Positions 1 through 37,783 of a stretch of 37,783 nucleotides of DNA are shown here, in pieces. Position numbers and translations under genes: made by a program. Position 1 is the first letter of the stretch. The number at the start of each line of letters is the position of its first letter. The stretch comes from a virus. The notes under the pieces were generated by a model that was not told the origin of the DNA, made no database searches, and saw only the letters and a list, made by a program, of their open reading frames with translations. Location: the IMG/VR virus record IMGVR_UViG_3300020410_000029, positions 1 to 37,783 of that record; one strand, 5' to 3'.

Positions 1-273
1 AGCTGCACGAACCGCTTTTGCAGCCACAGCTAATGTTGACATTTTATCATCATACAATGCTAGCTGGAACTCCAAATCAAATATTTCAGTTCCCGTGTCA
101 GAATCCGTGTTCATTCGGGCAGTGGGGACAGACGAGATAAGGTCATAAACGCAGTACGGGTATGCCGTTCCTTTCGGTGCCAGAGACAACCATAATCCTC
201 CAGCTACATCGGTATCCAAACTATGACTAGCCCAGTTCCCGTACACCGATTCCATAACATCATGAGCCGACAT
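1..273 (-). CDS. Tail completion/neck protein (3' end missing)
   Basis: The frame opens at ATG 273 behind a strong AAGGAGGT SD and runs off the left edge of the window with no stop, so only the first 91 residues are visible. The text (MSAHDVMESVYGNW..., then LAPKGTAYPYCVYDLISS and a later FDLEFQLALYDD stretch) resembles the short tail-completion proteins (DUF3168-like) that follow the gp10-type gene in HK97-like modules. Those proteins bind the neck and terminate or connect the tail. The start overlaps the end of the preceding gene by 14 bases, consistent with co-translation. Family assignment rests on order and general pattern, so it is moderate. Confidence 0.7.
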   Translation of the reverse strand, partial: MSAHDVMESVYGNWASHSLDTDVAGGLWLSLAPKGTAYPYCVYDLISSVPTARMNTDSDTGTEIFDLEFQLALYDDKMSTLAVAAKAVRAA

Positions 274-469
274 CAAGTACCTCCTTAACTCCAAACATAA
301 GTCTGTGTCTCGAAGCTAAAATCTGAGGGATCATGATCGGCCACATCTCAGTTTCTTCTTGGACGAACTCAAGACAGAAGTCAATTATGTCTTGCTTATG
401 AACTCCCCACTCGTACTTGTCGATAAGGTCATGAACACTCGATTCTGAAAAGACTATGAGACCACTCAT
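260..469 (-). CDS. Small head-tail region protein, unknown function
   Basis: A 69-residue protein whose ATG overlaps the stop of the gp10-like gene in an ATGA arrangement and whose end overlaps the next start, so it fits the operon perfectly. It is acidic in its first half (FVQEETEMW) with no membrane segment or obvious motif. Its place between the gp10-like and tail-completion genes suggests a minor neck or tail part, but I do not recognise the family. Confidence 0.6.
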   Translation of the reverse strand: MSGLIVFSESSVHDLIDKYEWGVHKQDIIDFCLEFVQEETEMWPIMIPQILASRHRLMFGVKEVLDVGS

Positions 470-945
470 TTGCCAGTCACCACCCTCACGATTGTTGGAT
501 ACATCTCATTCAATATGGGACGCAAAAATGGTCTAGGTGCCATCTTGTTTGTCCCCAGCTCCAACGCTCTCGCATAGTTGACATGCGCTCCGATCCTAAC
601 CGTATTCTGAACTACAGCACCAACCTGAATAGACTGTTGCAATTTGCCAGTGTCCTTGTGTGGATAGTCTCCTGGCTTTGATGGCCCTGCCCTTCTTGTC
701 GACACGTTTATACTCTTCTTGACTTTGTCAGCGTACATCAAAGCGGCCAGCTTTAATCGTCTCTGGAGACCAGTGTTGATTACCGCAAATGCCTTCTTTG
801 AATGATCGACGACCTTAACTCCAGCACCAGTTGAACCCGTACCTGCGGAACCACCCTGACCTTGCAAGTATTTATCAGCCAATGCCCTTTGGCTCATACC
901 CGAACCAGCATTGGCCTTCTGAAATTCATTCCATGCACTTGCCAT
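466..945 (-). CDS. HK97 gp10-like neck/tail protein
   Basis: The 159-residue product has the hallmarks of the HK97 gp10 family. A middle region with KPGDYPHKDTGKLQQSI is followed by VRIGAHVNYARALELGTNKM and APRPFLRPILNE near the C-terminus; the 'Y-A-x-x-L-E-x-G-T' and 'A-R/P-P-F-L-R-P' signatures are typical. These proteins join the neck to the tail tube. The N-terminal ~45 residues are Gly/Ser/Ala rich (GQGGSAGTGSTGAG), likely a flexible linker. Start at ATG 945 follows GGAGACAGTAA. It sits directly after the head-tail adaptor gene, the expected order. Confidence 0.88.
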   Translation of the reverse strand: MASAWNEFQKANAGSGMSQRALADKYLQGQGGSAGTGSTGAGVKVVDHSKKAFAVINTGLQRRLKLAALMYADKVKKSINVSTRRAGPSKPGDYPHKDTGKLQQSIQVGAVVQNTVRIGAHVNYARALELGTNKMAPRPFLRPILNEMYPTIVRVVTGK

Positions 946-955
946 TTACTGTCTC

Positions 956-1303
956 CTAAACATTGTCTGGATGTGAACCCAGATACCTAGCTAATACAGT
1001 CCAGCCTCGTCCCAAGTTGCCCCATTCTACCTCGCCTGCGAACAGGTAATATTTGCCGTCATATTTGATCCTGTGATTGCTATCCATACTTGGGTCTGTG
1101 TTGAAATAAACTTTCGTATCAACCTCAAGCCCTGACCTCTGATACTCGATTGACTCCCTTGCCGACATCGGACTGATCCGTGCAGAAGTAGGGGCGCCAT
1201 CAACCGCAGCCCAAGTGACCTCCATGCCACCGGCAGAACCCCTAGTCTGAGTCTTCGCTTGTATCTCGATAGTATGAATATTTGACAGCTCTGATAAAGT
1301 CAT
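956..1303 (-). CDS. Head-tail adaptor (head closure) protein
   Basis: 115 residues beginning MTLSELSNIHTIEIQ, with a central ARISPMSARESIEYQRSG segment and a C-terminal HRIKYDGKYYLFAGEVEW. This is the pattern of the SPP1 gp16/head-tail joining superfamily, a small beta-barrel that closes the connector. The start ATG 1303 overlaps the stop of the connector gene (ATGA), with GGAG about ten bases upstream. Order (connector, adaptor, gp10) matches HK97-type phages. The family call is by pattern and position. Confidence 0.8.
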   Translation of the reverse strand: MTLSELSNIHTIEIQAKTQTRGSAGGMEVTWAAVDGAPTSARISPMSARESIEYQRSGLEVDTKVYFNTDPSMDSNHRIKYDGKYYLFAGEVEWGNLGRGWTVLARYLGSHPDNV

Positions 1304-2088
1304 CGTGTAAATGCTCCTCTGTACGAACGGTAACTGTCGAGCATACGCATAACTTGTGATGGCAAAGCTCCTCTCGAATACCCAGAGCGTTCTGCCGATC
1401 CTCCAGACACAGTGTATGAGTAATCACCTAGCGACTCACTCACGATTGCACCTGAGACAAGCCCAGCGGCTCCCGTAGAGCCGTTCAGTACAGCTTGCTT
1501 GTAGATATGCGAAACGGTTATGAGGGTCGCCAGCTTGATGTCAGAGGCGTCTGCGTCTCCACCCGTACCTGCGAGTTCATCGGATGAGTATCCCGCAGTA
1601 TAGACGACCTTGACTGTCCCATATAAACTCGGCCAGTTTCCACCGACACGAATCAATGTGCCAGACTTGCTTATTCCAAGCTGGTCATACTCCAAGAAAA
1701 ACTCAGTCCCTCTCGTCAACTCAGTATCGGCACTAAATGCACCAGAAGCCTGACCGAATCTTGCGTCATAATCCTCAAACACTTGCGGGTCAGTTGAGAC
1801 TCCAGTTGCATTGCTATCTCTAACTGGAAGATTCTTTAAGACGAGCATATTGTTGGCAGTGGCTGACCCAAAGAACACAACCTTGCCACCACTAACATCA
1901 ACCAGATTATCACGATCAGAAGACCGCCTTGTGTTGGGCAGAATCTCCGTATGTTGCTGTTGCTCAGGATCGTATCTCAGGTATTCCTTGACTGCCCTTT
2001 CAGCGTAAGGTCTGAGAGTAGTAAGCAGTGTGGGGATTGAGGACAGACCTAAGTATGCTTGGCATTCCGCATCAGTTGTTATTGCCAT
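1300..2088 (-). CDS. Head-tail connector (gp6-like) protein
   Basis: A 262-residue protein that starts MAITTDAECQAYLG and has an N-terminal helical region (LRPYAERAVKEYLRYD). A middle insert of beta character follows (GGNWPSLYGTVKVVYTAGY), then a helical C-terminus (ALPSQVMRMLDSYR). The 'V-x-Y-T-A-G-Y' segment before a helix is typical of phage gp6-like connectors that bind beneath the portal. It is longer than the ~100-residue minimal family because of the beta insert. SD is GGAGACTGAAA before ATG 2088. It overlaps the upstream membrane-protein gene by 17 bases. Confidence 0.8.
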   Translation of the reverse strand: MAITTDAECQAYLGLSSIPTLLTTLRPYAERAVKEYLRYDPEQQQHTEILPNTRRSSDRDNLVDVSGGKVVFFGSATANNMLVLKNLPVRDSNATGVSTDPQVFEDYDARFGQASGAFSADTELTRGTEFFLEYDQLGISKSGTLIRVGGNWPSLYGTVKVVYTAGYSSDELAGTGGDADASDIKLATLITVSHIYKQAVLNGSTGAAGLVSGAIVSESLGDYSYTVSGGSAERSGYSRGALPSQVMRMLDSYRSYRGAFTR

Positions 2089-2404
2089 TTTCAGTCTCCT
2101 TGATGTCGGGTATTGATAAGTCAGGATTAGCTGATCTCAGATCAAGTATCCACCTTCTCATATCGAGACTGTTCCACCGAACCTTCTGGGCTTCCTCCAG
2201 AGAAAACAGTCGCCTCTCTAAGTCATTTAGCTTCAGCCCCTGCTCTTCAAATTTCACATCTATGTGATCTTCCGCTTGCTTGAACTTGTCATTTAACCAG
2301 CTTTGGCCGGACAACGCCATAACCACACATGACACCAGAACACCAATGGGAACCAAAGTATTCTTGTTCAACATAACAGGCTTTTGAGTAGTTTGATCTG
2401 GCAT
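2072..2404 (-). CDS. Single-pass membrane protein with coiled coil
   Basis: 110 residues. A short polar N-terminus is followed by a hydrophobic stretch at about residues 17-33 (VPIGVLVSCVVMALSGQ). A charged heptad-like coiled coil follows (FKQAEDHIDVKFEEQGLKLNDLERRLFSLEEAQ), then a Trp-rich tail (MRRWILDLRSANPDL). Topology fits an N-in anchored protein with a coiled coil outside, as in inner-membrane spanins or head-gene 'coiled-coil membrane' proteins. No lysis genes flank it, so a spanin role is only a guess. The start follows GGGATAAGATC and lies close behind the preceding small gene. Confidence 0.7.
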   Translation of the reverse strand: MPDQTTQKPVMLNKNTLVPIGVLVSCVVMALSGQSWLNDKFKQAEDHIDVKFEEQGLKLNDLERRLFSLEEAQKVRWNSLDMRRWILDLRSANPDLSIPDIKETENGNNN

Positions 2405-2408
2405 GATC

Positions 2409-2561
2409 TTATCCCTTCGTCCTCATCGTATTCCTTACGCCTGTCCCCTTGCATGCCTTGCATTTCCTAGCTCGCTTTCGCTTGCTTGTCATGCACAAAC
2501 ATTTACCCACTTTCCCGCCATCAACTTGCCCTGCGTTCCTCGATCCTAAAACAGCTTTCAT
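2409..2561 (-). CDS. Small basic Cys-rich protein (possible zinc knuckle)
   Basis: A 50-residue product, MKAVLGSRNAGQ..., with four Cys in the second half (CLCM..., then KCKACKG) on a very basic background. This is suggestive of a small metal-binding or nucleic-acid-binding module. I start it at ATG 2561 because AAAGGACAAAAGG lies just upstream. A longer frame upstream would read through a terminator-like hairpin. It is four bases upstream of the membrane protein gene. No family recognised. Confidence 0.55.
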   Translation of the reverse strand: MKAVLGSRNAGQVDGGKVGKCLCMTSKRKRARKCKACKGTGVRNTMRTKG

Positions 2562-2576
2562 CCTTTTGTCCTTTGT

Positions 2577-2623
2577 AAAAATGGGGCGTGCCAACTCAAC
2601 GGCGGGCAGAGCCAACACGCCCC
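2577..2623 (-). terminator. Rho-independent terminator-like hairpin
   Basis: On the minus strand an 8-bp perfect stem (GGGGCGTG / CACGCCCC) encloses a 25-base loop and is followed by ATTTTTAC. It lies after the 2659-3225 gene and before the small Cys-rich gene. The long loop makes it a moderate rather than strong terminator. Confidence 0.6.
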
Positions 2624-2658
2624 CCATAATCGACTGGGGGCGACAGTCAGATTACAGT

Positions 2659-3225
2659 TTACGCTTCTCGTTCTGTCGCCAATGCCGCCTTTTTAGCTGG
2701 AGTCTTTTGTGCAACAGACGTATCCTCTTCGTAGGCAGTCTCAGCAGTCGCTCCCGTGTCCCAGAAGAACTTTCTGATCTTACCCTTGACCGACGATCTT
2801 ATCTCGTCCAGAGTCGGCACAGAGCCAACCACAGAACGGGCATTTCCAGCATCAATGAGTCGACGCATCCAAAACAATACTGTCTTGAACATATCCTCAT
2901 CGCATGGTGTCTCAACCTTGTCGGCTGGCTTGCTCGTGACGCTGAACACATTGCTCAAAACTGAGTTTGCTTGCTCGACCAAACTGGCGTTCTCAGGATC
3001 GCCTAATGGGTCACGAATAATCATCGTCTTTGTTTCAGTATCCAAGCCAATACACATCCCAGGAAGTGCAGGCATTTGGTTCATTCCTACCGAGCTTGTC
3101 ATACCTCTCAGACTAGGTGATGCTGGACTCCAACGTCCTCGCAAGACCTGACCAACAGGGCCGAACAGAATATTGCTGTTTGACTCATTCCCCAACTCGA
3201 TTTCTATGTAGCTTGTCATTACCAT
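2659..3225 (-). CDS. Capsid-module protein, unknown function
   Basis: 188 residues starting MVMTSYIEIELGNESNS, with a beta-rich first half (GMCIGLDTETKTMIIRDPLGD) and a helical second half (VKGKIRKFFWDTGA), ending in a basic Lys/Ala tail. It has no recognised domain. Its place, one gene after the major capsid protein and bracketed by terminator hairpins, suggests a head decoration, head-stabilising or assembly role at a level different from the capsid protein. SD AAAGGGG is nine bases before ATG 3225; an internal ATG at 3219 is also possible. Confidence 0.65.
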   Translation of the reverse strand: MVMTSYIEIELGNESNSNILFGPVGQVLRGRWSPASPSLRGMTSSVGMNQMPALPGMCIGLDTETKTMIIRDPLGDPENASLVEQANSVLSNVFSVTSKPADKVETPCDEDMFKTVLFWMRRLIDAGNARSVVGSVPTLDEIRSSVKGKIRKFFWDTGATAETAYEEDTSVAQKTPAKKAALATEREA

Positions 3226-3260
3226 CTTCTTACGCCCCTTTGTCGTAAATGCTTCTGATT

Positions 3261-3305
3261 AAAAAACGACCAGCCGCCAAACGCCATGCGCCTGACGACT
3301 GGCCG
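3261..3305 (-). terminator. Terminator after the major capsid gene
   Basis: Minus-strand hairpin with a 10-bp stem (CGGCCAGTCG pairing with CGGCTGGTCG, two G-T pairs) followed by six T residues. It lies 50 bases after the capsid stop codon, a common place for a partial terminator that boosts capsid over downstream gene expression. Confidence 0.85.
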
Positions 3306-3357
3306 ATAACTGCATACCAGTCTAGCACGCTGCGTTCATTTATTGAACATCAGCGTC

Positions 3358-4920
3358 TTAGCTTTGTGCATCAGTGATCTTAGCAGCAGCACCACCCTGC
3401 TCCAGTTGACCACCGAATCGCATGCGGACAACAACCAACTTCAGATTCTTCTGAGCCAGTTCTTTTCCACCAGTCTCAACACGAATGTTCAGACCCAAGC
3501 GACGATACATTCGGTAGTATCGAAGATTACAGAAAGCGATGTTAGCATTGCCAACGTCATTCTGAATCTTGTAGTCATGACCCAGTAGGCTGTAGTCGCC
3601 ATGAGTATTGACTTCCATACCGAATACACGACGAGCGTCAGAGCTTCCAACGGAAATGGCTCTTGCTCGCTTGTATGTAGTATCATTTGCGATGAACACA
3701 GTTCTAGCTCGGTCAGCGGCAGAACGATACTGCTTGGCAATCCCGAACATCAAACCTTCGTAGTCATCAACAGTAGCAGGCCCTGAAGAACCATTGGTGC
3801 TGGACACAGTGGTGGTTCCACTTGCGTTCAGAATACCTTGCGGTTCAGTCGTGCCGTCACCATTAATGATTTGATTGTCCAACCACTCCATGGCTTTTTC
3901 GCCATATCGCTGTGCAACCAATGCACCAATGTTTACTGGTGAATCTTCTTCAAAATCCAAACCGATTTCCATAGCACCAACTGCGTTGTAGATGGTGGTA
4001 TCGAAAGCAGAAACATAGCTGCTCGTATCGAACAAGCTGATTGCTGTTCCTTCGGCAGTTCCACTTGTGAACGATGGATTCCCTAAGCTGAAACCTTCGA
4101 CTCGTCGGCCTCGGCTGATAGGTACAACATTCACCAATGGGAACAACTCACCGTGAAGAACAGGAGTCAGGATAACAGCGTCGTCGAACACGACAGGTGC
4201 AGCTTCCAAACCACCACTGGTTGAATCGTCGATCAATGATTTGATCTCAAAATCAGACAGCTTGCGGTTGTCGATTTTAGTGGCACCATTATCAGTACCA
4301 GCTCCACCAATGACACCCGACCATGAGCAGTTACGGAACGCATATTCCATAAGCTGGTTATCATGTTCAGTCATTCGCAATGCGCGTGGTACTTGTCCTC
4401 CGCTGTTGTTCAATGCCCACTTGAAGTAAGCACCGGATACAGCTTTGTCCAACTGAGAAGGCATATCTAATGCACGCCCATAAATCTCAGCAACTTGACC
4501 AGCCTTGACGTGTCCAGCAGGATTGATTGCTGCACCCTTTGTGCTGCTATATCGTTCTTCTGCACCGATAACTCGAACGTCATCATTAGCAGGAGCTGAA
4601 GCCATCATTTTTTGCCCAACAGATTTAGTCTGTGGGGCTGCTTCTTTAACATCTTGGGAATCAAGACGGGCAGCAATCTGAGCAACTGACTTAGCCAGTT
4701 CTTCGATTGCTTCATTGCTGTCTTGCTTCTCTTCAACTTGCGGTTCTGCTACAACAGCTTCTGCCTCTTCCTTAGCGGATAGAGTAGCCAGTTGCTGAAC
4801 AGAAAGTACGCCTTCGTCGAGAGCTTTCATAGCGGCAGCTTTGAAATCCTCTTCAGAGGCATCTACTGGCACTGCGAAATTTTCGACAAGCCATGCTCGT
4901 AACTGTGGAGTCATTTCCAT
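3358..4920 (-). CDS. Major capsid protein, HK97 fold
   Basis: 520 residues. The first ~125 residues are acidic and helical (KEEAEAVVAEPQVEEKQ), like a scaffolding delta domain removed by the prohead protease. The rest carries HK97-fold signatures. FPLVNVVPISRGRRVEGFS follows a poly-acidic linker, then YGEKAMEWLDNQIINGDGTTEPQGIL, a phage_capsid hallmark for the G-loop/P-domain region, and RYYRMYRRLGLNIRVETGG near the end. Its gene follows the protease gene by 28 bases, and an AAGGAAGGATC SD precedes ATG 4920. A strong terminator follows. The capsid assignment is firm; the cleavage point is inferred. Confidence 0.95.
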   Translation of the reverse strand: MEMTPQLRAWLVENFAVPVDASEEDFKAAAMKALDEGVLSVQQLATLSAKEEAEAVVAEPQVEEKQDSNEAIEELAKSVAQIAARLDSQDVKEAAPQTKSVGQKMMASAPANDDVRVIGAEERYSSTKGAAINPAGHVKAGQVAEIYGRALDMPSQLDKAVSGAYFKWALNNSGGQVPRALRMTEHDNQLMEYAFRNCSWSGVIGGAGTDNGATKIDNRKLSDFEIKSLIDDSTSGGLEAAPVVFDDAVILTPVLHGELFPLVNVVPISRGRRVEGFSLGNPSFTSGTAEGTAISLFDTSSYVSAFDTTIYNAVGAMEIGLDFEEDSPVNIGALVAQRYGEKAMEWLDNQIINGDGTTEPQGILNASGTTTVSSTNGSSGPATVDDYEGLMFGIAKQYRSAADRARTVFIANDTTYKRARAISVGSSDARRVFGMEVNTHGDYSLLGHDYKIQNDVGNANIAFCNLRYYRMYRRLGLNIRVETGGKELAQKNLKLVVVRMRFGGQLEQGGAAAKITDAQS

Positions 4921-4948
4921 AGTTATGATCCTTCCTTAAAAAAACTGT

Positions 4949-7138
4949 TTACTCGTCAGTATATTTAGCAGTCAATCTGGCTCTTAGCTCTTTAATTGAT
5001 GCGTTCAAAACCAACTTTGTTTGACCCAAAACGCTCAGGTCATGTATGGTTGCATCGAACATTTTCGCACATAGTGCCGACGACAATTCTTCGATGCTGT
5101 GCTGAGAAGATAGTGACTGCTTGCAGCCGCAACCTCCCCCGCTGTTCTCGTCTGTTTTTTGTTCCTCGTCTTGGGCTTCTTCCTCGTCATCGCCCGCAGA
5201 CTTGTCCATGTCATGGTGGGTATTGTCCCCGTCAGGCTCTTCCTCTCCCAATGGGTCAATCTTGGTCAATGAAGAGAACCTATGACCAACCATTACGTCT
5301 GTCGGCTCGTCGCCATCATACACTTGGATCAATGCAGCAGGATCGTCTTCTGAGGCATTAAGCTCGAAGTCAGTTTCCGGTACTGGTAGCTTGCCTTCAG
5401 TGACGATCTTCGTGATCTTCCCTTGTGCCATTCCTCCGGCATTATCCCATTCGACAAAGTCCCCGACAGACAACTCATCGGCTTCTGCCTTTTCGTCGTC
5501 GTCCTTGTCTTCGTCCTCCTTGTATGGCTTCTCGTCATCGGCATGGAACGGCTTGTCTTCACTGTGAGAAAATGGCTCTTCGCCCTTAGTCAAATCCAAC
5601 CCAGACTTAACAGATACTGGACGATCATCAAACATCTTCTGCGCCCAACGCTTCACAATCGGGTCTTCAAACTTAGCCCGACTGTGCATTGTAATTACAG
5701 CGTCAGTATTGGCAGGAACACTCACTAATGACTCTTCCATAATCTCAAACTTCTGAACCTCAAAACCGGCAGGCGGGACATCAACATCCGGCTTGGCCTG
5801 TTCCGATTGCATCATCCTAAACTCCATAGGACGAAACCCGTGGCTGATCCTCAGCATTCCAGCCTCAACCATCTTGGCAGCGTCTTGTGCTAATGACCCA
5901 ATGTCGACGATTGCCGACAAGACAACAATGCCTTCGTCGTCATGCCGCAACACCTTCAACATCTTCCCTATGGGTTGTACTTGAACATGTTGCCAAAGCA
6001 GTGGCATCTTAGGGTCGATGATAGCTCCACCACTTCTCAGAACGTCATTGTCTCTGTCCTTCTTGGTGGTCGTAACTATGTTCTCCATGACCATTATCGT
6101 ACCCTTCGGCACGGCCACATCTCCTGCTTGTTTCCAATACAGAAGTCGCTCGTCGATGAAGCTCTTGAATCCACTCTCAGCAATCTTGTCCTCTTCGACG
6201 TACATCTCGTCATTTGAGTAGACAAGACGCTCGCTTGCCTTGACAGCTTCGCCAGTTAATCCCATGCCATTGCCGAACCTCTTGGCGGCAGCTTCCCAAT
6301 CACAGCAACCACTCACACTGCAATCTGCTATAGGTGCGACATACTTATCTGCCGTTGTAATCCCATGACCAAACCTTGTTTTGGGAGAACGACTCTCAAC
6401 GGCCTTGACCATCACGCTGTTGGCGGTAGTTTGACCTGCTAGGTTATCTTCCATGTCTTCCTTTCCGTATCCAGATTCATTGTCAATGTCTTCCTTGCCA
6501 TAGCCGTCTTCTGTATCCAATCCCAACTCTTCTGTGCCGTGATAAAATGCAATGGCTTTAACAGCGAACATAGCCTTTTCCTCTATGGCTTGCTCGTCTT
6601 CTTTCATTGCCCCATCCTCTTCAGTTGAATCGGCCATAGAATCTTCGCCGTCAGGATTCTTCGACTGTCTCCAGCTCCTAACTCGTGCCAGAAGTCCCTT
6701 TTCATCTTGGCCTTCAAACGGCTCAGACTTATACGCCCCTGCCTCTTCCTCAACCACATCTTCCGGCTCTGAGGCATCCTCTGTATCGTCGTCGTCTTCT
6801 TGAATCAGCTTCCCGATTTGCAAGGCAAATGGACGGCTCATATTAGGTGCTTCTGCGTCGAATCCTTCAGGCTCTTCAGGCGATCCGTACCACCTAACTT
6901 CCATAGAACCTTCCTCGAACTCCGAGTCATCACGAACACTGGCCTCATAGAAATTAGGGGTCGTCTGTAGCTCTCCGAACTTCTCGTCTACATCGCTTCC
7001 ATAAATGAAAGCCTCGACTTCATCCTTGTACCATGCGTACCAGCGATATTCCCCAGTAGGTGCATCAACCACACCGATTTTCAGATCTATGTCTTTGAAC
7101 AAAATGTCACTCTTCTCGCTTGCAGTATGACCTTCCAT
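4949..7138 (-). CDS. Prohead protease in a large multidomain protein
   Basis: 729 residues, much longer than the ~200-residue family norm. The protease domain (roughly residues 345-480) has MPLLWQHVQVQPIGKM with the catalytic His near 379, then GMLRISHGFRP, and the C-terminal block KFEIMEESLVSVPANTDAVI, all typical of U35/HK97 prohead proteases. The N-terminal ~330 residues are acidic and include repeats of GYGKED and a CSVSGCCDWEAAAKRFG patch. After the protease comes an acidic linker and, at about 552-630, a beta-barrel resembling the HVA1/DUF2945 Tudor-like domain (SVGDFVEWDNAGGMAQGKI). It ends with a Cys-rich linker and a helical tail. The protease would mature the capsid protein encoded just downstream. 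SD ACGAGGAA precedes ATG 7138. Confidence 0.88.
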   Translation of the reverse strand: MEGHTASEKSDILFKDIDLKIGVVDAPTGEYRWYAWYKDEVEAFIYGSDVDEKFGELQTTPNFYEASVRDDSEFEEGSMEVRWYGSPEEPEGFDAEAPNMSRPFALQIGKLIQEDDDDTEDASEPEDVVEEEAGAYKSEPFEGQDEKGLLARVRSWRQSKNPDGEDSMADSTEEDGAMKEDEQAIEEKAMFAVKAIAFYHGTEELGLDTEDGYGKEDIDNESGYGKEDMEDNLAGQTTANSVMVKAVESRSPKTRFGHGITTADKYVAPIADCSVSGCCDWEAAAKRFGNGMGLTGEAVKASERLVYSNDEMYVEEDKIAESGFKSFIDERLLYWKQAGDVAVPKGTIMVMENIVTTTKKDRDNDVLRSGGAIIDPKMPLLWQHVQVQPIGKMLKVLRHDDEGIVVLSAIVDIGSLAQDAAKMVEAGMLRISHGFRPMEFRMMQSEQAKPDVDVPPAGFEVQKFEIMEESLVSVPANTDAVITMHSRAKFEDPIVKRWAQKMFDDRPVSVKSGLDLTKGEEPFSHSEDKPFHADDEKPYKEDEDKDDDEKAEADELSVGDFVEWDNAGGMAQGKITKIVTEGKLPVPETDFELNASEDDPAALIQVYDGDEPTDVMVGHRFSSLTKIDPLGEEEPDGDNTHHDMDKSAGDDEEEAQDEEQKTDENSGGGCGCKQSLSSQHSIEELSSALCAKMFDATIHDLSVLGQTKLVLNASIKELRARLTAKYTDE

Positions 7139-7167
7139 GCCAGTTCCTCGTTGCAGTATGGGTATAG

Positions 7168-7202
7168 AAAAAGCCCGAACATCCGTCTTGGATATTCAGG
7201 CT
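7168..7202 (-). terminator. Strong terminator before the protease-capsid unit
   Basis: Minus-strand 13-bp stem (AGCCTGAATATCC with GGATGTTCGGGCT, three G-T pairs) with a five-base loop, followed by TTTTTC. It ends the portal-morphogenesis transcript 30 bases before the protease start. No good promoter is visible in between, so it is probably leaky or processed. Confidence 0.88.
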
Positions 7203-7237
7203 GCTTTTGTTTTTGTCATGCTCTGAACTGTATCCCG

Positions 7238-7519
7238 TCATTTATATGAAACGTGGTCAGTTATGTCAATCTTATTTAGCCCACCTTCTCTCCAGCTCAG
7301 GATAATGGTCGTGTCTCCATAGGCAGAATCCGTCTTTTTTTGAGATATGAGAGAGGCTACCAAGTCCATCGCCATTCTCTCTCTTCGCTCAATATCCTGC
7401 TTTTCTTTTTCCGTAATGCTCACTTCAGTCTTGCCCCTTATGGTTACAGTTTTCTCACCTACCGTACTCGTGGCAGCTCGGCCATCGAAGTCGATAACAT
7501 ATATCTTTTCAGTCGTCAC
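7238..7519 (-). CDS. Small head-module protein, unknown function
   Basis: A 93-residue product with a beta-rich front (KIYVIDFDGRAATSTVGEK), a charged helix (ITEKEKQDIERRERMAM) and a beta tail (TTIILSWREGGLNKID). I place the start at GTG 7519 because GGAGG lies exactly six bases upstream; the longer TTG frame overlaps a 16-bp palindrome. It sits between the morphogenesis gene and a strong terminator. No family recognised; a minor head protein is plausible. Confidence 0.6.
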   Translation of the reverse strand: MTTEKIYVIDFDGRAATSTVGEKTVTIRGKTEVSITEKEKQDIERRERMAMDLVASLISQKKTDSAYGDTTIILSWREGGLNKIDITDHVSYK

Positions 7520-7537
7520 GACAGTCCTCCAGTTTCC

Positions 7538-7553
7538 GTGCAATTTATTGCAC
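7538..7553. promoter_or_regulatory. 16-bp palindrome, copy 1
   Basis: GTGCAATTTATTGCAC is a perfect inverted repeat of 16 bp. The same sequence recurs at 17127-17142 and 32880-32895, and with one mismatch at 25640-25655. Here it ends 18 bases before the GTG start of the 7238-7519 gene, directly upstream of its SD. In RNA it would fold into a 6-bp stem with a UAAA loop. Operator and RNA element are both possible. Confidence 0.6.
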
Positions 7554-7561
7554 CAGTATGC

Positions 7562-7729
7562 CTACTCGACTACCACCTTTTCTATAGGCAGAGTTACATA
7601 ATCAGCTTGGATGTAGTCACCACCTCCATCGCTTATAAACATTGAGGCACCGAACACAACCACCTCGGCATCGGTTTCATAATCAACCTTGAACAGCTCC
7701 TCACCCTTCTGATTTATCAGTTGTATCAT
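7562..7729 (-). CDS. Small head-module protein (55 aa)
   Basis: A 55-residue frame whose ATG overlaps the stop of the morphogenesis gene (TAATG) behind GGGAGATCGGATA. The product starts MIQLINQKGEELFKVDYE and is rich in Val/Glu with no membrane segment. Spacing and coupling make it a convincing gene despite its size. Function unknown. Such tiny genes next to portal and protease genes often encode accessory head proteins. Confidence 0.6.
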   Translation of the reverse strand: MIQLINQKGEELFKVDYETDAEVVVFGASMFISDGGGDYIQADYVTLPIEKVVVE

Positions 7730-9396
7730 TATCCGATCTCCCTGTTAATTTGTTCCATTTCTTCGGTGAACTCAGTCCCGTCATTTACTACCTCAGCCTT
7801 GACATGCCAGAACACCCATTTATTCTGACTCAGCTTCTCCTTGACGTAGGTTATTTCCATCTCACAGAAACAAGATAGAAATGCCTCTGGAGAATCGTCG
7901 TCGCCACTATGGACTACAGTAGTACCAGCGGGACAGGTGACTTCAACTGCGACCTTGCCCCAATCAGGATTAATGAATCCACCCCAGTTAAAACTACCAA
8001 CCAATGACTCGATCCCACCCTCCAGCTCAACAACTGACATGTAGGCAGAACCGTCGAATGTCAACCTCCCTTGCCCCAGAACATGTGGGATTTCATCCTC
8101 CGGCATCTCAAACAAAATGGCGTACTTTCTGGGCTTCTCCAGCTTGAACTTTGCATCAGCAATAATTTCTGACAACTCTTGGAACTGGGGCAACACGACT
8201 GAGAATATTGTCCTCGCAAACTTACGGCTCTTTGCTGTTATATCCCGCATCAGCTTTCGCCCTTCATTTGTCGTCATTTGCCTCAATCCGTTGATGGCTT
8301 CGGCGGGCATTTTGCGGGCATTGGCAAACGTCCAGTTCTTGTCTGTCGGGCTTATGTAATTCTTTGTCTGGGATACGGGCTTTGTGTCGTTCCCACCATC
8401 TTGGTCTTCTGTACGCTCACGCTGCTCGTCCTCAGTTAATGCCTCACCCTCAAGCAACTGCTCTATGTCGTCTGCAAACACAGAAGTGACGGTACATCGA
8501 CAGTTAGCTCTCTCCTCAATAGGCAGACCCATATCTCCTGGAAAATCAGCAGGCCACCCACCAACGTCGAACATATCGGCGGTCTTGACTTGTTGACCAT
8601 GAGCTTCCATGTGACTGAACCTTGTGTCGTCGTCGAATGTTGCAAGCCATTCCTTGCCCTCGACAAGACCCTCATTAGTCATCTCCTTTATGGCTTCTGT
8701 GTGTCCAGCGTTGAATGCCCCAGTCGTCTCAGTGCGTGCTATCATCTTGGCTCGCCTTCGGGCATTATCTCCCCCGATCTTGGAACCTATGAGCTTAACA
8801 AGCTGATTGACATTAAGCTCGTCAGTCACTCCTTCTTGAATCGCATTTTGAATACCCGACAATGTAGTTTGATTCACGCCATCCCAGACTTGTGCATTGT
8901 CCTCGAACACAGTCTTCAGTTGATCCCGAATAGCATCTTGTACATTTTGGGGCATACTCGTGACCCCTTCCAAGACATCGCCCACATCGCTTGGGTCTGT
9001 GAACTTCTCAATGATCTCGCTTGGTGTCTTAGCCCCATCAATCAACTCCTGCAATTCTGGGTTGATCCTCACCGCAGAAAGAAACCTGAAGATTGCATTT
9101 TCGGTCATTGCTCCTTGAAACAATGCGGATGCGTAATATGGTCGAACCGTATCTATCAGCTCTTGTTTCCATTCGGCAGGAATAAACAGATTGCTCGCCA
9201 TACTAGGCACGATCACAGACGTACCTTGCCTCCCCAACTCCCTCAGATTTCTTTGCACAGAACGAGCTTGGTCATTGAAAAACTTGACCAATGCCTTACG
9301 CATCTTTGTCTCGACTTGCTCATGTTGCTTCAGGTAAACCTTCGCCCTCGCAAACGCAATGGGGTCAGAAGCGATCTTTGGGTTTATGCAACTCAT
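7729..9396 (-). CDS. Mu F-like head morphogenesis (minor head) protein
   Basis: 555 residues from ATG 9396 (GGGAAGAGGA upstream; its ATG overlaps the portal stop as ATGA). The central part carries the SPP1 gp7/Mu F signature. NARRRAKMIARTETTGAFNAG is followed by LVEGKEWLATFDDDTRFSHMEAHGQ and then ERANCRCTV, the conserved E-A-H-G...C-R-C pattern. Such proteins ride on the portal and are packaged in the prohead. The N-terminal third is helical. The last ~200 residues (from about YISPTDKNW) form an extra domain of unknown role with a Cys pair (AFLSCFCEM). Position right after the portal gene supports the call. Confidence 0.9.
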   Translation of the reverse strand: MSCINPKIASDPIAFARAKVYLKQHEQVETKMRKALVKFFNDQARSVQRNLRELGRQGTSVIVPSMASNLFIPAEWKQELIDTVRPYYASALFQGAMTENAIFRFLSAVRINPELQELIDGAKTPSEIIEKFTDPSDVGDVLEGVTSMPQNVQDAIRDQLKTVFEDNAQVWDGVNQTTLSGIQNAIQEGVTDELNVNQLVKLIGSKIGGDNARRRAKMIARTETTGAFNAGHTEAIKEMTNEGLVEGKEWLATFDDDTRFSHMEAHGQQVKTADMFDVGGWPADFPGDMGLPIEERANCRCTVTSVFADDIEQLLEGEALTEDEQRERTEDQDGGNDTKPVSQTKNYISPTDKNWTFANARKMPAEAINGLRQMTTNEGRKLMRDITAKSRKFARTIFSVVLPQFQELSEIIADAKFKLEKPRKYAILFEMPEDEIPHVLGQGRLTFDGSAYMSVVELEGGIESLVGSFNWGGFINPDWGKVAVEVTCPAGTTVVHSGDDDSPEAFLSCFCEMEITYVKEKLSQNKWVFWHVKAEVVNDGTEFTEEMEQINREIG

Positions 9397-11270
9397 TCCT
9401 CTTCCCGATTTAACTGGCCTACAACCTTCTTGGCTCGTGAGTATCCAGCGTCTCCACCCCACAATGCCCATGCTATTCTTCCAGCACTGGGATAACCATC
9501 TTCACCAGAGTTCCAGCCTTCGGCTTCTTGGTCGACTTGATGCCTATCGAAGTATGCCTTGACACGCCTCCATGTCTCTTCCGTCAGCTTCTTGTCCCTT
9601 ATGATTTGCCTAGCTCTGGCAACTCCGATCCTCGTGCCACCACGCCCATATTCTTCTCTCCACTCCAGCCCCTTCTTGGCCTCAGCAATCATACCCTCAG
9701 TCACAGAGAGGTCTACATCTTTTTGCTCATCTTTTTTTTTAACATCTCCAGAATATGAACGAGCAGTTCCCATAAACTCGTCAAGCACCGAACTCACACT
9801 GGGAGTCATCTCCTCGTCGCCCTGTAGAGGCTCTGGCGATACTTGCGATGTACCCCCGACTCTCCCGCCGCCTCCTTGTGCAAGCAATAGCTCATCGCCT
9901 ACAGGGTCGTCACAGGGTGGTAGGTTTAACAGAGTTGACCGGACTTCATTCGGCGTGACCACTCCAGCATCTACAGCCTTCGACCATGTGTCTAGTCTCC
10001 GATCCGCATCGTCCGCTTCCGCAGGCTCGAAATGTGCTACCAGCTTTCTTCCGGTCGAGAAGAATGGAACCATCCAACCAGTAATAACCTGACCCATTAA
10101 GTCCAGTATTGGATTTACAACTGTCGAAACAAAATGCTTCTCGGCCATAGCAGATTGCGCATACGATCCGGCAGTAACCTCCCCAAGTATGAAGGGATTG
10201 ACACCGAACGCCTGAAAGATTCTGGCCTTCACGACATTGCCAGAATCCATAAAGTCCATTTCGCTTGGATTCGCTGAGAACTTCTCGATCTTTTCGATCA
10301 TCCCATCTATGACTAATGGCTCGTTGTAATTCACAGCACCTTGATAAAACAGCTTCGCAGCATCGACCAAAACCTTACGTTGCTCAGGCTCTAAAATGGG
10401 TCTCTCTCCAGCACCACCTCCTGGCATGTCCGGCAGTCTCCCGACTGTCATCATAACTCCTGGGAATATGCCATTCTTGAACGCCCGAAACTGTGCCTCT
10501 TGAATCGCCTCGTCTGTAGATACAGCTAGGCTCTGAGTTTGCAGTGGCGATATGTGTCCCATTGGATTCGATGGGTCGGGCAATGGGAAGTAAGCCATGT
10601 TCTTTCCCTCAACAATGAACTCATCTTCATTGCTCCCTTTTGGCGTGACCTTGTATGCGTAATACAGCCCTTTGTCCTCGTCGTGAATGGGCGTCACCCA
10701 ATGTGTCGGCAGAGGCCATATCCTCAAGCTGTCTCCGCTGTCATCGAACCACCAATATGCACAACCCGTCAGCTCTAAGCTCGACACTGTAACGTACATC
10801 AAAGTCCATTGCGTCATTGTCTCATTAGGACGCAACAACGCATCAAGCAGAGGATGTTGCTCTATGATCTCACCACTCGACATATCGCCATAGCTCTTCG
10901 TCCATGTCGGTGCATTAGCGGCTCTCCTTCTTCGTGCGTCATCAAGAACATCTTGCAGTCCTGACACGTCATCCGATTGCCCATAACTTCCGACCTTACC
11001 AACGCCCATATCAGTAAGACACAATGGCTGCGATGCAACTCTTTGTGCTATGGCCTTAATCGCCACATAAGCCCAACCCTTAAAGTGCCTGTACTGCTCC
11101 TTAGCACCTCTGGCTTCACCACCTCCGAACATGTCCTTGATGGCACCAGCACCAATATCCATTGATGTGACTCCCGTGCCTTTAGGCAACAGACTCTGCT
11201 TTGTATTGGCTCGATAAGTCTGCGTCATGTTCTCGACTTCTTTGATGGCAAAATCCAGATTTGACTTCAT
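9393..11270 (-). CDS. Portal protein with C-terminal WGGD extension
   Basis: 625 residues. The body (to about residue 480) reads as an HK97-family portal. Examples are HFKGWAYVAIKAIAQRVA near the front, LTGCAYWWFDDSG, NMAYFPLPDPSNPMGHISPL and FGVNPFILGEVTAGSYAQ. It forms the dodecameric DNA gateway and the docking site for terminase. The last ~100 residues (MIAEAKKGLEWREEYGRGG ... GRIAWALWGGDAGYSRAKK) match a small helical domain often appended to phage portal or protease proteins, characterised by 'LWGGDAG'. A Lys/Glu linker separates it. SD TTAGGAG precedes ATG 11270. Confidence 0.93.
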   Translation of the reverse strand: MKSNLDFAIKEVENMTQTYRANTKQSLLPKGTGVTSMDIGAGAIKDMFGGGEARGAKEQYRHFKGWAYVAIKAIAQRVASQPLCLTDMGVGKVGSYGQSDDVSGLQDVLDDARRRRAANAPTWTKSYGDMSSGEIIEQHPLLDALLRPNETMTQWTLMYVTVSSLELTGCAYWWFDDSGDSLRIWPLPTHWVTPIHDEDKGLYYAYKVTPKGSNEDEFIVEGKNMAYFPLPDPSNPMGHISPLQTQSLAVSTDEAIQEAQFRAFKNGIFPGVMMTVGRLPDMPGGGAGERPILEPEQRKVLVDAAKLFYQGAVNYNEPLVIDGMIEKIEKFSANPSEMDFMDSGNVVKARIFQAFGVNPFILGEVTAGSYAQSAMAEKHFVSTVVNPILDLMGQVITGWMVPFFSTGRKLVAHFEPAEADDADRRLDTWSKAVDAGVVTPNEVRSTLLNLPPCDDPVGDELLLAQGGGGRVGGTSQVSPEPLQGDEEMTPSVSSVLDEFMGTARSYSGDVKKKDEQKDVDLSVTEGMIAEAKKGLEWREEYGRGGTRIGVARARQIIRDKKLTEETWRRVKAYFDRHQVDQEAEGWNSGEDGYPSAGRIAWALWGGDAGYSRAKKVVGQLNREEE

Positions 11271-11281
11271 ATCTCAGGCTC

Positions 11282-11533
11282 CTAATTGTGCATTGTTGAC
11301 TTGACAACGTCAGCGGAAAATGCGGCGGTCTCTGCTTTGATCCTCTCAAAATTCCTCTGGTTTTCTGCTACCAGATTTTTTATTTGAATGTCTCGCAGTT
11401 TGATCTCTTCTTGCAGTTGCTCAATCTGAGCCTTGTGCTTTGAATCTGCCGCTTTCCTTTTTCGATCTGCCTCTGCCCTAACCTCATCAATTTCCTTGAA
11501 GGTCGACCATAGACTCTTGACTTTTCTAAACAT
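11282..11533 (-). CDS. Coiled-coil protein between terminase and portal
   Basis: 83 residues, almost entirely a charged coiled coil (KEIDEVRAEADRKRKAADSK, then LQEEIKLRDIQIKNLVAENQ). No membrane segment or catalytic motif. Starts at ATG 11533 behind GAGGGGCAGAAT, and a near-consensus TATAAT -10 lies about 30 bases upstream. It may therefore be the first gene of the portal-head transcript. A scaffold, packaging or portal-assembly helper role is plausible but unproven. Confidence 0.68.
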   Translation of the reverse strand: MFRKVKSLWSTFKEIDEVRAEADRKRKAADSKHKAQIEQLQEEIKLRDIQIKNLVAENQRNFERIKAETAAFSADVVKSTMHN

Positions 11534-11562
11534 ATTCTGCCCCTCGATAAAACACCCTGTGA

Positions 11563-11574
11563 ATTATACAGCAA
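11563..11574 (-). promoter_or_regulatory. Putative promoter for the head operon (TATAAT class)
   Basis: Minus-strand TTGCTGTATAAT ends at 11563, in the 56-base gap between the terminase and coiled-coil genes. The -10 hexamer is perfect (11568-11563). The hexamer 17 bases upstream (AGGTCA) is a poor -35, so an extra factor or a non-sigma70 rule may be needed. The same GCTGTATAAT decamer occurs at 22980-22971. Confidence 0.45.
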
Positions 11575-11589
11575 AATGACTTGACTGAC

Positions 11590-13260
11590 CTACCAATCTT
11601 CGTCAGTTGCCCGTCTCCTTGCTTGTTGTTTACTGATGTAATCTTGCATACGCTCTGTGCCTGTCTTCAGTCGATCCTCCTCCGATCTCACCAAGTCTGC
11701 GTTGGATACTGCCGAGGTCGAGTTCATAATCAGAGGATTCATTATTGCCGTCATCGAATTCCTCAATGCCAGCATACCGGCATAGCTTACGCAGTCCACT
11801 TGGTCGTCATGCTTACCATTCGGGAAGAACATAAGCTCATTCTCATACTCCTCAAGCCATGGTGCTTGGGCGGCAGACTTGTGGAATACAGCACCATTCT
11901 CGTATGCCGTGGCGATTATCATAGAACGCCTCACCTTGTCGCCGTCAGCTCTCAATTTTTTGAATGGCGTCCCCTTAGCTCTGCCCTCTTGGATCAACCC
12001 AATCCCAGAAGCATGATCCTCGACTGCTTGGAATAGAATGTCAGGGTGCCTCTCCCTTTGTGCGATCAGGAAATTATACTGCTTCGGCACAGGTATTCTA
12101 TCTCTGGCAATGTCGTCTATGAATATCTCACCGGACGGACTCACATAAGTCGTCATGATTACTGTGTAATTTGACTCGTCCTTTACCTTCATTGCAGTGT
12201 CGCAGGTTTGCATACCCCAACACTCATCACGCCATATTCTCTTTTGATTTCCATTGGCGTCATTAAAGACAAATGCGTCTCTCGTCTCGCCGTCTCCCAT
12301 ATCGACAGCTTCAGTCTTGAAGTAATTAAATGTGGAGCGATCAAACATACCTCCGGCAGACGGTGCAGGATTTTGTTGTAATTGACCAGATATGTTATAG
12401 GCAGTACCCAAGTTTGTCTTTAGCTCTGCGATCTCAGGTTTCCCGTAACGCTCAGGCCATAACGCCTCACCATCCTCTGTTCTTGGGTCAGACCAACCTA
12501 TGCTCGTCGTCCTCGTGAATGGGTGCTTGCTGTCGTATTCTGCCGGAATGCACAACAACTCATAACCACGATTCTGATCCAATAGCCACCCAGTCAAATC
12601 CATCTCGTGCAGTCTTTGCATAACAACAATGTGCCTCCCCGTCTTCGGGTCATTTAGACGTGTACTCATTGTGTTATCCCACCAGTTCAAGACATGGTTC
12701 CTTGCCGTGTCAGAATTCACGTCTGAAGCCTTGTGCGGATCGTCACATACGATGAAGTCTCCACCCTCACCAGTAGCTCCCCCCAGAACACCCGTCGACA
12801 TACGGAAGCCTGTGCGGATATTCTCGAACCTGTCTTTAGAATTCATATCCCTCCGTATGCGAACTCTGTCACCCCAGTTTCTCTGATACCAGTCGGACTC
12901 GATAACTGCCCTACATTTGTTTGAATCTCGTGATGCCAATCCATGAGAGTAGCATGAGAACATCCACCTCGATGAGGGATTATGTATCCAACTCCAACAA
13001 AACCAGAATACCCCCACGGCCAGAGACTTCATGTGTCGTGGAGGAATGTTGATTATGAGCTTGCGTATGTCCCCTCTCGTGCAGGCCTCAAGATGATCGC
13101 AGATAGCTTGAAGGTGCCAACCATCAACGAATGGGGTGGCAGGCTCAACTATAGGCCATGCCTGCTTGACGAACCCATACAATGTGTCCTCAGCCAACCT
13201 CTGACGAACCTTAGACACAGCCTTTCGACTCAATCCCTTGCCGTTAAGTATCGTGTTCAT
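11590..13260 (-). CDS. terL: Terminase large subunit
   Basis: 556 residues from ATG 13260 (GGAGG nine bases upstream; an ATG six bases earlier is possible). The ATPase domain has an atypical Walker A, NIPPRHMKSL (about 71-80), of the 'PPRHGKS' phage type, and Walker B FIVCDDPHK (about 169-177). The nuclease domain has the three acidic sites: CDTAMK, VEDHASG and HDDQVDCVSYA. It cuts concatemers and drives DNA into the prohead through the portal. The gene overlaps the small terminase gene by 17 bases. The Met in place of the usual Gly in the P-loop is notable but seen in related phage enzymes. Confidence 0.96.
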   Translation of the reverse strand: MNTILNGKGLSRKAVSKVRQRLAEDTLYGFVKQAWPIVEPATPFVDGWHLQAICDHLEACTRGDIRKLIINIPPRHMKSLAVGVFWFCWSWIHNPSSRWMFSCYSHGLASRDSNKCRAVIESDWYQRNWGDRVRIRRDMNSKDRFENIRTGFRMSTGVLGGATGEGGDFIVCDDPHKASDVNSDTARNHVLNWWDNTMSTRLNDPKTGRHIVVMQRLHEMDLTGWLLDQNRGYELLCIPAEYDSKHPFTRTTSIGWSDPRTEDGEALWPERYGKPEIAELKTNLGTAYNISGQLQQNPAPSAGGMFDRSTFNYFKTEAVDMGDGETRDAFVFNDANGNQKRIWRDECWGMQTCDTAMKVKDESNYTVIMTTYVSPSGEIFIDDIARDRIPVPKQYNFLIAQRERHPDILFQAVEDHASGIGLIQEGRAKGTPFKKLRADGDKVRRSMIIATAYENGAVFHKSAAQAPWLEEYENELMFFPNGKHDDQVDCVSYAGMLALRNSMTAIMNPLIMNSTSAVSNADLVRSEEDRLKTGTERMQDYISKQQARRRATDEDW

Positions 13261-13897
13261 CTTCATTTGCCTCCAGAGGCTCCAGATCGTCGTCTGCGAC
13301 GTGTTCTACCGTCTCCCCTTCTACCGTGTCGAATTCATCGTCTAGCTCGTCAGACGGCCTCGCAGTGCGTCTGTACTCCTCCTCCCTAGCCAATGCCCTC
13401 TCTTGAATTGCGATCTTCTCGACCTCTTCGGCCATACTAGCAGCGGAATCAATAGCCAGCTTTTGCTCTTCGGTCAGATTGTCGACCCACATATCCAGAA
13501 CATCATCAACCTCAACCTGTGCCTCTATGACTCTTCTTGGTGCTTGCAGCCCCATAAGGTCGTCAGCTTTTGACCTCGCTTGCATCTTCTCATTCAACGT
13601 CGCATTCGGATCATGTAGGATTCTCATATAGAATCCCCACGACTCTGAGATCAGTTCTCGACGTGTTTTTTCAGTCTCTTCGACCAGCCTATTACGCGCG
13701 AGACGTAAATACCTTTCGATCTGCCTAGATGATAGCCCATATTGATTCTTGAAAAACCGCTTAATCTCAGCCTTTCTGCGACCATCAATAAGCATCATCG
13801 CAGTGTATTCGACCCGTTGCTCCAGCTCTGCTTGTGTCGCCCTTGACGGACGTGTCTCTTCAGGTATGGGATTATCCTCTATGCCCTCTATATCCAT
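13244..13897 (-). CDS. terS: Terminase small subunit-like protein
   Basis: 217 residues. Near the N-terminus RRKAEIKRFFKNQYGLSSRQIERYLRLARN reads as a helix-turn-helix that would bind pac/cos DNA. A long helical middle follows (RRELISESWGFYMRI... LNEKMQARSKADDLMGLQ), typical of the oligomerisation core. The C-terminal ~45 residues are strongly acidic (ELDDEFDTVEGETVEHVADD). It overlaps terL, as expected. SD GGGGAGATAGG precedes ATG 13897. The call rests on HTH, architecture and position. Confidence 0.85.
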   Translation of the reverse strand: MDIEGIEDNPIPEETRPSRATQAELEQRVEYTAMMLIDGRRKAEIKRFFKNQYGLSSRQIERYLRLARNRLVEETEKTRRELISESWGFYMRILHDPNATLNEKMQARSKADDLMGLQAPRRVIEAQVEVDDVLDMWVDNLTEEQKLAIDSAASMAEEVEKIAIQERALAREEEYRRTARPSDELDDEFDTVEGETVEHVADDDLEPLEANEDEHDT

Positions 13898-13902
13898 CTT
13901 GC

Positions 13903-14448
13903 CTATCTCCCCATAGAACCCACAACTTTACTGAGTCTCTCATACCTTGCAGGGTTCAGCTCGTACCCGTGATATGTGGCACCGGCTTTGATCGCCGCCT
14001 CCGCAGTCTTGCCTATGCCAGCGAATGGGTCAACTACGGTCTTCGCCCCAGTCAACTTCACTGCCTTGGTCACAGCGTCGAACCCCTTCACGCCATCGCC
14101 AATATCGACAGAAGTATTGAACGTCATTATCACATATGGCTTGTTGTTACTTTGCAAACCATTGACTGTCTTAAAATGCTTGTGACCCGCCGCCTCCATG
14201 TGGTTTATGACACGGTCGCAGTTCTTGACAGAATACTCTATGAATACAGGCTTTTCTGTGCTACATAACGAGGCCAGCTTTGCCAATATCGCACCGATCT
14301 CATTATCGGCAGTCTTCCCCGTCTGCTTCTTCATTTGCGTCTGGAAAAACCTCACCATTCTTTGTTCCCATGGTGGGTCACAGTACACGATGTCGTAATC
14401 GGGAAACTGGTTGATATTCATAATATCCGACAGTGTTGCAGTACTCAT
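13903..14448 (-). CDS. DNA methyltransferase, permuted (motif IV first)
   Basis: 181 residues. The catalytic motif IV is near the N-terminus (DIVYCDPPWEQRM, DPPW at 24-27). The SAM-binding motif I is near the C-terminus (TVVDPFAGIGKTAEAAI, from about residue 140), followed by YHGYELNPARYERL. This permuted order with DPPW is that of beta-class or MT-A70-like N6-adenine methyltransferases. The target-recognition part between them is short, so specificity is not obvious. No restriction partner lies nearby; the likely job is protecting or marking phage DNA. It precedes the small terminase by five bases. SD GGAGGG precedes ATG 14448. Confidence 0.85.
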   Translation of the reverse strand: MSTATLSDIMNINQFPDYDIVYCDPPWEQRMVRFFQTQMKKQTGKTADNEIGAILAKLASLCSTEKPVFIEYSVKNCDRVINHMEAAGHKHFKTVNGLQSNNKPYVIMTFNTSVDIGDGVKGFDAVTKAVKLTGAKTVVDPFAGIGKTAEAAIKAGATYHGYELNPARYERLSKVVGSMGR

Positions 14449-14451
14449 AAC

Positions 14452-15084
14452 TTAGCCCTCCTTGTTATTCTCCAAATACTGACTTATGAAATTTGGGTCA
14501 TATATTTTTGACATTCTATGCTTTGAATTTGAATGGCTCATCACCGACCCCATAAACACATTATGTTGTACCAGAGACGGTATGTGAACATACGCCTTCT
14601 CGCCATAACTCTTCATGTACTCTTGCACGAAACAGTCGTCATGCTTGCCTTCCCCAACCTCCTCCCCAGCGGCAGTCTTTTCCGAGTAATACTGCTTCAT
14701 GTCCTTAACAGCATCGTCAGAAAAAACAGTGGCCTGAAGCCATAGGAAATTCTTGAATACAATGTACTTCTCCCCACGATTTGCCGCCTCATGTATGTCC
14801 TTTCTGTTGGGCGCAAATACCGACAAGACTTTGCAGCCCATCTCGCTCATATCGGACTCAATCACTGGGAAATATTCTGCGAACCTCTTTGGGATTATGA
14901 CATCATCTTGCAAGTGCAGCCGATAGCCCGAAAATGGGATGTCAAGCATACGGACAAAACTGTCCAAAGGACTGATTCTTCTGGTGTCATAATAAACTTC
15001 AACATCAACAGAATCGCCAAGATCATGTAACATCTTTTCGACATTGTCTCTTCGCTCCTCTACTGCTTGAATCGTGACCTTCAT
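14452..15084 (-). CDS. Putative glycosyltransferase (GT2/GT25-like)
   Basis: 210 residues. SGYRLHLQDDVIIPKRFAEYF (QDD at 59-61) looks like the metal/nucleotide-sugar site of a GT-A fold, and GEGKHDDCFVQEYMKSYGEK plus HIPSLVQHNVF provide the acceptor-side 'HDD...VQH' pattern seen in GT25/GT2-like phage proteins. Likely transfers a sugar to phage DNA, a virion protein or a host surface glycan; the substrate cannot be told. The ATG overlaps the preceding stop (TAATG) behind GGGAGG. It sits just upstream of a DNA methyltransferase gene. Confidence 0.7.
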   Translation of the reverse strand: MKVTIQAVEERRDNVEKMLHDLGDSVDVEVYYDTRRISPLDSFVRMLDIPFSGYRLHLQDDVIIPKRFAEYFPVIESDMSEMGCKVLSVFAPNRKDIHEAANRGEKYIVFKNFLWLQATVFSDDAVKDMKQYYSEKTAAGEEVGEGKHDDCFVQEYMKSYGEKAYVHIPSLVQHNVFMGSVMSHSNSKHRMSKIYDPNFISQYLENNKEG

Positions 15085-15407
15085 TAAAACCTCCCATCAA
15101 CCCACCTGAAAACGACGAACATTTGAACCAACAACATAACCCACAATGAAGGCCATAAAGCCTTATGATTCTTATGGATCATGTAAGCGACGGCCATCGT
15201 CACCAGCCCAGTCCCGAACGTCTTACACCCAATGAGCAGAGCCATTCGACCTCGATCAAACTCAATGAGCCATCTCGCTAATGGATTTGCCTCATTCGTT
15301 TTTAGGTACTCTTGCCATGCTACAACCTGAAAAGCATCATACGCTGAAACGGCCAGAATCGCCAGTAAGACGATAATGGCCGCATAGTTTTTTTTCAACA
15401 GTTTCAC
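15084..15407 (-). CDS. Small multi-pass membrane protein
   Basis: 107 residues with three hydrophobic segments: about 9-29 (YAAIIVLLAILAVSAYDAF), 55-77 (ALLIGCKTFGTGLVTMAVAY) and 85-101 (LWPSLWVMLLVQMFVVF). The segment NEANPLARWLIEFD between the first two resembles the DUF5658-like 'NP-x-x-x-x-L' pattern of small prokaryotic membrane proteins. It starts at GTG 15407 with AAGGGAATC upstream and overlaps the glycosyltransferase start. Could anchor or assist the neighbouring sugar enzyme, or alter the host envelope; both are guesses. Confidence 0.75.
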   Translation of the reverse strand: MKLLKKNYAAIIVLLAILAVSAYDAFQVVAWQEYLKTNEANPLARWLIEFDRGRMALLIGCKTFGTGLVTMAVAYMIHKNHKALWPSLWVMLLVQMFVVFRWVDGRF

Positions 15408-15431
15408 TCAGATTCCCTTCCTATGAAACCC

Positions 15432-15662
15432 CTAACCTGCTTTCTCGAACCACCTCCCATCCTCAAGGTGATACAGTTGACCTAACCCCAGCCCGATCCC
15501 AACGCCATACAACGTGTAACATCCACAGCACATTAAAGCCCATTGCCCGTTGTACTTATTCTGCCTCAGTTTCCCGTCAACCATCTTCCCCTCGTCCTCA
15601 AGGGATATGCCACACATTTGACACTCATCGACCTCAGACAACCATTCTACTCTATCGCTCAT
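15432..15662 (-). CDS. Small Cys-rich (zinc-binding-like) protein
   Basis: 76 residues with ECQMCGIS near the front and ALMCCGCYTLYG in the middle, two CxxC-type knuckles that would make one zinc site. The C-terminal half is Gly/Leu rich (GVGIGLGLGQLYHLEDG). Starts ATG 15662 behind GAGGTGAGACG. No named family; metal-binding is inferred from the Cys pattern alone. Confidence 0.62.
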   Translation of the reverse strand: MSDRVEWLSEVDECQMCGISLEDEGKMVDGKLRQNKYNGQWALMCCGCYTLYGVGIGLGLGQLYHLEDGRWFEKAG

Positions 15663-15690
15663 CGTCTCACCTCATAACCTTTCTCTGACC

Positions 15691-15999
15691 CTACAGGCTC
15701 AAGTACAATCCAGTGGATTGTTCAAACAGTGGACGCAACATACTCGCATAGATGTCGGTGTCAGTTGAAACAGGTTTGTATACCAGTTTGCTCGGACTCC
15801 ACTTCATAAACTTCACGTCATACAAGTCCTTTCCATTCAAGAAAATGTTGACGGCATTGCATCGTCGTGACCCCTTGAACTTGAAGGTGAACGAGCCATC
15901 GTCATTGCAGACACCGGCATACGCTCCGACCATTGCTCGCAGGCGATTCCAGCCGCCTAGCTGCTCAATAATAATTTCTTGCTTGGTAAAATCTTTCAT
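15691..15999 (-). CDS. Conserved phage protein of unknown function
   Basis: 102 residues of a pattern often seen in phage and prophage gene sets. QLGGWNRLRAMVGAYAG is followed by FTFKFKGSRRCNAVNIFLNG, then KDLYDVKFMKW, and the end STGLYLSL. The usual form is 'LGGnrF.amtGAk ... N.v.I.Lng.DlYdvef ... TGLYtsL'. No activity has been assigned to the family that I know of. SD is GGAAGGAAAAAGAAAG. It is the second gene of the P1 transcript. Confidence 0.7.
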   Translation of the reverse strand: MKDFTKQEIIIEQLGGWNRLRAMVGAYAGVCNDDGSFTFKFKGSRRCNAVNIFLNGKDLYDVKFMKWSPSKLVYKPVSTDTDIYASMLRPLFEQSTGLYLSL

Positions 16000-16039
16000 C
16001 TTTCTTTTTCCTTCCTCCCCGTCAGGGGATTGTCTAAAA

Positions 16040-16360
16040 CTAAAAATCTAACAGTCCATATCGACGTTGACCTCGTTTCCAGCCACCCGTCATAATTTCT
16101 TGACCCAAAGCATAAGACGACCCCAGATTGAAGTCGATTTTTGAACCCTTGAATTGCAGTTCAATTCTTTCAGTCCCATTCTCCCTAGTGGTTATTTCGA
16201 TACCAGAAATCTGTTTGACAGATTCAGTAAACTTGGCGTGCCTTGCACTACCAGAATAAATTGGCAAACGCTCTACAGTAATTTTGTGGCCGACCTTGAC
16301 TTCGCCGGACTTGATCGCATCCCATAGCTCAGTAGGTTTTACTTTTCCGTAGTATCCCAT
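16040..16360 (-). CDS. P1-driven orphan protein
   Basis: 106 residues starting MGYYGKVKPTELWDAIKSG, then a beta-rich body (GHKITVERLPIYSGSARH; ISGIEITTRENGTERIELQ) and a basic tail (GGWKRGQRRYG). It is the first gene behind promoter cassette P1. It shares the SD-poor GAAAAAGACGATG start with the other cassette-led genes but no sequence with them. Function unknown. Confidence 0.7.
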   Translation of the reverse strand: MGYYGKVKPTELWDAIKSGEVKVGHKITVERLPIYSGSARHAKFTESVKQISGIEITTRENGTERIELQFKGSKIDFNLGSSYALGQEIMTGGWKRGQRRYGLLDF

Positions 16361-16407
16361 CGTCTTTTTCGCTTTCGCTTTAAGTGTTAATTAATTCCTA
16401 CATTAAT

Positions 16408-16460
16408 AATATCGCCTATCTGGATACCAGAGTCAACACTATTTTTGGAAATTTTCCAAA
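16408..16460 (-). promoter_or_regulatory. Promoter cassette P1 with 17-bp operator
   Basis: Read on the minus strand, a perfect palindrome TTTGGAAAATTTCCAAA (16460-16444) lies 7 bp upstream of -35 TTGACT (16436-16431), with GATATT (16413-16408) at a 17-bp spacing. This copy lacks the TG of the extended -10 (AGGC instead of ATGC). It drives 16360 and probably the run through the terminase genes. A terminator ends the preceding transcript 26 bases upstream. Confidence 0.85.
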
Positions 16461-16485
16461 TTAGTCAGGGGATTATTATGGCACG

Positions 16486-16520
16486 AAAAAACCCCGACCA
16501 GCCTTAGAAACTGGAAGGGG
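16486..16520 (-). terminator. Terminator upstream of P1
   Basis: Minus-strand hairpin CCCC-TT-CCAG / CTGG-TC-GGGG with a 2x2 internal loop, followed by TTTTTT. It separates the csrA transcript and its 3' region from P1. Confidence 0.78.
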
Positions 16521-16722
16521 CATTTCGGAGTCTCCAATGAGACCAAAAACTCTGCGGATAGTGCAGCCCTGTTTGGTAGGCCGGAAAAAGACTGTCAGCA
16601 AAATTTAAGAACTGACCGAATTTGCACACGACTCTCGCAGCTTATCGCCATACGCCGCTATGTACTCCTTGCCTTGTGTAAGACAGGCTAGGCATAGCCA
16701 CTTGGGTTATGAACCCTTGCGG
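16521..16722 (-). other. 202-base region after csrA: no intact gene
   Basis: No frame with a usable start and SD covers this stretch. On the minus strand it starts with a hairpin GGGTTCATAACCC and two weaker stems (GGC...GCC; GCCT...AGGC). It also contains a 33-codon open frame without start codon that reads like protein (WLCLACLTQGKEYIAAYGDK, stop at about 16603). A stem GTCTC-ATTG-GAGAC lies just before the terminator. It could be the relic of a small Cys protein, a structured 3' UTR, or a small RNA ending at the 16486 terminator. Confidence 0.35.
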
Positions 16723-16905
16723 TTAATGGGAACCGGATTTCATTTTCTCCTCATAGACTTCTTGTCTCATTATATTCACAGATTGAGGGGCATCAATCGA
16801 CAGCTTGCACTTCCCCCTGAAGAACCTCACATACACAGAAATCTCCTCGCCGGTACATGTGGTCAGGACAACCTTCCTCTCATTCTTCACGCCTAATGTC
16901 AACAT
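16723..16905 (-). CDS. csrA: CsrA/RsmA-family RNA-binding regulator
   Basis: 60 residues from ATG 16905 (AAAGGA six bases upstream), the usual CsrA length. The fold pattern matches strand by strand: MLTLGVKNERKVVLT, GEEISVYVRFFRGKCKLSI and the diagnostic DAPQSVNIMRQEVYEEK, compared with 'MLILTRR.GE...I...v.v.V..v.G..vriGi.AP.ev.v.R.Ei' in bacterial CsrA. CsrA dimers bind GGA motifs in mRNA leaders and change translation or stability. The classic R44-type position is present as Arg in IMRQEV, while the N-terminal Arg-Arg pair is altered (LGVKNER). It may retarget host mRNA or phage leaders. Overlaps the upstream gene by 26 bases; last gene of the P2 transcript. Confidence 0.8.
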   Translation of the reverse strand: MLTLGVKNERKVVLTTCTGEEISVYVRFFRGKCKLSIDAPQSVNIMRQEVYEEKMKSGSH

Positions 16906-17113
16906 CTTGAATCCTTTCATAATCGACATATTCCAACTCCCCGATCCTGCGCTCAAACATAGTGCAGGCAAACTCCTTGCTCTGGTACATCCCAACAACA
17001 GAGTCTCCCTTCAGCACCGCATAATATCTCCCACCATAATCCGGTGACACCCTCCGCAGTGCATACTCATTCGACCCCGTAGCTCTCAGTAGCTTCCCCT
17101 TAGCTGCCCTCAT
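16880..17113 (-). CDS. Small basic protein upstream of csrA
   Basis: 77 residues from ATG 17113 (AAGGAGG with six-base spacing). Basic N-terminus (MRAAKGKLLRATGSNEYALRR), then a beta-like stretch (GGRYYAVLKGDSVVGMYQS), ending acidic and basic (DVDIRREE). No family recognised. A 16-bp palindrome lies 13 bases upstream of its start. Overlap with csrA suggests translational coupling. Confidence 0.65.
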   Translation of the reverse strand: MRAAKGKLLRATGSNEYALRRVSPDYGGRYYAVLKGDSVVGMYQSKEFACTMFERRIGELEYVDYERIQDVDIRREE

Positions 17114-17354
17114 CGCTTGCCTCCTTGTGCAATTTATTGCACGGTGCAGGTGTGAGATTGAACAGCTCATTCAACTCGTGCGATGTTGCGTGACCATTCC
17201 ATTCTTCGACCAGATATTTACCATTGTGAACCATGACCACATTCCCTTGTACCAATCGGTCATCCTTCCATTTCTTGTAGACGACCAGACTACCGACGCA
17301 TATCTCCTCCCGTGGCAGGAACTCCATAAACTTTGCCGGACTCTGTACAAACAT
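17100..17354 (-). CDS. Small SH3/KOW-like protein, unknown
   Basis: 84 residues from ATG 17354, overlapping the previous stop (TAATG). EEICVGSLVVYKKWKDDRLV and NVVMVHNGKYLVEEWNGH look like alternating short strands of a small barrel ('vG..V.y.kw....iG.V......YlVeWngh'), hinting at a KOW/Tudor-like fold. The 3' end contains palindrome copy 2. Function unknown. Confidence 0.6.
   Translation of the reverse strand: MFVQSPAKFMEFLPREEICVGSLVVYKKWKDDRLVQGNVVMVHNGKYLVEEWNGHATSHELNELFNLTPAPCNKLHKEASDEGS
17127..17142. promoter_or_regulatory. 16-bp palindrome, copy 2
   Basis: GTGCAATTTATTGCAC, identical to the copies at 7538 and 32880. It lies inside the last codons of the 17100-17354 gene and ends 13 bases before the ATG of the 16880-17113 gene, abutting its AAGGAGG SD. 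Conservation inside a coding end argues for selection on the DNA or RNA itself. Confidence 0.6.
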
Positions 17355-17644
17355 TACACACCTACCTCGCATAAAATCTTCTCAGACAATCGTGCGATTC
17401 TGCCCCTCGAAGAAGCAACAACATCCCGCCATTCCTTGCTAGGTGCAATCGAGTCTGCCACATCAAGCATCCTCGTAATAACATCGCACTCATACCGAGC
17501 AGAATTCAGAATATCCTTCAGAGGCCATTGATCCTCCTGCCCTTTCGCCATAATCTCCAGCAAGTGTTCAATCTTGCGGGCAACATCATTCGTTAAACTT
17601 CGGCAGATCAGATACTGCTCGTGTTCATTAATTTCCAGTTTCAT
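17354..17644 (-). CDS. Small helical orphan protein
   Basis: 96 residues, predicted all-helical (MKLEINEHEQYLICRSLTND, then KIEHLLEIMAKGQEDQW and RDVVASSRGRIARLSEKIL). No membrane segment or catalytic motif. SD GGGAGAAGACA precedes ATG 17644. Third gene of the P2 transcript. Function unknown. Confidence 0.65.
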   Translation of the reverse strand: MKLEINEHEQYLICRSLTNDVARKIEHLLEIMAKGQEDQWPLKDILNSARYECDVITRMLDVADSIAPSKEWRDVVASSRGRIARLSEKILCEVGV

Positions 17645-17664
17645 TGTCTTCTCCCTAATTCTCG

Positions 17665-17898
17665 CTAACTTAATAATTCATCAATCCAAGCAACAGCGCC
17701 TTTCAGTGTTTTTGGCACATCGCAGTTTATATAATCTTTCGTCTCGACATCGCTCATCGGAACTTCCCAGTAATTTTCCGTATAGACAAGCCAGTCACCT
17801 CGCCTCCAGTTGTAGCCACGCTCGCCCTGCCTTTCGATATAGTACCCTCGGTACATATACCCGAACTCAGTCCTGACTTTCTTTTCTTTGAGTTTCAT
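17665..17898 (-). CDS. Small aromatic-rich orphan protein
   Basis: 77 residues from ATG 17898 (GGGAGAAGACG upstream), which I prefer to the longer frame because of this SD. Sequence is rich in Tyr/Trp/Arg (FGYMYRGYYIERQGERGYNW) with a helical end (TLKGAVAWIDELLS). The 'M.RGYYI.r....' opening is of a kind common in small phage proteins that pair an address-like beta sheet with a final helix. Function unknown. Confidence 0.62.
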   Translation of the reverse strand: MKLKEKKVRTEFGYMYRGYYIERQGERGYNWRRGDWLVYTENYWEVPMSDVETKDYINCDVPKTLKGAVAWIDELLS

Positions 17899-17921
17899 CG
17901 TCTTCTCCCAACACCTAGCAA

Positions 17922-18203
17922 CTACCCTCTCAGAAGGTCGTATCCCCTTTGTGAAATTGACACTCTCTGTGACCGCCCATATCGGACAATATTCACAAAG
18001 CCCAGTGTGGCCGCAGCCTCGATTCTCCGCTTTGCTTGTGGGTTGCCTCTCCCAGAAGTTCCCCAGTAACACTCAGTTGCGTTGGTCATAGTAACATAGG
18101 ACTCAGGTGAATCCCCCACGCCGATTTGCCGACCGCCGCCATCTCGCAGACACTCCAGCAATTCCTTGACTTTGTCTTCTTGTTTTTTGGTGAGGATTGT
18201 CAT
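17922..18203 (-). CDS. P2-driven small protein, possible winged helix
   Basis: 93 residues. It begins MTILTKKQEDKVKELLECLR, has a Gly/Ser-rich middle, then QAKRRIEAAATLGFVNIVRY and GRSQRVSISQRGYDLLRG. The last two pieces look like a recognition helix and beta-wing ending in 'l-T/S-x-k/R-G-x-x-L-L', as in MarR/winged-helix proteins. It is the first gene of the P2 cassette and thus a candidate regulator of the phage operators. DNA binding is inferred from pattern only. Confidence 0.65.
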   Translation of the reverse strand: MTILTKKQEDKVKELLECLRDGGGRQIGVGDSPESYVTMTNATECYWGTSGRGNPQAKRRIEAAATLGFVNIVRYGRSQRVSISQRGYDLLRG

Positions 18204-18251
18204 CGTCTTTTTCTCTTTCGTATCAGAAGGTTAATTAATTTCTATATTCAT

Positions 18252-18304
18252 AGTATCGCACTTCTGCCTCCCAGAGTCAACACTATTTTTGGAAATTTTC
18301 CAAA
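18252..18304 (-). promoter_or_regulatory. Promoter cassette P2 with 17-bp operator
   Basis: Perfect palindrome (18304-18288), 7-bp gap, -35 TTGACT (18280-18275), 17-bp spacer, -10 GATACT (18257-18252) preceded by TGC (extended -10). Drives the operon from 18203 through csrA. No terminator lies between the preceding gene and this cassette. Confidence 0.87.
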
Positions 18305-18318
18305 ATACTTTTCTTTGT

Positions 18319-18642
18319 TTATGATTGCCAGAGGGAGAAGCATGTTGGCTCTTCAGCACTAACTCGCTTCCGTCTAAGCTCAGGGTGCAAGAAGTCAGTC
18401 CTGTAACCATTGTCTCGCAGTATCCGACACGAGGCCAGCAGCTCTGGATAGGACAGAGACTTTAGCATCTCTCGCTCCAAGTCTGTGGCCATAACAGCAG
18501 CCTCAGTGTGAGCAACCTTTTCACGCAGTAAGATTCGAGCCATCGCCACAGCCGAATACTTTTGGACTCGCTCCACCTGATCGGCATCAAACCCATAATC
18601 ATAGTGTTCAGCAATAGCGAGTTTTTGTCTGGAGACTTCCAT
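18319..18642 (-). CDS. Helical orphan protein
   Basis: 107 residues, mostly helical (MEVSRQKLAIAEHYDYGFDA, VQKYSAVAMARILLREKVAH, EMLKSLSYPELLASCRILRD), basic near the end. SD AAAGGGAAAAG sits directly after a 6-bp GC hairpin (18658-18672). Second gene of the P3 transcript. Function unknown. Confidence 0.65.
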   Translation of the reverse strand: MEVSRQKLAIAEHYDYGFDADQVERVQKYSAVAMARILLREKVAHTEAAVMATDLEREMLKSLSYPELLASCRILRDNGYRTDFLHPELRRKRVSAEEPTCFSLWQS

Positions 18643-18657
18643 TATCTTTTCCCTTTC

Positions 18658-18672
18658 GCCCGCCTTGCGGGC
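18658..18672 (-). promoter_or_regulatory. Mini-hairpin upstream of a ribosome site
   Basis: GCCCGC-AAG-GCGGGC on the minus strand, a 6-bp stem with a three-base loop, starting seven bases after the stop of the 18680-18853 gene and abutting the GAAAGGG SD of the 18319-18642 gene. No T-run, so not a terminator. Similar elements precede three other genes. Confidence 0.55.
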
Positions 18673-18679
18673 ATTAAAA

Positions 18680-18853
18680 TTAGTATTTAATCAATTCGCA
18701 AACTTCAACCTCATCCATACCGAATTCGCACAAAGTGCAGAACAGGTAATCTTGCGGATTGAATTCTTCGTTGATTGCGTCAGGATCAAGCCCATAATTG
18801 CCAGCAACTTCATATTGCAATTCGGTCAAAGTCTTTCGTTCTCTCTTCGGCAT
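18680..18853 (-). CDS. P3-driven orphan protein (57 aa)
   Basis: A 57-residue frame that starts MPKRERKTLTELQYEVAGNY and continues acidic with a Cys pair (LFCTLCEFGMDEVEVCEL). The start codon sits at the exact place used by the other cassette-led genes (GCGAAAAAGACAATG). Acidic, no membrane segment. The CxxC plus a third Cys could bind metal. Position behind P3 makes it a convincing gene; function unknown. Confidence 0.68.
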   Translation of the reverse strand: MPKRERKTLTELQYEVAGNYGLDPDAINEEFNPQDYLFCTLCEFGMDEVEVCELIKY

Positions 18854-18901
18854 TGTCTTTTTCGCTTTCTTTTCAAAAGGTTATTTAATTTCTATATTCA
18901 G

Positions 18902-18954
18902 ATTATCGCATCTTCCCTGCTCAAAGTCAAGGGAATTTTTGGAAATTTTCCAAA
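18902..18954 (-). promoter_or_regulatory. Promoter cassette P3 with 17-bp operator
   Basis: Perfect palindrome (18954-18938), 7-bp gap, -35 TTGACT (18930-18925), 17-bp spacer, -10 GATAAT (18907-18902) with TGC before it; the best match to sigma70 of the seven. The operator and part of -35 also encode the C-terminus of the upstream gene. Confidence 0.87.
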
Positions 18955-19118
18955 TTAGTTATGGGTTTATCTTTGTACAGATTTGCACCACTGAAGGACA
19001 TAAGGATCAGGTGGTCGCCATTCTCTATCCAGTCCATGACCGCATTAAACTCCTCTTGGTGGTCACATTCTCGCTCGACTATGTTCTTCTCCGTATGGTC
19101 GTAGTAGATTATCTTCAT
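18927..19118 (-). CDS. Small orphan protein ending inside P3
   Basis: 63 residues from ATG 19118 (ATGA overlap with the methyltransferase stop). MKIIYYDHTEKNIVERECDH is followed by WIENGDHLILMSFSGANLY, a small beta-alpha pattern. The last ten residues (TNLENFQKFP) are encoded by the P3 palindrome, and the stop codon is the TGA of TTGACT. So the cassette forms the 3' end of this gene. Function unknown. Confidence 0.6.
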   Translation of the reverse strand: MKIIYYDHTEKNIVERECDHQEEFNAVMDWIENGDHLILMSFSGANLYKDKPITNLENFQKFP

Positions 19119-19666
19119 CGGATCACATACCCCCACATCCTCGCCCTATGGTGAACGATCAGCTCTCTGCCGCCGAAACATTTAAGCACAGCTCTGCGCA
19201 CTCCTTCATAACGACCTCCGTAATCATGCCCGCAAATGAGGCCGCCCTTCTTGACCTTCGGCAACCACAGCCTTATGTCTTCGATCACATCCTCATAGGT
19301 ATGACCCCCGTCTATGAACACAAGCTCCACAGTGGCCTTCTGAAAGCCCGACTCTGCTTCTTGGCTCGTGTGTCGGTGAACTACTGCCGGACGATTCTGG
19401 ACGGCACTCAGAGCCTCCTGATAGACTTCATCCCACTCCGCTTGTGTCCTCTTCCCCATGCCGGTCTTGTAGAATGTGTGATCCTCCGGCCATTCCTTCC
19501 ATGGGTCTACCATATGCAGAGTCAGACCCTCGATCTCATCAAGCAGAATCCGTGATGTCTCTCCCTTGAAACATCCCACCTCTATGCCGGTGACCAACGG
19601 GATTTCCATCCTCGTCTCAATCATATGCAGCAACGCTCGCTGGTGTCTTCTGTATTGCTTCGGCAC
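19115..19666 (-). CDS. SAM methyltransferase (Methyltransf_24-like), paralogue A
   Basis: 183 residues from GTG 19666 (GGAGG six bases upstream). VTGIEVGCFKGETSRILL is motif I (E-x-G-x-x-x-G). LTLHMVDPWKEWPED is motif II. VELVFIDGGHTYEDVIEDI and KKGGLICGHDYGGRYEGV match the 'F-I-D-G-x-H-x-Y-x-x-v-x-x-D...GG-x-i-x-G-H-D' core. This family methylates small molecules or sugars (TylF/CmcI type) and is often found with glycosyltransferases. A paralogue is at 25815-26381. Substrate unknown. Confidence 0.82.
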   Translation of the reverse strand: MPKQYRRHQRALLHMIETRMEIPLVTGIEVGCFKGETSRILLDEIEGLTLHMVDPWKEWPEDHTFYKTGMGKRTQAEWDEVYQEALSAVQNRPAVVHRHTSQEAESGFQKATVELVFIDGGHTYEDVIEDIRLWLPKVKKGGLICGHDYGGRYEGVRRAVLKCFGGRELIVHHRARMWGYVIR

Positions 19667-19667
19667 A

Positions 19668-19916
19668 TTACACCTCCTGTGTCTCCAGAATTATCCCCCC
19701 ACGTTTGCCCTCTACTGACTCAAGGATAACAGAAATGTGCGAGACTGCATCGGTGTGTGTTATGCCCTCATTCTCCTCGACCACCTTGACAAGCATTTCC
19801 TCGCCATAAACAACACGACTGTCGTCAGTAACAGCGACTATCGCCTCATCGAGATATGCCGGTTCTAAGAACACCACATCCCCATAGACTCTGACAATCT
19901 CCTCACGCACGCTCAC
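19668..19916 (-). CDS. Conserved small phage protein
   Basis: 82 residues from GTG 19916 behind GGGGG. The pattern MSVREEIVRVYGDVVFLEPAY, then DEAIVAVTDDSRVVYGEEML, recurs in many phage and prophage small proteins ('...E.......D..vLl.P..YD.aIiGv......v.Y....'). Acidic, soluble. No function assigned that I know of. Confidence 0.68.
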   Translation of the reverse strand: MSVREEIVRVYGDVVFLEPAYLDEAIVAVTDDSRVVYGEEMLVKVVEENEGITHTDAVSHISVILESVEGKRGGIILETQEV

Positions 19917-19918
19917 AA

Positions 19919-20482
19919 TTATGCCCCCAGTATTTCGGCCTTCGATGGCCTCTTGAAAAACCCGAACTTCTCATCATCATTTGACGGCTCCAATGTTGCC
20001 GTGAATCGTATCCGGTCTGTCTTATCTAACTCATACACAAGGCTCTTCGGGACGCTCCCATAAACACGATACCCATCGTCAGAAACGACTAACATCTTGA
20101 GGCTCCTCCCATAGTCAGTATCCTTCCACTTCAAGGACTGGACATACCCGACAACCTCCACCCTGCCTTCGGGAACAGGATCGGCCATTTCTGCTTGCTT
20201 GTCCCACTCCTCTTGGCGTTTCTGTATCATCTCCCTCAAGCCCCATAAATCCTCCACCAGACTCCTCAAGTATGACTCTTGCTTCTCACTCAAGGTGCCA
20301 TGTTGGATTAGCCTGCTCAGTATATCACGACATGTGTCATACTTCCGAATCCTAGCCCCAACACTGTCGTACCAACAATTCAGTTCTGCCTCAGCGTGGC
20401 TTACCGTCCATACTTGCCATGCCCCGCTTATGCCCTTATCCTCAAGCCATTTCTTAGCCCGATCCTCATTAGCCTCGCTCAT
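19919..20482 (-). CDS. OB-fold-like protein, unknown
   Basis: 187 residues from ATG 20482 (ATGA overlap with the upstream gene). The first ~110 residues are helical and charged (YLRSLVEDLWGLREMIQKRQ). The last ~75 residues read as an OB-like barrel: EVVGYVQSLKWKDTDYG, RSLKMLVVSDDGYRVYGSVP, RIRFTATLEPSNDDEKFGFF, KRPSKAEI. The 'G.V......KM.v....G.rvwG.vP.....V.F.A...pS..D..FGFFkRP' form is frequent in phage DNA-metabolism proteins. A nucleic-acid role is inferred. Confidence 0.7.
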   Translation of the reverse strand: MSEANEDRAKKWLEDKGISGAWQVWTVSHAEAELNCWYDSVGARIRKYDTCRDILSRLIQHGTLSEKQESYLRSLVEDLWGLREMIQKRQEEWDKQAEMADPVPEGRVEVVGYVQSLKWKDTDYGRSLKMLVVSDDGYRVYGSVPKSLVYELDKTDRIRFTATLEPSNDDEKFGFFKRPSKAEILGA

Positions 20483-20688
20483 ACAATCACCCATCCCTTC
20501 TTGGCAGCAAGACGGCACAGCTCACCACGAACTCGCCCGATGTTGCCATAGCTAACCCGACTCCCAGAAATACGCTTTGGCTCATCTATCTTTCGACGAG
20601 CAACCACCTCGCCATCTCCATAAACTAAGCACATAAAATTACCTTGCTCCTGCTTCTCCAGAGAGAACGATACTTGCATACTACTCAT
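20479..20688 (-). CDS. Small basic orphan protein
   Basis: 69 residues from ATG 20688 (GGTGAGTGACG upstream). MSSMQVSFSLEKQEQGNFM is followed by a basic body with Arg/Lys (VVARRKIDEPKRISGSRVSY) and a helix (RGELCRLAAKKGWVIV). Overlaps both neighbours by a few bases. Function unknown. Confidence 0.62.
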   Translation of the reverse strand: MSSMQVSFSLEKQEQGNFMCLVYGDGEVVARRKIDEPKRISGSRVSYGNIGRVRGELCRLAAKKGWVIV

Positions 20689-20968
20689 CGTCACTCACCG
20701 CATCCAATCTTTGTGAAAATATCGCCATCGCCAGCAACTCTCGCATTGTGTGCCTCTTCTCAGTTGAGAATACCCCCAAGACCACACCATCAAACAGAAT
20801 GTCTTCCATTTCTTCCAGTAGTCTGAGACCGTCGGCATTGCCCCGACCCCCAAGCTCGATTGCATTTACCAAACGGGAATTCCAGAGATTGTTGAACTTC
20901 TCAGCATCCCCTTTGAAGGCAAGCTCATACAATCTCCCTGCCTTGTAATTCGTCCTTGTCATTGTCAT
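20681..20968 (-). CDS. Small helical orphan protein
   Basis: 95 residues, MTMTRTNYKAGRLYELAFKG, then FNNLWNSRLVNAIELGG and a long helix (MRELLAMAIFSQRLDAVSD). SD GAGGAG follows directly after a GAAA-tetraloop hairpin (20983-20996). Second gene of the P4 transcript. The first codons ATGACAATGACA resemble those of two cassette-led genes. Function unknown. Confidence 0.65.
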   Translation of the reverse strand: MTMTRTNYKAGRLYELAFKGDAEKFNNLWNSRLVNAIELGGRGNADGLRLLEEMEDILFDGVVLGVFSTEKRHTMRELLAMAIFSQRLDAVSDDE

Positions 20969-20982
20969 CGTCTTTTTCTCCT

Positions 20983-20996
20983 CGGACTTTCGCCCG
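20983..20996 (-). promoter_or_regulatory. Mini-hairpin upstream of a ribosome site
   Basis: CGGGC-GAAA-GTCCG on the minus strand, 5-bp stem (one G-T) with a GNRA-type GAAA tetraloop, abutting the GAGGAG SD of the 20681-20968 gene. No T-run. Confidence 0.5.
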
Positions 20997-21007
20997 TCTA
21001 AAATTCA

Positions 21008-21244
21008 CTAAACTATTCGGCCATTCCATTTGATTTTTTCAACGGTGTCTTCGATCCGCTTCAGTTGCCAAGTGACCAAATTGTAGTCCTCTTTATTGAC
21101 AGGTCGCAGACCTTCTTCGGCTATTGCCGCCAACTCTTTGTGTATTTCATTCAGTTGATTTGACAAACCGTACACATAGGAAGTTCCATTTTCGTCGTAA
21201 ATTCCAGTGTTGGGTTCACCAAAGGCTTTTTCTAAGTAAGGCAT
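21008..21244 (-). CDS. P4-driven orphan protein
   Basis: 78 residues, MPYLEKAFGEPNTGIYDENG, then a long amphipathic helix pair (LSNQLNEIHKELAAIAEEG, LVTWQLKRIEDTVEKIKW). Acidic to neutral, soluble. Starts at the standard cassette position (GCGAAAAAGACAATG) with no clear SD. First gene behind P4. Function unknown. Confidence 0.7.
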   Translation of the reverse strand: MPYLEKAFGEPNTGIYDENGTSYVYGLSNQLNEIHKELAAIAEEGLRPVNKEDYNLVTWQLKRIEDTVEKIKWNGRIV

Positions 21245-21292
21245 TGTCTTTTTCGCTTTCGTTTCAAAAGGTTAATTAATTCTTATACAGAT

Positions 21293-21344
21293 AATATCGC
21301 ATATCCAAAAGCCAGAGTCAAGAACATTTTGGAATTTTTCCAAA
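21293..21344 (-). promoter_or_regulatory. Promoter cassette P4 with operator
   Basis: Palindrome TTTGGAAAAATTCCAAA (21344-21328, 7-bp arms, extendable to 8), 6-bp gap, -35 TTGACT (21321-21316), 17-bp spacer, -10 GATATT (21298-21293) with TGC before it. A strong terminator closes the previous transcript 12 bases upstream. Confidence 0.87.
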
Positions 21345-21356
21345 AATAATATGAAT

Positions 21357-21393
21357 AAAAAAACAGACCATCAAATGTCTATCTGATGGCCTG
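21357..21393 (-). terminator. Strong terminator upstream of P4
   Basis: Minus-strand 10-bp stem (CAGGCCATCA / TGATGGTCTG, one G-T) with a ten-base loop and seven T residues. Closes the phosphoesterase-DUF3310 unit. Confidence 0.92.
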
Positions 21394-21419
21394 CTTTGCC
21401 CCTATACCCGCTGTGTAAA

Positions 21420-21731
21420 TTATACGCCATCATCCTCACTGTAAACAGACTTAAGTTTATCAAGATACCATTGCGCCTTCTCAAGATTCACAAGGATGTC
21501 TTCATTGCTTTCAGCCTTCAGGTCGTGTCGGAATACATAGCGGAAAATGTTAAACATTGGAGTCGTCACCTTAACTGGCAAAACCCGATCCCCCATCATC
21601 GCCATAACCGCCTCATAAAACCCCATATCACCTTGCTCGTAATGACTTGGATTCACTTGGTCTTTATGGTCATCAACAGAGAATGAAGTCACCGGACTGA
21701 AGTCTTCATACCTACCATTTAGGTCACTCAT
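21420..21731 (-). CDS. DUF3310 family protein
   Basis: 103 residues from ATG 21731 (overlapping the preceding stop; GAGGGGC upstream). VNPSHYEQGDMGFYEAVMAM, then VTTPMFNIFRYVFRHDLKAE and NLEKAQWYLDKLKSVY give the DUF3310 layout ('VNPPHY..g...i..i......f..GN.iKYv.R...K...EDL.KA.WYL..L'), a small helical protein of nucleotide-metabolism neighbourhoods in many phages. The usual G-N in 'GNxIKY' is F-N here. Biochemical role not established. Confidence 0.82.
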   Translation of the reverse strand: MSDLNGRYEDFSPVTSFSVDDHKDQVNPSHYEQGDMGFYEAVMAMMGDRVLPVKVTTPMFNIFRYVFRHDLKAESNEDILVNLEKAQWYLDKLKSVYSEDDGV

Positions 21732-22882
21732 TATTTGCCCCTCAATGCCTCCAGCATCATAACCGCATGTCGCACATCCCAAAAACCTATGACCTCTTTT
21801 CGGTCAGGAAACATGATGAATGTCGGACAAGTCGGCTTCGCCTTCCCGAACCCATACTGAGTAGTGTATGGAGTTGTGATCTGATAACTTCCTGGCCTTG
21901 CCGCCCACCGGACTTGACCATGTGCCATGAACGCTTCGATTGCAGCCTCGTGGTGATGTCCGATCACGCCAATGTCAAATGCCGCCTCACCCATACGGAA
22001 CCACTGCTTGACGCAGTGCGTTTGGTTGAACGTACTGTTAAATCTGTATTGATGCCTAAATGCGATCTTGTATTCCTGCTCACCAACGGTCAGATCAATC
22101 CTAGCTTCAGCCGGACAGTACCTGACCCGATTGGCTTCAGCGACCCTCTTCAAGACATCGGTTCCGGCCATTTGTGCTGTCCACGCATCGTGATTCCCTG
22201 AGCAAACGACGAGTATCTTTTCTGCGAACAGTCTTAGGTAATAATCAAACAGTTCCCATTGCTCGTCTGCGGTACTCCTAGCAGCCAACATTGCTGCCCT
22301 AATCTTGATGTGGTTATCCACGCCATCGCCAGCCAAACACGCATACAAGTTTGGGGTGTTCCGAATGAGCAAGGCATCCTCCCTCATCTTGCGGAAATCG
22401 CACGCAGTGCCAGGAGCTATATGTTGATCGCTTATGAACGATATGGCTATTGGCTCATTCTTCTTGAACTCCTGAGAGAATATGCTCCGCTTGTGTGCTG
22501 AAGCGATCCTCCGATCCGCATCGTCCTCGCATCTTGACCAAATGTCTTCGACGCTTTCTGACTCTTCCTCATCCTCCAGCTTACTCCTAGTCCCAGTATG
22601 CGACTTGGTTCTGATCTCTTGAAGCTCTGCCTCAAGTGCAGCAATCTTCATCTCATTGGATTCATCTTCAATGCTCTTGGCTTTCGATTCAGCAGAGGCT
22701 GAAGGCTGCGACCACTTCTTCTTCCGGCCATTGCTATGGGTCATCCCATGCTCTTTCAGCTTGTTCCGTATCGAGGAGTATGAACGACCCATATTCGACT
22801 CCATCTCCCGTATCGTCAGACCTCGCTCAGAAAACTCCTTTAACAGACTAAGCTCATCCTTACTCCATGGTATCCCTGCCAT
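21731..22882 (-). CDS. HTH-metallophosphoesterase fusion
   Basis: 383 residues from ATG 22882 (GGAG seven bases upstream; a GTG further up lacks a clear SD). Residues 6-47 (WSKDELSLLKEFSERGLTIR...SIRNKLKEHG) form a Myb/SANT- or GcrA-like HTH. A Lys/Ser/Glu-rich linker follows to about 140. The rest is a calcineurin-like phosphoesterase with all metal motifs: SDQH (151-154), GD (185-186), GNHD (229-232), H279 and GHHHE (308-312). Could be a DNA-targeted nuclease or a nucleotide phosphatase. Related phage proteins exist, but their substrate is not known to me. Preceded by a TATAAT-class promoter. Confidence 0.85.
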   Translation of the reverse strand: MAGIPWSKDELSLLKEFSERGLTIREMESNMGRSYSSIRNKLKEHGMTHSNGRKKKWSQPSASAESKAKSIEDESNEMKIAALEAELQEIRTKSHTGTRSKLEDEEESESVEDIWSRCEDDADRRIASAHKRSIFSQEFKKNEPIAISFISDQHIAPGTACDFRKMREDALLIRNTPNLYACLAGDGVDNHIKIRAAMLAARSTADEQWELFDYYLRLFAEKILVVCSGNHDAWTAQMAGTDVLKRVAEANRVRYCPAEARIDLTVGEQEYKIAFRHQYRFNSTFNQTHCVKQWFRMGEAAFDIGVIGHHHEAAIEAFMAHGQVRWAARPGSYQITTPYTTQYGFGKAKPTCPTFIMFPDRKEVIGFWDVRHAVMMLEALRGK

Positions 22883-22970
22883 CACTTGTCTCCATAACAC
22901 GCCACGCCTTCCACAACTGCGTCCCTCCAGCCCAATCACCGGCAGTCATGGGAAATAAACATTTGAACTG

Positions 22971-22982
22971 ATTATACAGCAC
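22971..22982 (-). promoter_or_regulatory. Putative promoter for the phosphoesterase gene (TATAAT class)
   Basis: Minus-strand GTGCTGTATAAT ends at 22971; the -10 is perfect (22976-22971) and the decamer GCTGTATAAT is shared with 11572-11563. It lies in the only sizeable gap (22883-23045) between the P5 operon and this gene. -35 candidates are weak (TTGGTT at 19 bp). Confidence 0.45.
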
Positions 22983-23045
22983 ACCATTAACATATAACCA
23001 ACAGAAATAATATGACAATACATTAGTTGCATTTTTCCCAAATGC

Positions 23046-23312
23046 TCACTCCAAGATTCGTGTCATTACCTCGCCAGTTTTATTGACGACACTAACAATG
23101 TCCAACCCCATCCCATAAGCCCTCACAGACCTAACTCGATCCTTCGGCACCGATACCATCGGGAGTCGCTCCACAAGCTCCTGTGCGACCTCCTGCCGGA
23201 CGCTGACCATCTTGGTTGGGTCGATTGTCCAACCCGCCTCTCCATCGCTTAGAATCGACCAGACGGACTCGCTGCCACTCTCGTCAGTTTTAACTATGTA
23301 GAAACGGCTCAT
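23046..23312 (-). CDS. Small orphan protein
   Basis: 88 residues from ATG 23312 (GGAGGGG upstream): MSRFYIVKTDESGSESVWSI, then a beta-alpha body (KMVSVRQEVAQELVERLPMV) and VRSVRAYGMGLDIVSVV. Overlaps the upstream gene by 23 bases. No recognised family. Last gene of the P5 transcript before the promoter-bearing gap. Confidence 0.62.
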   Translation of the reverse strand: MSRFYIVKTDESGSESVWSILSDGEAGWTIDPTKMVSVRQEVAQELVERLPMVSVPKDRVRSVRAYGMGLDIVSVVNKTGEVMTRILE

Positions 23313-23808
23313 ATCCCCTCCACCAATCAGGCTCTTGTCTTCTCGTCCATTCGCAGGTCATGTTGTACCTCTTGTCCACATTGTAGAAATGCCTATATGC
23401 CTCGACGGAACATTCGGCCTTGTATTCGTCAGGCATGCATTGGGGCATTGGGGTTAATGTGTCGCCACGCAGATTAGGACGATTGAACATGCAATACCAT
23501 ATCACCCGCTTGCTTGCGTGATGTGAGTTGTCCGCCCTATGGAATCGGTACGACCACTCGTGAGCCAAAGCCATACCGTGAAGACACAGCCAATCATAAT
23601 TCGCAGCAGACTCATAAGCCCATAAAGTCGAAGGATGCTTAGCATGTGTCGGCTTGTAAATGTTTGACAAGACATCTTCAGAAGAACCCGCAAGATGATG
23701 GACAGTAGACAGCATTTGAGCAGACTCCAAAGTCATCTTGACAACATGCTTATCGCATTGAATTTGCGCAGCAGTTATCGGGCATTTATCCACATAAAAT
23801 ATATTCAT
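23290..23808 (-). CDS. Conserved viral protein of unknown function (MNIFYxD...CDKHVVKM family)
   Basis: 172 residues with MNIFYVDKCPITAAQIQCDK, HVVKMTLESAQMLSTVHHL, then THAKHPSTLWAYESAANYDW and a late YRHFYNVDKRYN. This pattern ('MNIFYlD.dp..aA...cDKHVvKMilE.aQmLst.h', 'k.t..nHPs..W.r.s..Ny.Wl') is widely conserved in phages and large DNA viruses. Invariant Cys/Asp/His and HP...W look like an enzyme active site, but no activity is established to my knowledge. SD is GGTGGCGAG. Confidence 0.78.
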   Translation of the reverse strand: MNIFYVDKCPITAAQIQCDKHVVKMTLESAQMLSTVHHLAGSSEDVLSNIYKPTHAKHPSTLWAYESAANYDWLCLHGMALAHEWSYRFHRADNSHHASKRVIWYCMFNRPNLRGDTLTPMPQCMPDEYKAECSVEAYRHFYNVDKRYNMTCEWTRRQEPDWWRGYEPFLHS

Positions 23809-23817
23809 CTCGCCACC

Positions 23818-24060
23818 TTAACCAGCAACCCTTAACTCGCAAAAGGTCATATCCATCTCAGCTTTCTCGATGGACAAAACCACATCCCGATCAATCAAAT
23901 GGAACCTTCGGGTATCCCCACCATTCCGACCATACCATTGCCCCCCATCTCGCTTGACTTGCTGCGCCTTGAAGAACTTGTCCCCCACATACCTCAGATT
24001 TCTCAGCCACATAACCTTGACCTTGCCATCGGCATTTATTTTTACTCTGTGGTATCTCAT
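23818..24060 (-). CDS. Small basic orphan protein
   Basis: 80 residues from ATG 24060 (GGAGGG six bases upstream): MRYHRVKINADGKVKVMWLR, GDKFFKAQQVKRDGGQWYGR, then RRFHLIDRDVVLSIE. Beta-rich and basic, suggesting a small barrel that may bind nucleic acid. No family recognised. Confidence 0.63.
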   Translation of the reverse strand: MRYHRVKINADGKVKVMWLRNLRYVGDKFFKAQQVKRDGGQWYGRNGGDTRRFHLIDRDVVLSIEKAEMDMTFCELRVAG

Positions 24061-24062
24061 AC

Positions 24063-24344
24063 TTAGCCCTCCACCTTGCTCCATAAAGCTCGTGCAGTAT
24101 CCCGCAGGCTATCGTGTTCTACGAGGTGGTGATGTGCCGCATCGGCCATCTTGCGGGTAATTCCGTCTATCTTTTTCCATTCACTCTCATCCTCCCAAAA
24201 CTTCATCTTGCAAACATACACAGGTGAAACAAGACGCTCATAGCGGTTCCGAATTTTGCTGTAGATCGTGAAGTGCTTGTTAGCCATTCGGTCATAATCC
24301 AAAGCACGGGTCTTGTAGAGTATCTGTTCAGTTTCGTAATTCAT
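24063..24344 (-). CDS. Small helical orphan protein
   Basis: 93 residues, MNYETEQILYKTRALDYDRM, YSKIRNRYERLVSPVYVCKM, then GITRKMADAAHHHLVEHDS. Helical with a His cluster (HHHLVEH). SD AAGGAAAAAG follows directly after a CCGGC-AAG-GCCGG mini-hairpin. Second gene of the P5 transcript. Function unknown. Confidence 0.65.
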   Translation of the reverse strand: MNYETEQILYKTRALDYDRMANKHFTIYSKIRNRYERLVSPVYVCKMKFWEDESEWKKIDGITRKMADAAHHHLVEHDSLRDTARALWSKVEG

Positions 24345-24357
24345 CGTCTTTTTCCTT

Positions 24358-24370
24358 CCGGCCTTGCCGG
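24358..24370 (-). promoter_or_regulatory. Mini-hairpin upstream of a ribosome site
   Basis: CCGGC-AAG-GCCGG on the minus strand, 5-bp perfect stem with a three-base loop, abutting the AAGGAAAAAG SD of the 24063-24344 gene. Lies between two genes of the P5 transcript; no T-run. Confidence 0.5.
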
Positions 24371-24389
24371 TTCTAAGTAGTTAAAAAAA

Positions 24390-24674
24390 TTATTCAAACA
24401 ATCCGGCGAGTGAATTAAAACGAGCAGACATACCAGACTTATAAACTCGTAGTTCCTCTCGCTTTTCTTCAGGAGTCATTGCCAACCGTCTCGCACGTCG
24501 TGCGTTTTCTTGTCGGATTCCTTGAAGGTTTTTTGTGGCTCGTCGATCAAGTTCAGCAATTTCTTTTTCCAACTCTTCAATCGAAGCATCAAAAAATTTC
24601 TCGTTCACGTTTAGCATTGCTTGTCGCTCTTCGGCGGGAACGCTCATAATTTCTTTTTCGGTGAAGATTGTCAT
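24390..24674 (-). CDS. P5-driven coiled-coil orphan protein
   Basis: 94 residues, MTIFTEKEIMSVPAEERQAM, then a charged coiled coil (DASIEELEKEIAELDRRATK; QENARRARRLAMTPEEKREE). The first 15 bases of coding (ATGACAATCTTCACC) match the P2-driven gene with one change, though the rest of the proteins are unrelated. Starts at the standard cassette position. Function unknown. Confidence 0.7.
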   Translation of the reverse strand: MTIFTEKEIMSVPAEERQAMLNVNEKFFDASIEELEKEIAELDRRATKNLQGIRQENARRARRLAMTPEEKREELRVYKSGMSARFNSLAGLFE

Positions 24675-24722
24675 TGTCTTTTTCGCTTTCGTCTCGAAGT
24701 GTTAATTAATTCTTATACAGAT

Positions 24723-24774
24723 AATATCGCATCTTACCTGCCCAAAGTCAAGAACATTTTGGAATTTTTCCAAA
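24723..24774 (-). promoter_or_regulatory. Promoter cassette P5 with operator
   Basis: Palindrome TTTGGAAAAATTCCAAA (24774-24758), 6-bp gap, -35 TTGACT (24751-24746), 17-bp spacer, -10 GATATT (24728-24723) with TGC before it. It is nearly identical to P4 including the upstream ATTATTTT. It starts only eight bases after the stop of the metallopeptidase gene. Confidence 0.87.
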
Positions 24775-24782
24775 AATAATTT

Positions 24783-25211
24783 TTACTTTCTCAGGCCTAG
24801 CTTTTCGAGAACAACACTGACCTCATCGCCAGTAGATACAGCCCACACGTCCCTTTCCTTATGGGGACTTGTCAGCTTGAGGCAGTTTGTTATCAGACCT
24901 GCAAGCACCTTACGGTCACACTCCACTGAATCATCGCTCCAGTGCCACCCAGCCGCCGTCAGTACGCTTGCAATCTGTGTAGCGGTGTGGTCAATCCACT
25001 CTTCACCAAAGTCCCACTGGGCGGCGTGCAGAAGCTCGTGGATGATCGTGTCCAGAAGAAGCTCGCCCTTCAGGTTTCTCCGTATGCGTATGCCCTTGTT
25101 CTTTCGCTTGGGGTTATCTGTCACACCAAGCATCTTCGGCAGTCGCTCGACAAACTGCAACCGCCAATATCGCCCTGCTATTTTCACCCGCATGTCTTCG
25201 GGCATATTCAT
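24783..25211 (-). CDS. HELLH zinc metallopeptidase-like protein
   Basis: 142 residues. LLDTIIHELLHAAQWDFGEE has the HExxH zinc motif (H58, E59, H62), followed by EWIDHTA, which could supply the third ligand (E71 or H75). This matches small SprT-like or phage 'putative metallopeptidase' proteins. The front (VKIAGRYWRLQFVERLP; KNKGIRIRRNLKGE) is beta-rich as in that family. ATG overlaps the preceding stop (ATGA). Target protein unknown. Confidence 0.78.
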   Translation of the reverse strand: MNMPEDMRVKIAGRYWRLQFVERLPKMLGVTDNPKRKNKGIRIRRNLKGELLLDTIIHELLHAAQWDFGEEWIDHTATQIASVLTAAGWHWSDDSVECDRKVLAGLITNCLKLTSPHKERDVWAVSTGDEVSVVLEKLGLRK

Positions 25212-25660
25212 CTTGGCTCATCCGACACCCTGAGAAACTTTTCTGTTGTTATGTCGTATGCCCACAGCCTTATCCTCGGAACATTACTGCGACAAACGAC
25301 CAACGCTTGCTCCACATACTTCACATCCTTAGCTCGATCCTTGACCAGCAAGATTAGCGCAGGATCCTTGTGAGTTACTGCCGCATAATACAGGCATTGC
25401 CCGATCCCTTCCGGTGCCTTGCTCGCCCAGTCGACCTCTATCGCATAAGTCTCCCAAATGACATCAGCTCGCTTGCCATTGAATAATGAAACCTCCACAG
25501 CCCCATCAAGCTCACCAATGCCAAACTCCTCCCTCGCTATGTAGTCAACCCAGTCTGCCTCGTGCCACCCTGCCTTGTCACTTGAATCCACATGCACAAA
25601 CGCAGAAAGCACCAACGCAGAAAATGCGACGATACATCCGTTCAATAAATTGCACCACAT
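25208..25660 (-). CDS. Exported/membrane-anchored nuclease-fold protein
   Basis: 150 residues from ATG 25660 (AAGGG upstream). Residues 1-24 (MWCNLLNGCIVAFSALVLSA) look like a signal peptide or anchor. The body has AVEVSLFNGKRADVIW and YAIEVDWASKAPEGIGQCLYYA, an E56...D66...E75-x-D77...Q88 pattern like PD-(D/E)xK nuclease-fold proteins of the 'R-x-D...A-I-E-V-x-w-a-x-K...E-a-i-G-Q-a-l-Y-Y' kind. ALILLVKDRAKD forms the next strand. The canonical Lys is replaced by Asp, so activity is uncertain. An imperfect copy of the 16-bp palindrome spans codons 2-7. Confidence 0.68.
   Translation of the reverse strand: MWCNLLNGCIVAFSALVLSAFVHVDSSDKAGWHEADWVDYIAREEFGIGELDGAVEVSLFNGKRADVIWETYAIEVDWASKAPEGIGQCLYYAAVTHKDPALILLVKDRAKDVKYVEQALVVCRSNVPRIRLWAYDITTEKFLRVSDEPR
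25640..25655. promoter_or_regulatory. 16-bp palindrome, imperfect copy 4
   Basis: Minus strand GTGCAATTTATTGAAC, one base different from the perfect repeat found three times elsewhere. Unlike those copies it lies just inside the coding start of the 25208-25660 gene. Confidence 0.35.
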
Positions 25661-25702
25661 AAGTCATACCCTTAGCCAAAACAACAAACCCCTGTTATGA
25701 AA

Positions 25703-25813
25703 TTATAGGTTCTCATTTATGCTCAAAGATAGTCTGACTTGCCACCAGAAAAACGCAACAGATAGCGCGAATGCAACAAACAAGTATGGCGACTGTACGA
25801 ACCACTTAATCAT
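25703..25813 (-). CDS. 36-residue single-pass membrane peptide
   Basis: An ATG at 25813 stands seven bases after AAGGAG and one base after the TGA of the methyltransferase gene. It opens a 36-codon frame: MIKWFVQSPYLFVAFALSVA, then FFWWQVRLSLSIN and a short end. One hydrophobic helix of about 20 residues fills most of it. Size and placement resemble phage small membrane effectors or holin-like peptides; no function can be assigned. Confidence 0.6.
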   Translation of the reverse strand: MIKWFVQSPYLFVAFALSVAFFWWQVRLSLSINENL

Positions 25814-25814
25814 T

Positions 25815-26381
25815 TCAATGCTCCTTAACGACATACCATGACGGGTAACGTCCCCAGTCATCTGATGTCTTCCTATGTCTACGCCTGCGTACTGGCGGCT
25901 TGTACGTCTCTCCGGTCACGCTTATGTCGACACCATAATTCACAGAAAACATATCGACCGCAGTGATTACATTCGGCCATTCGTCAGAATAGTCATGGCC
26001 TGCGAACAGTCCTCCAGCCCTCAGCTTAGGCCACCAAGTATGCAACGTATGTAGCTGTGAACTCGGCTTCCTCGATGCGTCACCATCGACGTAGATGAAG
26101 TCAAGCGATCCGTCATTAAACATCCACGAGGCTTCATCGAATGTCATCCTTGCAAGCCGGACACTGTCCATAAGAACAAGGCGCTGGAATGCGTGACGGT
26201 AGTCGATGGTTGTCCAGTTATCTGCCCAATGATCTACGCCAACCAATATGCACAGCTTTGACTTAGCAAGAACTTCTGTGAAGTCCCCATGCCTTACTCC
26301 CAGCTCGACCCCGACACCCACCAAGCCCATCTCATTTATTAGGTCAGCAAAGTCATTCCTATGCTCAATTATCTTGGTCAT
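25815..26381 (-). CDS. SAM methyltransferase (Methyltransf_24-like), paralogue B
   Basis: 188 residues. VGVGVELGVRHGDFTEVLAK is motif I, LCILVGVDHWADNWT is motif II, and SLDFIYVDGDASRKPSSQL with LRAGGLFAGHDYSDEWPNV match the D-G-x...GG-x-x-x-G-H-D core. It shares this core with the 19115-19666 protein but adds a basic C-terminus (PPVRRRRHRKTSDDWGRY). Likely a small-molecule or sugar methylase. Overlaps the DNA methyltransferase gene by 17 bases. Confidence 0.82.
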   Translation of the reverse strand: MTKIIEHRNDFADLINEMGLVGVGVELGVRHGDFTEVLAKSKLCILVGVDHWADNWTTIDYRHAFQRLVLMDSVRLARMTFDEASWMFNDGSLDFIYVDGDASRKPSSQLHTLHTWWPKLRAGGLFAGHDYSDEWPNVITAVDMFSVNYGVDISVTGETYKPPVRRRRHRKTSDDWGRYPSWYVVKEH

Positions 26382-26934
26382 GCCATTGTCCCCAAAATGT
26401 TTCTTGACGCTCAGAACTCTTTCGCTCTACGGTCACAATCGTATCATTATGCGCGCCGCCATGAGAAACTAGCATAAGCTCTATGATCTTGAATCCCTCA
26501 GACTTCCCGATACCACCACTGTTCCATCCGAAACTGATCGCCATACCATCGGGCTTTATGATCCTCCCAATCTCCTTCTTCGCCTTCGTCCAAAATGAAG
26601 ACTGCGTTGTCTCCATATTAACAGTTCGCCCCAGCTTTTTGTAACATTCGCTGACTTGTCTTGGCGAGTATGGAGGATCATAAAGAACCACATCGACAGA
26701 GTAGTCATCAAACGTAGATAGAAACTCGACTGCGTCCAGATTGTAGTCGGTTCCGTACTCAGGATTGAGGTCATTCGTGATTGTCGCCATCTTGCTCTCA
26801 TTAGCAAATGGGTCGATCACAACCCCGTTCCTGTACTCGTTCAGATTCCTTACGATCAGATCCCTAATCGGGGGCATATTGAATGTCCTAGCAGATGGCA
26901 TACACCACTCCCGACTGAACTGTATCCCACTCAT
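26365..26934 (-). CDS. DNA adenine methyltransferase-like protein
   Basis: 189 residues with motif I VVIDPFANESKMATITNDLN (DPFAN at 41-45) before motif IV VVLYDPPYSPRQVSECYK (DPPY at 86-89), followed by KEIGRIIKPDGMAISFGWNS. DPPY indicates N6-adenine methylation. Motif order is opposite to that of the DPPW enzyme at 13903-14448. Short length leaves little target-recognition sequence. GGAGG precedes ATG 26934. Probably modifies phage DNA; no cognate endonuclease nearby. Confidence 0.85.
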   Translation of the reverse strand: MSGIQFSREWCMPSARTFNMPPIRDLIVRNLNEYRNGVVIDPFANESKMATITNDLNPEYGTDYNLDAVEFLSTFDDYSVDVVLYDPPYSPRQVSECYKKLGRTVNMETTQSSFWTKAKKEIGRIIKPDGMAISFGWNSGGIGKSEGFKIIELMLVSHGGAHNDTIVTVERKSSERQETFWGQWHDQDN

Positions 26935-27191
26935 TCAATCTCCTCCCACTTGAGCAATGGACATACTTGATCCCGCCATGCCAACTTGTTCAAGAACTTG
27001 ACATCACCGTTGCAGTTGCACTCGCACAAAAGACACTCGCCACCTCCTTCATCTCCCGTGTAATGCTCGCACAAAAGACATATTGCAAACCTCTCACTGA
27101 CTTGCGACTGTGTGCATTTAGGGAATCCATTAGCAGCATGTTTTGCCGCTTGCCTCGCCAACCTAGCAATCCTCCTCGTTCTCCTCCCCAC
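26931..27191 (-). CDS. Small Cys-rich zinc-binding-like protein
   Basis: 86 residues from GTG 27191 (GAGG seven bases upstream). A basic N-terminus (MGRRTRRIARLARQAAKHAA) precedes FAICLLCEHYTGDEGGGECLLCECN and a late KLAWRDQVCPLLKW. The C-x2-C ... C-x2-C-x-C ... W-x-x-x-x-C-P pattern matches phage proteins of the DUF6171-like kind next to glycosyltransferase and methyltransferase genes. Zinc binding is inferred. Confidence 0.72.
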   Translation of the reverse strand: MGRRTRRIARLARQAAKHAANGFPKCTQSQVSERFAICLLCEHYTGDEGGGECLLCECNCNGDVKFLNKLAWRDQVCPLLKWEEIE

Positions 27192-27200
27192 ATCAAACCC

Positions 27201-28037
27201 TCACATAAACTTTTTTCTGTTGGTTTTATGAAGCGCATGAGCAAGCTCTGTGACATCGCTTGGCTTCGGCCATTCGTATGTCTTCGCTCGATCCTTCCGC
27301 TTGGCATCCTTCTTCTCTCTCCATTCAATCCACTCTGGGAATGGAAGCTCCCTCTCTTGTCTCAAGAAATGGTTCAGCCCCCCTCCAGCCCCGATCTTAT
27401 GAATAACATGACTTCCCCAGTATTGGTAATGCTCAAGGCCTTTCGTGTACAGTTGAAGCGACCATGCTGTGTTGTCACATGAATACTTTTTCTCCCGATC
27501 CATCTCAAGCAAAAAACTGGCAACCTCCCTCGTACACATCATCCCTCCTGACGTTTGAGTTAATGCCCCAACACACTCCATAACCTTGCCAATGTACTTG
27601 GCATTATTTTTCATTTTACTGGCGTAATGCGCGTTCAAACTGGAGACACCAGAAACGATGCCGACACCAGACTCGAAGCACTTCGCCTGCCACCAACTAT
27701 CTGTGTAATCTGTGTCGTGCGTAAATATGAAGTCATCATCCAGATTGAGATATAAATCAGCGTCCCACTCACTCATACCTGTAGCCCTCATATTAGCAGG
27801 GCCGATCTCGTCAGTGACGAGTTTAATATCCCAGCTTTTCAGATTCTTCTCATCAAGCTCAGAACTAACAGACTCCAGTATCTTCTCAGAAGGAAACGCT
27901 GTCGGGAACTCAGCGACGATACCCAAGTCCCACATACCCCCGAATGGATCATGCTCCCTTAGAGACATAAGCATATCCATGAGCATGTGGATTCTGTTAT
28001 ACCTCGTGATTATGATTGCTCGTCGACTTATGTCCAT
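27201..28037 (-). CDS. Glycosyltransferase, GT-A fold
   Basis: 278 residues. AIIITRYNRIHMLMDMLMSL is a GT2-type N-terminal strand-helix, DADLYLNLDDDFIFTHDTDY carries the D-x-D metal/UDP-sugar site (D100-D102), and GALTQTSGGMMCTREVASFL and KYSCDNTAWSLQLYTKGLEH form the acceptor side, with a late HKIGAGGGLNHF. The C-terminus is basic and helical. GGGAGG precedes ATG 28037. Together with the adjacent methyltransferases it may modify phage DNA bases or host/virion glycans. Confidence 0.83.
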   Translation of the reverse strand: MDISRRAIIITRYNRIHMLMDMLMSLREHDPFGGMWDLGIVAEFPTAFPSEKILESVSSELDEKNLKSWDIKLVTDEIGPANMRATGMSEWDADLYLNLDDDFIFTHDTDYTDSWWQAKCFESGVGIVSGVSSLNAHYASKMKNNAKYIGKVMECVGALTQTSGGMMCTREVASFLLEMDREKKYSCDNTAWSLQLYTKGLEHYQYWGSHVIHKIGAGGGLNHFLRQERELPFPEWIEWREKKDAKRKDRAKTYEWPKPSDVTELAHALHKTNRKKFM

Positions 28038-28271
28038 CTATCCAGTCCTCCCAATTACAGTGTCTGTCCAAAGCATTTCGATCTCTTGGCAATGCCTCAA
28101 ATAAAAAACAGAATTGTCGTCACTCACATCCTCATAATTCAACTCAGACTCAACAAACATATCGTCCCCATTGTCCACATAAACCCGCCCTTGATACACC
28201 ACCATAGACGCATCAGTATGCACTCCGACAACTGCCGTTTTACTCAAGCATTTACTCACCAACTGTACCAT
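28038..28271 (-). CDS. Small orphan protein
   Basis: 77 residues from ATG 28271 (GGAGGG five bases upstream): MVQLVSKCLSKTAVVGVHTD, then MVVYQGRVYVDNGDDMFVES and VFYLRHCQEIEMLWTD. Beta-rich, acidic, two Cys. Directly precedes the glycosyltransferase gene (stop and next start adjacent). No family recognised. Confidence 0.62.
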   Translation of the reverse strand: MVQLVSKCLSKTAVVGVHTDASMVVYQGRVYVDNGDDMFVESELNYEDVSDDNSVFYLRHCQEIEMLWTDTVIGRTG

Positions 28272-28437
28272 GCTTTCCCTCCTCTCTGTACGAATGCCAC
28301 CACTCGCCTTTCTTGTGCGAGGCAGGATCATTACACCACTCTACTGCCTCTCCGAATGTCAACCCAGACACAACCACTTCCAAGTCCTTGCTTGCATCGA
28401 AGTACATCTTGACTATGGAGTATGTCACCTCGCTCAT
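28252..28437 (-). CDS. Small orphan protein
   Basis: 61 residues from ATG 28437 (ATGA overlap). MSEVTYSIVKMYFDASKDLE and VSGLTFGEAVEWCNDPASHK resemble the short 'Y.V...f......V..GLT..EA..wC.d...s' phage proteins that often accompany DNA-metabolism genes. GEWWHSYREEGK ends it. Function unknown. Confidence 0.66.
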   Translation of the reverse strand: MSEVTYSIVKMYFDASKDLEVVVSGLTFGEAVEWCNDPASHKKGEWWHSYREEGKHGTVGE

Positions 28438-28655
28438 CCAAGCCTGCCTTGTGACTCCATAAACTCCCATTTGTCAATGATCGCTAATGGAGTCTTAGCA
28501 ACACAGTGAACCTTCGCAGTCCCATCTTGCAGAACCTCCACGATCTCATACCTCGTCGCTGTCTCTACCAGATCAAACCTTCCATGACTCCTTCTGACCT
28601 TTCGGTACTCCTTTGCAGTCACCGACTCAAGAACTCGCTTTAATGCACCAATCAT
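28434..28655 (-). CDS. Small basic orphan protein
   Basis: 73 residues from ATG 28655 (ATGA overlap; GGGAGAG upstream): MIGALKRVLESVTAKEYRKV, RRSHGRFDLVETATRYEIVE, then VHCVAKTPLAIIDKWEF. Basic helix first, beta strands later. No family recognised. Confidence 0.62.
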   Translation of the reverse strand: MIGALKRVLESVTAKEYRKVRRSHGRFDLVETATRYEIVEVLQDGTAKVHCVAKTPLAIIDKWEFMESQGRLG

Positions 28656-28990
28656 ACGACACTCTCCCAGTATTCTACCCCATCACACCAGCCGTCAAAC
28701 ACCTCACGAAGCATCTTCATATTCTCCACACGACTGTCGCAAAATCCAGTCAGACCACCGCCCTTCCCAGAACGAACAGTAAAATACCCGCCATCGTCGT
28801 GGTCATCCACAACTACCTTGACATCGCCGCCAAAAACCTCTGGGTCATTGTCGTCAAAATAAACCTCAATCACCCATTGTCCGGCATGCACCTCACCTGT
28901 ATCGAAGTCCCTCTTTCGCAACACCTTCAGCTCACATGAATACTCAGCGGCCAGCGTGATGATTGCTTGGGAAAATGTTGAATCGCTCAT
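28652..28990 (-). CDS. Acidic orphan protein
   Basis: 112 residues from ATG 28990 (TAATG overlap; GGAGG upstream). MSDSTFSQAIITLAAEYSCE leads into a beta-rich, Asp-rich middle (QWVIEVYFDDNDPEVFGGDV; KVVVDDHDDGGYFTVRSGKG) and a helical end (KMLREVFDGWCDGVEYW). Strongly acidic, as DNA-mimic or inhibitor proteins can be, but this is only a compositional remark. Confidence 0.62.
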   Translation of the reverse strand: MSDSTFSQAIITLAAEYSCELKVLRKRDFDTGEVHAGQWVIEVYFDDNDPEVFGGDVKVVVDDHDDGGYFTVRSGKGGGLTGFCDSRVENMKMLREVFDGWCDGVEYWESVV

Positions 28991-29142
28991 TAGCTTACAG
29001 ACCTCCCTGCTATCTTCAACGCCTTGACCTTTTTGTGAACCTGCTTCAGAGTTCCCGCCTTCAGGCACCCTGTGAATATATTGGCGTGACGCTTTATGCT
29101 CGCATTATTTTTTGCTATCGCCACTTTTCTGCTATTTAACAT
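28990..29142 (-). CDS. Small very basic protein
   Basis: 50 residues from ATG 29142 (AAAAGGAAAAAG upstream): MLNSRKVAIAKNNASIKRHA, then TLKQVHKKVKALKIAGRS. About one residue in four is Lys/Arg/His with hardly any acid, so it would bind nucleic acid or membrane surface. Stop overlaps next start (TAATG). Function unknown. Confidence 0.6.
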   Translation of the reverse strand: MLNSRKVAIAKNNASIKRHANIFTGCLKAGTLKQVHKKVKALKIAGRSVS

Positions 29143-29161
29143 TATCTTTTTCCTTTTCAAA

Positions 29162-29371
29162 TTAGAGAACAAAGTAGTCCATTTGTGGCTCGTATCCTAA
29201 CCCTCGAATATATTCAATCGTATCCAGAATATCGCTCCAGACAGACTTCATTTCATCGGAGTCAGAAAGTTTACCCCAATTCAAACCAGTCAATCTCTTG
29301 TACTCTTTTTCCATCTCATACAAAGAATCTTGTGCAGTAATCAGAGCGCGTTGTGTTTCGATATAGTTCAT
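29162..29371 (-). CDS. P6-driven orphan protein
   Basis: 69 residues, MNYIETQRALITAQDSLYEM, EKEYKRLTGLNWGKLSDSD, then MKSVWSDILDTIEYIRGLG. Helical and acidic. Starts at the cassette position (GCGAAAAAGACAATG) with no clear SD. First gene of the long P6 transcript, which carries the sugar and methyl enzymes. Function unknown. Confidence 0.7.
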   Translation of the reverse strand: MNYIETQRALITAQDSLYEMEKEYKRLTGLNWGKLSDSDEMKSVWSDILDTIEYIRGLGYEPQMDYFVL

Positions 29372-29418
29372 TGTCTTTTTCGCTTTAGTTCAAAGGTTTA
29401 AGTAATTCTTATATTCAT

Positions 29419-29471
29419 AGTATCGCATACCTGCCCAACAGAGTCAAGTCTATTTTTGGAAATTTTCCAAA
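29419..29471 (-). promoter_or_regulatory. Promoter cassette P6 with 17-bp operator
   Basis: Perfect palindrome (29471-29455), 7-bp gap, -35 TTGACT (29447-29442), 17-bp spacer, -10 GATACT (29424-29419) with TGC before it. A terminator ends the IbrB-like gene transcript nine bases upstream of the operator. Drives the thirteen-gene run down to 24783. Confidence 0.88.
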
Positions 29472-29480
29472 TTAGCAGAT

Positions 29481-29510
29481 AAAAAACAAGGGGCAGTATT
29501 TCATGCCCCT
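29481..29510 (-). terminator. Terminator after the ibrB-like gene
   Basis: Minus-strand 7-bp stem AGGGGCA / TGCCCCT with an eight-base loop, followed by TGTTTTTT. Nine bases after the stop codon of the ParB-like gene. Confidence 0.9.
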
Positions 29511-29519
29511 GTGCAATGG

Positions 29520-30197
29520 TTAATGAGCAGGTGCTTTCTTTCCGTTCTCATCTTCCCATTGCTTGCGTATCTTGATCTGTCTTTTTGTCGTCCATGCCTG
29601 CTTGTATTCTGTCTCCTCGAACAACTTGCTGAAGCCAGTGATATGTTTCAACCGGACGATTTCTTCTGCCTCCATACCAAGCTCGTTGCATATCTCCTCG
29701 TCAGACCAGCCGTTCTCAAGCATCTCAAAAACCATGTTCGCCATACCATCAACTGAGTGCTTTCCCCTCGCCCGATTATGCCGAACTGTAGAGGCCATCC
29801 GGTCGTTCACATCCTTGTCTATCACAACGCATGGCAGAAGCCCATTGCACGCCTCATAAATATCCTTGTTCGCCCTCAACGTCTGGCTACGATGGAACCC
29901 GTCGACCACGACATATTGATCCTCGTCAGAATCATATACCGTGACGACAGGTTGCGTGTATCCATCGTGCTTTATGCTCGTGTGCAGAAGCCGCATTTCT
30001 ACTGGCGCCACGCTGTTGGGATTGTAGTCATTTGCAACCACCTTATCTATGGGTATCCATTGCACATTATCAATAGGCTGGGACGCTTGCGGAGATGACT
30101 CATAAAGAAACTGCCTAACCTCCCTTATGACCTCCAGTTTGTCTTGCTCAGTCTTTGCTTTTTTCAACAATGATTGGATGTGTTGTTTCCATTCCAT
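29520..30197 (-). CDS. IbrB-like ParB/Srx-domain protein
   Basis: 225 residues. DNVQWIPIDKVVANDYNPNS, VAPVEMRLLHTSIKHDGYTQ, PVVTVYDSDEDQYVVVDGFH and RHNRARGKHSVDGMANMVFE form a ParB/sulfiredoxin-type domain with the G-F-H-R box. ELGMEAEEIVRLKHITGFSK is an HTH. This text closely follows E. coli IbrB, the partner of the DUF3440 protein IbrA. Known: IbrA/IbrB raise expression of immunoglobulin-binding Eib genes by an unknown mechanism; ParB/Srx folds can bind or hydrolyse nucleotides. The gene overlaps the ibrA-like gene by 50 bases, supporting a joint function. A terminator follows. Confidence 0.88.
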   Translation of the reverse strand: MEWKQHIQSLLKKAKTEQDKLEVIREVRQFLYESSPQASQPIDNVQWIPIDKVVANDYNPNSVAPVEMRLLHTSIKHDGYTQPVVTVYDSDEDQYVVVDGFHRSQTLRANKDIYEACNGLLPCVVIDKDVNDRMASTVRHNRARGKHSVDGMANMVFEMLENGWSDEEICNELGMEAEEIVRLKHITGFSKLFEETEYKQAWTTKRQIKIRKQWEDENGKKAPAH

Positions 30198-31389
30198 CTT
30201 CGCTTACCAAACCTCTCTCTTTGTCATAACAGTAATATGGATTAATCTTGAAGAACACATGTGGACTGACGACAGGCCCCATTCTCCTCCAGCGAACATA
30301 CGACCCGACCTGTGCCATCTTCTCAAAATTGCCAATGACCGTCGACTCATAATCATTTCTCAAAATGCCTCGGACACAAGCCTTGCAGAAGTCTCTATGA
30401 AGTATGGGGTTTATCCCGTAACGAATGTCACCTCTGTCAAAGTATGAGGTGAACCTCTTGATGGCTCGCTCCTCGCTTATCATGTTCTTAAACAAATGAT
30501 CCCGATACTCTTCCCAGTCCTCGAACATGCTAGGCAAATCCTTGACCATAAAGGCATTCTCCTGAAGATGTCCTGCTGTGTTGATCCCCTCAAGTCTTTG
30601 GCACAACTTCGCCCATGTATCCCCTTCGATTTCTTGCAAATAATACAAGACTGTGACAGCCGTCTCGTGATGTACATTTGAACAACGCATGTCCTTAACA
30701 TTCACGCCATATTGGTACTGATAGTCATACAGCTTGTTGTATGTCCAGTCATTGTCATGTATCGCTTTCCAGACATCCGTGTATGACCAATCATATATGG
30801 GATAAAATGTGTACTGATCTTTATCTGGATTTAATGCCTTCCCATAAGTCATCCAATCGAACATCGCCTTGCCTTTGGCAGTTATTGCCATAGCCCTTGC
30901 TGGAGACTCCTCACATCGAACACCACCAACGAACGCTGTCTTTTCTGGAAAGTCTTTTCTGGATATTGCATTGAACAAAGCTCCGAACCTGTCCACGCCA
31001 TAATCATTGACCTTTATGGACAAGTCATCTTGCGGCCTCATCCACTCCTCACCTTCCCCCCAGCAATTCAACCACACATCGTCAGAAGTCGTTGATGTCG
31101 CATTGAACAACCGCATAGGAACTTGATACCAGTGTGGCTCAACTCGCTCATCCTCCATAACGCTCTTGACGTAATCGACAGTACACTGCCACTCAGCCTC
31201 TTGGTCTATCCACAACACGCGCACTGGAAGCTGCCCTCGCCTCTCAGCAATCTCCAGAACGAGATTGAGGCATACGGTCGAGTCCTTCCCTCCAGAGAAC
31301 CACACGGCCACCTCATCGAATCTGTCGAATAGATGCTCGATCCTCTTGACCGACATTTCATAAACTGTATCAGCTAGGTAAATCCTCAT
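30148..31389 (-). CDS. IbrA-like PAPS-reductase-fold protein (DUF3440)
   Basis: 413 residues. The PP-loop VAVWFSGGKDSTVCLNL (SGGKDS at 32-37) binds an ATP-like nucleotide. VRVLWIDQEAEWQCTVDYV, FVGGVRCEESPARA and FYPIYDWSYTDVWKAIHDND are typical of the PAPS reductase/DndC/IbrA branch. The C-terminal region has ILHRDFCKACVRGILRNDYE (DUF3440-like Cys pair). Enzyme activity of IbrA is not established; the family is often suspected of sulfur or adenylate chemistry. Pairs with the IbrB-like protein downstream and overlaps a SAM methyltransferase gene by 20 bases. Confidence 0.88.
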   Translation of the reverse strand: MRIYLADTVYEMSVKRIEHLFDRFDEVAVWFSGGKDSTVCLNLVLEIAERRGQLPVRVLWIDQEAEWQCTVDYVKSVMEDERVEPHWYQVPMRLFNATSTTSDDVWLNCWGEGEEWMRPQDDLSIKVNDYGVDRFGALFNAISRKDFPEKTAFVGGVRCEESPARAMAITAKGKAMFDWMTYGKALNPDKDQYTFYPIYDWSYTDVWKAIHDNDWTYNKLYDYQYQYGVNVKDMRCSNVHHETAVTVLYYLQEIEGDTWAKLCQRLEGINTAGHLQENAFMVKDLPSMFEDWEEYRDHLFKNMISEERAIKRFTSYFDRGDIRYGINPILHRDFCKACVRGILRNDYESTVIGNFEKMAQVGSYVRWRRMGPVVSPHVFFKINPYYCYDKERGLVSEDGMETTHPIIVEKSKD

Positions 31390-32260
31390 AACTTCCTGAC
31401 GCTATAACATAACCCTTGTATTCAGTTACATTTTTGAACCACTTGTACCCTGACTTATGCTTGACTGACGACACTCCCCGATTGACACTCAAGTCTACTG
31501 TGCCATCTTCTGATGACCCATCACCAACAACAGAATCCGACGCAAACATAAACCAGAATCTGCCACCCTTCTTCAACTGGAAACGCATCTTAGAAAATGC
31601 TTTAGGGTCGACGTAACTGATGGAGCCGAATGTCGCAATTATGTTATCAAACTCATGTGGGTGGTAGAACTCTTCATAGCTACATACCCTCACTTCAGGC
31701 TCATGCTTTTTTCTGAACTCCCCAATCATTTCTGGAGACGGGTCAATGCCGACATATCCAGAACGATCAAGCTCACAATTCGAGTATGCGAACCCAGTAC
31801 CGCACCCTATATCCAACACAGTACCATCTAGTTGTCCGATCTGATTAACGACCCATTCGTCATCCTCTCCGTCCTCTTCCGATGATGTCATAAGGTCATA
31901 TTGGCTTGCGACTTTGTCATACTCACCGCTTCTCTCGTTCCTTGCAGCATTTATCAGAATCGTCTCATTATCTATGCCGCCAGAAGCAACCACCTCCCTC
32001 CAATTTTTTGTGACCGGACACCCCATAGTCCAGAGACGAAGCTCATTTATATTCCAGCACCGATACACCTCATTATTACGCCATCTCAAATCATATCCCC
32101 AGTCCCGTATCCGCAAGACAGCATCCATGAAATCGTCATCGTTCCCCCATGTCTTCCTCAATGTATACCAATGAGGATTCGTTCTCGCTGCCGTCTTAGC
32201 AAACTTCCACTCAGCACTCAACAATGACGCTGCGATCTCGCACTTTTTCTGGTAATCCAT
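31370..32260 (-). CDS. Class I SAM methyltransferase with N-terminal domain
   Basis: 296 residues from ATG 32260. Residues ~1-140 are an unrecognised helical/Trp-rich domain (WGNDDDFMDAVLRIRDWGYD, NINELRLWTMGCPVTKNW). Then comes a Rossmann methyltransferase: GTVLDIGCGTGFAYSNCELD (motif I), YVGIDPSPEMIGEFRKKHEP (motif II), FDNIIATFGSISYVDPKAFS and LKKGGRFWFMFAS. Substrate unknown. Sits between a ParB-like gene and ibrA, with overlap to ibrA, so it probably belongs to the same biochemical unit. Confidence 0.83.
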   Translation of the reverse strand: MDYQKKCEIAASLLSAEWKFAKTAARTNPHWYTLRKTWGNDDDFMDAVLRIRDWGYDLRWRNNEVYRCWNINELRLWTMGCPVTKNWREVVASGGIDNETILINAARNERSGEYDKVASQYDLMTSSEEDGEDDEWVVNQIGQLDGTVLDIGCGTGFAYSNCELDRSGYVGIDPSPEMIGEFRKKHEPEVRVCSYEEFYHPHEFDNIIATFGSISYVDPKAFSKMRFQLKKGGRFWFMFASDSVVGDGSSEDGTVDLSVNRGVSSVKHKSGYKWFKNVTEYKGYVIASGSYEDLPS

Positions 32261-32267
32261 CACCGCC

Positions 32268-32855
32268 CTAATCCTTCACATAAAAATCTTCAGCGCAATG
32301 AGGACAAGTCACCAACCTCTGGGTGTCTGGCTTAACCTCAAACCGCTTGTTCGCTGCTTCCTGTGCTTTGCGTATGTCCTCGTCAGTAACCTCAGCCTGA
32401 CTTGTAGTCGGTGCCAAATTAGGCTCATACTGAGAACCCACATCAACTGACCCAATGCTCATATCGTTCAACGCCTTGACCATATCACCAACGCTCGCAT
32501 CCAAAAATGCTGCCCTCTCTGCAAGGTCTCCCAACATCTTCTGGTCGATGTCCGCAAAAGCAGAAATGGGGTCATAAACCTGAAGAAGTTTATCAGCTTC
32601 CTGGTCGTCTAAGTCGGTTATCAAAACAGTCCACTCACCGCCAGAATCTTGTCTCATGTGACCGTCGATCAGCGTGAGCTGCCCGTCATTCCGTTCACTG
32701 TAATATGCAACTAATGCACCAGCCTTCCCTATCTCCGATATGACCCCACTGAAAGCCTGCTTCTGTGAGTCTGGGTGAACCTTAAAATTGCCATCGTTCG
32801 CTTTAAGCTCACTGGCATCCATAGTCCTCACTTCGACGATCCTGTTCTTATCCAT
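32268..32855 (-). CDS. ParB/Srx-like protein with C-terminal zinc ribbon
   Basis: 195 residues. VEVRTMDASELKANDGNFKV, HPDSQKQAFSGVISEIGKAG and QLTLIDGHMRQDSG match the ParB-N fold with G-H-x-R in place of G-x-x-R. ITDLDDQEADKLLQVYDPIS continues it as in phage 'ParB N-terminal domain' proteins, where the D-D-x-E-A-d-k box is common. The C-terminal QRLVTCPHCAEDFYVKD supplies one CxxC knuckle. Second ParB-like gene of the cluster. A 16-bp palindrome lies 24 bases upstream. Confidence 0.78.
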   Translation of the reverse strand: MDKNRIVEVRTMDASELKANDGNFKVHPDSQKQAFSGVISEIGKAGALVAYYSERNDGQLTLIDGHMRQDSGGEWTVLITDLDDQEADKLLQVYDPISAFADIDQKMLGDLAERAAFLDASVGDMVKALNDMSIGSVDVGSQYEPNLAPTTSQAEVTDEDIRKAQEAANKRFEVKPDTQRLVTCPHCAEDFYVKD

Positions 32856-32879
32856 AACGCTCCCTCTCTATCATTGCCA

Positions 32880-32895
32880 GTGCAATTTATTGCAC
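32880..32895. promoter_or_regulatory. 16-bp palindrome, copy 3
   Basis: GTGCAATTTATTGCAC, identical to copies at 7538 and 17127. It overlaps the last codons of the 32887-33129 gene and ends 24 bases before the ParB-like gene start. Confidence 0.6.
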
Positions 32896-33129
32896 CACCT
32901 CTACATCCAGTTTAGTCTCCAGCCACACATGCGCTCCGCAAGACAGAGGCTTATCTGGACTGTACCGTACTCTCGCCACCTCTGTGCCATCGGGCAACCT
33001 AAGCACAGCCTCGTGACCATAGTCATTTGTGTTGTATGTCTTTACTGTCAAAACCGGATCGCACTTTCCATTCTTGCGGTTCGATTTTATGACGTGTTGA
33101 TTGACGTGGATTATAACAGTCTTAGGCAT
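32887..33129 (-). CDS. Conserved small phage protein
   Basis: 80 residues: MPKTVIIHVNQHVIKSNRKN, VLTVKTYNTNDYGHEAVLRL, then RYSPDKPLSCGAHVWLETK. The form 'i.VNqHvIksN.k.g...P.itvKt.....Y..ev.i......v.YspdkpLsCGArvWieT' is frequent in phages of Gram-negative bacteria. No activity is assigned. GGGAGAACG precedes ATG 33129. Confidence 0.75.
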   Translation of the reverse strand: MPKTVIIHVNQHVIKSNRKNGKCDPVLTVKTYNTNDYGHEAVLRLPDGTEVARVRYSPDKPLSCGAHVWLETKLDVEVVQ

Positions 33130-33427
33130 TTACGTTCTCCCAGTGGTCACGCTCTGCCCTATTCTGCCAAATCTCAGTAACGGCTCCAGCATCAATGTGG
33201 TGTTGAATATCTATGGAGGTCATAAATGGAGAACCAAAGTCGACCATCACAGTAGCCCCACACTCTGGGCAACAATAGACATCACCGGACTCAGCTTGAA
33301 CTCCCACATGCTCCATCGCCAACTCAGACACTGCCCTCGTCGAAACTCCCTCCACGATTATGTGTCCTGTCTCTATGCACTTCATCGGCACCTTACATCC
33401 AAAGCACACAGGCCTACTTCTTTTCAT
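33122..33427 (-). CDS. Zinc-ribbon-like small protein
   Basis: 101 residues from ATG 33427 (GGAGG nine bases upstream). SRPVCFGCKVPMKCIETGHI supplies CxxC (+C) and GDVYCCPECGATVMVDF a second CxxC, the layout of a zinc ribbon. The ribbon strands (GVSTRAVSELAMEHVGV) lie between. A nucleic-acid or protein adaptor role is plausible. Overlaps both neighbours slightly. Confidence 0.68.
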   Translation of the reverse strand: MKRSRPVCFGCKVPMKCIETGHIIVEGVSTRAVSELAMEHVGVQAESGDVYCCPECGATVMVDFGSPFMTSIDIQHHIDAGAVTEIWQNRAERDHWENVNA

Positions 33428-33611
33428 AATATAACGCCTCCACTCTTTTTGCCAGAATTTCATTCCTCTTATTTCTATGCCTCACAGCAAACAAGGGAAT
33501 GCTAACATTATCCAATATCTGTTTTACAGAAACCGCAACTTCACAGAGCGACAAGCATGACCGCTTTATGCTCCCCATTTCTAGTTGCAGTTCTTCGACA
33601 TCTCTCGCCAT
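33414..33611 (-). CDS. Small helical orphan protein
   Basis: 65 residues, helical throughout (MARDVEELQLEMGSIKRSCL; LCEVAVSVKQILDNVSI), basic at the end (VRHRNKRNEILAKRVEALYY). GGGAGATAT precedes ATG 33611. Overlaps both neighbours. Function unknown. Confidence 0.55.
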   Translation of the reverse strand: MARDVEELQLEMGSIKRSCLSLCEVAVSVKQILDNVSIPLFAVRHRNKRNEILAKRVEALYYEKK

Positions 33612-34036
33612 ATATCTCCCATCCGCACGTCCGCTTCAGAAATGTCCTCGTCATTAAAATCGACAGACGACCACACAGTTCTCCCGACAGTTTTCAACTC
33701 AGTCACCCACCATAATTTCTCATTCGGGGTATGCCAACCAATGATTACCATAGGCACCTCCTTGCGACCCCGTGATACCCTGCACTTGGTGCTGAACAAC
33801 ACAGCCTTGCCGCCCCAAAACATGTATTCCATAATCCGTGATATCTCATGTTCGGTCGGTTTCCAAGTCTCCAAGTCATCAATCTGTACACTCGCCACAG
33901 ACCCGTCATTACCAAGCACCCAGTTTACAGGTGTGACCAACTGACCCACCAATAAATTCTCATTGTCATAAAGCTCTCTCAAAGCCCAGACTAAATCCGG
34001 AGATGTCTCCTCGACCACGCTTCCATTGAAAGTCAT
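33581..34036 (-). CDS. Orphan beta-rich protein
   Basis: 151 residues from ATG 34036, which overlaps the stop of the VWA-like gene (ATGA). MTFNGSVVEETSPDLVWALR, TPVNWVLGNDGSVASVQIDD and the late KLWWVTELKTVGRTVWSSVD show a beta-rich globular protein. No motif that I recognise. Tight coupling to the preceding gene suggests a role with the AAA+/VWA-like pair. Confidence 0.62.
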   Translation of the reverse strand: MTFNGSVVEETSPDLVWALRELYDNENLLVGQLVTPVNWVLGNDGSVASVQIDDLETWKPTEHEISRIMEYMFWGGKAVLFSTKCRVSRGRKEVPMVIIGWHTPNEKLWWVTELKTVGRTVWSSVDFNDEDISEADVRMGDIWREMSKNCN

Positions 34037-34935
34037 ACCCCAAGAACCTCCTCCCACTCAGACACCCCAATCGCCTCATCGCCGACCAGCTCGAATTGTC
34101 TCAGGACTTGATTGACCGCACCAACTGCCCCATCCTCGGATCGGACAAACGGCATATAGACAACCCTAGTGTCAGAGCCAATGTCTAAATGCTTATCACA
34201 TTTTCCCAGACGCTTGTTGACACTGCCCAAGTTATTGTTCCCGACAGGGCAGTTATTGAACGAGTTGAATACGACAGCCCGCAGAAACCACCCACTAAGT
34301 ACGTTCATTATCCCGCCAATATCCAGAAACGCCCCAAACTCCTTCATACGAACAGTTGTGAATTGTCCTCTGATGCTCCCATTGAAAACGCCATCGCCTT
34401 TATTCCACATCAACATCTCGACATTGTACCCCGACTGTTCCAGAATATCGGCAATCACAACAGCGCCAGCACCCCGCCATGCTATCTCTTCAGGACTATC
34501 GTCCCCACTGCCATCCAGATTAGTGAGCAGGGTTACATTAGCAGGGCCATTGACCATACCCTTTTGCATTGATCGCCAGTACGGCTCACCGGACATCCAC
34601 CTATTAGAGCAAACCTCAGAGCCAGAGCTATCTGACCATATTCGCCGCCTCCTTCGTGACTTCGGCTCAGGTAAATCATGCTTCTTCAGTCGCTCCACAA
34701 TCGACTCCATAGATTCCAACACATCCGGTTCAGGATCAAAGCAAGCAGCCTTCACCTGTTCCCATGTATAAATACTCCTCCCTAGCCATCCATAAGTGTG
34801 GACAGAGAACCTATGCTTTTGAAGCCCAGTCCTTGTCTTTTGCCCCAGACAATCTTCCGTGGACTCGACAATATCATCAACAGAATCGAAGTGCATAACG
34901 TGTACACTCTCTTCATTATCTCTCACATATTTCAT
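34033..34935 (-). CDS. Putative VWA-like partner of the AAA+ ATPase
   Basis: 300 residues from ATG 34935 (GAAGGG upstream). Front: HFDSVDDIVESTEDCLGQKT. A basic Arg stretch (PKSRRRRRIWSDSSGSEVC) follows, then NVTLLTNLDGSGDDSPEEIA, WRGAGAVVIADILEQSGYNV and LRAVVFNSFNNCPVGNNNLG, ending with SDTRVVYMPFVRSEDGAVGA. The strand-helix-strand core with Asp/Ser residues resembles VWA-like (DUF7192-type) proteins that phages encode next to CobS-like ATPases, but the canonical DxSxS is not clean (NLDGSGDDS). VWA assignment is tentative; the pairing is more secure. Confidence 0.65.
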   Translation of the reverse strand: MKYVRDNEESVHVMHFDSVDDIVESTEDCLGQKTRTGLQKHRFSVHTYGWLGRSIYTWEQVKAACFDPEPDVLESMESIVERLKKHDLPEPKSRRRRRIWSDSSGSEVCSNRWMSGEPYWRSMQKGMVNGPANVTLLTNLDGSGDDSPEEIAWRGAGAVVIADILEQSGYNVEMLMWNKGDGVFNGSIRGQFTTVRMKEFGAFLDIGGIMNVLSGWFLRAVVFNSFNNCPVGNNNLGSVNKRLGKCDKHLDIGSDTRVVYMPFVRSEDGAVGAVNQVLRQFELVGDEAIGVSEWEEVLGV

Positions 34936-34952
34936 TGATCTTTTCCCTTCAT

Positions 34953-35003
34953 AAAATCGAGGACGGACAGGCACAGGAGACGATGAAAAACCATAACCTG
35001 CCC
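34953..35003 (-). terminator. Hairpin between AAA+ and VWA-like genes
   Basis: Minus-strand 7-bp stem GGGCAGG / CCTGTCC (one G-T) with a 25-base loop, followed ten bases later by ATTTT. Weak; may attenuate or stabilise mRNA rather than terminate. Confidence 0.4.
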
Positions 35004-35013
35004 GCCCCCTTAA

Positions 35014-36450
35014 TCACATAACCTTACGCTTCTCATCATCCGACCATCCCGCAAAGAACTTCTCGGAAATTTTATCCAGTCCCCACCCCTTCTGAGTGTG
35101 CATCTTGTAGGCACTCTTGATGAACCTTGTAGAACAAACTCGACGCAACTTGTGCATACGAATCTCATTTCTCCATCCGTGAATTGTGTCTAGCAGATTC
35201 GCATCGGGACAAAGCATTCTCTCGATCCTCTCGTCATAATCCATCTCGACCGTCCCCATATTGAAGCGATCTAACCAAGCGGCATCTTGCTGATTCCTTC
35301 CGACATACATACGGTCAGCACCATTGCCAAATGTGTTGGCAGCACACAGGCAAATAAAGTCGTCATGCTTCTTTGCGACAGGATTGTCTCTACGCAAAGG
35401 AACCGCCATTTCCCCATTGCTAGTCGCAGAATTTATCACAAGCAAGGCATTGCTATCGGCAGCGTCAGCCTCATCAAATAACCACACCCCTCCATTCTCA
35501 AAGAAGTCCAGAAACTCCGTCCCCTGATAAACCATTTCTCCGGTTTGCAGATTTGGGATTGATCTGCCAAGAAACTCGGCCTCCGACATCATAGCAGAAC
35601 AACTTATCATCCCAGCTCTCATCCCCAGAATCTTTGCGATCTGCTTGTGCAGAAACGTCTTTCCCGATCCGGCAGGGCCGACCAGCAATACATTCTCCCG
35701 TGGGTTTGCAGTGACTAAGTCCAACACCTCCTGAGCCTTCTCGTGAAGCATCTCACCATCAAGCTCGACATCCTCGGCATCGGGCATTTCAACAACGATT
35801 CTGTCCGGTGGTATTTTGCTAACCAGCTCCTTCATTGTGTCGGCGAGACTATCCGCTAAATCATTGGCAGCCTTCGTCACTTGCTTGGTAATGTCATCGT
35901 CTACATAATCCATAACCTTCGAGGCTATGCCCGCAGTAGCTCGTGCCACCTCACTCTTCAGCAAATCAGTCAAAGAATCCAGTTCGCTCGGCAACCCATC
36001 GCTTGCCTCCCCTTGCCCATTGCCTTCGATTGAACTATCTGATTCGACTTCAGAGCCGCCCAGCTCGTCGTCTGCGGCGTCCTGTGGTGCCTCGGCTTGT
36101 GTCGAGTCCTCTCCACCTAATGATTCGTTAGGCGAAGGCTCAGGAGCTTCTCCGTATATCGCCGATCCTGACCCGCAGTTATTTGCAGTTTCGGCGCCAT
36201 CCTCAATCAGACTCCCGCCCTCTATGTATTCAGGATCGTGCAAGACATCGGAGATTTTAGCCATCTCCCCATCCCGCCCCATAGTAAAACCTTCAGGAAA
36301 TTGACACCCCACATGCGCCCATCGAACAAAGTTTTCATAAGGCACAGGCACAGGCTCAACAGTAGAACCAGCCGGTATTTCTTCCCCACATCGACAGCAA
36401 GCCTTTTGGCCATACTTGTCGATTCTGTATTTCTCGTGATTAGTATTCAT
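35014..36450 (-). CDS. CobS/MoxR-like AAA+ ATPase with N-terminal zinc finger
   Basis: 478 residues from ATG 36450 (GGGTGAG upstream; an ATG 12 bases earlier is possible). Residues 18-49 (KACCRCGEEIPAGS ... WAHVGC) form a C-x2-C...H-x2-C finger of the PARP type. Residues ~95-160 are an acidic, Ser-rich linker. ~225-478 is a single AAA+ module: ENVLLVGPAGSGKTFL (Walker A, 258-265), VWLFDEADAAD (Walker B, 322-329), CAANTFGNGAD (sensor 1 Asn372). This AAA_5 branch (CobS, MoxR, GvpN) works with VWA-type partners to remodel proteins or insert metals, and the next gene is a candidate partner. The phage role is unknown. Confidence 0.86.
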   Translation of the reverse strand: MNTNHEKYRIDKYGQKACCRCGEEIPAGSTVEPVPVPYENFVRWAHVGCQFPEGFTMGRDGEMAKISDVLHDPEYIEGGSLIEDGAETANNCGSGSAIYGEAPEPSPNESLGGEDSTQAEAPQDAADDELGGSEVESDSSIEGNGQGEASDGLPSELDSLTDLLKSEVARATAGIASKVMDYVDDDITKQVTKAANDLADSLADTMKELVSKIPPDRIVVEMPDAEDVELDGEMLHEKAQEVLDLVTANPRENVLLVGPAGSGKTFLHKQIAKILGMRAGMISCSAMMSEAEFLGRSIPNLQTGEMVYQGTEFLDFFENGGVWLFDEADAADSNALLVINSATSNGEMAVPLRRDNPVAKKHDDFICLCAANTFGNGADRMYVGRNQQDAAWLDRFNMGTVEMDYDERIERMLCPDANLLDTIHGWRNEIRMHKLRRVCSTRFIKSAYKMHTQKGWGLDKISEKFFAGWSDDEKRKVM

Positions 36451-36483
36451 CGTCTCACCCATTCTCTCTCATAAATTAAAATT

Positions 36484-36540
36484 GGTCAGGGGGCAGATAG
36501 CAACGAGAGAGTCTGTCACTATCATCCCCTCCCCCTGACC
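36484..36540 (-). terminator. Long-loop hairpin before the AAA+ gene
   Basis: Minus-strand 10-bp perfect stem GGTCAGGGGG / CCCCCTGACC, with inner structure in a 37-base loop, followed by AATTTTAATTT. Probably a terminator or processing signal after the 36550-36822 gene. Confidence 0.65.
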
Positions 36541-36549
36541 TTCCCAGTT

Positions 36550-36822
36550 TCAACAACTATCAGACTCTGCTGACAGTACATCTATCTTGTTCTCCAGTCG
36601 CCGGATTTCAGCACGCAGTTGCTCATTGCGTAAATACAAATCAGTGATCCCTTGACACATAGCCATTCGGCGATCTGCCTCAGACTTGAATGCCCTCACG
36701 ACATCAGCCTCATACTTGTCAAGCTCATACTCGCTGACTTCATCGGCAGTCAAGATTTTATACCAGCGATAATTCTCGCCATTCGGAGCAACTCTGCTAT
36801 CAGCGTCATACTCGAAACTCAT
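36550..36822 (-). CDS. Small coiled-coil protein
   Basis: 90 residues from ATG 36822 (GGAAGGG upstream): MSFEYDADSRVAPNGENYRW, YKILTADEVSEYELDKYEAD, then a heptad-like coiled coil (LRNEQLRAEIRRLENKIDVL). Acidic. Bracketed by two terminator hairpins, so expressed as a unit of its own or by readthrough from P7. Function unknown. Confidence 0.65.
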   Translation of the reverse strand: MSFEYDADSRVAPNGENYRWYKILTADEVSEYELDKYEADVVRAFKSEADRRMAMCQGITDLYLRNEQLRAEIRRLENKIDVLSAESDSC

Positions 36823-36836
36823 AAATTTTCCCTTCC

Positions 36837-36869
36837 AAAAAACGACCACCCGCCGGATTCAACGGGTGG
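36837..36869 (-). terminator. Terminator after the P7 gene
   Basis: Minus-strand 7-bp stem CCACCCG / CGGGTGG with a ten-base loop, followed by TCGTTTTTT. Also directly abuts the GGAAGGG SD of the next gene. Confidence 0.85.
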
Positions 36870-36917
36870 CCTTCAACCTCCCGCAGCAATTTTTTTACTA
36901 CAGGATTTTTTACTTTA

Positions 36918-37172
36918 CTAAACAAACAACAAGTGTGACTCAGCGTGGCTCAGTAGATTTCGGAAAACCGAAACGGTACTTGCAGGCAACGCTTGGCGAA
37001 CTTCACGTTGGTTCAGAACAACTTCCAAAAACTCAACAACTTTTGGAGCCTTTGCAGACAGGGCGTGAGTCAATCGACGATTGAATTCATTAACAAACTC
37101 GCTTTTGTTTCCCCGTACAACCATTTCAACCAAGTCAGATTCTTTTGCCAATTTTTGTAGGTCGTGTGCCAT
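36918..37172 (-). CDS. P7-driven orphan protein
   Basis: 84 residues, MAHDLQKLAKESDLVEMVVR, GNKSEFVNEFNRRLTHALSA, KAPKVVEFLEVVLNQREVRQ and a hydrophobic end. Helical, soluble. Preceded by P7 and a GCGGT-AAGA-ACCGC mini-hairpin; unlike the other cassette genes it has an AAAGGAAAAG SD. Function unknown. Confidence 0.7.
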   Translation of the reverse strand: MAHDLQKLAKESDLVEMVVRGNKSEFVNEFNRRLTHALSAKAPKVVEFLEVVLNQREVRQALPASTVSVFRNLLSHAESHLLFV

Positions 37173-37185
37173 CGTCTTTTCCTTT

Positions 37186-37199
37186 GCGGTTCTTACCGC
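37186..37199 (-). promoter_or_regulatory. Mini-hairpin upstream of a ribosome site
   Basis: GCGGT-AAGA-ACCGC on the minus strand, 5-bp perfect stem with a four-base loop, abutting AAAGGAAAAG before the ATG at 37172. It replaces the A-rich CGAAAGCG segment found in the other promoter-cassette leaders. Confidence 0.5.
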
Positions 37200-37228
37200 C
37201 GTTTGTGTTAGTTAATCTCAACACAAGT

Positions 37229-37281
37229 AATATCGCATATTTACAGATCAGAGTCAACACTATTTTTGGATTTTTTCCAAA
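37229..37281 (-). promoter_or_regulatory. Promoter cassette P7 with degenerate operator
   Basis: Palindrome TTTGGAAAAAATCCAAA (37281-37265, 6-bp arms, the weakest of seven), 7-bp gap, -35 TTGACT (37257-37252), 17-bp spacer, -10 GATATT (37234-37229) with TGC before it. Drives the single 84-residue gene. Confidence 0.83.
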
Positions 37282-37290
37282 TTTACATTC

Positions 37291-37311
37291 AAAAAAAACA
37301 AAACGCTTTGT
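37291..37311 (-). terminator. Weak terminator-like hairpin upstream of P7
   Basis: Minus-strand ACAAA-GCGT-TTTGT stem of five A-T-rich pairs running into an uninterrupted T tract of eight. Ten bases after the glycosyltransferase stop. Stem stability is low. Confidence 0.4.
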
Positions 37312-37320
37312 TCATAGGGG

Positions 37321-37783
37321 TCAGACGTTGAAATAATTTTCAAAGCATTTCTTCAGTTGGGTATATTTGCGTTCGATCTGTTTCTTGCCATTGCCCGCGC
37401 AGTGAATAAACTGAACGCCGCCTCTGCGAATCATCATTGATCTGATAGTGCCATTCGGAATCCAGTTCCATTTTGTATCAAGCTCGCTTACTGGAACATC
37501 GCCAGAATCTATCGAGTCAGAAACAGGCTGTTGCTCGTACCACGTCCCGCACTTCTTCCAGTCACTGTTCTCATAAACTCCCTCAAGCCACTTCCTATGC
37601 TCCCTCGGCACCACCATAACTCCAGTTTGCCAATGGTCATCCTCACGCCTCAAGTTTACAGAATCCCAATCCACATACTTATGAATTGGCTCGGCCTCCG
37701 GCATTATGAAAACGTCCATATCAAGCATAAGCACATGGCTCACATCTTTCGGGACGACATGGAAGGCTAACAGCTTTTGCCAT
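37321..37783 (-). CDS. Glycosyltransferase-like protein (5' end outside window)
   Basis: The frame is open from the right edge to the stop at 37321 (154 visible residues). WQKLLAFHVVPKDVSHVLML leads into DMDVFIMPEAEPIHKYVDWD, a D-x-D site after a hydrophobic strand as in GT8-like or GT-A enzymes. DDHWQTGVMVVPREHRKWLE fits 'F-N-x-G-v-m-v' of GT8 with Q-T-G instead. GGVQFIHCAGNGKKQIERKY is the C-terminal H-x-x-G-x-x-K motif that binds the diphosphate in GT8 enzymes. A GTG at 37743 is an unlikely start because the strand before DMD would be lost. Confidence 0.75.
   Translation of the reverse strand, partial: WQKLLAFHVVPKDVSHVLMLDMDVFIMPEAEPIHKYVDWDSVNLRREDDHWQTGVMVVPREHRKWLEGVYENSDWKKCGTWYEQQPVSDSIDSGDVPVSELDTKWNWIPNGTIRSMMIRRGGVQFIHCAGNGKKQIERKYTQLKKCFENYFNV

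Follow-up and report, generated by a model that had tools for sequence, protein, structure and literature searches.

The window (the whole 37,783-nucleotide stretch of viral DNA that was analyzed) has four minus-strand ORFs at 32268-32855, 31370-32263, 30148-31389 and 29520-30197. In the direction of transcription these encode a ParB-like protein (ParBa), a methyltransferase fused to a domain termed c4, a homologue of IbrA and a homologue of IbrB. The methyltransferase gene directly follows ParBa, starting at GTG 32263 or ATG 32260 and ending at 31370. It overlaps the IbrA gene (31389-30148) by 20 bases, and the IbrA gene in turn overlaps the IbrB gene (30197-29520) by 50 bases. An intrinsic-terminator-like hairpin on the minus strand (29489..29510; 7-bp stem, 8-base loop, then TGTTTTTT) closes the unit, in agreement with the abutting or overlapping, terminator-closed layout described in the first-pass annotation. 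The next strong hairpin upstream is at 36871-36844 in a consensus scan whose hairpin counts are no higher than in shuffles; judging by this hairpin, the transcription unit probably also includes the AAA+ ATPase and the DUF7192 gene. The window has no nucleotide-level relatives among 50,697 phage records. The identical four-gene order is found in three other phage contigs (L005, L093, L118), which bears out the earlier claim that these genes form a single linked unit. This unit is one version of a larger, conserved module.

The IbrA homologue (30148..31389, minus strand) has a PP-loop ATPase domain (PF01507, 6.9e-17, 62.4 bits, cutoff 22.5) and a DUF3440 region (2.5e-6, 27.8 bits, cutoff 25), and matches phrog_2302 at 4e-81. 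The PP-loop is intact (SGGKDST at residues 32-38), and SGGKDS, D62, E64, R158, E161, R165, D200, D205 and R235 are invariant among 105 nr80 homologues. In the same alignment no cysteine is conserved, the highest Cys frequency in any column being 57%, and the catalytic Cys found near the domain C-terminus of (P)APS reductases is missing. Since the reductase Cys is absent, a role in sulphate assimilation as a PAPS reductase was ruled out, and the alignment argues that the sulphur-metabolism reading is wrong for the IbrA family. The profile and fold neighbours are the PAPS-like domain of FAD synthase, CysD and (P)APS reductase, which have the PP-loop fold in common with IbrA residues 1-261 (8ron_D, Z 16.3, rmsd 3.8, 183 aligned; 1zun_A, Z 15.3, rmsd 4.0, 173 aligned; 2goy_A, Z 15.2, rmsd 2.8, 176 aligned). 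IbrA differs from all three in an extra C-terminal region of ~150 residues, and from CysD and (P)APS reductase in having ParB proteins as partners where they have CysN or thioredoxin. The closest solved relatives have small-molecule substrates (FMN, sulfate, APS), an observation that counts against DNA hypermodification. The first two neighbours transfer AMP to small molecules, which is consistent with a small-molecule pathway in which IbrA would be an adenylyltransferase producing a nucleotide conjugate that is then methylated, glycosylated or acylated. The product might serve as a counter-signal, as a cofactor or in NAD/nucleotide rescue during infection, and the ParB-fold proteins would be nucleotide kinases or hydrolases. 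Such a pathway seems improbable overall.

The first-pass annotation had also drawn an analogy to the phosphorothioation enzyme DndC. The Dnd/Ssp systems (DndB-DndC; SspD) and BREX type 4 (BrxP) likewise include both a PP-loop ATPase and a member of the ParB superfamily (DndB), and the PP-loop domain of IbrA is similar to BrxP and, by profile, to DndC (1e-11, residues 28-218). However, DndC needs conserved Cys (PMC10853773), whereas no IbrA column exceeds the Cys frequency given above. Among the Dnd/Ssp/BREX models of PADLOC, the 44 window proteins gave only the IbrA match to DndC/BrxP, and no DndA/D/E, SspB/C or desulfurase was found in the window, in a record that may be incomplete. Dnd/Ssp phosphorothioation was therefore ruled out on the IbrA cysteines and the missing partners, and the analogy does not hold. 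Given the lack of a conserved Cys in IbrA and its likeness to FAD synthase, CysD and (P)APS reductase, the idea that a DndC/SspD-type enzyme inserts sulphur here in the manner of phosphorothioation is largely refuted, and its confirmation would come as a great surprise. A host desulfurase might stand in for the one absent from the window.

The IbrB homologue (29520..30197, minus strand) matches phrog_2159 (1.5e-76, 259 bits) and scores 21.5 bits against PF02195, under the cutoff of 26.3. Its profile matches in the PDB include ParB (4umk, 6.7e-7) and Noc (7ol9, 1.6e-5). The motifs DGFHR and TxRHNRARGxH are conserved among the 105 nr80 homologues, and a ParB N-terminal domain with a G-x-x-R-type motif places the protein in the ParB/Srx superfamily. 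For ParBa (32268..32855, minus strand), the first of the four genes, Pfam gives no ParB family and the ParB matches from PHROGs are only weak (phrog_498, 3.2e-5; phrog_620, 7.2e-5). The protein belongs to a ParB-like family that adjoins IbrA in many phages and has conserved G65, R68, C184, P185 and C187, the last three forming a C-terminal CPxC motif. One family member (L056:803-1375) matches ParB_N at 2e-8. The ParB/Srx fold takes in a free serine kinase and SbnI, which is a further point for a small-molecule pathway.

The gene at 31370..32263 (minus strand) encodes a fusion of an N-terminal c4 domain of ~90 residues and a C-terminal class I SAM methyltransferase. PF13649 is matched by the C-terminal half only (1.5e-10, residues 148-233), and the N-terminal part aligns with standalone ~90-aa proteins that adjoin IbrA in other phages. 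Eight c4 members have no Pfam family, a fold search in the PDB returned nothing significant, and the sole match below 1e-3 in a viral library is an unnamed 93-aa protein. The structure model of the fusion is confident for approximately residues 1-110 only; the methyltransferase half is largely below pLDDT 50 and no conclusion was taken from it. There are 17 further viral cases of the fusion, and it also occurs as a lone gene in bacterial chromosomes without IbrA. IbrA is present in only 4/52 bacterial c4 loci, so c4 was ruled out as an exclusive IbrA partner. By family the window methyltransferase is of the small-molecule type. This, together with the chromosomal fusions, favours a small-molecule pathway, and with the predominance of c4 without IbrA in bacteria it counts against DNA hypermodification.

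The best PHROG for the methyltransferase is phrog_4752, a tRNA methyltransferase family (4.4e-9). PP-loop ATPases, class I methyltransferases and GNATs are often used in tRNA modification, so the enzyme types and this match are what would be expected if tRNA or another RNA were modified to counter host nucleases or tune translation. However, no tRNA gene or RNA family was found in the window, no known RNA-binding domain was found, and the partners include DNA-type methylases and ParB proteins. Modification of RNA is therefore very unlikely to be the role of these genes.

Two other genes of the module lie beside the terminase large subunit (11593..13266, minus strand), which matches at 3e-183 a profile that likewise picks out the annotated TerL of phage Hendrix and the terminase of the IbrAB-bearing mycobacteriophage Phlyer. 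The first (14455..15084, minus strand) is a GT-A-type glycosyltransferase (GT) matching the profile of IbrA-linked GTs at 5e-65. Its conserved positions are R11, D60-D61, D150, PSLVQH and R190; the conservation of D60-D61 (0.87/1.00), as a DD/DxD motif, together with the profile match assigns it to GT-A. The glucosyltransferase family phrog_854 is matched by 15/18 GT family members (best 1.7e-11) and weakly by the window copy (0.0028). The second (13906..14448, minus strand) is a short (180 aa) DPPW-type DNA amino-methyltransferase that matches PF01555 (7.1e-8, 33.1 bits, cutoff 26.7) and the profile of IbrA-linked methyltransferases (7e-64). Its PDB profile matches are mostly adenine or cytosine-N4 DNA methyltransferases (best 5hfj, 7.6e-5), D24, P26, W27, G144 and G146 are conserved, and the DPPW motif IV precedes the DPFxGxG motif I as in beta-type enzymes. 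In other phages the GT family usually lies between c4 and IbrA and the DPPW methylase usually adjoins IbrA; the window copies (13906-15084) are 16 kb from IbrA. The window has no recognized GNAT; a GNAT encoded at a related locus matches Acetyltransf_1 in Pfam and phrog_3810, and no Mom PHROG. Several partners are thus of DNA-acting type (PF01555 DNA methylase, ParB proteins), an observation in favour of DNA hypermodification. A small-molecule pathway does not account for such recurrent partners, nor for a module that neighbours the terminase instead of metabolic genes.

Among 50,697 GenBank phage records, 215 carry IbrA and 218 carry IbrB, with almost identical genus counts. The pair is present in 84/85 nr90 environmental loci, IbrB is beside IbrA in 61/62 diverse viral full-flank loci, and the coding regions overlap in 159/185 pairs. 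The pairing exceeds chance. A ParBa homologue is near IbrA in 49/62 full-flank loci. Across these loci, on the IbrA tree, ParBa requires 2 changes vs 12.1 when shuffled and c4 requires 8 vs 17.8. The turnover of the transferases is near random, with 18 changes vs 20.6 for GT, 18 vs 21.0 for the DPPW methyltransferase and 13 vs 13.6 for GNAT. At least one of these three is present in 39/41 c4-bearing loci, and L118, one of the remaining two, has a c4-methyltransferase fusion in their place. A terminase is within 6 kb in 71/85 loci. As judged from gene content, IbrA, IbrB, the ParB-like protein and c4 are a conserved core on which transferases are exchanged rapidly. Co-occurrence of the families in other phages, on which the first-pass annotation had staked its proposal, is thus strong.

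The same turnover may instead reflect an anti-defence hot spot, a terminase-proximal site where unrelated counter-restriction genes gather. The DPPW methylase, GNAT and GT would work independently of one another, with targets in DNA or elsewhere, and IbrAB and ParB would have a separate role, such as regulation of phage or prophage genes. The almost random exchange of transferases fits this explanation, and in another phage set DNA methylases are the commonest variable genes (PMC7468147). The eib genes of E. coli are reportedly activated by IbrA/IbrB, as cited in PMC6008420. Many cultured phages of Streptococcus, Lactobacillus, Flavobacterium and Pseudoalteromonas have IbrAB without a recognized transferase nearby; therefore, IbrAB must be useful alone. 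This observation and the 16 kb separation in the window also count against DNA hypermodification. However, a hot spot leaves unexplained why c4 and ParBa track the IbrA tree and why transferases, in matching orientation, usually have c4 on one side and IbrA on the other. It also does not explain the recovery of IbrA in 26/26 c4-seeded and 35/35 GT-seeded loci (of at least 13 kb), many loci having been found through seeds (c4, GT or MTase) taken from IbrA neighbourhoods. Nor does it provide a target for a DNA glycosyltransferase without a handle. A hot spot is unlikely, if still a credible explanation.

We favour a nucleic-acid hypermodification module, acting most likely on the phage's own DNA before packaging, and consider this reading to have nearly an even chance of being correct. 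The core (IbrA, IbrB, the ParB-like protein and c4) would install a chemical handle on phage DNA. IbrA may spend ATP on adenylylating a target group and hence activating it, and ParB-type NTPase/DNA-binding partners would assist by selecting or opening the DNA. The exchangeable transferases (GT-A, DPPW amino-methyltransferase, GNAT) would then add a sugar, methyl or acyl cap to the shared handle, and in the window the class I methyltransferase fused to c4 may be one such capping enzyme. Related phages would thereby show different modifications to host restriction systems, and evasion of restriction would be the purpose. The first-pass annotation had proposed a complete modification or signalling pathway; modification remains the best reading, but completeness of the four-gene pathway is not supported since the usual partners (GT, DPPW methylase, GNAT) vary and two sit far from the unit here. 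A more tentative proposal, which we consider possible but doubtful, is that the module represents an undescribed class of DNA hypermodification. It would combine a Cys-free adenylyltransferase of the PAPS-reductase family with ParB-fold partners and the new domain c4, with the handle arising from sulphur-free activation of a group on the base or the backbone. Glycosyl-, methyl- and acyltransferases would be swapped on the conserved core and diversify the final modification.

The proposed scheme, in which one step makes a handle and variable enzymes then cap it, is similar in logic to T4 hmC glucosylation and to CmoA-CmoX-CmoY, which make 5-carboxymethylcytosine, and ParBc proteins are also common neighbours of CmoX (PMC12783734). 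The window differs in that the activating enzyme would be a PP-loop protein of the PAPS-reductase family. No cytosine C5-methylase, CmoA, hydroxymethylase or asparagine-synthetase-like ligase is among the family matches of the window. Since no base hydroxymethylase was matched among the families listed, a glycosyltransferase acting on DNA would require a different handle. In E. coli, IbrA-IbrB (ECOR-9) and YbdN-YbdM (K-12) are, by phage and host annotation, the same adjacent pair of a PP-loop/DUF3440 protein and a ParB-like protein. PMC6008420 and PMC9068703 describe these pairs as regulators or uncharacterized. In the literature found they are not reported with c4, a glycosyltransferase or a DPPW methylase, whereas the window IbrA falls in a clade that mostly carries c4. 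Stenotrophomonas phages DLP3 and DLP5 have a ParB-GT-methyltransferase-terminase region, and DLP3 DNA is restriction-resistant (PMC7326821); these phages were set aside as support since no Stenotrophomonas record is among the IbrA matches listed.

IbrA-IbrB pairs occur in hundreds of phage and prophage genomes, where the usual annotation is PAPS reductase (sulphur metabolism) or virulence regulator, and no biochemical function is assigned to them in the literature found. The present analysis links the pair to a conserved core and exchangeable transferases; this gene set is widespread, and its make-up beside the DNA-packaging genes suggests an undescribed way to disguise phage DNA chemically. 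If this is true, phages would protect their DNA by a further, new chemistry, and the enzymes might also provide new means of labelling DNA. A paper from 2013 that predicts complex base modifications in phages is said to include lysidine-like pyrimidines and PP-loop enzymes in phages, which bears on the novelty of this proposal. The module is also present in the cultured Microbacterium phages Hendrix and Rasputia.

The window encodes a ParB-like protein, a SAM methyltransferase, IbrA and IbrB, and the first-pass annotation is confirmed in placing all four open reading frames on the minus strand at 29520-32855. The first gene (32268-32855, 195 aa) has a weak ParB match in PHROGs. The second (31370-32260, 296 aa) has a class I methyltransferase domain in its C-terminal half (Pfam, PHROGs); an alternative GTG start three bases upstream of 32260 is likewise open. 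IbrA (30148-31389, 413 aa) matches PF01507 (6.9e-17), DUF3440 (2.5e-6) and phrog_2302 (4e-81), and IbrB (29520-30197, 225 aa) is ParB-like and matches phrog_2159 (1.5e-76). The methyltransferase and IbrA genes overlap by 20 bases and those of IbrA and IbrB by 50, and directly 3' of IbrB (29510-29489) is a GC-rich hairpin that runs into a stretch of T. Portal, capsid and terminase genes are also present in the 37.8-kb window. A gene for a CobS-like AAA+ ATPase (35014-36462, minus strand; phrog_249, 8e-48) and then one for a DUF7192 protein (34033-34974, minus strand) probably share a transcription unit with the four genes. In relatives, these two genes did not appear as a conserved component of the IbrAB module.

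Among 50,697 phage records there is no DNA-level relative of the window; an IbrA relative is encoded by 215 of them and an IbrB relative by 218. The counts for the two proteins are identical in phages of Flavobacterium (90), Mycobacterium (55), Streptococcus (21), Arthrobacter (12), Bacillus (6), Microbacterium (5), Rhizobium (4) and Lactobacillus (3). An IMG/VR scan seeded with IbrA gave 42 loci. Contigs L005, L093 and L118 hold the exact order of the window (ParB-like protein, methyltransferase fused to the c4 domain, IbrA, IbrB), with the terminase next. Two patterns are seen among the cultured phages. Flavobacterium, Streptococcus, Lactobacillus, Pseudoalteromonas, Mycobacterium, Arthrobacter, Bacillus and Rhizobium phages carry IbrAB alone or with ParBs, some with an annotated methyltransferase too, whereas Microbacterium phages Hendrix and Rasputia carry the full module. 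Their cluster spans the arbitrary map ends; the Hendrix genome is circularly permuted (PMC7302621).

Clustering of IbrA neighbours identified the recurrent partners of this larger module. ParBa is ParB-like with a C-terminal CPxC motif, and c4 is a protein of about 90 aa whose homologue in the window forms the N-terminal part of the methyltransferase. The GT-A-type glycosyltransferase (GT) has conserved DD and PSLVQH motifs, and 15 of 18 members match phrog_854 'glucosyltransferase'. The DPPW methylase (about 175-200 aa) has PDB profile matches mostly to DNA amino-methyltransferases. GNAT is a further partner, and the order closes with IbrA, IbrB and the terminase. The window's GT (14455-15084) and DPPW methylase (13906-14448) adjoin its terminase, 16 kb from IbrA. 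The 85 nr90 viral loci contain IbrB (84), ParBa (74), c4 (68), TerL (71) and at least one of GT, DPPW methylase and GNAT (81). Reciprocally, IbrA was recovered in 26/26 c4-seeded, 35/35 GT-seeded and 8/9 methylase-seeded loci of at least 13 kb; the seeds came from IbrA neighbourhoods, and the result covers those subfamilies of GTs and methylases.

The partners differ in how they follow the IbrA tree of the 62 loci with full flanks (a larger tree has 105 leaves). IbrB, present in 61 of the 62, follows the tree, as do ParBa, with 2 changes where 12.1 would be expected under label shuffling, and c4, with 8 where 17.8 would be expected. GT (18 vs 20.6), DPPW methylase (18 vs 21.0) and GNAT (13 vs 13.6) show no clear difference from shuffling. 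At least one of these three transferases is held by 39 of the 41 c4-bearing loci, and L118, one of the two exceptions, has its methyltransferase fused to c4 as in the window. Among the loci, gene order takes 32 different forms and the terminases fall into two families. Such a pattern would arise if an unchanging core made a product that is finished by different transferases. A counter-defence hot spot would fit it as well and therefore stays the leading rival.

IbrA has a SGGKDS loop, D62, E64, R158, E161, R165, P197, D200, D205 and R235 that are (nearly) invariant in 105 nr80 homologues. Among solved sequences, CysD (1.9e-8) and FAD synthase (4.6e-7) come closest to it, with PAPS reductase behind both. 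The predicted structure (mean pLDDT 85), compared over residues 1-261 only, matches FAD synthase (Z 16.3, rmsd 3.8, 183 aligned) in an effective tie with CysD (15.3) and APS reductase (15.2). The analogy to DndC and phosphorothioation drawn in the first-pass annotation is rejected. Only the PP-loop domain resembles DndC (1e-11), and the cysteines that define DndC (PMC10853773) have no conserved counterpart in IbrA, where no column exceeds 57% Cys among the 105 homologues. The 44 window proteins include no further match to a Dnd/Ssp component. Therefore, an adenylylating role without sulphur would fit IbrA best. The suggestion of a modification or signalling pathway is otherwise partly supported and is extended here.

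Methyl-, glycosyl- and acyltransferases alike require a nucleophile, and PP-loop enzymes typically adenylylate a carbonyl, carboxylate or phosphate, enabling nucleophile attachment. We therefore propose that IbrA, IbrB, ParBa and c4 would place a handle on DNA, which the exchangeable transferases would cap. However, the closest solved relatives of IbrA work on small molecules and c4-methyltransferases occur alone in bacterial chromosomes, both of which argue against DNA as the substrate. Such lone fusions, with no IbrA nearby, are seen at L246:7926-8837, L250:7926-8840 and L265:7923-8834 in gammaproteobacterial and alphaproteobacterial assemblies, the one in L265 being recognised as a fusion by length and context only. 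At L283:6097-11374 (Bacteroidales), a standalone c4 is flanked, as judged by eye, by an apparent DUF262 (GmrSD-type) gene on one side and an apparent large restriction/methylase-like gene on the other, which hints that c4 may serve in a defence island there.

The module is best regarded as a likely new variant of phage hypermodification systems, a reading that can be tested directly in cultured phages. IbrAB is credited in one citation with activating eib genes (PMC6008420) and is elsewhere mentioned as phage genes whose role is not known (PMC4541368), and a LysR regulator is described as targeting YbdNM (PMC9068703); the literature examined gives no biochemical function for IbrAB. The module was not found described there either, and its novelty is provisional. 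Stenotrophomonas phages DLP3 and DLP5 have a consecutive run of aminosugar-type genes, a methyltransferase, a glycosyltransferase, ParB and TerL, with no IbrA annotated in the region. DLP3 DNA is resistant to 15 restriction enzymes (PMC7326821).

The window also has other modification-type genes, all on the minus strand, and encodes at least five methyltransferases in total. A GT2-like protein (27201-28037; PF00535, E 0.063) lies near a DNA methyltransferase (26368-26934; phrog_11619, 1e-51), possibly as another sugar/methyl pair. The genes at 19118-19666 and 25818-26381 both encode PF13578 (Methyltransf_24) proteins, which belong to a single family. From its motifs (LDMDVF and FIHCAGNGKK), a protein truncated by the window end (37324-37782) reads as a third GT-A-like protein. 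The gene at 23296-23808, assigned by eye, is probably the source of the PF03013 (pyrimidine dimer DNA glycosylase) match in the window scan.
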